In this document: in pieces, positions 1-41,307 of the stretch
Layout: each line of letters starts with the position of its first letter
How positions within the stretch are numbered: the stretch's first letter is position 1
Source of the DNA: Candidatus Hydrogenedentota bacterium
GTDB lineage: Bacteria > Hydrogenedentota > Hydrogenedentia > Hydrogenedentales > JAEUWI01
Reading direction: 5' to 3'
NCBI GenBank assembly: GCA_016791475.1
Contig: JAEUWI010000062.1
Coordinates: forward strand, 1-41,307
DNA length: 41,307 bases
Made by a program: the position numbers and the translations under genes
The notes under the pieces: generated by a model
Databases searched by the model: none
Told to the model about the DNA's origin: nothing
Seen by the model: the letters and a program-made list of their open reading frames with translations, nothing else

Positions 1-461
1 CGGTGGAAGAACTCTATCGCCAGCGTTGGAAAGTGGAACTGTGGCTACGCGACCTCAAGATCACCCAAGGAGCCGATATCTTGCGCTGCAAAAGCCCCGA
101 AATGATCCACAAGGAACTTACCATGCACGTGATCGCCTATAACCTCGTGCGCGCCTCCATACTCCAAGCCGCACTGGAACATGAACACCGGCCAGAAGAA
201 CTCGCGTACAAGCCCTGCCTCGACACCCTTAGGCAGTGGGCGAAATACTCCACCCAGCCGCAAACCACAAAGCAAAAATTTCAACTACTCTGGAAAGTCC
301 TACTTGAAACCCTCGCCCGAAACAGGCTCCCGCAACGACCAGACCGCAACGAACCGAGAGCCAAAAAAAGAAGACCGAAAAACTACGCCATGCTCAACAA
401 ACCCAGGAAGGAATTCAAGGAGACACCTCATAGAAATCAGTACAAGGCACCCTTAAGTTAG
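1..461 (+). CDS. IS4-type transposase, C-terminal part (cut by window edge)
   Basis: This is the C-terminal end of a DDE transposase that cuts and joins DNA at insertion-sequence ends. The frame is open from the left edge and stops with TAG at 459-461. The first visible residues match the IS4-family YREK signature exactly: Tyr at residue 5 of the visible frame, then Arg 3, Glu 7 and Lys 14 residues later. The Glu is the last acid of the DDE triad. Behind it is the usual helical region and a very basic tail. The protein start, the first two catalytic acids and the left IS end lie outside the window, so I cannot say whether the copy is intact. A GGGACCGTCCC palindrome begins 9 bases after the stop and may mark or flank the right IS end. 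Confidence 0.85.
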   Translation, partial: VEELYRQRWKVELWLRDLKITQGADILRCKSPEMIHKELTMHVIAYNLVRASILQAALEHEHRPEELAYKPCLDTLRQWAKYSTQPQTTKQKFQLLWKVLLETLARNRLPQRPDRNEPRAKKRRPKNYAMLNKPRKEFKETPHRNQYKAPLS

Positions 462-466
462 TGCCA

Positions 467-494
467 TTCGGGACCGTCCCGCGTTTTCAAAGCG
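467..494. repeat. REP-like palindrome copy (TTCGGGACCGTCCC)
   Basis: TTCGGGACCGTCCC followed by a CG and T-rich spacer is shared, with few changes, by the larger hairpin at 9672-9719. Only the left half is present here. It sits between the transposase stop and the stop of the leftward FHA gene. GGGAC-C-GTCCC can also form a small hairpin itself. It could be a REP-type element or an insertion-sequence end. Confidence 0.5.
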
Positions 495-508
495 GAGTGC
501 TGCCCCCC

Positions 509-1408
509 CTACAGCCCCCACTGCTTGCGGAGCTTGGTGAGGGAGATTTGGGTTTGCTCGGCCTGTTCCATGGACTTTACGAAGGGGGCGGCGGTGTGGG
601 CGATGGCGGAGAGCAGTTCCAGATCCAGGGAATCATAGAGGACGTGGGGCATGCTCTGGAGCACAATGATGCCGACCCGTTTTTCGGGTGTGACGAGGGG
701 TGCGGCGGCCTGAGCCTGGACCACCCCGTCTTTCTCCCGAGGCCAGAGCAGGCCGCTGCGCCGGAAGAAGGCCGCCTCTACGATCTTGCGCGGCGCGTCT
801 TCGGGGGCGTCTACAATCTCGCCCTGTGCGTTGAAGAAGGTCAGGGTGCTGCGCTCTTCGATGTAGCGGGCGATCCAGCAGATTTCCGGCTTGAATGTCT
901 CCGTGAGCGTCTCATGGAGGATCATGGCGAGCTCCTGGATCGTCTGGGTCTCGCTCAGGAGCCGCGCGAGCCGAAAGAGCCTGCTTAGGCCCTCGACGCC
1001 GCGAGTACCGAGGGCGATCACCTCCGGCAGGCGGCTTTCGTCCACGAAGATGTTGCGATCCACCGCCAGGGAGCGGCGGGCGGATGCCGGCAGGGGTGCG
1101 GTCGCCGCGGGTGCTTCTTCGTTCGATTCCTCCACCACAAAATGGGCGGTCCCTACGATGATATGGTTGCCGGGGTGGAGCTCCGCCGTCTTCACGGGCT
1201 GGCCATCGACCAGGGTGAGGTTGCTGCTGCCCAGATCGCGCAGAAAGATACCGCCGTTCTGGGCATAGACCTCGCAGTGGCGGCGGGATACGGTGGGGTC
1301 GCCGACGGTGACGTCGCACTGGGCGCTGCGCCCAATGAACAGCGACGCGGCGCTGATGGGCCAGCACTCGCCGTCCGTATCCCCCTTCGTCCGCCGCAGA
1401 ATGAACAT
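509..1408 (-). CDS. FHA domain protein with C-terminal GAF-like domain
   Basis: This is a cytoplasmic protein of 299 residues. Residues about 18-95 form a forkhead-associated domain, which binds phosphothreonine peptides. The key positions are present: Gly-Arg at 26-27, Ser-Arg-Arg-His at 41-44 and the conserved Asn at 63 (SSN). An Ala/Pro-rich linker follows, then a GAF-like domain from about 140 to 290, a fold that often senses small ligands. No enzyme domain is seen. I chose ATG 1408 because AAGG lies 8 bases before it; the frame also opens at GTG 1432, which has no ribosome site. It follows the 306-residue gene on the same strand by 86 bases and may share its promoter. The Ser/Thr kinase at 30836-33349 is a possible, unproven, partner. 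Confidence 0.85.
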   Translation of the reverse strand: MFILRRTKGDTDGECWPISAASLFIGRSAQCDVTVGDPTVSRRHCEVYAQNGGIFLRDLGSSNLTLVDGQPVKTAELHPGNHIIVGTAHFVVEESNEEAPAATAPLPASARRSLAVDRNIFVDESRLPEVIALGTRGVEGLSRLFRLARLLSETQTIQELAMILHETLTETFKPEICWIARYIEERSTLTFFNAQGEIVDAPEDAPRKIVEAAFFRRSGLLWPREKDGVVQAQAAAPLVTPEKRVGIIVLQSMPHVLYDSLDLELLSAIAHTAAPFVKSMEQAEQTQISLTKLRKQWGL

Positions 1409-1494
1409 GGCCACTACCTTGTTTCCGTCCACCTGTTTGGATTTCAGTCCGGCGTTGCGCTCCCAACGCTACGTCCGTCCGTCATTGTACCATG

Positions 1495-2415
1495 TTATGC
1501 GGCGCTGCCCGTCGCGATCAACAGCTTGCCCCCGCGATAGGACTTGAAGCCGAGGAAAATCGTCAGCTCGCCGTCGGGCGCCTCGATATAGACCGGCCGG
1601 ACGTCGATCAGGCCGTCCCGCTCGGTGATGGTCATGCGGCTCCAATTCACCGAAGCCCGGGCCAGCTCCCCCGCTTCCTTGAAGGCCTGGAGTGCCACGC
1701 GGAGCTTGGTCTTCCCATTGCCTTCTTCGTCCTGGAAGTCATCGGCGATGACGGTCATGAACCGGTCCACGTCGTTGTTCTTGAAGGCTTCGTTCATGGT
1801 CACGAGCACCGCCTCGATCTGCTCGGCGTTGGTCATGCCCTCTACCGCGAGTCCCGCACCGGCGCCGGGCGCCCAGAAGCCGAGGAAGTTTCGCATGACA
1901 TAAAGGGTTCCGGCGACAAGCAGCACGGCGGCCACCGTGCCCAGGACCTTGAGCACTTTCCGGATAGGGAAGGGTACGTGGGTGGCGTGGACGAGCAATT
2001 CGGGCGGCAGCTCGGCGGGTTTGCCTTCGGCGATCTGGCGCTCGGCCCCCTGCAACACGTCCATCACCTTGCGCAACGCGGTCCAGGCGGCCTGCCAGTG
2101 CTTCTGCACGGTACCACACGAGGCTCCGGAGGATTCCGACAGGGAGGCCAGACTGCTGCCCAGGGCGAGAGTCCGATTGATTTCCGCACTCAGACCGAAG
2201 CCGCCCTTGCGCCAGTAGGACAGAACGGGATAGTCGCAGGACAGCTTGCTCCGCAGCGCCATGTACTCCAGTTCCAGACTCTCCCGATCCGCACCGAACG
2301 CGTGGTAGGCGTCGAGAAGCGCGTGGACCCGCTGCCAGTCTTCAGACAGGGCGGCACACTGCGCCTTGTACGACGCGATCACGTCGGGTGCTATACCTTG
2401 CTGCTGTTTTGCCAA
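1495..2415 (-). CDS. Single-TM protein with C-terminal NTF2/SnoaL-like domain
   Basis: This is a 306-residue protein of unknown function. Residues 1-150 are helical and hydrophilic, one membrane segment lies at about 155-174 (VLKVLGTVAAVLLVAGTLYV), and residues about 190-300 resemble an NTF2/SnoaL-like cone: a helix carrying 'MNEAFKNNDVDRFMTVIADDF', then beta strands. With no signal peptide, the N-terminal part is probably cytoplasmic and the cone extracytoplasmic. The frame opens at TTG 2475, but that TTG is also the -35 box of a good promoter. TTG 2415, preceded by GGAGAGG, is therefore the more likely start. The gene lies upstream of the FHA gene in the same direction. The fold call rests on sequence pattern alone. 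Confidence 0.7.
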   Translation of the reverse strand: MAKQQQGIAPDVIASYKAQCAALSEDWQRVHALLDAYHAFGADRESLELEYMALRSKLSCDYPVLSYWRKGGFGLSAEINRTLALGSSLASLSESSGASCGTVQKHWQAAWTALRKVMDVLQGAERQIAEGKPAELPPELLVHATHVPFPIRKVLKVLGTVAAVLLVAGTLYVMRNFLGFWAPGAGAGLAVEGMTNAEQIEAVLVTMNEAFKNNDVDRFMTVIADDFQDEEGNGKTKLRVALQAFKEAGELARASVNWSRMTITERDGLIDVRPVYIEAPDGELTIFLGFKSYRGGKLLIATGSAA

Positions 2416-2446
2416 ACCGCCTCTCCCATGGGTGCTACCGTCGCAT

Positions 2447-2475
2447 ACGATAGAGGGTGCGGAGATTTTTTGCAA
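2447..2475 (-). promoter_or_regulatory. Sigma-70-type promoter for the 1495-2415 gene
   Basis: On the minus strand TTGCAA (2475-2470) and TATCGT (2452-2447) are separated by 17 bases. Transcription would begin near 2440, about 25 bases before TTG 2415. This favours the shorter reading of the downstream gene. Confidence 0.5.
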
Positions 2476-2540
2476 GGGGCTTGCCCTCGAAAAGCGAACG
2501 CCAAGAAAAGCCTGGAGCAGCCGTTGTCCGCAAGAAAAGC

Positions 2541-2671
2541 ATTTCCCACAGATCTACACAGATTCGCACAGATAGATCGGCCATACTCCTTTCATCACCA
2601 ACCCGCCACCCTTGGCTACTTTGGCCTCCCTTTGTACAATCTGTGTGGATCTGTGCAGATCTGTGGGAAAA
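2541..2671. repeat. Hairpin of 10-bp CACAGAT tandem units
   Basis: The left arm (2542-2573) contains three 10-bp units beginning CACAGAT. The right arm (2638-2670) is the inverted copy, with few mismatches over about 32 bases, and TTTCCC closes the outer end. The loop of about 64 bases has no feature I recognise. It lies between the divergent 1495-2415 gene and the antitoxin gene. The unit and closing sequence resemble the element at 28164-28336. Confidence 0.8.
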
Positions 2672-2742
2672 TCTTTCTCCTCCGGCCATATTGGTATAAA
2701 CTCTACACGAGCAAAAATTACTCCGATGAAGTCAGAATCATC

Positions 2743-2964
2743 ATGAGAACCATCACACTAAAGCTTGACGAAGAGCTTGCGGAGGCCGCGGAACAACGGG
2801 CGCGCCTGGAGCATACGACGCTTGAGATTCTGCTGAGCAATTGGCTCGCGGACTATGCGGGGCAGGAAGCCCGAGCCAGGCGCTATGACGAAGTGATGAA
2901 CTCGGTTCGCGGCAAGGTGGTCGTTGGGCGTAAGTTGACCCGGGACGAAATGAATGAGCGCTGA
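2743..2964 (+). CDS. VapB-like antitoxin
   Basis: This is a 73-residue protein with an N-terminal strand (MRTITLKLDEELAEAAE) followed by helices, the pattern of a ribbon-helix-helix or VapB antitoxin that dimerises on DNA. The acidic-to-basic C-terminus would normally wrap around the toxin. Its stop overlaps the toxin start by 11 bases, the usual arrangement in vapBC operons. ATG 2743 starts exactly at the conserved strand; longer upstream readings of this frame are non-coding. TATAAA at 2695-2700 could be a -10 box, but I see no good -35. The antitoxin looks intact while its partner is dead, so it now acts, if at all, as a stand-alone DNA-binding protein. Confidence 0.75.
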   Translation: MRTITLKLDEELAEAAEQRARLEHTTLEILLSNWLADYAGQEARARRYDEVMNSVRGKVVVGRKLTRDEMNER

Positions 2965-3394
2965 GCGCTTTCTCAACACGAATCATTTCAGCTATCAGAT
3001 AGAGGCCAATGACGAAGTCAGAGCGCCCATCGCCGACAGAATAATTCGGGAAGGCGTGACAACGGGCAATGCCTGTATCAGCTTCCAAGTCATCTAGGAA
3101 TGCCTGAACGCCATTACACGAAAGGCCAACTCTCCGCTTGGGACTGTCGAGACTCGGGACTATCTCGATGCGATTTTGGCGCCTATGCTGAAAGTGGGTG
3201 CGCATGTCGGCCTTTACGCAAGCGCACTGGAAATCAAGGCGCGCTACCGAATCGGCTTTTATGACGCCCTTATCGTGGCCGCCGCACTCGAAGCCGGTTG
3301 TACACGACTGCTTACCGAAGATTTGCAGCATGGCCAGCGTATTGGAGACCTCGTGATCGAGAACCCATTCCTGACGAAAGTCGGCGAATCTTGA
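2954..3394 (+). pseudogene. VapC-like PIN-domain toxin, inactivated
   Basis: One frame from ATG 2954 to TGA 3392-3394 (147 codons) reads as a PIN ribonuclease, broken by a TAG at 3095-3097. Family members normally have Gln here ('QVLQE' pattern), so a single CAG-to-TAG change explains it. The N-terminal catalytic 'LDTN' reads LNTN (residues 7-10), replacing the first metal-binding Asp. The rest is recognisable: 'ARYRIGFYDALIVAAAL' and 'LLTEDLQHGQ', carrying the later acidic residues, are intact. Two independent hits in one active site point to true decay rather than a base-call error. Translation could in theory restart downstream, but the product would lack the first catalytic strand. Confidence 0.85.
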
Positions 3395-3604
3395 CTCAGC
3401 AGGGGGCCTGGGAGACTCTATCGCACCGAAATGTCGTCTGGTAATAGGGGGTAATTCTGGCAGCCAGCAGCAGTCGCCGGAATACTTGCTCACTGGTGGT
3501 GGCAGGTAGTGGACAAATTTCGAGCAACCTCGTCACCGCACCCGGCATCGCCCTTGATAACCCCAATCCTATGCCTCCGCCTCTATCGCACGCATGCCTA
3601 GCCC

Positions 3605-3633
3605 TTGATCGCCCCCTGGCGATTCGCCACAAT
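3605..3633 (+). promoter_or_regulatory. Possible promoter for the PVC dehydrogenase gene
   Basis: TTGATC (3605-3610) and CACAAT (3628-3633) are 17 bases apart, about 50 bases before the start codon. The -10 is weak. The remainder of the 290-base gap from 3395 holds nothing else I recognise. Confidence 0.35.
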
Positions 3634-3684
3634 AGCAGGCTCAGGCGAAAACGCTGGCGGGGCCAGCTTACCGGGAGATCCCTC

Positions 3685-6666
3685 GTGTCCATGAAATCCT
3701 TTTTGCTTGCCGCTACAGCAGGTCTGGCCCTGGGCGCAACCGCGCAGGACCCCGCCGATATCCAGTTCAAGACCGCCGAAGGATTCCAACTGGAAACGGT
3801 TTTGCGCGAGCCCGAGGTGCGCCAGCCCCTGTGCATGAATTTCGACGAGCGGGGTCGCCTCTGGATCACCCAATACCTCCAGTTTCCCTTTCCCGAGGGG
3901 CTCAAGGTCATCGGCCATGACGAATACTGGCGCATCCAATACGAGAACTTCCCCCCTGTCGCGCCGCCGAACCATTTGAAGGGGAAGGACAGGGTCACCA
4001 TCCACGAAGATACGAACGGCGACGGCAGCTTCGACTCGGTGAAGGAATTTGTGTCGGGATTGAGCGTCACCACGTCGGCCTTGCCGGGGCGTGGGGGTGT
4101 GTGGGTGTTGAATCCACCCTATCTGCTTTTCTACGCCGACGCGAATCGCGACGACGTGCCCGATGGCGATCCCGTGGTGCACCTGGCGGGCTTCGGCCTG
4201 GAAGATCTCCACGCCGTGGCCAATGGCCTCACCTGGGGCGCCGACGGCTGGCTCTACGGCTACCAGGGCTCGACCACGACGGCGACCATCACCCAGCCGG
4301 GAATGGACAACGCGCCTGTTCATTTCAAGGGTCAGAATCTCTGGCGCTACAATCCGGCGGACAAACGCTTTGAACTGTTCGCGGAAGGCGGCATGAATAA
4401 CTTCGGTATTGCGCTGGATGCCCAGGGCCGCATGTTCACGGGCGGCAACGGCGGTGTTATCGGGTACCATCAGGTGCAGGGTGGCTACTACTGGAAGGGC
4501 TGGGCGAAACACGGCGAATTGACCAACCCTTATGCCTATGGCTGGTTTGAGAACATGGAAGACCATAGTTCGAAGGCCAAGCTCTCGCAAGGCATGGTCT
4601 CGTATCTCGCGCCGAACTTCCCGCCGCAATATCAGAACGCCCTCTTCACCGCGCGGGCGCTGGTGCACCACGTGAGCGCGGCGGAGCTGAAGCCCATGGG
4701 TTCGACCTTTTCCGCCCATGAGACGACCAAGCTCTTCGAAACCGACGACGCCCATTTCCAGCCTGTCGCCATGGCCCAGGGACCCGATGGTGCCCTTTAT
4801 GTGGCCGACTGGCACGATTCCAACATCACGTGGAGCGTGTCGGCGGAGACGGACCGCATCATGCGCGAGACGGGCCGCATTTACCGCGTGAGCTATGGCG
4901 CCAACACGCCCTATGCGCCCTTTGACCTGGGTGCGGCGACGACGGAAGAACTCATCAAAATGCTGGACCACCCGAACAAGTGGTATCGCGAGACTGCCCT
5001 GCGCGTGCTCTATGATCGCAGGGATGTCAGCGCCGTGCCCGCCATTGAAGCGGATTTCTGGGAACCCAATGTGGTGGAGGAGCGCTCGCTGCGCCTGCTC
5101 TGGGCCATCAACGCCTGTGGCGGCTTCACGCCGGAATTCGCCGCGCGCGCCCTGGACCATCCGAATCCGCTGGTCCGCGAGTGGACCGTGCGCCTGCTGG
5201 GGAACGATGGCACGGCCAGTGAACTGATCGGGCGCAAACTGGTGGCGATGGGTCAGGTGGAGACCGAGCCGCATCTGCGCAGTCAGCTCGCGAGTACGGC
5301 AAAGCGACTTGCGCCTGAATACGGCCTGCCCGTGGTGCTGGCCATGCTGCGATCAGGCAAGGATGTGCAGGACCTTCACATCCCCATGCTTTTGTGGTGG
5401 GCGGTGGAAGGCCAGCTCCGTCAGGATCGCGCGGCCGTGCTGGCCTGGGTGAAGGATGCGGGCGATGCCGGCAGCATAATCTTTGACAATACCATCGTGC
5501 CCCGCCTGGGCCAACGCTTCACGCAGGATCGGAAGGACGAGGATTTCAATGCGTGCGCCGAAGTGCTGGCAAGCCTGGAGGGGCCCGCGCAGCGCCAGCA
5601 GCTCCTCACCGGCATGGCCACCGGACTGGGCCAGGGCACCAATGCCGTGGTACCCGAAGCACTGAATACGAAGCTGGCCGACATGCTCGATGACGATCCC
5701 GGCAATACCCAATTGCTCATCATTGCGGCGCGCCTCGGAAACAAGCAGGTCTTCGATCTGGCGGCCGCCACCATTGCGGACGCATCCGCGGACGCGGGCC
5801 AGCGAAAGGCCCTGATCAAGTTGCTCGGCGAAGAGGCCTACGCGCCTGCGAAGGAGACCCTGCTCTCCCTTTTCAACGAGGGCGGTGCGTTCCGCGAAGA
5901 CGCGCTCGCGGCGTTGCAGCAATTTGGTGATCCGGAGATCGGCGCGGCATTGCTTGCCGCCCTTCCCGCCGCCGGTGACCTCAAAGCAAAAATTGCCAGC
6001 GCCCTCGTGGCGCGCAAGGCCTGGGCCACCATGCTGCTGGAGGCCGTGGACACGGACAAGATTCCCCCGGCGGATGTGGCGCGGGATCTCCTTGCGAACC
6101 TGGCCGCGCTGAACGATCCCGCGATTGACGAATTGGTGGGCAAACACTGGGGCGCCATCCGCACAAGCCCGGCGGAAAAACAGGCGCAAGTGAACGCCGC
6201 CTGGGCCACGTGGAAAAACGGCCCCGGTAATGCGCGCAACGGCATCAAGGTTTTCGAAAATATTTGCGGCAAGTGCCATGTACACCTGGGCATTGGCCGC
6301 AAAGTCGGCCCTGATCTTACGGGCCTTAACCGACAGGATATGTGGGCCTTCTTCACCAACGTAATCGATCCGAGCATGTCCGTGCTGCCCGAATTCACGG
6401 GCACGACATTCACCATTCTCGGGGAAGACGATGGCCTTGGCGCGGAAGAGCGGGTGGTCAATGGTTTCCTCCTGCGCGAGACGGACGCGGAGATCTCACT
6501 GGTGGATTCGGCCGGCAACGAGATGACCGTGCCCCGGGACAAGGTGAAGTCGAAGGAGCCGATGAAGCTGTCGGTGATGCCCGAGGGACTGCTGAACGGG
6601 ATGTCGGATCAGGATATCCGGGATTTGTTTAATTTTATCCAGGCGGATACGCCGCCGGAGGGGTGA
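3685..6666 (+). CDS. PVC-type membrane-bound dehydrogenase with HEAT repeats and c-type haem domain
   Basis: This exported protein of about 993 residues has the architecture known mainly from Planctomycetota and relatives. After a signal peptide (MKSFLLAATAGLALGATAQ) comes a beta-propeller dehydrogenase-like domain to about residue 420, with motifs such as 'NFDERGRLWITQYLQFP' and 'GPDGALYVADWHD'. Alpha-helical HEAT-like repeats follow to about 830. A cytochrome c domain ends the protein, with CGKCH at 861-865 for covalent haem and 'GPDLTG' just after. It probably oxidises a sugar or alcohol outside the cytoplasm and passes electrons to its haem; the substrate is unknown. GTG 3685 has GGGAG 7 bases upstream. 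ATG 3691, six bases on, is the alternative and begins the signal peptide. It is monocistronic and followed by a repeat hairpin. Confidence 0.9.
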   Translation: MSMKSFLLAATAGLALGATAQDPADIQFKTAEGFQLETVLREPEVRQPLCMNFDERGRLWITQYLQFPFPEGLKVIGHDEYWRIQYENFPPVAPPNHLKGKDRVTIHEDTNGDGSFDSVKEFVSGLSVTTSALPGRGGVWVLNPPYLLFYADANRDDVPDGDPVVHLAGFGLEDLHAVANGLTWGADGWLYGYQGSTTTATITQPGMDNAPVHFKGQNLWRYNPADKRFELFAEGGMNNFGIALDAQGRMFTGGNGGVIGYHQVQGGYYWKGWAKHGELTNPYAYGWFENMEDHSSKAKLSQGMVSYLAPNFPPQYQNALFTARALVHHVSAAELKPMGSTFSAHETTKLFETDDAHFQPVAMAQGPDGALYVADWHDSNITWSVSAETDRIMRETGRIYRVSYGANTPYAPFDLGAATTEELIKMLDHPNKWYRETALRVLYDRRDVSAVPAIEADFWEPNVVEERSLRLLWAINACGGFTPEFAARALDHPNPLVREWTVRLLGNDGTASELIGRKLVAMGQVETEPHLRSQLASTAKRLAPEYGLPVVLAMLRSGKDVQDLHIPMLLWWAVEGQLRQDRAAVLAWVKDAGDAGSIIFDNTIVPRLGQRFTQDRKDEDFNACAEVLASLEGPAQRQQLLTGMATGLGQGTNAVVPEALNTKLADMLDDDPGNTQLLIIAARLGNKQVFDLAAATIADASADAGQRKALIKLLGEEAYAPAKETLLSLFNEGGAFREDALAALQQFGDPEIGAALLAALPAAGDLKAKIASALVARKAWATMLLEAVDTDKIPPADVARDLLANLAALNDPAIDELVGKHWGAIRTSPAEKQAQVNAAWATWKNGPGNARNGIKVFENICGKCHVHLGIGRKVGPDLTGLNRQDMWAFFTNVIDPSMSVLPEFTGTTFTILGEDDGLGAEERVVNGFLLRETDAEISLVDSAGNEMTVPRDKVKSKEPMKLSVMPEGLLNGMSDQDIRDLFNFIQADTPPEG

Positions 6667-6708
6667 GGGGAATTTGGCATGGCGAATTTCGAATAGTGAA
6701 TTGAGTGG

Positions 6709-6814
6709 GAATGGGTCTTATGGGTCCTATGGGTCCTATGGGTCCTATGAGATGGCGCGCTGGCGTTGTTTCATATTGACTCATAAGACCTATAAGACCC
6801 ATAAGACCCATTCT
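6709..6814. repeat. Hairpin of 9-bp ATGGGTCCT tandem units
   Basis: The left arm (6709-6752) has four 9-bp units (ATGGGTCTT, then ATGGGTCCT three times) and ends ATGAG. The right arm (6779-6813) is the inverted form with three units, so the arms differ by one unit. The loop is about 26 bases. It begins about 40 bases after the dehydrogenase stop and could act as an RNA hairpin there, but no T-tract follows. Confidence 0.85.
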
Positions 6815-6903
6815 TCCTGTTTTTCCAGCCGCACCTTAGACAAAACAAGCGGCCTTGCGCGTCATTTATCCAGAACACACCAGCGGAGAGCGAGGAACAC
6901 ACC

Positions 6904-7434
6904 ATCGGCGGCACGGACGACAGCGCATGGCTCGGGGCCTTGTACGACGCCCACGGGTTGGGGGTCTATGGGTATGTCCATGCCATCCTCGCGGACCGCG
7001 CGGAAGCGGAGGATGTGGTGCAAGACGTGTTCCTTCGGGCGCTGGCGCGATCAAGGGGGTGGTTGGGCCTGCGCAATCCCGCAGGGTACCTATACCGCGC
7101 GGCGCGCAACGAGGCATTGAGCCGTCTGCGCAAGCGCACGGTGCGGACGAGGGCGGCGGCGGAGTTGACGTACGCGGCGGAAGTGCTGACACCAATAGAA
7201 TCGTCGTTGGAATCGGCGGAGGAGGCCGCGCGGGTCAATTCGGCGCTGCTGGCCCTGCCGGTGGAACAGCGCGAGGTGGTGGTGCTAAAGGTTTACCAGA
7301 ACATGACCTTCAAAGATATCGCGCGAATTACAGGCGCGTCCCAAAATACCGTCGCGAGTCGTTATCGCTACGCGCTGGCGAAGTTGAAGGAAATCCTCGA
7401 AGCGGAGGAGGCGGTGTTCCATGAACCCAATTGA
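6904..7434 (+). CDS. ECF-type RNA polymerase sigma factor
   Basis: This protein of about 176 residues would direct RNA polymerase to a small set of promoters. Region 2 is clear ('ALYDAHGLGVYGYVHAIL', 'AEDVVQDVFLRAL', 'AGYLYRAARNEALSRLRKR'), followed by region 4 with a helix-turn-helix ('LPVEQREVVVLKVYQNMTFKDIARITGASQNTVASRYRYAL'-type pattern, residues about 120-165). The start is odd: no ATG or GTG lies in frame before region 2. TTG 6940 would remove the first conserved helix, while ATC 6904 has GAGGA 7 bases upstream. Either a rare ATC start is used or an ATG has mutated. It overlaps the next gene by 14 bases, the usual linkage of an ECF factor to its regulator. Confidence 0.8.
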   Translation: MGGTDDSAWLGALYDAHGLGVYGYVHAILADRAEAEDVVQDVFLRALARSRGWLGLRNPAGYLYRAARNEALSRLRKRTVRTRAAAELTYAAEVLTPIESSLESAEEAARVNSALLALPVEQREVVVLKVYQNMTFKDIARITGASQNTVASRYRYALAKLKEILEAEEAVFHEPN

Positions 7435-7813
7435 AGAAAGGCTGAAATCGCTTGCCCTGGCCGCGCCGTCGGATGCGCTGCGCGGCCGTTTGTTAAAAGC
7501 TACCGAACGCGAACGCCCGTCTGAGTGGAAGCGCCTGCAACACACGATGGAATGGTGCGCGACGCTGCTTATCGCGGTGTATGGCTGGTCGATGTGGTTC
7601 GAAAGCGGCTCCGAGGAAATTCGCCAAGGCCTTCGCACAACAACCTACGCCGAGCAACTGGCCCACGTGGAGCAGCAAGTGGCGGAGACGCTCGCGGAGG
7701 CGACGGAAGCTCTGGTGCGTGACTATATCGTGGCTCAGAACATGGAGGCCTACCGACGGCCCTTTGTGGTGGAGACGGTGGGGTTAACGATGTCGCTGTC
7801 GGAGGTAAATTGA
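7421..7813 (+). CDS. Small membrane protein, candidate anti-sigma factor
   Basis: This is a 130-residue protein with one membrane segment at about residues 43-60 (EWCATLLIAVYGWSMWF), a charged cytoplasmic N-terminal part of about 40 residues and an outer part with a predicted helix (about 78-105). The layout and the 14-base overlap with the sigma gene fit an anti-sigma factor that holds the sigma factor at the membrane. I see no zinc-binding HxxxCxxC motif and no recognised anti-sigma domain, so the role is inferred from position. ATG 7421 lies inside the sigma gene's last codons and suggests coupled translation. Confidence 0.65.
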   Translation: MNPIEERLKSLALAAPSDALRGRLLKATERERPSEWKRLQHTMEWCATLLIAVYGWSMWFESGSEEIRQGLRTTTYAEQLAHVEQQVAETLAEATEALVRDYIVAQNMEAYRRPFVVETVGLTMSLSEVN

Positions 7814-8240
7814 AGTCGCGACCCGCGAGAGCTATTGAATGCTGTTTACAGATGGCACAGTAAATACGGATGTAAGATTTTGACAATCGACGAAGCTCAA
7901 AAGCTTTGCAGAAACTCGTAAGGAATATGGCTGATCACTACCACGTCCATCTCAGTGCGTACAGGCTATTTTAATCGCATTCAACGCCGGAGCACGAGGA
8001 AATATACCAGGATTTCAATGACGACCGAAGGTGGCTTAACCTTCCAGGTTTAGACAAAGCTACTGTCGATTTCCACAGGACCGTGGACTTTGCAATTAGT
8101 TCCACAAGTGCCAACGCACCGACACGAACACGTATCCATTTACTTTGACCATTCACCGATTCAATGCCTCAACCTGAAAGGTTAAGCCACTTTCGGTTGT
8201 CACTACGGGTCTGGAATTCTTACAAACCGAGGAGTCGGCC
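7814..8240. other. Intergenic stretch with an inverted-repeat element
   Basis: No convincing gene lies in these 427 bases; the small reading frames have no ribosome sites or recognisable composition. The stretch is AT-richer than its surroundings. Its only clear structure is the long inverted repeat at 8019-8202. GAGGAG at 8229-8234 is the ribosome site of the next gene. Confidence 0.6.
8019..8202. repeat. Element bounded by 32-bp inverted repeats
   Basis: Bases 8019-8050 and 8171-8202 are inverted copies, 29 of 32 matching, with shared core GTGGCTTAACC. They enclose 120 bases without a usable gene. The three mismatches are transitions, as expected for an old copy. I see no target-site duplication. 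It could be a small non-autonomous transposable element or a regulatory hairpin. Confidence 0.7.
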
Positions 8241-9551
8241 ATGAACGAATCAAGCGAATCTCCACGCCGTCCGAAGCGCCGCAACCTGTTCCGGATCTTC
8301 CGTGGCTTCCTAGTCTTCGTCGTGTTGCTCATCGTGACCTATCTCATCGCGGACCAGATCCTGCTGCGCAAGGTCCAGCGTCAGCGCGAGGCCTTCCGCG
8401 AACGCTTCGGCGCGGTGGACTTCCGCGATTTCATTCCCGAGCGTCCAGCGCCGGAGGAGGACGCGGGGCGGGTGTATCTGTATGCCGCCGGGCTTATGTC
8501 CCAAGTCAATGCCGAGTACGGCGACTGGTCGGCATTTTCCGCGCTCACCAAAGGCCCTGAAGCCTTTCGGAAGCGGGGCCAGCAAGATGAGGAATTGCCG
8601 CCGCCCGATGAGATCGAAGGTCGGGTGCGGGTGAAATTGGCGGCGATGGAGGAGGCTTTCCAAAAAGTGGAAGAAGCGCAGTCGCTGCCACGGGGCTCAG
8701 CCGCGGAGGAAATAGACTTCGAGACGCCTCCTTTCGAGTTGAGCGCTCCCCGTGAACTCGCGCGCAACCTGGCCGCTAAAGCGATCTTCGACGCGCGCTC
8801 GGGCGACTTGGACGGCGCGTGCCGGTGGCTGGAGGCGGGGCTGCGTATGGCCGCTACGATGAATGAGGACCCCACGCTTTTGGCCCTGCTGGTCCGGATC
8901 GCGTGCGTCGAAACATCACTTATCGCCGCGGAAAATGTAATGAATACCACGGATGCGATGTTGCCGTTAGGTGAGCCTTATTCGAAATTATTGAAGATCG
9001 TCACGGACCCGGAGGTATACCGCAAGAATCTGGCCAGCGAAGCAGCCTTCTGCCTATCTAGAGAAATGCCGCTGCTCCGCCTCTTCATGTCTGCAAACAA
9101 CTCGAAGCTAATCGAATTCTGGTTCGCCACAGACGACGCGCTCGCGCTGGAGCCGAGATCCGCGCGGAGAGCGCAGCTTGACGCTTTGGACACGCGGGGA
9201 GGGGCTGGAGCCTTCTTTTCACCATTCAATTGGGTTGTGCCCCTCATGGGCCCCGCTATAATTGGTAACATCAATGCCTTTGACCGCATGGCGGCGCGCT
9301 GCGATTTCATGCATATCGCGACCCAACTTCGCGCGTGGAAAGTCCAGCATGGAAGTTATCCTGACACCTTGGACGCGCTCGGGTCGGCCGCCCCGCTGCC
9401 GCTCGATCCCTTCTCCGGCGAGCCCTACCGCTACCGCCTCGATGGCGAGGGTTTCATACTCTACAGCGTCGGACTTAACCGAAAGGATGACGGCGGTGTG
9501 ACGGAAGACAATCGCAATGAGGGCGATGTGGTTTGGACCTGTGTGCGGTGA
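8241..9551 (+). CDS. Membrane-anchored protein of unknown function
   Basis: This is a 436-residue protein with a basic N-terminus (residues 1-19), one membrane segment at about 20-40 (FRGFLVFVVLLIVTYLIADQI), and a large domain placed outside the cytoplasm by the positive-inside rule. The body is mostly helical with alternating charged segments. The last 90 residues resemble the end of pseudopilin-like proteins common in Planctomycetota: 'YPDTLDAL', 'LPLDPFSGEPYRYRLDGEGF' and 'LYSVGLNRKDDGG'. There is no prepilin cleavage site, so it is not a pilin. GAGGAG 6 bases before ATG 8241 fixes the start. I do not recognise the family and assign no function. Confidence 0.75.
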   Translation: MNESSESPRRPKRRNLFRIFRGFLVFVVLLIVTYLIADQILLRKVQRQREAFRERFGAVDFRDFIPERPAPEEDAGRVYLYAAGLMSQVNAEYGDWSAFSALTKGPEAFRKRGQQDEELPPPDEIEGRVRVKLAAMEEAFQKVEEAQSLPRGSAAEEIDFETPPFELSAPRELARNLAAKAIFDARSGDLDGACRWLEAGLRMAATMNEDPTLLALLVRIACVETSLIAAENVMNTTDAMLPLGEPYSKLLKIVTDPEVYRKNLASEAAFCLSREMPLLRLFMSANNSKLIEFWFATDDALALEPRSARRAQLDALDTRGGAGAFFSPFNWVVPLMGPAIIGNINAFDRMAARCDFMHIATQLRAWKVQHGSYPDTLDALGSAAPLPLDPFSGEPYRYRLDGEGFILYSVGLNRKDDGGVTEDNRNEGDVVWTCVR

Positions 9552-9671
9552 CGTAGTGGTAGGTCGCGACCACGGGTGACGAGGGGAATGTCCTGCACGG
9601 AACGGCACTCTGTTAGAAAATGTCCTCTCGACCAGGCAACGATCATTGTGCCCGGGCAAGGCTCAACCCAA

Positions 9672-9719
9672 CGTTCGGGACCGTCCCCCGCTTTTAAAAA
9701 CGCGGGACGGTCCCGAACG
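9672..9719. repeat. REP-like hairpin (CGTTCGGGACCGTCCC, inverted pair)
   Basis: The left arm 9672-9690 and right arm 9701-9719 pair over about 18 of 19 bases around a T- and A-rich loop. Each arm contains GGGAC-C/G-GTCCC, itself a small palindrome. The same left half occurs at 467. A further GGACGGTCCCG lies at 9799-9809, just after the stop of the leftward 9814-12174 gene. The pair could serve as a terminator or a REP element. Confidence 0.7.
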
Positions 9720-9813
9720 CGTGGCGGGCTTCATCGGGTTTCAGCGATTGAAATGACGCGAAGTCCCTTTTTCGTGTCCGAGGGCCCTTTCGTTCAGGAC
9801 GGTCCCGCCCCCC

Positions 9814-12174
9814 CTACTGTTTCAACAACCACGCCTCGGCCAAGCGCGATTGTTTACGCCAGTTGAGGAGGGCCTCGTCGGTGGGGCGATCCCAGGTGAG
9901 CTCGATGCGACGATCTTCGAGGGCCTTCGAAGGCACTTCGAACTCGACGAAATCGCCGTGCTCGATCTTTGCTCTGTCGCCCTGCACGCGCTCACCGTCG
10001 ATCTTAAGGAGCATCTGGCCGTAGCCGGTGAGGCGGACTTTGTAGGTCGCGTTGGGGTCGACACCGGCATAGATCACGGCTTCGGGGAAATCCATCGTGA
10101 CTTGCCAGGAGAGGCGCAGGCGGCTGAGTCCATTGTCGAGCCACCACCACGTGGGGTAGGGAGCTTTCGCACCAATGGGGTCGGTGGCGAGAGATTGTTC
10201 GCGCTGGACGTGGGGCGTCTTGGCGACGTTGCCGATATCGTCGTAGTAGCTGCCGGGGCCGGGGGTCTCCCAGGTTGCGAGGGTGTGGAGCCGCGCTACT
10301 TTTTCTTCCTCGCTCTTCATTTCAGCGACTTTTTTGAATTCGTCTTCGAGCCACCAGCGGTTATTGAGCGGATAGTTCACGAAGTCCAGCGAGGCCCCGC
10401 GCTCCGCGCCCGCCGCACCATATTTTTCCACACTGGTCTGAAGCTGAATGGACTTGAAGAGGTCGTCGCAGAGCTCCTCCACACGCTTGAGCAGTTCGGG
10501 AGCGGCGTTGACTTCATCCACCACGCTGAGAATTTTCAAGGCTTCGGCCATGGCGGCTTCCGCGCCGATTTCCGGTGCTTTCAGCAGGGCCCGATTCGCT
10601 TCGATCTCCAATGCGCTCTCGCGGAGGAGGCGCTTGCGGGTGTAGGCGTCGTAGTAGGCGCGCATGAGGTTCATCTGCCAGCGCCAGTTGCCCGCAAGCT
10701 GCGGGGCTTCTTTTTCCAGTTGCTGCCAGAGCAACAGCGTGCCATCGACCGCGCCATTCTCCGCCAGACTGCCTTGCCAATTTTTCTCCAGCGCAAAAAT
10801 GCCGTCGGTCGCTTTCGCGGCAACTTTCGGATTGAAGAAGACCCTGCTGTAGTCCTCCAGTATCGTGCGTGGATCCGTCGCCGGATCCCACGCGAGATAG
10901 CTGAAAATGGCCTTGTTCACATCGTCGTGCACGCCGTCGGAATAGCTGATGAAGCCGTCGCTGTAGGGCGCGTACCAGTTGTGGATTTGCGTGTACTGGG
11001 ACGGGCGCGGGTTGATGGCTTCGCGGCCCAGGGTGAGGGCGAAGGCGTTGTCCCACCACGGCACGACAAACTGGCAGAGCTTGTTGTGAGTGATGTCAGG
11101 ATAAAGTCGGAACTTGTACTGCGGGGGCAGATTCATCCGTTGTTCATCGGTGGGCGGGCTGGAGGGACCGTCCACAAAGCCGCCAAGCCAGTCGGGCTGA
11201 TGCTCTTTTACATAGTCATAGGCCGTGGCGACTTTGTCTTTGTGAAAGCCCTGAAGGGAGAGCCAAACCCGGGCGTGGGGATGGCGAGGGATCAATTCCT
11301 TTGCCACATCCGCCAGGAAGGGCATGACCAGCTCCGGGGGATTGTCACCGGGATCGCCGCCGGGGAAAAAGACGCCGTCGATGCGCGGACTGTCTTCGTA
11401 GAGCTTTCGGTGCAGGGCCAGCAATTCTTCGCGCTGCTTCTGATCGCTCAGGTCGAACTCGGCGGGCGTCCAGACCCAATAGTCCACATCGTACTTGTCG
11501 CAGATGCGGCTCAGCTCCCGGTTCATCTCTTCGCGGGAGTATTTCATCATGGGATTCGTGGTGTCGTCTTGAAAGGGGATGTTCTCGAAGCTGTTCATGC
11601 CGAAAAAGGTCAGTTCGCGGATGTGTTGATCGAACTGGTCGAGCGTCCACGCGTCCCACGAATTCGCCCGGGCGCGATAGCCGAGCTGGTGTCCGCGAAT
11701 GGGGTAGGCCGGTGCCGTGGCGAGATCGAATCCATCGGGCAGACTCGCCGCGCCTTTTGCCCAGTCCATCTTGCGGAGGATGGCCCCGACACCGAAGAGG
11801 ATGCCGCGCCCGTCGTGGCCCAGCACCCAGAGCACGGAGTTTCCGTCGGCCTGGGTTGCGTGCAACCAATACCCCTCAGCTTTGTGGATGGGGTGCTCGG
11901 CGGCCGCTTCGGGAACGGGCAGCCCGGCCAGGGTGCCTTCCGCATAGGTGGCAAGGATGATAGCGGCGCCTTCCGCGGGTCGCGCGTCGGAGGTCGCCAA
12001 CGGGAGGCCCGTACGTGACGCGATTTCCTCGGCGAGTACCGTGGCGGCGGTCCCCACGACGGCGGGAGCCTCCGCCTGGGGTAATACGATGGTTGCGCCG
12101 CTCAAGTCGAAGGCGGCGGCATGCAAACCAAGGACGGCGAGAATGGTGAGGAGTGCGGGGCGGATACCGGGCAT
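9814..12174 (-). CDS. Secreted glycosidase-like protein (TIM-barrel type)
   Basis: This exported protein has 786 residues. A signal peptide (MPGIRPALLTILAVLGLHAAA) is followed by an alpha/beta domain to about residue 140, like the N-terminal domain of GH20 hexosaminidases and GH67 glucuronidases ('GRGILFGVGAILRKMDW' is the typical end). A TIM-barrel-like segment runs from about 155 to 480, with barrel-strand patterns such as 'YRARANSWDAWTLDQFD', 'DVDYWVWTPAEFD' and 'DGVFFPGGDPGD'. A helical part follows and a beta-rich C-terminal domain ends the protein. It probably acts on a polysaccharide or glycan outside the cell; the substrate and exact GH family are not visible. AAGGAG lies 8 bases before ATG 12174. 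The stop lies in a C-run shared with the FHA gene end. Confidence 0.75.
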   Translation of the reverse strand: MPGIRPALLTILAVLGLHAAAFDLSGATIVLPQAEAPAVVGTAATVLAEEIASRTGLPLATSDARPAEGAAIILATYAEGTLAGLPVPEAAAEHPIHKAEGYWLHATQADGNSVLWVLGHDGRGILFGVGAILRKMDWAKGAASLPDGFDLATAPAYPIRGHQLGYRARANSWDAWTLDQFDQHIRELTFFGMNSFENIPFQDDTTNPMMKYSREEMNRELSRICDKYDVDYWVWTPAEFDLSDQKQREELLALHRKLYEDSPRIDGVFFPGGDPGDNPPELVMPFLADVAKELIPRHPHARVWLSLQGFHKDKVATAYDYVKEHQPDWLGGFVDGPSSPPTDEQRMNLPPQYKFRLYPDITHNKLCQFVVPWWDNAFALTLGREAINPRPSQYTQIHNWYAPYSDGFISYSDGVHDDVNKAIFSYLAWDPATDPRTILEDYSRVFFNPKVAAKATDGIFALEKNWQGSLAENGAVDGTLLLWQQLEKEAPQLAGNWRWQMNLMRAYYDAYTRKRLLRESALEIEANRALLKAPEIGAEAAMAEALKILSVVDEVNAAPELLKRVEELCDDLFKSIQLQTSVEKYGAAGAERGASLDFVNYPLNNRWWLEDEFKKVAEMKSEEEKVARLHTLATWETPGPGSYYDDIGNVAKTPHVQREQSLATDPIGAKAPYPTWWWLDNGLSRLRLSWQVTMDFPEAVIYAGVDPNATYKVRLTGYGQMLLKIDGERVQGDRAKIEHGDFVEFEVPSKALEDRRIELTWDRPTDEALLNWRKQSRLAEAWLLKQ

Positions 12175-12548
12175 GGGATGGGCTCCTTGATGATAGTCGA
12201 ATAAGATCGGCGCGCTCCGTTGCCTTGTGGGGCGCCGGAGTGGATAGACTGGCCGAAGCGGTGTCGGTTTTGCAATTTTGTTGTCACCAGACTGGGGTGC
12301 GGCGGGTCCATTGCGTTGAAGATTCCGATGAAGGGAATGTGACGCGCCTGCCGCGCGCTTGTATTCGCTTCGGGCAGGATTTATAATGTTTGGACTACAA
12401 AAAGCGAATCGCTGGCAGTGCAATTCCCCCTCTATCCCCTTGGTTAGAACCCTGCCGCACAAGCGCCGCTGCAAACACACGCCTCTCGAGCGGGATTGAA
12501 CCCATCGGGACGGAAGTCTGTGATTCACAGATCAACAGGAGATGAGCC
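12175..12548. other. Divergent intergenic region upstream of tatA
   Basis: These 374 bases separate the leftward glycosidase-like gene from tatA. They hold the AAGGAG site of the leftward gene (near 12183-12188), a strong rightward promoter at 12359-12387 and a long leader to tatA. I see no further gene or hairpin of note. Confidence 0.5.
12359..12387 (+). promoter_or_regulatory. Promoter for tatA
   Basis: TTGTAT (12359-12364) and a perfect TATAAT (12382-12387) are separated by 17 bases. Start of transcription is expected near 12394, giving a leader of about 155 bases before tatA. Confidence 0.6.
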
Positions 12549-12737
12549 ATGTTTGGACTTGGCATGACAGAACTGGTTATTGTGTTGGTTATCGTGCTGC
12601 TGGTCTTCGGCGGCTCCAAGATTTCCGGCGTGGGTCGTTCCCTTGGTGAAGCCATCAGCGAATTCAAAGAAGCGGTAAAGCCCGACGAGAAGGTGGAAAA
12701 GAAAGAAACGCCTTCGGACAGCGACAAGGCCGAGTAA
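12549..12737 (+). CDS. tatA: Twin-arginine translocase subunit TatA/TatE
   Basis: This 62-residue protein forms the variable pore of the Tat system, which moves folded proteins across the inner membrane. It has the full TatA pattern: a short N-terminus, one membrane segment (TELVIVLVIVLLVFG, about residues 7-21), the FGG hinge at 20-22, an amphipathic helix ('ISGVGRSLGEAISEFKEAV') and an acidic/basic tail. AGGAG upstream of ATG 12549 is well placed. tatB and tatC are not next to it. Two likely Tat substrates are encoded nearby, at 14238-15500 and 26902-28134, both with SRR-type signals. The gene has its own promoter and stands alone. Confidence 0.93.
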   Translation: MFGLGMTELVIVLVIVLLVFGGSKISGVGRSLGEAISEFKEAVKPDEKVEKKETPSDSDKAE

Positions 12738-12785
12738 TCCTCCCCGGTGGTCCGGGCGGGAAATCGGGTCGGCGCGTGTGGCGTG

Positions 12786-12814
12786 TTGCACCCCCCCCGC
12801 CGCTGTGCTACAAT
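12786..12814 (+). promoter_or_regulatory. Promoter for the lipoprotein gene
   Basis: TTGCAC (12786-12791) and TACAAT (12809-12814) lie 17 bases apart, 28 bases before ATG 12842. Confidence 0.6.
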
Positions 12815-12841
12815 CGCTGAAACCTACTCGGGAGAATTCGC

Positions 12842-13318
12842 ATGAATCGCTGTAAGTTCCTGTGCTTCAGCATCTTACTTATCGCATCGCTGTCCCCCCT
12901 CGGCTGCGTTCGCGCACCCCGCGACACGACGGGATTTGCCTTGAACCACAATGCCGTCGTGCCCGCTTCCTTTGACACGACCTGGCAGACGGTCAAGGAT
13001 GTTCTGCGTGAGAAAGAGCTGGATATCTATACCCGGGACAAGCGGGGCCGATTTGTTGCGTATACCCCCGAGAAGCGCCGACTTCTCCAGCCCAACCGCT
13101 ATCAGTACACCTTTCAGCTTGAAGAAGTCTCCGCAAACGAGACGCGAATTGCCCTCGACACCCGGAAACAGGCGTATGGCGTGACGCTGCTGACCTACCC
13201 CGGCTGGCACGACCGCAAGACCGAGGATTCTCCCGAATCCCAGGCCCTGCTGGATGCCATCGTCGCTCGCGCGAGCGGCACCACCCCGGAAGTTGTTGAA
13301 GCGGCTCCTGCGCAGTAA
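12842..13318 (+). CDS. Putative lipoprotein of unknown function
   Basis: This is a 158-residue exported protein. The signal peptide ends in a lipobox, LSPLGC, with Cys 22 the expected lipidation site, so the mature protein should be anchored in a membrane facing the periplasm. The mature part starts with an alpha/beta region ('FDTTWQTVKDVLREKELDIYTRDKRGRFVAY') that recalls the small alpha/beta domains of BamC-like or DUF3568-like lipoproteins; this is only a fold-level resemblance. The C-terminus is an Ala/Pro-rich tail. GGGAGA lies 7 bases before ATG 12842. It has its own promoter, so it is probably not in an operon with tatA. Confidence 0.8.
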   Translation: MNRCKFLCFSILLIASLSPLGCVRAPRDTTGFALNHNAVVPASFDTTWQTVKDVLREKELDIYTRDKRGRFVAYTPEKRRLLQPNRYQYTFQLEEVSANETRIALDTRKQAYGVTLLTYPGWHDRKTEDSPESQALLDAIVARASGTTPEVVEAAPAQ

Positions 13319-13419
13319 TCGCTGCGGACTCCCCTTCGGCAGACTTCTCGCATTACACCCTAATCTCATTTTGAGACGCGCGTGTGAACATTTCCATTAA
13401 AGCGATAATATCCGTATTT

Positions 13420-13449
13420 TTGCCTAGATTTGCGGGTGCATGATATACT
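13420..13449 (+). promoter_or_regulatory. Promoter for the zinc-ribbon gene
   Basis: TTGCCT (13420-13425) and TATACT (13444-13449) are separated by 18 bases, 33 bases before ATG 13483. Confidence 0.5.
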
Positions 13450-13482
13450 CCACTCGGATGAAAACGCTGGAGATTATCGTCT

Positions 13483-13956
13483 ATGCTTTCACTTATTGAG
13501 GTCACCTGCCCCCACTGCGCCGCGCAGGGTCAGATCATGCTACCGCCCCTCGGTGCCATCATCATCGGCCCATGTCCTGAATGCCACGGCATGGTGGCGG
13601 TGTTTTGCGGGCGGGTGCTGGCGCTCGATAAGGAGATCATGACGGAAGGGGCGACCCTGGAAAAGCGCGAGCATCTGAACGCGGTGTTGGGTTCCTTTCT
13701 TCAGGATCGCATCAACCGCCTTTTTTCGGACGACGAGGTGGACGAGATCGTCACCTTCGACGATGAGGACGAGGATGCGCCGGGCGACGAGCGGCAACCG
13801 AATCGCCCCGCTCAGACCGGACTGGGCAAGATAGACCTGTACGGGAACCCGCAAGAGGCCCCCATCACCAGCGAGGAATTGGAGTCGTTTAAGAACGTCG
13901 ATCTTCGATTGCTGGACAATCCGGATTACTTCAAGGCGATATTTGACGAACCCTAG
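13483..13956 (+). CDS. Zinc-ribbon protein of unknown function
   Basis: This is a 157-residue cytoplasmic protein. Its first 40 residues carry two Cys pairs, CPHC (residues 9-12) and CPEC (31-34), spaced as in a treble-clef or zinc-ribbon knuckle; a further Cys lies at about 42. A hydrophilic middle follows, rich in Asp and Glu (about 80-110), then a short conserved-looking tail ('GKIDLYGNPQEAPITSEELESF'-type pattern). Such proteins often bind nucleic acid or act as adaptors, but nothing here defines a role. GGAG lies 10 bases before the ATG. It is monocistronic, upstream of the initiator tRNA gene. Confidence 0.75.
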   Translation: MLSLIEVTCPHCAAQGQIMLPPLGAIIIGPCPECHGMVAVFCGRVLALDKEIMTEGATLEKREHLNAVLGSFLQDRINRLFSDDEVDEIVTFDDEDEDAPGDERQPNRPAQTGLGKIDLYGNPQEAPITSEELESFKNVDLRLLDNPDYFKAIFDEP

Positions 13957-14049
13957 GCTTCGCGATATCTATATCGTCCTCCAGGTTCCTATATATGACC
14001 AGATTGGAACACAAATTCCCTTTTCCTGCGAAATATGGCCCCGATTTAC

Positions 14050-14079
14050 TTGAACGGAGCCTTCCACGTTTGCTATAGT
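14050..14079 (+). promoter_or_regulatory. Promoter for initiator tRNA
   Basis: TTGAAC (14050-14055) and TATAGT (14074-14079) are 18 bases apart, with the tRNA starting 20 bases after the -10. Confidence 0.6.
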
Positions 14080-14098
14080 AGTTTTCGTCACCACATGA

Positions 14099-14175
<77 letters not shown>

Positions 14176-14187
14176 ATAATGAAATCA

Positions 14188-14218
14188 GGGACTTGCGAAG
14201 ATTCGCAAGTCCCTTTTT
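14188..14218 (+). terminator. Rho-independent terminator of the tRNA gene
   Basis: GGGACTTGCGAA (14188-14199) pairs perfectly with TTCGCAAGTCCC (14202-14213) and is followed by five Ts. It also lies just after the end of the leftward 14238-15500 gene. Confidence 0.92.
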
Positions 14219-14237
14219 CTATGCCGTCGGCCCCGTT

Positions 14238-15500
14238 TCAGGCACCGTGAAACAGCGATTCCCGGAGTCCCTGGTACTGGACAGCCATATCCGGTGTCTG
14301 GATGAGCGACTGCCCCTGGTGCAGGGAGTCGACGCCGCCGATGACCATGCCGGAGGTCAACAAGGTTCGCTCGACGGGGTAAGGCGCTCGGTTTTCCAGC
14401 ACCATCGTTTCTATGTGTCGCGCCAGGGGGTTGAAAAAATCGGCGGTGGTTGCGCTTTGTCCCGGCATGGGCAGGTACATCTGGCAGGCGACGATTTCGT
14501 TGGTGTCGCTGCGGAGTCCGGCGTAGTTGAAATCCCGGATGTTTGTTAGAAATATTGTCGTGCGGAATCCGTCGCGGTGTTGGATTAAGTAGGCCAGGGT
14601 ATCGGGGAGCGCCTGCCGGGCCCACTCGAAGGTCACGGGGTCGGTGGGAAATCCGTCAGTGACGGGCAGGTTGTGGCTGCAACACAGCGCGGCGACCATC
14701 AACCGGCGGGTCGCCTCTCGGTCAGAGCCCGCGAGCATTTCCCACATCTTCTCCCCGCGGACGGCGTGCACGCTCTGGATGCCGACTTCCCCCCCACGCC
14801 GGCGCTCGGACATGCACTGGGCGGTCTCCAGGGCGTGAAAGTCATAGCTGTCTACGCCGCCGTATCCGACGCATACGCTTTCAGCAAGGGGGACGTCGAA
14901 GGGCATGTCTATCGAGGGCAGGCGCCAGGTCACGGGCAGCGAGGAACCTGCCAGGAAGGGAAACTGAAGGCGCTTGGCGTCGGCAACCATTTCGGTGCAC
15001 TGGCTCCAGGATGTCGAGAGGTGCTTGTCGTTGAATACCGGCACGGAGCGGCCGCTGTCTTCGAATACTTTGACGACTTTCTTGAACCACTCGTAACGGG
15101 GATAAAGCCGCTGGCCTTTTTCGTTGTCGGGATAGTCCCCATGCTCCGCGATGATGATCACACCATCGACGGCCAGCTTTCCGGTTCCGAGGGTAAGGGC
15201 TTCCTCAATGGTGGGGAACTGGTTCAGCTTGTGCCGCGCGATCCGTTCTCGCGCCAGATCCCCTTCGGGGTATTGGTCGATGTACACCGACGCGACGTCG
15301 AATCGCGGTGGCACCCATGCGCCGTTCCAGGTGTATCCCAGGGTGTGCCGGTCTAGGAAATGTTGTGCGTGGGAATGCAGATGGACGACGGTCCCCAGGA
15401 ACGCCACTTTTTTGCGCGCTGACGGGGCGGGCGAGACGCCCCAGGCGTTTGCGGCGAGCGCGGCGGTGGTCGTTGCGATAAATGATCGGCGCGAGAGCAT
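14238..15500 (-). CDS. Tat-exported protein of unknown function
   Basis: This 420-residue protein starts with a twin-arginine signal (MLSRRSFIATTTAALAANAWG), so it is probably folded in the cytoplasm and exported by Tat. The mature part looks like an alpha/beta enzyme: 'KKVAFLGTVVHLHSHAQHFLDR' begins like a Rossmann strand, and 'VDGVIIIAEHGDYP', 'VFNDKHLS' and 'PFLAGSSLPVTWR' follow as in GFO/IDH/MocA-like oxidoreductase relatives from Planctomycetota. There is no typical GxGxxG, so cofactor binding is doubtful. I assign no reaction. GGAGA lies about 8 bases before ATG 15500; a longer reading to 15533 would put 11 residues before the Tat signal. A terminator separates it from the 15599-17425 gene. 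Confidence 0.75.
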   Translation of the reverse strand: MLSRRSFIATTTAALAANAWGVSPAPSARKKVAFLGTVVHLHSHAQHFLDRHTLGYTWNGAWVPPRFDVASVYIDQYPEGDLARERIARHKLNQFPTIEEALTLGTGKLAVDGVIIIAEHGDYPDNEKGQRLYPRYEWFKKVVKVFEDSGRSVPVFNDKHLSTSWSQCTEMVADAKRLQFPFLAGSSLPVTWRLPSIDMPFDVPLAESVCVGYGGVDSYDFHALETAQCMSERRRGGEVGIQSVHAVRGEKMWEMLAGSDREATRRLMVAALCCSHNLPVTDGFPTDPVTFEWARQALPDTLAYLIQHRDGFRTTIFLTNIRDFNYAGLRSDTNEIVACQMYLPMPGQSATTADFFNPLARHIETMVLENRAPYPVERTLLTSGMVIGGVDSLHQGQSLIQTPDMAVQYQGLRESLFHGA

Positions 15501-15542
15501 CGGGATTTCTCCGTTGGTATCCGCCGATGACAACGGCGGTGC

Positions 15543-15583
15543 AAAAAAGCGGGACGGGTCTGCTCTTGAACAAACCCGTCCCG
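15543..15583 (-). terminator. Rho-independent terminator of the 15599-17425 gene
   Basis: On the minus strand CGGGACGGGT (15583-15574) pairs with ACCCGTCCCG (15559-15550) around a 14-base loop and is followed by six Ts (15548-15543). It starts 16 bases after the upstream stop. Confidence 0.88.
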
Positions 15584-15598
15584 ACGAACGCTTTATTT

Positions 15599-17425
15599 TT
15601 ACTCTTTGTGGTAGCCCGCGTCGTCACCCCAGCCGGTCTTGGTGGGTTCGATGTAGATCTCTTCGGGGATCTGCATGCGCGGGTCAATCGGTGCTTCGAG
15701 GTGCAGGAGCAGGGGGTTGGTAAGACGGGCCTGCCACTGGGCCATGGCGTCGAATCGATTCTTGTCCGTTTTCCCCAGTTCGAAGGGGAGGTAGGCCCAT
15801 TCTTCGAGGAAGACGCTGCCTTCGGGGATATTCACGAGCTGCTGGGGGTTCCGGCCGCCGTAGGGGTAGGCGAGGGCGCGGGTCCAGTAGATCCAGGGGC
15901 CGGTGGTCACGTACATGAAGGGGTTCAGCGTGCGGAGTTCGCCGTTGAGCCCGCCGTTCATGTAGTTCACCTGGATGCCGCCGTAGCCGCAGCCTTTTTC
16001 TCGGTCGAAGAAGGCGATCCAGGGCGTGGTGTCGGCCATGGTCCATTCGCTGAGGTCGGGGGCGGCGGTGATGTTGCGCGTCTCGATTTTGTTGTGCTCG
16101 GCGTCGAACCAGGCGGCCTCGCTGAAGGCTTCGCGGGCGAAGACGACTTCGGAGTTGCGCAGGGCCTGCACGGCGACTTCATGGCGGATGTGCATGGAGG
16201 AGCGCATGCGGAAGTAGGGCACGCCCGCATAGAACTCGTATTCCATGGAGGTGGTCACTTCGGGCATGAGGGGCATCTGTCCCCAGAGGCGGGTGCGGTA
16301 TACGACGGGGCCTCGGGACTCTTCGAAATCGTAGTCGTATTTGCCGGGCTCCCAGTCGGAGATGTGAACCCAGGCCCGGGGCGGAGAGTAGACGTCGGGG
16401 TTCCACTGTATGGCGCCGTTCGTTTCTTTCTTGTGCTCAAATTTCAGTTCGGGTTTGGCCTTGAGCACGACCTCGTCAAGCATGCCATTGAGGGGGTGCA
16501 TCTTGAAGGCATAGGTGCTGTTGGCCACGGTCACGCCGGGGCCTTCACCGGAGACCTGAAGGTCCGAGGCGTACTGGGGCGCGGGGGCTTCCGGGTTTCC
16601 GTGGAAGACGAGGTAGACGGCGCTTCCGCGCGCTGCGACATCGGCGGAGAACATGACGGTCACGGCGTCGGTCGGCAGGAAGGTGGCCGGCTTCTGCTTG
16701 CCGTGTTCGTCGTACATGGGGGCTTCTTCGGCGATCGACGTGTCATGGTCAATGATCTGGCTGGGCACTTCGTGGTGAAGTCCCGATTTTGGATCGAAGT
16801 GGACGACGCGAATCTCTCGGTTCGGGTCGTTCAGGGTGTCCGGGTAGACGAGCATGGTCACCTGGACGGGTTCGGCGACGCGGGGGTGGCCGACGGTTTC
16901 ACTGAGCACGACGCTCTGATAGTGTTTCCAGGCGGGGTTCCAGTACCCCCCTTTCGGCGGGGCGGTGGCGCTGACTTCGCCGGTATGGGCTTCGCCCTTT
17001 TTCCCGCCGAGGTGAACGGTGGCGCGGAGGGTTACGGACTCGCCCGCACGCCAATCCGCGCGGACGTAGAGCGTGGGTTTCGTGTAGAAGTGGTCGGGCC
17101 GAATGCTCTTGAGCGCCTCGGCAATGGTGAGGCGCCGCTCGTTTCGCGGCTGGTCGGGCGGCAGGGGATGATCTTTGTCGGCCAGCAGGTAGTTGCGCTC
17201 CACGGCGCCATTGACAAGAAGTTCTCCTACAAAGAGCTCCTCGTGATTGGCGATGTCGAGGTCCACGGTCACGTGGTAGTAGGGCACGGCGACTGTGGGC
17301 ATGTGGAACTGGAGCGGGCCAATCGGCAGGGCCTTTGCCGCCGCTTCCTGGGCGCCGGCCATGGCGGCGCTCGACAGGAGCCCCACGAGTAAGACGGCAA
17401 GTCTGGCGAAACTTCGTTTTGTCAT
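15599..17425 (-). CDS. Large secreted protein of unknown function
   Basis: This is a 608-residue protein with a Sec signal (MTKRSFARLAVLLVGLLSSAAMAGAQ). The mature part looks all-beta: many aromatic strands, 'YYHVTVDLDIANHEELFVGELLVNG' near the start, and a long central region with 'YRTRLWGQMPLM', 'YEFYAGVPYFRMRSSMHI' and 'GYGGIQVNYMNGG'. This is the look of a beta-sandwich or supersandwich as found in polysaccharide lyases and GH-associated proteins, but I cannot match a family. AGGGA stands about 9 bases before ATG 17425; longer readings to 17614 run through repeat DNA. It ends in a strong terminator. Neighbouring secreted genes suggest a role in carbohydrate use, which is inference. Confidence 0.75.
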   Translation of the reverse strand: MTKRSFARLAVLLVGLLSSAAMAGAQEAAAKALPIGPLQFHMPTVAVPYYHVTVDLDIANHEELFVGELLVNGAVERNYLLADKDHPLPPDQPRNERRLTIAEALKSIRPDHFYTKPTLYVRADWRAGESVTLRATVHLGGKKGEAHTGEVSATAPPKGGYWNPAWKHYQSVVLSETVGHPRVAEPVQVTMLVYPDTLNDPNREIRVVHFDPKSGLHHEVPSQIIDHDTSIAEEAPMYDEHGKQKPATFLPTDAVTVMFSADVAARGSAVYLVFHGNPEAPAPQYASDLQVSGEGPGVTVANSTYAFKMHPLNGMLDEVVLKAKPELKFEHKKETNGAIQWNPDVYSPPRAWVHISDWEPGKYDYDFEESRGPVVYRTRLWGQMPLMPEVTTSMEYEFYAGVPYFRMRSSMHIRHEVAVQALRNSEVVFAREAFSEAAWFDAEHNKIETRNITAAPDLSEWTMADTTPWIAFFDREKGCGYGGIQVNYMNGGLNGELRTLNPFMYVTTGPWIYWTRALAYPYGGRNPQQLVNIPEGSVFLEEWAYLPFELGKTDKNRFDAMAQWQARLTNPLLLHLEAPIDPRMQIPEEIYIEPTKTGWGDDAGYHKE

Positions 17426-17543
17426 TGGGCGATCCCTTTCAGGCTGAGGTGATGATTTTCCCATTGGGTTATGATCGCGATTGCCGGTGGCGATGTCAAC
17501 GCCGCGTTGCCGCGTCGCGCCAGGGAGGATAAAGAATGCGTGT

Positions 17544-17578
17544 TGAACCGCGAATGAACGCGAATAGACGCGAATTCC
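17544..17578. repeat. 10-bp CGCGAAT tandem units (single arm)
   Basis: Three 10-bp units beginning CGCGAAT follow one another. I find no inverted partner nearby, so this is one arm of the hairpin type seen elsewhere, or a reduced copy. Confidence 0.75.
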
Positions 17579-17602
17579 TGCTTGCATCCTGGCTGGGAGG
17601 GG

Positions 17603-17820
17603 TATTTTCACCACGAAGGCACGAAGAAGAGAGAGGGAAGAAAGCGTTCTGCGACTAAGATTCTCCCTGCAATCAAAGCAGGGCTAAATTGAGCTTGCAT
17701 CCCAATTTTCTTTGCGCCTTCGCGCCTTTGCGTGCCTGAGATTAGCTGAGCGACCGCCGATGCCCTACAGCGCCGCAATCTCATTGCTCATCGTGTTCTT
17801 CGTGGCCTTCGTGGTAAATC
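17603..17820. repeat. Hairpin with CACGAAG units and inner GCGCC units
   Basis: The outer arms (17603-17631 and 17793-17820) are inverted copies built on CACGAAGG/CACGAAGAA units of 8-9 bases. Inside, 17710-17737 carries CTTTGCGCC-like units of the same period. The inner block may be the remnant of a second hairpin. Confidence 0.7.
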
Positions 17821-17933
17821 ATTTTGTTTGAGATTGTTCCGCGTCGTATGAGTTGCGATAGTATGGGGTGGAATCGGATATTGCTTACAAACTCCAATCG
17901 GCCGTCACCCCCCGTGGCAGGCGAGGTGCTATA

Positions 17934-20900
17934 ATGACATCAAGATGCGCTTCCCGGTATCTTCGCTTTTTCACTTATCTGATGTTGTATTTTTTGGTCA
18001 CCGCGGTTCCGACCGCGGCGCAGGTGCCGAACCTGCTGCCGAACGGCGATGCGGAAGACGAGTTTGTGAACCACATCCGCGTGGGGGAAAAGCGCACCAC
18101 GACCATGGAGGCGTGGAACTCGGGCGAGCCCACGTTCTGGAAGCGCGGTCATGGCGCGTCGCTTGACGGGGGGACGGTTCACGGCGGCAAGTACGCGATT
18201 GCGCTCCAGGCCGATGAACAGACAGCGGAGGCGACGGTATTCTCGGACTATTGGCGGGTGAAGGATGCTTCCATGCCTTTTGGCTTGCCGCTGGCGCCGG
18301 GGCGCCCGGTTAAGATTTCCTTCCACGTTAAGACGTCGCCCACGCTGGCGGCGGATTCCTTCAGTGCGGAGATCCGGCTGGGGACGATTGATGGTTTGCC
18401 TTCCGAAACCCAAACCGTATCCATGGGGGCCGAGACTGAGTGGAAGGAGGTCACGCACACGATGACGCCCGAGGCGCTGCGTTGGGGCGTGTCGGTCACG
18501 TTTCGCGCGGCCGGCAACCTCGGCGATGGGCAGACGGTTTGGATCGATGATGTGTCGGTGACGCAGGATCTGGGCGAGCGACTCAACCTGGTGCACAATC
18601 CCGGTTTCGAGCAGATGGCGCCGGGCTCGCCGTGGCCGGTTGGCTGGGAAGCGCCCATGGACGACCAGTGGGTGAGTTGGGTCGGCGGCGAATTCCGCGC
18701 ACCGCAGTTTCACTACGCCGCGAAGAGTGGCCAGAATGCAATCCGCTGCACCGTGACCTATGCCGACGTGTCCGGGTTATCCCAGGTAGTGCAACTCAAT
18801 CAAGAGGTGGCACGGCCCGTCGCGATTGAGCTCTGGGCCAAGCTGGACAATTCCATCGGCAACAGCGCGGCGGGCGGCGGCTATTACGGATCGGACAACC
18901 TGCCGAACCTGACCATCTTTGTTTACCATCAGGACGGCACCATGCAGGAGGTGTCCCCCACCTTCTGCCTGGGCGAGAGCGACCACGACTGGGACTACCT
19001 GCGCGGGGGCTTCGTCCCGCAGAAGCCGGTGGCTCGGATCCGGCTCCAGGCGACGGTGCTGGGAACGGAGCCCACGACGAGCCTCTGGCTCGACAATGTA
19101 GAAGCATTTGAACTGGATAGCGAGGGCCCATTGCTGCCGAGCGCCGTCTTTGCGCCCAACCGGACGCTCTACAGCGCGTGGGGCGAAGTGGATGATTCCG
19201 TTACCGATCAGGTTCAGGCGGCCATGAACGACGAGCGCCTTTCTCTGTTCATTCCGCGCGCGCCGGAAGACGGCGAGAGCCGGGTCTACCTGAACCCGTC
19301 GGCCTGGGAACCCACGGGCACGCACCAGCGCTACCTCTTCAAGGTGATCCGTCTGCAGGAGAACGGGCAAATCGGCATGGCCGATGCCGTGGAGAAACAG
19401 GGTCTTGTTGCGGAGGGTCCGTTCAGCGATGGGGCCACATCCGGCATCGGCATGAACATGACGTTGGGCGGGTGCGCCCTCTCCCTAACCTGGCGCACGC
19501 TGGGGCTTGATGGCCCACCCGAAGGTCCGATTGGTTTTAATCTGCAGCAAAGCGGCTCCGACGGTGATCGCTTCTGGACGGGAAAGTCGGCGGCGGTCGC
19601 GGAGACGGGCATCCTCGTTCCCCCGGCGTCGCGCGGCCTGTCCATTCGCTCCATCCGCTTTGGAAACCGCTACGAAAACGAGACCGATCAGACGCGAGAC
19701 CCGGTGTCCCAGCCGCCGCTCTATGCCGGGATGAACAACGGGGCCGTATGGATCGCCAACAGTGGCCCTGCGACCGAGTTCACGTTGACGGCGGGTGTGC
19801 TCGGACGCGCCATGGTGGAGACACCGGTTTCAATTGGGACTGACGAAACGAAGCGCGTTGCCTTTTCATATGATGCGGGCAGCAGCATGTCGGGGTCCTT
19901 TGATATTGCGCTGCGCCGCGATGATGAACTGCTGTTGGAAGACACCTATCCACTGGTGTCGCCGGAGCCCATGGAACTTATTCCCGATCAGGAGTACTAC
20001 TATCCCGAGGAGACCGAGGCGACGGTGGAAGTGCATGCGCGCTACCGGCCCCTGCCGGAGAAGGGTCGGGCCGAGGTAATCGTGCGCGATTTGCAGAACA
20101 ATCGTGTGGTTTCGTCCTTGAATCACGAAATCCACGCGCCTGTTTCAAGCTTCCGCCTTCCGCTGGATACGCTGCGTATCAATCCGACGCCGGTGCAGGA
20201 TTATATCGTTGAAGTTTCATGGTTCGACGATCAGGAGGCCCTGATCGGAACGCAGTCCGCGCGAATCGGCCGAATCAACCACACCGTTCGCCATGCCCTG
20301 CCCGCTGTGAAGTCCGTCTCGGTCGACGAAACGGGCCGGCTCATGATCAATGGCGACTTCCCCTTTTTCCCCGTGGTGCCTTCCTTGAGCAACGAGGCCT
20401 GGGACGCGGGGATCGACCTTGGGGGAAACATGTATCGCCCCATTTACTCGCCAGGAAGTGACAATCCAGACCTTGTGACCAGCATGGTCGCGGCGGCGGA
20501 CAGGGCCTGGTCGAAGAATGTGTATCTGATGCCTATCGGACCTGGTCCCGGGCAGGTGGAGGCCTTTGAGAAGGAAGTGCCAGCCATCTTCGCGCACCCC
20601 GGCTTCCTGGGGGCCTATCCAAGGCAGTTCTACTATTGGAATCTAGACGATGCCCAAGTGGCCTACCGGAATCAGATGGAGGGGATCTTCGCCGCCCAAT
20701 CCTCGAAGCGCCTGCTGGTGTGGGGCCATCACGATTCGAGTTTCCTGTACGATCACGATGAGGCATGGTCCAATGTTCACCCGGCGGTGGGCTATTGCTA
20801 CGTGCACATTATGGGGCGGCCAGGATCGGGCTGGCGCAATGCGCCTTTTCTCACACGGACGGAGCAGGTGCTCGACCCCGTCCGCTTCAAGCTGGCGGAG

Positions 20901-21392
20901 GTCAATCTTTACGTGACGTGGCACGATGACGAGATTGTGCCGGAGCATTTCAAAACGTATTACTCGCTCCGCGCCGATTCGATTGCGGGTTTTCGCAACG
21001 AGTCCTATTTGTCCGTCATCTATGGCGCGGACGGACTCTATCATTACATCTGCACGCAGACGGGGGGCCTGCAGCGGCTTCGCGGGTGGTTCCAGGAGAT
21101 GAACTTCATGTGGCCTGTGTTTGCTGCGGACGACTCCGGTATCGCGGTAACCGTGTCACCCGCGAGCAGCGGCATCGAGGCTCGGGTGAAATCTCATGAA
21201 AGCCGCTTGTACCTCTTGACCGCGAACGCCGCTGAACGGCCCACCGAGGCGACTATCGTGATCGACGGACTCGATGGGATGACGGTGAAGAAGTGCTTTG
21301 ACCTGCCCGGCGCATTGACGGTCGAGGGTGATGCGATCCACGATACCTGGGGCGCGCAGGACGCGTTTGTTTACGAGATCGCTGTTCCCTGA
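17934..21392 (+). CDS. Secreted multidomain glycosidase-like protein with two carbohydrate-binding-like domains
   Basis: This exported protein has 1152 residues. After a signal peptide (ends near residue 29) two beta-sandwich modules of the CBM4/9-like type follow, at about 30-215 and 220-400; each starts with a 'LLPNGDAE' or 'LVHNPGFEQM' motif and ends with 'WIDDVSV' or 'WLDNVEAF'. Several beta domains fill the middle. From about 800 to 1060 there is a barrel-like segment starting 'RLMINGDFPFFPVVPSL', as in GH2/GH42-type catalytic domains. Where such enzymes usually read 'W-x-L-x-D-E-P', this one has 'YYWNLDDAQ', so the usual Glu is not at the expected site; activity is uncertain. GAGG precedes ATG 17934. 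Substrate unknown, probably a plant or algal polysaccharide. Confidence 0.75.
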   Translation: MTSRCASRYLRFFTYLMLYFLVTAVPTAAQVPNLLPNGDAEDEFVNHIRVGEKRTTTMEAWNSGEPTFWKRGHGASLDGGTVHGGKYAIALQADEQTAEATVFSDYWRVKDASMPFGLPLAPGRPVKISFHVKTSPTLAADSFSAEIRLGTIDGLPSETQTVSMGAETEWKEVTHTMTPEALRWGVSVTFRAAGNLGDGQTVWIDDVSVTQDLGERLNLVHNPGFEQMAPGSPWPVGWEAPMDDQWVSWVGGEFRAPQFHYAAKSGQNAIRCTVTYADVSGLSQVVQLNQEVARPVAIELWAKLDNSIGNSAAGGGYYGSDNLPNLTIFVYHQDGTMQEVSPTFCLGESDHDWDYLRGGFVPQKPVARIRLQATVLGTEPTTSLWLDNVEAFELDSEGPLLPSAVFAPNRTLYSAWGEVDDSVTDQVQAAMNDERLSLFIPRAPEDGESRVYLNPSAWEPTGTHQRYLFKVIRLQENGQIGMADAVEKQGLVAEGPFSDGATSGIGMNMTLGGCALSLTWRTLGLDGPPEGPIGFNLQQSGSDGDRFWTGKSAAVAETGILVPPASRGLSIRSIRFGNRYENETDQTRDPVSQPPLYAGMNNGAVWIANSGPATEFTLTAGVLGRAMVETPVSIGTDETKRVAFSYDAGSSMSGSFDIALRRDDELLLEDTYPLVSPEPMELIPDQEYYYPEETEATVEVHARYRPLPEKGRAEVIVRDLQNNRVVSSLNHEIHAPVSSFRLPLDTLRINPTPVQDYIVEVSWFDDQEALIGTQSARIGRINHTVRHALPAVKSVSVDETGRLMINGDFPFFPVVPSLSNEAWDAGIDLGGNMYRPIYSPGSDNPDLVTSMVAAADRAWSKNVYLMPIGPGPGQVEAFEKEVPAIFAHPGFLGAYPRQFYYWNLDDAQVAYRNQMEGIFAAQSSKRLLVWGHHDSSFLYDHDEAWSNVHPAVGYCYVHIMGRPGSGWRNAPFLTRTEQVLDPVRFKLAEVNLYVTWHDDEIVPEHFKTYYSLRADSIAGFRNESYLSVIYGADGLYHYICTQTGGLQRLRGWFQEMNFMWPVFAADDSGIAVTVSPASSGIEARVKSHESRLYLLTANAAERPTEATIVIDGLDGMTVKKCFDLPGALTVEGDAIHDTWGAQDAFVYEIAVP

Positions 21393-21462
21393 TGCGCTAT
21401 GATGACAGCGGGTTCGCGGGGCATCCGTCGGCCCATTGACAGGCACCCAGGCAGAGGCATTC

Positions 21463-22713
21463 ATGGCAGATGATGCAAGTGATGCAGTACGTTCCACGCT
21501 GGACGCGATCTATCGCACGGAATCGCGGCGGGTTCTTGCGACATTGATCCGCCTGCTGGGCGATTTCGATCTGGCGGAGGAAGCGCTCTATGACGCATTC
21601 CGTGCGGCGTTGGAGCAGTGGCCTGAGAAAGGCATCCCCGCCCAGCCCCGGGCCTGGCTCGTTTCGGCGGGACGCTTCAAGGGCATCGACGCGCTGCGGC
21701 GCCGCAAGCGCTTTGACGACGCCGCACCGGCACTTGCCGAGCGCTATGGTGGCGAAGCTGCCGCGGAGTGGAACGACGAGGAACTGGAGGATGATCAACT
21801 CCGACTGATCTTCACCTGCTGCCACCCGGCGCTGGCCCCGGAAGCGCGGGTGGCGCTGACGTTGCGCGAACTGTGCGGATTGACCACGGAGGAGATCGCC
21901 CGAGCCTTTCTGACTGCGCCGCCCACGCTGGCCCAACGCATCGTTCGGGCGAAGTCAAAGATTCGCGATGCAGGCATACCGTACCAGGTGCCGCCACCCG
22001 AAGAGCTTCCCGAACGGCTGGAGGCCGTGCTTCAGGTCATTTATCTGCTCTTCAATGAGGGCTACTACGCTTCGTCCGGCGCGGCGCTGACCCGGGCCGA
22101 CTTGTCGGGCGAGGCCATACGATTGGGACGCCTCCTGGTGGAGCTATTGCCGGAGCCCGAAGCGATGGGCCTGCTGGCCTTGATGCTGCTGCAGGAGTCG
22201 CGCAGGGCCGCGCGCAGCACTGACGCGGGCGACTTGATCCTGCTGGAGGATCAGGACCGAAGCTTGTGGCGTCGCGATCTGATCGAGGAGGGCCTCGCGA
22301 TGGCGGGTCGTGCGCTGTCCCTGCGACCGGAGCGGCAGGATCCCTACACGATTCAGGCCGCGATTGCGGCGGTGCATGCCCAGGCCCCGAATGCGTCCGC
22401 CACCGACTGGGCGCGCATTGCGGGGCTATACGGAATACTGGGGCGAATCCAGCCCTCGCCCGTGGTAGAGTTGAACCGGGCCGTCGCCGTGGCCATGGCG
22501 GAGGGTCCAGCGGCGGGGCTTGCGCTGGTGGAGGCGCTTCTCGCGGAGGGCACGCTGGCGGACTATCACCTGGCGCATTCCGCGCGGGCTGATTTCCTGC
22601 GCCGCCTGGGTCGTCGCGACGAGGCCCGGGAGGCCTATGGGCAGGCGCTGAAACTGGTACGGCAGGAACCGGAGCGGCGCTTCCTGGAGCGGCGACTGCG
22701 GGAACTGGGATGA
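21463..22713 (+). CDS. ECF42-type sigma factor with C-terminal extension
   Basis: This 416-residue protein combines an ECF sigma core (residues about 1-175) with a long helical C-terminal extension, the layout of the ECF42 group (DUF6596 type). The core shows region 2 ('[17 protein letters not shown]', '[22 protein letters not shown]') and region 4 ('[16 protein letters not shown]', '[20 protein letters not shown]'). The extension carries the family hallmark '[13 protein letters not shown]'. Such factors are encoded beside DGPF (YCII-like) proteins and lack a classical anti-sigma factor, as here. ATG 21463 has GAGG 5 bases upstream; TTG 21436 is a weaker option. A candidate ECF42 promoter lies right after it, before the first YCII gene. 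Confidence 0.92.
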
Positions 22714-22751
22714 GGGTGGCGGAATGTTTTCCCGAGAAAAGTTTCTCCGCC

Positions 22752-22778
22752 TGTCGATTTCCGTCTTTCCCAGTCGAC
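22752..22778 (+). promoter_or_regulatory. Candidate ECF42-dependent promoter
   Basis: TGTCGA (22752-22757) and TCGAC (22774-22778) are separated by 16 bases. From memory, ECF42 promoters have TGTCGA at -35 and CGA at -10, which this matches. It lies 71 bases (from the -35) before the YCII start. A similar layout precedes the second YCII gene. Confidence 0.6.
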
Positions 22779-22822
22779 TAAGGGGTAGATTCTCAACCGA
22801 AACGAATGGAAAGGACCACGCT

Positions 22823-23218
22823 ATGTTGTTCGTATGCTTTGGGTATCACAATGAATTGCAGTCCGCGACGCAGCCCGTCGAGGTCGGTCAGGCCATGATG
22901 GACGAGTGCTTTGAGTATGACGACGAGTTGCGCAAGAACGGCCATTTTGCGGGGGGCCATGCCCTGCAGCCTTCCAGCACTGCCACGACACTGCGCTGGA
23001 AGGATGGGAAGCCATTGATCACCGATGGGCCCTATGCCGAGACGAAGGAGCAGATTGGCGGCATCCTGCTGCTGGAGGCCCGGGACCTGGACCACGCCAT
23101 CGAGCTGATGTCCAAGCATCCCGGAATCAAAGTGGGGCCCTTCGAAATCCGCCCGGCGGCGGATCTGAGTGCTTTCATGCGGGAAAGCGCGGCCCGGCGC
23201 GCGGCGAAGCAGGGTTAA
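22823..23218 (+). CDS. YCII-related (DGPF) protein
   Basis: This 131-residue cytoplasmic protein has the YCII/DGPF fold, a ferredoxin-like alpha/beta barrel dimer. The motif reads DGP-Y at residues 68-71 followed by 'AETKEQIGG'; the fourth position is Tyr instead of Phe. '[17 protein letters not shown]' forms the following helix. These proteins accompany ECF42 sigma factors and are thought to be their targets or signal partners; no reaction is established. AAAGGA before ATG 22823 supports the start. It is the first gene after the candidate ECF42 promoter and probably shares a transcript with the next two genes. Confidence 0.88.
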
Positions 23219-23271
23219 GGACAAGAAACCATCCGGGCTGCCGGCCCGCGACCTGAAGAGGAATTGATACC

Positions 23272-23760
23272 ATGACCATTATACCGTCACAGAAGATTTA
23301 TCCCTGCCTGTGGTTCGACCACCAGGCGGAAGACGCTGCGAAGTTCTACACATCGATCTTTCCCAATTCCAGGATGGGCTCCATCACCCGCTATGGAGAG
23401 GAGGCGCCACTGCCGGCGGGCACGGTGCTGACGGTTCGATTTCAGATCGAGGGCGCGGACTTTCTCGGGCTGAACGGCGGTCCGCATTACACGTTGAGCC
23501 CGGCGGTCTCGTTTGTAATCGGTTGCGATACGCAGGAAGAGATCGATTACTACTGGGAAAAACTCGGGGCGGGCGGACGCTACGATCAGTGCGGCTGGCT
23601 CGCGGATCAATTCGGTGTGTCCTGGCAGGTGGTTCCTGTGATGCTTGTGAAGCTCCTGGAGGGCGGAAACGGCAGGAAGACAGGCGCGATGATGGGGGCG
23701 CTGATGGAGATGGTAAAACTGGATATCGCCACCTTGCAAAAGGCCTATGACGAAGGTTGA
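23272..23760 (+). CDS. VOC-family protein, PhnB-like
   Basis: This 162-residue protein belongs to the vicinal-oxygen-chelate superfamily, in the PhnB / '3-demethylubiquinone-9 3-methyltransferase' type (PF06983). The fold signature is seen at the start ('IYPCLWFDHQAEDAAKFYTSIFPNS') and in 'FLGLNGGP', 'FVIGCDTQEEIDYYWEKL', 'GWLADQFGVSWQVVP'. Despite the domain name it is probably not a methyltransferase; many such proteins are metal-binding dioxygenase, resistance or lyase relatives. AGAGGA precedes ATG 23272. It sits between two DGPF genes in the ECF42 locus, a neighbourhood that is common for this family, so stress- or metabolite-linked roles are possible. Confidence 0.9.
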   Translation: MTIIPSQKIYPCLWFDHQAEDAAKFYTSIFPNSRMGSITRYGEEAPLPAGTVLTVRFQIEGADFLGLNGGPHYTLSPAVSFVIGCDTQEEIDYYWEKLGAGGRYDQCGWLADQFGVSWQVVPVMLVKLLEGGNGRKTGAMMGALMEMVKLDIATLQKAYDEG

Positions 23761-23823
23761 GGACGGATAGGACCGATAGGACGGATTTTCTTATCAGTCA
23801 TATTCGTCTTAGCGGTCCTATTT
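23761..23823. repeat. Hairpin of 9-bp GGACGGATA-type units
   Basis: The stop codon of the VOC gene is followed directly by GGACGGATA, GGACCGATA, GGACGGATT. Bases 23767-23785 pair with 23804-23822 with few mismatches. It lies inside the likely ECF42 operon, between VOC and the second YCII gene. Confidence 0.75.
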
Positions 23824-23849
23824 AAAGCGAACAGCAGAAAGGACGCCAC

Positions 23850-24221
23850 ATGAAATACCTTTGTCTCATCTGCGCGGACAAGATGATGGAAGACATGCCA
23901 CAGGCGGACGCGGATCAGCACTACCAGGATTACGCCGAATTCACGGAGACGATTCGACGCAATGGCCACTTCATCTCGTGCAACCGGCTGATGCCGCCGA
24001 ATACGGCGACGACGGTGCGCGTGCGCGGTGGGCGGCTGACCGCGACCGATGGTCCCTTCGCCGAAACCAAGGAGCAGATTGGCGGCTACTTTGTGATTGA
24101 GGCGCGCGACTTGAACGAGGCGATTCTGGTGGCTGCCAAGATTCCGGGGGCCTGGCACGGCTGCGTGGAAGTGCGGCCCATTGCGGAGGATGAACAGACG
24201 GTCGAGGCCCTCGGATTGTAA
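23850..24221 (+). CDS. YCII-related (DGPF) protein
   Basis: This 123-residue protein is the second DGPF partner of the first ECF42 sigma factor. The full motif DGPF lies at residues 67-70, followed by '[18 protein letters not shown]'. The N-terminal 'MKYLCLICADK' forms the first strand. AAAGGA lies 7 bases before ATG 23850. The repeat hairpin at 23761-23823 separates it from the VOC gene by 89 bases in total; I see no separate promoter, so it may be co-transcribed. Confidence 0.92.
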   Translation: MKYLCLICADKMMEDMPQADADQHYQDYAEFTETIRRNGHFISCNRLMPPNTATTVRVRGGRLTATDGPFAETKEQIGGYFVIEARDLNEAILVAAKIPGAWHGCVEVRPIAEDEQTVEALGL

Positions 24222-24259
24222 AGCGTCGCGCCTTCCCCGGCGGCGGGACTGCTGCGAAC

Positions 24260-24288
24260 TTGACGCGCACGCCGACAAGTGCTTAAAT
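24260..24288 (+). promoter_or_regulatory. Promoter for the DUF4838-like gene
   Basis: TTGACG (24260-24265) and TTAAAT (24283-24288) lie 17 bases apart, about 98 bases before ATG 24386. Confidence 0.5.
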
Positions 24289-24385
24289 GAAGTGTTGATT
24301 TCGACCATACCCGTCGCCGGTTGCCGAGGGTCGCGCTGACGTCAACTGCCCACCTTTGTTTTCTTGCACCGATCGGGGAATTCGC

Positions 24386-26890
24386 ATGAAGATCATCACC
24401 GCCTTAAGTCTGTTCGTCCTTGCCGCGCTGCCGCTCCAGGCCGCTGAACTGGCCCCCATCGCAATGACGGACTGGGGGATTGTCGTTGCGCCGGACGCGA
24501 TTCCCAGCGAGCGATTTGCCGCCGAAGAGTTTCGGTCGCTCTTCGAGCAGCTCACCGGTCTTGCGCTGCCGGTTGGCGCGGCGGCCCCGGCGAGCGGCCA
24601 CGGGATATACATCGGCCCGGGGGCTGCGGCTCAGGCGCCGGGGATTGGCTTTGACGCGAGCGGCATGGGCGAAGAGGCCCTGCGCCTCCGGATGGATGGC
24701 AAGAGTCTGGTCATCGCGGGCGGACGCCCCCGGGGCACGCTCTACGGCGTTTATGAGTTCTTCGAGCGCTATTGCGGTGTGCGGTTTCTGACGAAGGACC
24801 ACACGTGGTTTCCAAGAGCCTCGGAATTGAAAGCGATCGGGAACGTGGATTTCACCTATGACCCGCCCTTTTCTTTTCGCTGGAGTTACTACAAGGCCAA
24901 CGCGGATTACCCTGATTTCGCTGCACGCCTCCATGTGAACACGGTGACCAGCGACGAGAAGCTGGGCGGCAAGACGGGCCAGTCGCTTATCGGGCACAGC
25001 TACGCCCGCTGGATCTCTCCCGAGAAGTACGGCAAGTCCCACCCCGAGTATTTCGCCTTGATCGATGGCGAGCGCAAGAGCAACATTGCGGCGGCGAGCA
25101 CGGAACCGTGCGTCACGAATCCGGAAGTGATCGACATCATCACGAAGAACGTGCTCGACGAGATCGCGGCCAATCCCACCATGGAAAACGTGACGGTTAG
25201 CCAGAACGACAACGACGGCTATTGCCGCTGTCCCCAGTGCGCGGCGATCAACGAACGGGAAGGCACGCCCATGGGCGCCAACCTGGCGCTGGTGAATACG
25301 GTAGCGGAGCGCGTGGAGAAGGTCTATCCCCACGTAAAAGTGGGCACGCTGGCCTACTGGTATACACGCAAGGCGCCGAAGACCATCAAGCCGCGCCACA
25401 ACGTTCAGATCCAGTTGTGCAGCATCGAGTGCTGCGAGCTGCACCCGATCAACGATCCTAATTGCCCCAAGAACGTGCCCTTCAATCAGGACATTCAGGA
25501 CTGGAAGGCCATCTGCGATAACGTCTGGATCTGGAATTACAACACCAACTTCTCCTACTACGACCTGCCTTTCCCCAACCTGAACGTCATCGGGCCGAAC
25601 GTGCGGCTTTTCCGGGACAGCAACGCCAAGGGCGTGTTCATGCAGGCGAACGCCATGGGCGATGCGGGCGAGATGTGCGACCTGCGAAACTACCTCATGG
25701 CGCGCACGCTCTGGAATCCCGAGCTGGAAAGCTGGCCCCTGGTGGAGGAATTCTGCACGCTCCACTATGGCGAGGCCGCGCCGCCGATACTTGAGTACCT
25801 GAAGTTCGTGGAAGATCAGGCGGAGAAGCATGGCAACCACCCGAACTGCGGGGCCTTTCCGGTGGAGCTGGGCCTGACGGCGGACGGTGTGGCGAAGGGC
25901 TTCGATCTTTTCCAAAAGGCGCTGGCGCTAGCGCCGAACGACACCATCCGGGCGCGGGTGGAGATGGCGTCGATCCCGGCCTATCGCGCTGTGATCGTGG
26001 CCAATGGCCGTCCGTGGAAGAACGAGGGCGGCGTGGTCCGGCGCGACTTGCCGGAGCGTTTTGCCTCGGTGATCCCGGACTACATCGCCCTGTGCAAGAA
26101 ATATGGCATGACCTATGTGGCCGAGGGCAAGGAATCGAGCAAGTACTTCGAGCAACTGGAGAAGATGGCGGCGATGCCGGCGGTGACACTGGAAAACGAC
26201 GTGTGGCGCATGACGATCCTGCCCGAACAGAATGGCAAGATTGCCGAGTTGTTGCACAAACCCACGGGCCGCTTCGTGCTCCAGGGCATGCAGCATGACA
26301 ATATCCTTCAGGGCTGCCTCGACGAGGTGGGCCAGGCGGGGTTTGTGTCGGAGGCCTTTTCACGATTTGAGGCGCAGGTGGAAAATGATCGCGTCCGGCT
26401 GACGCGCACACTGGACGACGGCAGCACGGTGGAGCGGAGCGTGGGCTTCAAACCCGGCGAGCCGGAAGTAATTGTCTGCACCTCGATCTTGACCCATCGC
26501 GGCGCGGAGCCACGTCTTTATCAGTACCGCACACGCCCGGAGTTCAATGCCTACACCAACAGCGCGGACGAGAAGATTCTGACCGCGTATGCCAAAGGCG
26601 ACACGTGGGTACCCTTCAACCGGGCGTGGAAAGAGGGAACGGGGCCGGACAATGATATCCTTATCGGGTCGCGCGGTGGCGGCTTCGCCTATTTCAATCA
26701 GGAAGTCAAGAGCGGCCTTGAAGTCACCTACGATCCGGCTCAGGTCAAGTATCCTCGTCTGCGCTGGTATCCCCAGTATGAACAGGTGAATCTGGAGTTA
26801 TTCTCCCAGGATGTGGAGTTGAAGACCGGCGAGACGCTGGGATTGGATTACACCCTCCGCTATATCGCCACGGCCCCCGAAACCCCATGA
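24386..26890 (+). CDS. Secreted DUF4838-like glycoside-hydrolase-related protein
   Basis: This exported protein has 834 residues with a signal peptide (MKIITALSLFVLAALPLQAA). Residues about 25-130 are a GH67/GH20-type N-terminal alpha/beta domain ('RFAAEEFRSLFEQLTG', 'GRPRGTLYGVYEFFERYCGVRF'). The centre, about 170-500, matches DUF4838: 'HSYARWISPEKYGKSHPEYFALI', 'NVTVSQNDNDGYCRCPQC' and 'IQLCSIECCELHPI', with several Cys that may pair or bind metal. A C-terminal beta-sandwich follows from about 610. The family is frequent in Planctomycetota and Bacteroidota polysaccharide regions; its activity is not well established. The serine hydrolase gene follows closely and is probably co-transcribed. 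Confidence 0.85.
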   Translation: MKIITALSLFVLAALPLQAAELAPIAMTDWGIVVAPDAIPSERFAAEEFRSLFEQLTGLALPVGAAAPASGHGIYIGPGAAAQAPGIGFDASGMGEEALRLRMDGKSLVIAGGRPRGTLYGVYEFFERYCGVRFLTKDHTWFPRASELKAIGNVDFTYDPPFSFRWSYYKANADYPDFAARLHVNTVTSDEKLGGKTGQSLIGHSYARWISPEKYGKSHPEYFALIDGERKSNIAAASTEPCVTNPEVIDIITKNVLDEIAANPTMENVTVSQNDNDGYCRCPQCAAINEREGTPMGANLALVNTVAERVEKVYPHVKVGTLAYWYTRKAPKTIKPRHNVQIQLCSIECCELHPINDPNCPKNVPFNQDIQDWKAICDNVWIWNYNTNFSYYDLPFPNLNVIGPNVRLFRDSNAKGVFMQANAMGDAGEMCDLRNYLMARTLWNPELESWPLVEEFCTLHYGEAAPPILEYLKFVEDQAEKHGNHPNCGAFPVELGLTADGVAKGFDLFQKALALAPNDTIRARVEMASIPAYRAVIVANGRPWKNEGGVVRRDLPERFASVIPDYIALCKKYGMTYVAEGKESSKYFEQLEKMAAMPAVTLENDVWRMTILPEQNGKIAELLHKPTGRFVLQGMQHDNILQGCLDEVGQAGFVSEAFSRFEAQVENDRVRLTRTLDDGSTVERSVGFKPGEPEVIVCTSILTHRGAEPRLYQYRTRPEFNAYTNSADEKILTAYAKGDTWVPFNRAWKEGTGPDNDILIGSRGGGFAYFNQEVKSGLEVTYDPAQVKYPRLRWYPQYEQVNLELFSQDVELKTGETLGLDYTLRYIATAPETP

Positions 26891-26901
26891 AGGATAAAGC
26901 C

Positions 26902-28134
26902 ATGCCCTCCGTCTCTCGCAGAACGCTGCTCAAATATGCCGCCGCCACGACCATCGGCGTGGCCATGCCCACCTGGTCCGCAGCGCCCCCGAGCCACCTG
27001 CCTTTTAACCCGATCACGCCGGAAGAGGCGGGTGTGGACGACAAGAAGCTGGCCCGCGTTGTGGCCTTTATCAAAGGGGAGATCGCCGCAGGTACAATTC
27101 CCGGTGCCGGCCTGGTGGCCACGCGGAAGGGCCGCAAATTTGTGGAGCATTTCGTGGGGAACTACCGGGACGCTTCGGGCGAAGACAAGCCTTTTCATCC
27201 GGGCGTATCCAACCCGCTGTTCTCCTTTTCCAAGGGTATTGGCGCTACGGTAGCCGTCATGGTGAAGCAGGACGGGCTGATCGATTTTGACGTACCGGTG
27301 TCGACCTACATCCCGGAGTACAAAGGGGGCGGAAAGGATGGGACGACGTTGCGCCATCTGCTCACCCACTCGGCCGGTATACCCGGCGTGAGTCACAAGG
27401 CGGTCGACACGGAAGAAACCTGGAATGCCTACCTCGCAGAACTCTGCGCGGCGGAGGTGGAGTGGCCCGTGGGCAGCAAGACGGCCTACCACGGGCTTTC
27501 AGGCCTCTTTGTGGTGGCGGAAGCAATTCGACGCGTGTCGGGGATGAAATCGTGGGAGACGATCTGCCGCGAGCGGCTGTTCGAATCCATTGGCGCGGAG
27601 AGTCTAACCTTTACACCGCCACGGGGTGATGCGCCCGTTTCGGTGTTGCCGGGCTATTTTGACTCGATTGCACCGGGCGCCAACGGCATCGGCGGCCACC
27701 CGGCGGGCGGTTGCTTTGGCACACCGGACGACATGCTGCGGGTGCTCAATATGATCACTCAGGGTGGCACCTGGAATAGTACACGGCTGTTGAAGCCCGA
27801 GGCCCATCAGGAGATGCTTACGGTGCAGTATGCCGATGCGATCGCGAAAGATTTGGCCGAGGGACGCTCACCGGCCCATGAGCCCTGGGGGCTGGGCTGG
27901 CTGGTGCGGGGCACGGCGCCGAAGTGCGGTGCGGGCCCATGGTTCGGTTTTGGGGATTCCAAGTCCCCCACGCTCTTCGGCCATGCGGGCGTGGACACGA
28001 TCTACGGCGTGGGCGATCCGGCGCGGGATCTCGCCTTCGTGTTCACCATGACGCACAAGCTGCCGACCGCGGACGAATCTACGCGTATTCGGCGCGAGGT
28101 GAGCAATCTGCTTCAGGAGGCGGTGTTGGCGTAG
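26902..28134 (+). CDS. Tat-exported serine hydrolase (class C beta-lactamase/esterase family)
   Basis: This 410-residue protein has a Tat signal (SRRTLLKYAAATTIGVAMP) and the beta-lactamase / penicillin-binding fold. The catalytic SxxK is Ser-Phe-Ser-Lys at residues 108-111, the tyrosine motif Tyr-His-Gly at 196-198 (as in EstB-type esterases), and 'LFGHAGVD' near residue 360 stands in for the KTG-like third motif. It probably hydrolyses esters or peptidic bonds in the periplasm; being an esterase is more likely than antibiotic resistance. I chose ATG 26902 because AAGGA lies 7 bases before it. ATG 26887, overlapping the previous stop as ATGA, has no ribosome site. It follows the DUF4838-like gene, possibly removing acyl groups from the same glycans. 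Confidence 0.88.
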   Translation: MPSVSRRTLLKYAAATTIGVAMPTWSAAPPSHLPFNPITPEEAGVDDKKLARVVAFIKGEIAAGTIPGAGLVATRKGRKFVEHFVGNYRDASGEDKPFHPGVSNPLFSFSKGIGATVAVMVKQDGLIDFDVPVSTYIPEYKGGGKDGTTLRHLLTHSAGIPGVSHKAVDTEETWNAYLAELCAAEVEWPVGSKTAYHGLSGLFVVAEAIRRVSGMKSWETICRERLFESIGAESLTFTPPRGDAPVSVLPGYFDSIAPGANGIGGHPAGGCFGTPDDMLRVLNMITQGGTWNSTRLLKPEAHQEMLTVQYADAIAKDLAEGRSPAHEPWGLGWLVRGTAPKCGAGPWFGFGDSKSPTLFGHAGVDTIYGVGDPARDLAFVFTMTHKLPTADESTRIRREVSNLLQEAVLA

Positions 28135-28163
28135 CGCGTTTTTTTATTGGCCGCAAGAAAGAG

Positions 28164-28336
28164 GTTTTCCCACAGATGAACTCAGATAAACAGAGATAGG
28201 AAGGCAAGAATGCTCGACTCTTGAAGGTGGAACGTGGGTAGAGAATTGGATTCCGATTTCTACAAATGCGCCAGACTATCGGAAATCGCACATATTCGTC
28301 TTATCTGTGTTCATCTGAGTTCATCTTTGGGAAAAC
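28164..28336. repeat. Hairpin of 10-bp CACAGATGAA-type units
   Basis: The left arm (28164-28200) has the units CACAGATGAA, CTCAGATAAA, CAGAGATAGG behind GTTTTCC. The right arm (28300-28336) is an inverted copy with few mismatches. The loop is about 99 bases. It shares its outer TTTTCCCACAGAT with the hairpin at 2541-2671. Confidence 0.82.
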
Positions 28337-28410
28337 GCTTTTGGTAACCTCCAAAGGCCGCCCCAGGTTCTTTCGCGGCAAAAAATTGCGTTGTTGCTGC
28401 GCGAGACCCG

Positions 28411-28632
28411 TCAGCCACCACGTCTCCGCGAATCGCGAATGGCATCAAGGATATCTTTGGTAGTGGCTTTGGTTTTTATGCCCGGAATGTCGAAGGGAGA
28501 AGTTTTCGCTGGTCTGTAGACCAAGCTGAACGTATCCCCGCCTCGGCGCGTGATCAGGACTTCTTCCGTTCGGGCGGTGTCCAGCAACTCGGACAGTCTT
28601 TGTCGGGCTTGCGAGTAGGTGTATTGTTTCAT
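28411..28632 (-). CDS. Phd/YefM-like antitoxin without a visible toxin
   Basis: This 73-residue protein resembles Phd/YefM antitoxins. Its N-terminus 'YTYSQARQRLSELLDTA' and 'EEVLITRRGGDTFSLVYR' are the DNA-binding, dimerising fold, and the tail (residues about 45-73) would normally bind the toxin. No RelE, Doc or PIN gene lies on either side; downstream is the repeat hairpin and the stop of the serine hydrolase gene. It is therefore orphan. The tail remains long and charged, so the toxin could act from elsewhere. The start ATG 28632 has only a weak ribosome site (ACTTAGAG); longer upstream readings are not conserved in type. Confidence 0.75.
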   Translation of the reverse strand: MKQYTYSQARQRLSELLDTARTEEVLITRRGGDTFSLVYRPAKTSPFDIPGIKTKATTKDILDAIRDSRRRGG

Positions 28633-28706
28633 CTCTAAGTTTCCAGCGTTTTCGATGGCGCTGCAATTGTAGCGAATCCAATGCGAACCATCGATCAAGT
28701 GATTTT

Positions 28707-28773
28707 AACCTCAAAGGACTCAAAGAACACAAAAGATAATCCTTTCTATGTTCCCCTTGCGTCCTTTGAGGTT
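28707..28773. repeat. Hairpin of 9-bp CTCAAAGGA-type units
   Basis: The left arm (28707-28738) contains CTCAAAGGA, CTCAAAGAA, CACAAAAGA. The right arm (28749-28773) is the inverted form, with AACCTCAAAGGA closing perfectly at the outside. It lies in the divergent space between the antitoxin gene and the second YCII gene, directly before the candidate ECF42 promoter. Confidence 0.78.
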
Positions 28774-28791
28774 GAATTCTTCCTCCACCAT

Positions 28792-28818
28792 TGTCCTTTT
28801 CCCCCGCCCCGCTTCGTC
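28792..28818 (+). promoter_or_regulatory. Candidate ECF42-type promoter, second module
   Basis: TGTCCT (28792-28797) and TCGTC (28814-28818) have the same 22-base offset as the promoter at 22752-22778 and lie 75 bases (from the -35) before the YCII start. A TATAAT (28820-28825) overlaps the region and could also be used by the housekeeping sigma factor. Confidence 0.45.
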
Positions 28819-28866
28819 GTATAATAGAAACCGCAGTGAACGAACCTCTCACAAGGAGACGCAGGC

Positions 28867-29271
28867 ATGGACGTGGAAATGAAGAATGGCCATATGTTGC
28901 TGTTCCGGGGCAACCACTGGGACAAGGATCTCTCGCCGGAGCAGATCCAGGATGTGATGACACGCTGGATGGCGTGGTTTGAGGGATTGATGGAGGACGG
29001 CCGTGCGAAGAGCGGACAGCCGCTCCAGCGCGCGGGCAAGGTCGTGTCGGGCAAGAACGGCCACACGGTGGCGGACGGCCCCTTCGCGGAGTCGAAAGAG
29101 GCGATCGCGGGCTATTTTCTGCTGACGGTGGAGTCGATGGATGAGGCGCTTGCTATCGCGAAATTGTGCCCGGCCCTGGAGCACGGTATGACGGTGGAAG
29201 TTCGGCCGGTTTCGGAGTGCTGCGCGGTGCAGCAGCGCGCCCTGGATCTGATGGCCGCCGCCGCGGGCTGA
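28867..29271 (+). CDS. YCII-related (DGPF) protein
   Basis: This 134-residue protein is the DGPF partner of the second ECF42 factor. DGPF lies at residues 70-73, followed by 'AESKEAIAGYFLL'. The N-terminus is longer than in the first-locus proteins, with 'MLLFRGNHWDKDLSPEQIQDVMTRWMAWF'-type pattern, the YCII subgroup with a helical cap. AAGGAG before ATG 28867 is a strong ribosome site. Only 3 bases separate its stop from the sigma TTG start, so the two are translated as a pair. The order (YCII before sigma) is the reverse of the first module. Confidence 0.92.
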   Translation: MDVEMKNGHMLLFRGNHWDKDLSPEQIQDVMTRWMAWFEGLMEDGRAKSGQPLQRAGKVVSGKNGHTVADGPFAESKEAIAGYFLLTVESMDEALAIAKLCPALEHGMTVEVRPVSECCAVQQRALDLMAAAAG

Positions 29272-29274
29272 CCC

Positions 29275-30579
29275 TTGGCCGCCCCGGACGAGAGAGCTAC
29301 CGCGCCGCCTGTCGGGGATCCCTCCCGGCTGGCGGAGCATTTATTTCGCCATGAATCGACGAAGCTGGTGGCCGTGCTTACGCGCATGTTCGGCTTTGAT
29401 CGGCTGCAGCTTGCGGAGGACGTGGTGCAGGAGGCGCTCGTTCGCGCGATGCAGTCGTGGCCCTATTACGGCGTGCCGGAGAATCCGGCGGCGTGGCTAA
29501 CGCAGACGGCGAAGAATCTGGCGCTGGACGTGCTCCGTCGCGAGCAGAATTTCAAGTCGAAGGAAGCGGGAATCATCGCCTTCATGGACCAGTGGCCCAC
29601 GGGCGCGCCCGCGGATGGCGGGGTGGTTTTCGATACGGAGCTGGCGGATGACCGGCTTCGGATGATGTTTACCTGTTGCCACCCGATAATCCCCGAGGAG
29701 GCGCGGGTGGCCCTGGCGCTGAAGACCCTGTGCGGCTTTGGCACGCAGGAAATCGCAAGCGCTTTCCTCTCCACCGAGGCGGCTATCGCCAAGCGCCTCA
29801 CACGGGCCAAACAAAAGATTCGCGAATCGGGCATTCCCTATGAAATCCCCCATGGCGAGGAGCTAGGCGCGCGCCTCGACAGCGTGGAGCAGACCCTCTA
29901 CCTGCTCTTCAACGAGGGCTATAAGGCCAGCAGCGGCGACAGCCTCATCCGCGCGGAGTTGTGCCAGGAAGCGCTGCGGCTCGTGGAACTGCTGGTGGAG
30001 CATCCGGCGGGCAACCGCCCGCGTACGCAAGCCCTGGCGGCGCTCATGTGGCTTAACGCCGCGCGCCTCGGCGAGCGCGTGGACGACGATGGCCAGATAC
30101 TGTTGCTGGCGAATCAGGACCGGGCCAAGTGGGATCGCGCCATGATCGCGAAAGGGTTCTACCGCATCGGCCTTGCGAGCACGGGGCACGAGGTCACGCC
30201 CTACCACGTGCAGGCGGGCATCGCGGCTTGCCATTGTGCGGCGCCGAATTTCGAGAGCACGAACTGGACCCAGATCCTCGCGCTCTATGACCGCTGGGTC
30301 GCCATCGACGATTCCCCCGTCATTGCCCTCAACCGCGCCGTCGTGGTGGCCAATCTATCCGGCCCTGCGGCGGGCCTGGAGGCCATCGCGGCGATTCCCC
30401 ATCGCGCAATGCTGGACTCGTATTATCTGCTGCACTCCGTGCTCGGCGATTTCGAAGTGAAACTCGGGCGACACGAAGCGGCGGCGGGCCACTTCAAGCG
30501 CGCTCTGGGATTGACAGCCATCGCCTCGGAGCAGACATTTCTCGCGCGGCGTCTGGACGAGTGCGGGGCGGGCGCTTGA
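29275..30579 (+). CDS. ECF42-type sigma factor with C-terminal extension
   Basis: This 434-residue protein is the second ECF42 factor of the window, clearly related to the one at 21463-22713. Region 2 ('FDRLQLAEDVVQEALVRAMQSWP', 'AAWLTQTAKNLALDVLRRE'), region 4 ('KTLCGFGTQEIASAF', 'AIAKRLTRAKQKIRESGIPY') and the extension with '[14 protein letters not shown]' are in order. No ATG precedes region 2 in frame, so TTG 29275, three bases after the YCII stop, is the likely start and relies on coupling. No anti-sigma gene is near. The C-terminal extension probably senses or regulates, as known for the group. Confidence 0.92.
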   Translation: MAAPDERATAPPVGDPSRLAEHLFRHESTKLVAVLTRMFGFDRLQLAEDVVQEALVRAMQSWPYYGVPENPAAWLTQTAKNLALDVLRREQNFKSKEAGIIAFMDQWPTGAPADGGVVFDTELADDRLRMMFTCCHPIIPEEARVALALKTLCGFGTQEIASAFLSTEAAIAKRLTRAKQKIRESGIPYEIPHGEELGARLDSVEQTLYLLFNEGYKASSGDSLIRAELCQEALRLVELLVEHPAGNRPRTQALAALMWLNAARLGERVDDDGQILLLANQDRAKWDRAMIAKGFYRIGLASTGHEVTPYHVQAGIAACHCAAPNFESTNWTQILALYDRWVAIDDSPVIALNRAVVVANLSGPAAGLEAIAAIPHRAMLDSYYLLHSVLGDFEVKLGRHEAAAGHFKRALGLTAIASEQTFLARRLDECGAGA

Positions 30580-30835
30580 GGGAAGACGCGGTAAGTAGCC
30601 CCTGATCTGCGTTTGGATACTGCTCGCGCATTGATGCACGTAGTGGTATCGGCGAGGGCACATCGTCCTTGATTATGCGCCAGAGGACATAGTTTCGCGA
30701 TTCGCCGTAAACTTACGGTCCCAGGAGGTCTTGAGCACTTGGAGGCTTTCTTGTGTAGACCAGGAATGGTCACCCCCCTGCTACGCAGGCATTGAATCGA
30801 GCGCCGACACCGCCATTTCCGCGCGCATTCGTGGG

Positions 30836-33349
30836 TCACGAGTCCGGCGCATCCCCCTGCTTGCTTGCGTGGGGCAGTTCGATGACCTTGATGGTGGGCG
30901 GGTCCACAACCCAGTCGATCACGGCCAGCGCCGGCCCTGTCGGACTCTTGAAGGAAAATATGCCCTGTCCCACGCCGATGGTGCGGAGGTTGTGGGGCTC
31001 GCCGCTTTCCGGTCCGGGCACCAGATCGGCCACACGGGAAACCTCACCGCCCCGCTCAAGATTAACCATCCAAAGCTCCTCACCCGTGCCCGGCTCTTTT
31101 GCGGTAAAGAAGACGCGGTTACCCGCCGCGGTGATGTTGTAGGGTTGGCCCGAATCGGGACCGGGCCACACGTCGGCGACGATCCGCGTGCCGGCCGGCG
31201 TGCCGTCGGAGCACCACAGTTCATTGCCGTGTTCGCGGGTGGTGGCGCGGAAATATACCTGATCGCCGCAGGCCACAAAGGCGTGAACGTCGCTCCCCTC
31301 CGATCCGGGGTTGATATCCGCGAGCTGGCGCGTGCCGTCGGCGGTTCCGTCGCTGATCCAGAGCTCACCCCCCGCAACTTCGGTCTGGGCGGAAAAGTAG
31401 ACCCTTTCACGGGAGGTGAAGAAATGATTGGGACCCGATGAGGTCGGCCCGGGATAGAGGTCGGCCAAGGGCTGGATACCGGGAAGATCGGGCCGGTATA
31501 TCCAGGGCTCCATGCCGTGGTCGAGATCAAAGTTGCTCAAGATTAACAAGTCGCCCAGAACGGCCATGGTGTTCGTATCTTCTGAAACATCGGCGATGTG
31601 CCGTACTTTCAGGGCGTCGTGGCTGTAGTGGAAGAGTTGCTGTCCGAAATTGCCATCGCTCAAGGCCAGAAAATAGAACCCGCGCGAAGCCGCCACAAAC
31701 TTCGGCACCATCATGGTCGATCCGGCGACACCCGGAAACAGATCGACCACCATGGCGGTCTGCTGCGCACGCGCGTTGGTCACCCAGAGCTCCCGCCCTT
31801 CGTGCAGCGTGGTGGCGTGGAAGAAGTAAACGTTTTCGAAGGCGTGAAAGCCCTGGGGCTCGCTGCCCATCCGCCCGGGTATGACGTCCTTGATCAGCCG
31901 CACATCGAAGCTTGGATATTCGCTCATGCGGGCATGCCAGAGTTCGCGCCCCAGCTCCGGGGTATCCGCGCTGAAGATGACGCCGTGGTCGCCAGGCCGC
32001 GCCTGGAGGTACTGGGGTCCGCTCGATCCGGGCCCGGGCACGATGTCCTGGAGCAGGCGAAGATCTCCCGACACATTCGCAAACCAGAGCTCGGAACCAT
32101 GAATTCCATCGTCATAAGCGAAGTAGACGCCGCCATTTCCCGGAGTAAGCTCCATCGCTTCGGGCAGCCTGGGCGGACTCGCGATGGCCGTAGTTGACGG
32201 GGAAACGGGGGCAATCGGGACGGAAGCCACTGGCGCGGCGGGGGGCCCTTCGGGAGACGCCTCCTGGAGAGCGCCGCCCATGTTCGGTGTCGGGTGGACG
32301 GTGCGGTGCGTGCCCTGCCACCAGAGGGCCCCGGCGATCAAGCCGACGATCAGTGAAAGTAGCAGAAAGGCGTTGTAAGGCCAGGGCAAGATGCGCGGTG
32401 CGCGCGCGGGCGGGTACAGGGTAGGCTTGACGACCTTTCCCGGACCGGGCAGGGGCTGGGTTTCCGCCTGTGCAAGTTGGAACTCCGGAGTACGTTGGAG
32501 ACGAGCCAGCGCGGCGGACGCGGATGGTGGCCTTTTCGAAGACTCCTGGGCCATCAGATCCTGTATCAGGTTAACGAAATCGTCGGAAAGTTCAGGTCTA
32601 AGTTGCTTCAAGGGTTCCGGCGTTGCGGTGAGAATCTGGGCCATCAAGGCGGCGGGGGTATTGGCCTGAAAAGCGGGCCGCGCGGCAAGGGCCTCGTAGA
32701 CCATCAAACCCAGGGCGTACAGATCCCAGGCCACGGTGGGCTGCTCGCCGTTCCAGGCCTCCGGCGGGGTGTAGCGCGGTGTCCCCCAGGCCGTACCCGT
32801 GGTGGCGGCCGGCCCCTCCTGATCACCGCCGCTGCGCTGAAGCGCCCGGGCTATGCCGAAGTCGGTCAGGTAGAGGTGGTTGTCGTCATTGAGCAGCAGG
32901 TTGCTCGGTTTAAGGTCGCAATGGATCACGCCCTGGGCATGACAAGCCGCAAGCGCGGTGAGGACCTGAAAGACGAGATCGGCCGCCTGCCCCGCGGGCA
33001 GGGGAACGGGCCGGAGGAGGGTGGAAAGGGGCGTGCCTTCGATGTACTGCATCTCAATGGCAATATCATCGCCAATGGTCGCCATTCCATAAACGCGGAC
33101 GACGCTGGGGTGCTCAATACGGGCCGCAGCGCGCGCCTCCTGCAGAAAGCGCCTCGATATCGAAGGGTTGGCGAGAAGGTGGGGATGGACCATCTTGAGG
33201 GCAACGCGCCGTTCGAGCTGGGTGTCCCACGCGGCATAAACCGTCCCCATGCCGCCCGAACCAATCGTATGCAAGATACGGTATTTCCCGAGCATCCGCC
33301 CATGCTCCGGCTCTTTCCGATCAGAAGTCAAGTGCTTCGCGAACTCCAT
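30836..33349 (-). CDS. Receptor-like Ser/Thr protein kinase with extracytoplasmic ELW/DGT-repeat sensor
   Basis: This 837-residue protein has a Hanks-type kinase at about 22-290, one membrane segment at about 327-346 and an outer domain of about 490 residues. Kinase landmarks: glycine loop GSGGMG 30-35, Lys 52, Glu 71, the catalytic loop at 143-150 and DFG 163-165. The catalytic loop reads His-Cys-Asp instead of His-Arg-Asp; Asp 145, Lys 147 and Asn 150 are kept, so it should still be active but not regulated as an RD kinase. The outer part has about eight repeats of roughly 47-55 residues, the best reading 'GGELWISDGTADGTRQLADINPG'-like, the ELWxxDGTxxGT type seen in Planctomycetota and Myxococcota and likely a beta-propeller. 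It may sense a surface ligand and signal to FHA proteins. Confidence 0.92.
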   Translation of the reverse strand: MEFAKHLTSDRKEPEHGRMLGKYRILHTIGSGGMGTVYAAWDTQLERRVALKMVHPHLLANPSISRRFLQEARAAARIEHPSVVRVYGMATIGDDIAIEMQYIEGTPLSTLLRPVPLPAGQAADLVFQVLTALAACHAQGVIHCDLKPSNLLLNDDNHLYLTDFGIARALQRSGGDQEGPAATTGTAWGTPRYTPPEAWNGEQPTVAWDLYALGLMVYEALAARPAFQANTPAALMAQILTATPEPLKQLRPELSDDFVNLIQDLMAQESSKRPPSASAALARLQRTPEFQLAQAETQPLPGPGKVVKPTLYPPARAPRILPWPYNAFLLLSLIVGLIAGALWWQGTHRTVHPTPNMGGALQEASPEGPPAAPVASVPIAPVSPSTTAIASPPRLPEAMELTPGNGGVYFAYDDGIHGSELWFANVSGDLRLLQDIVPGPGSSGPQYLQARPGDHGVIFSADTPELGRELWHARMSEYPSFDVRLIKDVIPGRMGSEPQGFHAFENVYFFHATTLHEGRELWVTNARAQQTAMVVDLFPGVAGSTMMVPKFVAASRGFYFLALSDGNFGQQLFHYSHDALKVRHIADVSEDTNTMAVLGDLLILSNFDLDHGMEPWIYRPDLPGIQPLADLYPGPTSSGPNHFFTSRERVYFSAQTEVAGGELWISDGTADGTRQLADINPGSEGSDVHAFVACGDQVYFRATTREHGNELWCSDGTPAGTRIVADVWPGPDSGQPYNITAAGNRVFFTAKEPGTGEELWMVNLERGGEVSRVADLVPGPESGEPHNLRTIGVGQGIFSFKSPTGPALAVIDWVVDPPTIKVIELPHASKQGDAPDS

Positions 33350-33555
33350 TCGGCCGACGTGATTCCGACCGCGGTACTGCCTGGGACCGCACTCCCGAGC
33401 CCGATTGCCGGGAGCACCGTAAAATAGTTCACAGCGCGGGCTATGGTAGCAGCTTTCAGCCTTCTACAGGAAAGATTTTATCCTGTTTCGCTCCCCATCT
33501 CCAATCGCATGCGCCGCGGAATCGAGTAGGGGGAGGGGTTACCCCTCTCCCCCTC

Positions 33556-35013
33556 TCACACCACCGGGCATACCTGCGCGGTACCACGGCGGTTTCCTTT
33601 ATCTCTGAGCTGGTCATATTGATTGGCCAGGGACGTCACGCCCTGTTTCTTGAACCATTGTAGATTCATGGCTTCGTGGGCCTGGGGACACGCCGCTAGC
33701 CGCCACCAGCCTTTCCCGGAGGAGGCCAGTATCCAGGCCTGGTCGTTGCGCACGCCTTCCCGGTGCAGAAAGTCGTGTATGGCTTTGGTCCGCTTACACT
33801 GCTTTAACCGGTAGCAGCGCAGCTTGTGCCGCAGCCATCCATCCACCTCCTGCAGGTGGGACCGGCAGGCCGCGTGACGAAAGTAGTGCAACCAGCCCGT
33901 CTGGAACGAGCGCAGCTCGCTTAGCACCCGCTCGAAGCTTACGCCCCGATTACGCCGGGTGATGGACCGGAGCCGTTCTTTCATCCGCGCCAGGCTCTGG
34001 GGGGCGAGCCCCAGTTTTCCGCCGCGCAGCAGACGGTAGCCGAGAAACTTACGTCGCTCAACGAAGTCCACCGCACTTTTCTCGCGGTTCACTTTCAGGC
34101 GCAGTGCCTTTTCAAGATACTGCGTCACCGACGCCATCACCCGTTCCCCCGCCTGCCTGGACCGCACGTAGATGTTGCAGTCGTCCGCATAGCGACAGAA
34201 GCAGTGCCCCCGGCGCTCCAATTCCTTGTCCAAGTCGTCCAGCAGTATATTGGCCAACAAGGGGGAAAGAGGACCACCCTGGGGGGTGCCTTCATGCCGC
34301 CAGATGCAGACCCCGTCCAGCATAATGCCGGAGGTCAGAAAGCGGCGGATTACCCGCAACAGGTCTTTATCCCCGATGCGGCGGGCAAGGCGCGCCATGA
34401 GGACATCGTGATTCACCCGGTCAAAGAATTTCTCCAAGTCCAGGTCCACCACCATGCTCCGACCCTCCTCCACGTAGCCCGACGCCGCGCGCAGTGCGTC
34501 GTGGGCGCTCCGGCCACGGCGGAAACCGTAGCTGGATTCGGAGAAAGAGGGGTCTACCAGCGGTTCCAACACTTGAAGGATCGCCTGTTGCACCAGACGG
34601 TCCACCACCGTGGGAATGCCCAGTTCGCGCACCCCACCGCCCGGCTTCGGGATTTCTTTCCGTCGCACCGGTTGCGGCTGGTAGCTTCCGTCCAGTAGTG
34701 AACGAATCAGCGCCCCGTGATGTTGGCCCAACCAGACGCCCAAGTCCTCAACGGTCATGCCGTCGAGGCCCGGAGCACCCCGGTTGCTTTTGACTTTGCG
34801 GTACGCCTCGAGCAGGTTTGCTCGCTCCGCTATCCGCGCCATCAGCGGTCTCGCCAAGGCTCGATTCCTATCCAACGCCGCAGACTCTTGCCACGCCTCG
34901 TATACCGCAGTTACGGTTCCGCCTTCACCGCGCGTATCGGGGCACGAGGGGTTCGACCAGTCCTTGAAAAGGTCAAGTTGATACCCACCGATTGGCTGTG
35001 GCTCCAAGTCCAT
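33556..35013 (-). CDS. ltrA: Group II intron reverse transcriptase/maturase
   Basis: This 485-residue intron-encoded protein makes a DNA copy of the intron and helps it splice. The reverse transcriptase domain (about 65-340) shows the expected motifs: 'IPKPGGGVRELGIPTVVDRLVQQAI', 'SYGFRRGRSAHDAL', 'VDLDLEKFFDRVNHDVLM', 'GTPQGGPLSPLLANI' and the catalytic YADD at 275-278. The maturase (X) domain follows ('FQTGWLHYFRHA', 'WLRHKLRCYRLKQCKR'). There is no HNH endonuclease. The last codons ('NRRGTAQVCPVV') are read from intron domain V itself, and the stop TGA 33558-33556 lies in the linker to domain VI. No stops or shifts are seen, so it looks functional. Confidence 0.95.
   Translation of the reverse strand: MDLEPQPIGGYQLDLFKDWSNPSCPDTRGEGGTVTAVYEAWQESAALDRNRALARPLMARIAERANLLEAYRKVKSNRGAPGLDGMTVEDLGVWLGQHHGALIRSLLDGSYQPQPVRRKEIPKPGGGVRELGIPTVVDRLVQQAILQVLEPLVDPSFSESSYGFRRGRSAHDALRAASGYVEEGRSMVVDLDLEKFFDRVNHDVLMARLARRIGDKDLLRVIRRFLTSGIMLDGVCIWRHEGTPQGGPLSPLLANILLDDLDKELERRGHCFCRYADDCNIYVRSRQAGERVMASVTQYLEKALRLKVNREKSAVDFVERRKFLGYRLLRGGKLGLAPQSLARMKERLRSITRRNRGVSFERVLSELRSFQTGWLHYFRHAACRSHLQEVDGWLRHKLRCYRLKQCKRTKAIHDFLHREGVRNDQAWILASSGKGWWRLAACPQAHEAMNLQWFKKQGVTSLANQYDQLRDKGNRRGTAQVCPVV
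33560..33593 (-). ncRNA. Group II intron domain V
   Basis: This 34-base hairpin (minus strand, from ACCGCC at 33593 to GGTGGT at 33560) is the catalytic heart of the intron. The basal stem ACCGCC/GGTGGT pairs with one G-U, and the upper stem GGTACC/GGTATGCC has the expected bulge. The length is the canonical one. Domain VI follows at 33559-33521 (a G-rich/C-rich hairpin ending CTACTCGAT). Confidence 0.8.
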
Positions 35014-35429
35014 CGAGTCGTCCAGTCTGCTCCTTGCGATAAAAGATTCGGTCCTTCACCACCAAAAGACGGCTACTACGACCTCAGCTGACTTCTCCAA
35101 TTCCATCCCCCCGTGTCGCCACGAAGGTAGCCACCGTCGTGGTGGCAGAACCGGAGATCTCCCAGGGTAAGACATCGCACTTTCGGTCGGGCCTCGCCGG
35201 ATTTACCTGCGACTCTTCCGGATAGCTATCGGGCGTCACGTTCCATTGCACGTTTACCCAGAGTTCGTCGGCCTTATATCCGGTTTCTGTTCGTCGAGTC
35301 CGACCTTTGGGCTAGGGCTTCCTCCCCACCATGCCTCGCGACATCGCAGTTGCCTTCGCCTAACAGTTCCCACTATCAGGGCCTGTAGAGGACTTACACC
35401 TCATAAGTACGGGGCCATGCCTGGCACAC

Positions 35430-35466
35430 AATGAAAGCGCCCCGGACCATGGGGGCCGGGGCGCTT
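35430..35466 (-). terminator. Terminator hairpin (group II intron target), ABC operon end
   Basis: On the minus strand AAGCGCCCCGG (35466-35456) pairs with CCGGGGCGCTT (35445-35435) over 11 bases, followed by TCATT and then directly the intron. It is 180 bases after the last ABC-operon stop. The intron insertion has replaced the sequence after the short T-run. Confidence 0.85.
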
Positions 35467-35543
35467 AGAATCGCAGGCGGATGCTACATTCTTTACGAAC
35501 TCGTCAATGGTTGAGATTTTTTCCCTTCAAAACAGTCGCCAAT

Positions 35544-35622
35544 CGGGAGCGCGGGTTTTCGTACCCGCGTATCGTGCGACGGAGTCGCACGACAATCACG
35601 GACTGGAAAGTCCGTGCTCCCG
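35544..35622. repeat. Cloverleaf of three hairpins closed by a 7-bp stem
   Basis: CGGGAGC (35544-35550) pairs with GCTCCCG (35616-35622). Between them stand three hairpins: GCGGGT/ACCCGC (35551-35568), TCGTGCGA/TCGCACGA (35572-35592) and CACGGACT/AGTCCGTG (35597-35616), the last with a GGAA loop. All pair perfectly. It is not a tRNA: no anticodon or T-loop pattern fits. It lies between the ABC-operon stop (35646) and its terminator. Confidence 0.85.
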
Positions 35623-35645
35623 CTTTTCGATACTTTCACAAACTC

Positions 35646-36839
35646 TCAGATCTCCCTGAGCGCGGTCGCTATGGGCAGGCGCGCCGCCCGGATGGCCGGG
35701 AAGAGTCCGCCGAGGACGCCGATAACTGCGGCCCAGAGGATGGCATTGGCCAGCAGTGCGGGCGTTACGGTGAAGGCGAAGGCGATCTGACTGAAGGATT
35801 GCCAGTTGATGGTGGAGGCCTGGTAGCCGTTGAGCGTGAAGTAGGCCGCCGCCGCGCCCGCGGCGCCGCCCGCGAGCGACAGCACGAGGGACTCGAACAT
35901 GACGGAGAGAACGATGGGGCTTGCGCCGAAACCGAGCGCGCGCAGCGTGGCAATTTCGCGGGTACGCGCGGCCACGGCGCTGTACATGGTGTTGAGCGCG
36001 CCAAAGAGCGCGCCGAGGGCCATGAGCCCGGTGATGAAGTAGCCGATCCCCTGAATGAATCCTGTGAGCATGGTGGATTGCTCGGAGAGCCATTCGGACT
36101 GGAGCATGGCCTTCACCTTCAACTGGGGATTGCTCTCGAGGGCGCCCCGGAACTGATCGATGTCCTGGGGTGATATTAACTTGGCGTAGACCGACTGGAA
36201 TCCTTCCTGCCGGTTGTAAGCCGGCTGGAGCACGGCCGAATCGGTCCAGATCTCCGACTCGGCGGAGCCGCCGCCGCCGGAGAAGATACCGACGACTTCC
36301 CAGTCGATCATGCCGATGTGAATCTTCTTGCCCACGTCGAGCCCGGCGAAGGAACGGGCCGCGCCGATGCCGGCAATGACTTCATTTTTGCCCAGCTCGA
36401 TGTTGCGACCTTCCAGGATCTTGAAGTCGCTGCGCACGGCCATGGCTTCCTTGCCCACGCCGCGCATGGGAACGTTTGCATCGGTGCCGGTGCTGCGCTT
36501 GGGCAGATTGACCATCACGAAGAGCTCCGAGGAGGTGAATGGCGCTCCTTCGGGCGTTCGCGCAATGCCGGGCGCATCGGCGATGAGGCGGGTCTCTTCG
36601 CGGGTAAGGCCGCTGGTCATCTCGCTGTCGGCCCCGGCCCGGAGCACGATGGCCACGTCCTGCGGTCCGGACACCGTCATGGCGGCGCGAAAGCCTTCGG
36701 CGATAGAGAGCACGCCGACGAAGACGGCCACCACGCCGGCGATACCGATGGCGGTGGTAATCGCGGCGCCTTTGCGCGCGGGAATGGTGCGCAGGCTGAA
36801 CAGTGAGACGGAGACAATTTGAGAGAGCCAGTTCATCAT
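35646..36839 (-). CDS. ABC transporter permease (MacB/FtsX type)
   Basis: This 397-residue inner-membrane protein is the second permease of the exporter. One membrane segment near the start ('AAITTAIGIAGVVAVFVGVLSI', about 25-46) is followed by a periplasmic domain (about 50-260) and three segments in an FtsX domain ('YFITGLMALGALFGALNTMYSAVAART', then two more near the end). 'REIATLRALGFG' is the coupling helix typical of MacB permeases. ATG 36839 overlaps the previous stop as ATGA and has GGAGG 5 bases upstream; ATG 36836 is the alternative. It is the last gene of the operon. Confidence 0.9.
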   Translation of the reverse strand: MMNWLSQIVSVSLFSLRTIPARKGAAITTAIGIAGVVAVFVGVLSIAEGFRAAMTVSGPQDVAIVLRAGADSEMTSGLTREETRLIADAPGIARTPEGAPFTSSELFVMVNLPKRSTGTDANVPMRGVGKEAMAVRSDFKILEGRNIELGKNEVIAGIGAARSFAGLDVGKKIHIGMIDWEVVGIFSGGGGSAESEIWTDSAVLQPAYNRQEGFQSVYAKLISPQDIDQFRGALESNPQLKVKAMLQSEWLSEQSTMLTGFIQGIGYFITGLMALGALFGALNTMYSAVAARTREIATLRALGFGASPIVLSVMFESLVLSLAGGAAGAAAAYFTLNGYQASTINWQSFSQIAFAFTVTPALLANAILWAAVIGVLGGLFPAIRAARLPIATALREI

Positions 36840-37993
36840 GCATTCCTCCGCAAGGCAACAGCAATTTGAAGCCGCATGGCCTGCAGTGCGGGCAGGATAC
36901 CCGCCACGAAACCGAGGGCAAACACGAGCGCGACGCCGAGTGCGACATAGTGCGGGGCGAAGTAGAAGATGGGCAACATGCCCGGAACGGGGCTGCCGCC
37001 CGCGGCGATCAGCCACGCGGCGGCGAGTCCGGCAAAGCCGCCCACCATGGCGATGACGCTGGACTCGGCCAGCACCAGGGCGAGGACGAGTTCATTGGTG
37101 AAGCCCATGGCCTTGAGCACGCCGATCTCCTCGGTGCGCTCGCGCACGGTCTGGGCCATGGTGTTGCCCGCGACGAGGAGGATGGTGAAGAAGACCGAAC
37201 TCAGGATGGCGGTGAGGATCGTTCCCATATCGCCGATCTGCTGGGCAAAGCCCTGCATGAAAGCGCCCTCGGGCTCGGTCTTGGTCTCATAGGGCGAGTT
37301 TTCAAACTCTTTGTCGATGGCGGCGGCCACTTCCGTGGCGCGGTCGGGATCGGCGATCTGCACCCCGTACCAGCCCACTTCACCATCGCCGCGCGCGCGC
37401 CCCTCGTCGAGGTAGTCATAGCGCATGTACATGCCGGAAGTGTCCGCGCTCTTCTTGGTGCCGTCGAAGATACCGACGATATCGAATTCCCACGCGGTGT
37501 CGCCCGTGTGGGGCCAGATGGGCGACATGAGGGGAATGCGATCACCCACCTTCCACTGGAATCGATCCGCCAGGGTGCGCCCGACGATGGCGCCGCTGCG
37601 GGTTTCCAGCCACGCCTTCTTCTCCGCTTCGGGCAGGGTGTACTCGGGGTACATCTTCAGGAAGGCTTCGGGATCGGTGGGGATCGTGGCGAAGAAGTTT
37701 TCCGGCTTGTCCTGATAGATGCCGTTGAACCAGACGAAGGGCACCGCGTAGGCCACGCCGTTGATGCGCTCGATCTTCACCCGGTGCGCCTCGGGCAGGC
37801 TCATGATGAGCGAGACTTTGTGGCGCGTAATGAGTCGGTCCGCGCCGGCCATGGTCACACCACCGGTGAAGGACTCCTTGATCGTACACAAGAGGCCGAA
37901 GAGCAGGAAGGCGATGAAGATGGACAGCAGTGTGAGGGCTGTGCGCAGCTTCTTCCGCTTCAGGTTGCTCCAGATAAGGGCGAGGAATTTCAT
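36836..37993 (-). CDS. ABC transporter permease (MacB/FtsX type)
   Basis: This 385-residue inner-membrane protein is the first permease. It has an N-terminal membrane segment ('ALTLLSIFIAFLLFGLLCTI', about 18-37), a periplasmic MacB-like core domain (about 45-260) and a C-terminal FtsX domain with three segments. 'RTEEIGVLKAMGFTNELVLALVLAES' is the coupling segment that meets the ATPase. It pairs with the 35646-36839 protein, giving a heterodimeric exporter. Start ATG 37993 overlaps the ATPase stop as ATGA. With the adaptor it should push lipids, peptides or small molecules out of the cell; the cargo is not visible. Confidence 0.92.
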   Translation of the reverse strand: MKFLALIWSNLKRKKLRTALTLLSIFIAFLLFGLLCTIKESFTGGVTMAGADRLITRHKVSLIMSLPEAHRVKIERINGVAYAVPFVWFNGIYQDKPENFFATIPTDPEAFLKMYPEYTLPEAEKKAWLETRSGAIVGRTLADRFQWKVGDRIPLMSPIWPHTGDTAWEFDIVGIFDGTKKSADTSGMYMRYDYLDEGRARGDGEVGWYGVQIADPDRATEVAAAIDKEFENSPYETKTEPEGAFMQGFAQQIGDMGTILTAILSSVFFTILLVAGNTMAQTVRERTEEIGVLKAMGFTNELVLALVLAESSVIAMVGGFAGLAAAWLIAAGGSPVPGMLPIFYFAPHYVALGVALVFALGFVAGILPALQAMRLQIAVALRRNA

Positions 37994-38688
37994 TCCGGCG
38001 CCTCCGCGGAGAGCTGGCCCTTGTCCAGATGCACGGTCCTGGTGGCTCGGGCCGACGCGTGGGGATCGTGGGTCACCATGATGATGGTCTTGCCGTGCTC
38101 CTGATTCAGTGCCTGCAGGAGGCTCAGGATTTCATCGCCCGATTTGCGGTCCAGGTCGCCGGTCGGTTCGTCGCAGAGGAGGATCGTGGGGTCGGTCACA
38201 ATGCCTCGGGCAATACCGACGCGCTGCTGTTCACCGCCCGACATGGTGCGTGGGTAATGCTTTGCGCGGTGGCTCAGGCCCACGACACCCAGGGCGGTCT
38301 CCACGTGCTTGCGCCGTTCCTTTTTTGAGAGGTGCGTGAGGAGCAGGGGCAGCTCCACGTTCCGCTCCGCCGTGAGAACGGGCATCAGGTTGTAAAACTG
38401 AAACACGAAGCCCACGTGGCGCGCCCGCCAGGCCGCGAGCTGCCGGTCGGACATATTGTCTATCCGGTCGCCGCCGATGGTCACCGTGCCCTTGGTGGCG
38501 CGATCCAGGCCGCCGATCAGGTTCAGCAGCGTGGTCTTGCCGGAGCCCGAGGGCCCCATGAGCGCGAGAAACTCGCCCTCTTTCACCTCCAGGTGCATGT
38601 CCGACAGAACATGGATATGCTCCGAACCGCGCCGGAAATTCTTGTCCACATGGTCGACGGTTACCAGTACTTTCTTGCCTTCACTCAT
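37990..38688 (-). CDS. ABC transporter ATPase (MacB/LolD type)
   Basis: This 232-residue cytoplasmic ATPase powers the exporter. It shows Walker A GPSGSGKT at residues 45-52, signature 'SGGEQQRVGIARGI', Walker B 'ILLCDEPTGDLD' and the H-loop 'MVTHDPH'. 'IGGLDRATKGTVTIGGDRI' and 'FQFYNLMPVLTAERNVELPLLL' place it in the MacB/LolD subfamily. ATG 38688 overlaps the adaptor stop as ATGA, and its own stop overlaps the next start in the same way, so the four proteins are made in a coupled series. Confidence 0.95.
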   Translation of the reverse strand: MSEGKKVLVTVDHVDKNFRRGSEHIHVLSDMHLEVKEGEFLALMGPSGSGKTTLLNLIGGLDRATKGTVTIGGDRIDNMSDRQLAAWRARHVGFVFQFYNLMPVLTAERNVELPLLLTHLSKKERRKHVETALGVVGLSHRAKHYPRTMSGGEQQRVGIARGIVTDPTILLCDEPTGDLDRKSGDEILSLLQALNQEHGKTIIMVTHDPHASARATRTVHLDKGQLSAEAPE

Positions 38689-39899
38689 CCCGTAGCCTCC
38701 GTTACACTGGCGCCTTCCGCCAGGTAGTCAAATCCTTCGATTACAATCCGTTCCCCACTGCTGACCCCCGCCTGAACCCGCGCCTGCCCGCCGACCTTGT
38801 CCCCTATGGTCACGGGGCGGGGCTTTACCTTGCCCTCGCTCACCACCCACACGATATCGCGGCCGTCGCGCTGGCGCACGGCGGCCTCCGGAATGGCGGT
38901 AAACTTCTCCACGGGCTTCGCTTCCTCCTTGCTCTGAAAGGCCACTTTCACGCTCATTTCCGGAAGGATGCGGGGATCCAGCTCATCAAAGGCGACGCGC
39001 ACCTTTACCGTGGCCTTCTGGCGGTCCGCCGTGGGGATGATGGCGATAACCTTCGCGGGAATCTTCCACTCGGGGTACGAGTCCAGGGTCGCTTCCACGG
39101 GCTGGCCCGCGCTCACGCGATTGATGTAGCTCTCGCTCACATCCACCTCGATTTCGAGGGAGGTCATGTCCACAATCGTGCAGATGCCGGTGCGGGTGAA
39201 TTCGCCCGCCGACATGGAAGAGATCATTTCGCCGGGCTGGGCGTTTTTGGTGGTCACTACACCCGCAAAAGGCGCGGTGATAATGGTGTCTTCGATTTCC
39301 TGCTTCCACACGGCGATTTGGCGCTCGGCCACGGCAATATCGGCCGTCTGCCGTTCGAGCTGGGCTTTCAGCGCTTCGGCCTGAGACTGGGCCCGGTCCG
39401 TATCCGCCTCGCTGCCAATGCCTTCTTTCGCCAAATTGGCGAATCGCTTCAGGTCGCGCTCGGCCTGAGCGATGTTCACCCGGGTTTCCGCCAGGGCCTT
39501 ACGGGCCGAGGCGGCCTGGGCTTCGGCCAGTCGGAGACTCTGCTCGGTGTTGGAGGCATCGATGCGCGCGAGAACCTGACCCTCCTCCACCGACATCCCC
39601 TCCTCCACCAGCACTTCGAGGACCTTGCCGGAGACTTTGGAGGAAACCGTGGCCTCCCGCCGCGCCGTGACGTAGCCAGAGGAATTCAGCAGGGTATTGC
39701 CGCTTTCCCCGCCGGTAGTCGTCTCGGAGACGACGTGGGTCTTCACCGCGAGTGCCTTGGGCTGATTGGCCCACCACCAGGCCCCGCCGCCCGCCCCACC
39801 GGCGACCAGCAGCAACAGGAAGAAAAAGGGCGCGCCGCTTCGACGAGGGGTACTGCGGTCGATGCGTAGTTGATCGAGACTATGCTTTTTTTCTGTCAT
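38685..39899 (-). CDS. Efflux adaptor (membrane fusion protein, MacA-like)
   Basis: This 404-residue protein bridges the inner-membrane exporter and the outer membrane. One membrane anchor (about 24-43) follows a basic N-terminus. Then come a biotinyl-lipoyl-like half ('SSKVSGKVLEVLVEEGMSVEEGQVLARID'), a long coiled-coil hairpin (about 115-200, 'AEAQAASARKALAETRVNIAQAE'), the second lipoyl half ('TIITAPFAGVVTTKNAQPGEMI') and beta-barrel and membrane-proximal domains. This is the RND/MacA adaptor order. It is the first gene of the operon; the ribosome site is weak. No TolC-like gene is present in the window. Confidence 0.93.
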   Translation of the reverse strand: MTEKKHSLDQLRIDRSTPRRSGAPFFFLLLLVAGGAGGGAWWWANQPKALAVKTHVVSETTTGGESGNTLLNSSGYVTARREATVSSKVSGKVLEVLVEEGMSVEEGQVLARIDASNTEQSLRLAEAQAASARKALAETRVNIAQAERDLKRFANLAKEGIGSEADTDRAQSQAEALKAQLERQTADIAVAERQIAVWKQEIEDTIITAPFAGVVTTKNAQPGEMISSMSAGEFTRTGICTIVDMTSLEIEVDVSESYINRVSAGQPVEATLDSYPEWKIPAKVIAIIPTADRQKATVKVRVAFDELDPRILPEMSVKVAFQSKEEAKPVEKFTAIPEAAVRQRDGRDIVWVVSEGKVKPRPVTIGDKVGGQARVQAGVSSGERIVIEGFDYLAEGASVTEATG

Positions 39900-40467
39900 T
39901 CGGTTTGGGGTACTCCAGAGAAAACCGGGGGCCCGACCGCAGGGCGGGCAAGAGACACATTTCGGCTCAATACATTCAGGCCGCAGCGTACTTTATACCA
40001 GAATGAGCCGCCCCACGCACGAAGACGGGACCCGCGCCTGCCGTAAATTGGAAATGGGCGGTTACCCTCTCGTTAGTCGCCAATGTTAAGCAACGAACAA
40101 AGGCGTGCGCTTTGGACAATGAGGATGATATCTTTTGCACGATACGCACCCTCCCTACCGTATGCCGATCATGCACACTTTCGGTCGCTGGAAGCATAGC
40201 ACGTTCTCCTGACAGAATTTGGCGGGAGACAATACACACGCGTCAGCGTCTGTCACTCCCAGAACCGATTCGAGCCTGCCTTTTTCAGTCCGGGCTTACA
40301 GCATCGAAGGGATTGGAGCTTACGTTTCGAATCCTGTTCGGCGTGTGGTTTGTGAGCGGCTCAATCGTCAGAAGCTTCTGTTTTGCGTCTAAACCCCTCG
40401 ACGTAAAAACACATGTAAGTGATGTATTTTCAAAATTTTACACCTAAGAGCCACACATTTTGAACGT
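39900..40467. other. Upstream region of the ABC operon
   Basis: No gene is supported in these 568 bases. On the minus strand TATAAA (39997-39992) could be the -10 box of the ABC operon, though its -35 is weak. A short rightward frame (40112-40447) has no ribosome site and no protein-like pattern. Base composition is lower in GC from about 40060 on, continuing into the right-edge gene, which may indicate acquired DNA. Confidence 0.5.
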
Positions 40468-41306
40468 CTAGATATTGTCTTTTTTGTCTAGATTCAGCAC
40501 CCAATTCGAACGTCGCCCCGATCCTGTATTCCGAATAGTGGCGTCCTTCTTTGACATGACGCTAAGCAGATTCCTTATTTTGTTCTTCTTTTGCGACCAC
40601 GAGAGAATATCCGAAAGCTTATCCATTAGAAGTCCGTCGATCTCATGGCGAGTAGCCACTCCATATTGTTTAATATAGTTAACAACAAGTTTCTTGTAAT
40701 GGCCGTCATCGAAAGCCCGATTTCGTATGTACGCAGCCTTGTCGTCAGTTCTCGTTGCAACATGAGCCGCCACATAAATGTTTGGATAGCGACCTTCGAT
40801 AAGTTTCTCCCGTCGCAAGACACTGGCCTCCTCCCGGGAAATCGGACGTTGCTTCTGAACGCTGTCCAGCAATACCACGGATTTCAGGGGCAATTCCTTT
40901 TTCTCCATCAGCAGCGCCGTATAGTTGGGATCGATTATTCGGCCATGCACGGTAACTCTTACGCCATCGGGCCGCGATAGATCGAAATCGGGCATGGCTT
41001 GAAAGCGCCTTCTCTGTGCCTGAAACATCATCCGAATCCCGTATCCCATGGTGTCGATCATATTCATGTTAACCATCGCATCGGCTAGAAAACGATTACG
41101 ATAACGTTGCGGCGTCCTTTCCGAAAGCGCATAGTCGGTAACGTCTCCCTCAAAGAAACTCCCCGCGCTCTCAAATACAAGTCGATCCGGGTACTCGGTG
41201 ACAATAATTCGCGACCGAAGCGCGTAGTCCTGATGACGTAGCATATGTTCTGTAAATTGAAAATGCGACCACGCATTCGTTCCAATCTTGGGTAGCTAAC
41301 CAAGAA
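40468..41306 (-). pseudogene. ATP-binding AlbA/Schlafen-type regulator, frameshifted and cut by window edge
   Basis: This is the C-terminal part of a transcription-regulator-like protein with an HATPase_c_4 domain: 'LRHQDYALRSRIIVTEYPDRLVFESAGSF' is the ATP-lid pattern (usually 'AHQDY'), then 'RNRFLADAMVNMNMIDTMGYGIRMMF'. A winged-helix-like end follows. The present frame starts at ATG 41244 and upstream meets TAG 41298-41296. If one G is added to GGG 41290-41292 (C-run on the coding strand), the frame reads on as VSYPKIGTNAW, which fits the family. So a one-base deletion, real or a sequencing error, splits the gene. The N-terminal DNA-binding domain lies outside the window. The low GC differs from the rest of the window. 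Confidence 0.75.
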
Positions 41307-41307
41307 C

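Follow-up and report, generated by a model that had tools for sequence, protein, structure and literature searches.

Among described systems, the element analyzed here comes closest to the REPINs or BIMEs, doublets of REP sequences (Bertels and Rainey 2011, PMC3116915), with which it shares two inverted REPs with outward tags and a dispersed, intergenic, multicopy and species-specific occurrence. The GTAG-tagged REPs and the RAYT REPtrons (Nunvar 2010, PMC2817692; Di Nocera 2013, PMC3733652) are likewise comparable, as they too combine a tag with a GC-rich hairpin and include genes for REP-associated tyrosine transposases (RAYTs) adjoining REPs. Like the copies described below, GTAG REPs lie between convergent genes or behind unidirectional ones; they are often found <20 bp from the end of an ORF, and REP ends sometimes donate stop codons (PMC3733652). 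The REP tag itself is described as ‘most often GTAG’ (PMC8266576). Finally, the TIRYT units or TIRtrons (Di Nocera 2013, PMC3733652) have a counterpart in the genome studied here, where a RAYT-like gene with long terminal inverted repeats is present on contig C50.

Fold and transcriptional setting of the cloverleaf

The window, the whole stretch of 41,307 nucleotides that was analyzed, belongs to the genome of a Candidatus Hydrogenedentota bacterium (G000) and contains, at 35544–35622, a 79-base segment in which the original prediction had described three perfect hairpins and an outer stem; both the sequence and the coordinates proved exact. The minimum-energy fold of this segment as RNA is a four-helix cloverleaf of −49.8 kcal/mol (shuffle mean −27.8; z = −7.46), and 0 of 200 shuffles folded as well. 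The complementary strand, folded as DNA, is equally good (−31.9, z = −7.49). The hairpins occupy 35550–35569, 35572–35592 and 35597–35616; the pairing of C35550 is ambiguous, giving 7 bp either to the outer stem, as previously described, or to hairpin 1, as in the minimum-energy version.

The segment is a REP doublet with a central hairpin, to which no strand is assigned and which scores 105.5 bits with the model R1. REP half 1 (35544–35569, + strand) comprises the outward tag CGGGAG and the first hairpin (CGCGGGT-TTTCGT-ACCCGCG), an exact GGAG-REP motif that is found elsewhere in the genome. REP half 2 (35597–35622, − strand) is inverted and comprises the same tag, CGGGAG, and the hairpin 35616–35597 (CACGGACT-TTCC-AGTCCGTG), with an exact motif match at 35597–35620. 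Between the halves, and again without strand assignment, stands the central hairpin (35572–35592; TCGTGCGAC-GGA-GTCGCACGA).

The predicted position between the ABC operon and its terminator was confirmed on the − strand. The last gene of the operon (35646–39899) encodes a MacB/FtsX-type ABC permease (35646–37016, − strand; Pfam MacB_PCD and FtsX) and ends on a TGA stop codon at 35646–35648, and a terminator-like hairpin (35466–35435, − strand), recognized both by direct reading and by a terminator-like site call, follows the cloverleaf. The operon transcript thus includes the cloverleaf in its 3′ UTR, ahead of the terminator. No promoter-like site was found near it, and the window itself holds no repeat copies of note. 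Given this 3′-UTR placement, the cloverleaf may plausibly protect the 3′ end of the ABC mRNA as an incidental by-product; an effect on this mRNA is possible, but the explanation of the cloverleaf does not need one.

A group II intron occupies 33556–35429 on the − strand of the same region, with an RT/maturase ORF at 33556–35013 and Rfam D1D4-3 and D1D4-1 matches at 35051–35345. Its likely 5′ end, GTGTG (35429), stands directly behind the terminator hairpin of the ABC operon; terminator hairpins are the usual target of class C introns.

A dispersed family at gene 3′ ends

A 161-base query gave 37 matches in G000, ~36 of them distinct, exposing a family that the single copy available to the original prediction could not reveal. 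The REP-half motif GGAGCRCGGRNTTTCYNRYCCGYG has 49 exact sites in this genome versus 0 for a reversed control. In each full copy a third hairpin separates two inverted ones that bear GGGAG tags on their outer sides (GGGAG-hairpin ... hairpin-CTCCC). The REP halves and the centre are swapped and recombined among copies, as anticipated by the earlier suggestion of a repeat with modular hairpins: in some copies GGGAG-CACGGGTTTTCYTACCCGTG replaces the second half, and tandem or composite copies also occur. Across 54 halves the CGG before AG is invariant or nearly so, and the tag consensus is aaGCGGGAG in G000 and gcAGGAG in the congener G002.

In 28 aligned copies 95.8% of cells are paired, a figure biased towards the structure because one of these paralogous copies supplied it. 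The double changes are independent of this derivation. Covariation, the absence of which among homologues the original prediction had named as grounds for refutation, was found in 8 of the 30 pairs (2.8 in shuffles) and in 19 cells (3.5 in shuffles), and 0 of 500 shuffles reached either value. When the partners were slid by 1 to 3 columns, pairing dropped to 25–48%. The central hairpin holds most of the covariation, with double changes that keep pairing in five of its nine pairs.

The copies are located at gene 3′ ends, often 0–6 nt from a natural stop codon or ending on one, and adjoin unrelated genes in both orientations. Several of the adjoining stops are recognizable natural ends, of EPSP synthase, TspO, MocA-type and YchF proteins. 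For core-only copies, a long ORF ends 0–6 nt away on 14 of 28 sides, compared with 1.2% of control positions, and for armed copies, which carry the outer arms described below, the stop of an opposing ORF of at least 100 aa lies 22–24 nt away in 8 of 18, compared with 0.5%; the control comprises all positions, including coding ones, so that both contrasts are overstated, and the two classes were split after the data had been seen. In the armed copies this stop is the TGA of the terminal CTGAG, and a ninth copy has an opposing ORF of 98 aa.

Alignment of 18 copies beyond the core revealed that most have common arms, CTCAGAGGCTGTGAATTTTTCC... and ...TTCACAAGCTCTCAG, with an arm-to-arm length of 145–147 bp in 12 of 13 trimmed copies and 135 bp in the remaining one. 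By this alignment and these lengths the window copy extends over 35503–35649 (no strand assigned), a unit of ~147 bp that the original prediction could not see, with a diverged left arm and the right arm TACTTTCACAAACTCTCAG, and the permease TGA lies within its terminal CTGAG. Conservation is lowest in the arms, which are missing from about a dozen cloverleaf-only copies. A restricted arm pattern, used in the search for an autonomous parent with these outer arms, gave four matches, all of them family members, and one match for the reversed control. The conserved central hairpin and the recurring ~146-bp unit, the end of which coincides with a TGA stop codon, are the unusual features of the family. 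It is possible, if rather doubtful, that the armed form is a distinct transposition unit (a REP doublet with an acquired third hairpin and outer arms) specific for the TGA stops of convergent genes, which would rebuild the stop (CTGAG) at its own end and so insert harmlessly. Elsewhere in G000 (L026, C3:64537–65122), two armed copies stand 446 bp apart with similar left flanks, suggesting duplication of a local segment.

The window permease has no close orthologue among the congeners, and ychF and a MocA-type gene were used for the comparison of empty sites. Behind ychF the cloverleaf follows the stop by 5 nt in G000 and another GGAG-REP, GGAGGGCGGGTTTTCCTACCCGCC, follows it by ~3 nt in G002; neither was found at this end in G001 and G003, and the protein C-terminus is the same in all four genomes. 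The 3′ end of the MocA-type gene has the element in G000 and only a short inverted repeat in G003. At both gene ends insertion polymorphism between close relatives was seen, at genus level only. Structural matches numbered 1, 40 and 0 in G001, G002 and G003, respectively, with the G002 matches corresponding to REP doublets particular to that genome, and save for half-matches in G002 the DNA sequence of the cloverleaf is confined to G000. By sequence comparison among these congeners, the cloverleaf copies are species-specific.

In G002 (L148, C397), a partial tandem duplication at 1972–2330 takes in the 3′ end of ychF, its stop codon and the REP; the second HFRFNV end is degenerate and again precedes the same REP. 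Another abundant family of long palindromic doublets (GAGGTGGCACGGGCTTCCAGCCCGTG...) occurs in the same order (L133 and L138, in G016 and G059), with up to 26 model matches in G016.

RAYT genes beside GGAG-tagged REPs

Five RAYT genes are present in G000. GGAG-tagged REPs flank those on contigs C17 and C6 (TATGGAG-CGGGGGCTTTCCAGCCCCCG and doublets of CTGGGAG-CGCCGGCATCCCTGCCGGCA); in the C6 doublets the tags lie on the outside and the spacer contains additional hairpins. No RAYT directly flanked by the exact REP family of the cloverleaf was found in the 529-contig G000 assembly. Searched alone against a collection of genome contigs from 84,980 species, the REP motif was found in 39 stretches, mostly from KSB1 with some from Verrucomicrobia and Lentisphaerae, and in three of these (KSB1, Akkermansiaceae) the REP adjoins a RAYT belonging to the same subfamily. 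In the Akkermansiaceae stretch (L084), GGAGCACGGGTTTTCTTACCCGTG lies ~55 bp upstream of the start of the RAYT domain and is identical to a REP on contigs C15 and C74 of G000. Nine RAYTs have HUH (NHxH) and tyrosine motifs in common, and NCBIfam NF047646 is the best family for all nine, two (including that on C6) scoring above its cut-off and seven below. Across 68 genomes of the order, RAYT and REP-doublet presence showed a moderate association (11/17 versus 16/51; Fisher p = 0.016, with kinship ignored).

The RAYT on C50 was considered as the cognate transposase and is a weak candidate, located ~0.8 kb from one copy with a TspO gene between them and bounded by unrelated terminal inverted repeats of its own. 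With these long inverted repeats (TGCCTCAACCTGAAAGGTTAAGCCACTTTCGGTGCAC), the RAYT-like gene (L037:3230–4050) forms a TIRYT-type unit, and C89 (L112) and C9 (L113) may have comparable arrangements.

Origin of the cloverleaf and comparison with known systems

Several readings were weighed against these data. A conserved RNA element, kept for a transcript function as a 3′-UTR stabilizer, a processing or attenuation structure or a small RNA, would account for the 3′-UTR position ahead of the terminator, the strong RNA fold, the covarying paired columns and the preference of the copies for gene 3′ ends. We nevertheless consider it improbable, as both strands fold with equal stability, copies in either orientation neighbor unrelated genes, congeners have no cloverleaf or a different REP at the orthologous gene ends, Rfam gives no match, and palindromic DNA serving as a transposase substrate would retain its pairing likewise. 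No Rfam family covers 35544–35622 at the gathering score, and ARAGORN and the Rfam tRNA models called only a tRNA-Met at 14099 and none at the cloverleaf. The small-RNA option in the original prediction consequently finds no support, given also that no promoter-like site is nearby, that the neighboring genes are unrelated and that the element is missing after the orthologous gene in congeners. Its tRNA-like option fares no better. An integron attC-like site, a tRNA-like structure or another recombination site is scarcely credible: folded single-stranded hairpins resemble attC in outline, yet no tRNA was called, Rfam has no match and the copies are single and scattered over many contigs, with no cassette arrays.

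The larger unit invites comparison with a MITE of a classical DDE insertion sequence, for which the short inverted arms (AGAGGCTGTGAA/TTCACAAGCTCT) would bound ~146 bp, the CTCAG at both ends would be a target duplication and the cloverleaf would be a passenger. Outer arms conserved over many unrelated sites, a near-constant total length and CTCAG-like pentamers at both ends are what such an element should display. However, the arms are the part that varies most and that cloverleaf-only copies lack, the restricted arm pattern matched family members only, an identical pentamer at every site would be odd for random target duplication, and the conserved parts are REP hairpins of the kind found beside RAYTs, making this origin highly improbable.

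At a probability of roughly 0.87, the data are explained by a REPIN-like miniature mobile DNA element, in which a conserved central hairpin stands between two inverted REP hairpins whose GGAG tags point outward; we infer that a RAYT would move it in trans through a single-stranded DNA step, and it may also slow 3′ exonucleases. Mobility is deduced from the copy number and the species-specific sites, rather than from any transposition event seen. When the region becomes single-stranded, through replication or supercoiling, the strand would fold into the cloverleaf, and a RAYT, which belongs with the HUH tyrosine transposases of IS200/IS605 type, would recognize tag and hairpin, cleave outside the REPs and paste the copy elsewhere. 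Copies would persist where they are harmless, at or directly behind stop codons and above all between convergent genes; the window copy would have inserted on the stop codon that closes the last ABC permease gene, ahead of the terminator, and from the operon 3′ UTR it might hinder 3′ exonucleases in the manner of other REPs. The multicopy state, the fold, the covariation, the variation in presence among species at orthologous sites, the location at gene ends and the RAYTs next to REPs of this design are observed; interpretive in this scheme are the RAYT as mover, the single-stranded step and any effect on RNA.

The cloverleaf family is best read as new and its kind, the non-autonomous REP doublets or REPINs that RAYTs mobilize, as already known. 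A striking structure that might be mistaken for a new RNA is explained away. RAYTs and REP doublets are thereby extended to an uncultured lineage, and a link is drawn between the GGAG-tagged type and RAYTs in KSB1, in Akkermansiaceae and throughout the window's order. A central hairpin that is conserved and units whose ends coincide with stop codons provide a testable idea of harmless entry into gene-dense genomes. In contrast to GTAG REPs, the tag is GCGGGAG, with GGAG beside the hairpin, and not GT(A/G)G; the GGAG part is held in common with Pseudomonas REPs such as GTGGGAGC.... As PMC8266576 gives the tag as ‘most often GTAG’, GTAG was treated as a subtype trait and not as strictly defining, and the claim is accordingly worded ‘REPIN-like’. 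Because the classical GTAG tag is absent and no in-genome cognate REPtron was found, the elements constitute a separate GGAG-tagged, REPIN-like family. Relative to TIRtrons, the terminal repeats on C50 are unrelated in sequence to the cloverleaf. Relative to REPINs and BIMEs, the family has a conserved, covarying third hairpin in the spacer, and some of its copies lie within a ~146-bp unit with extra arms.
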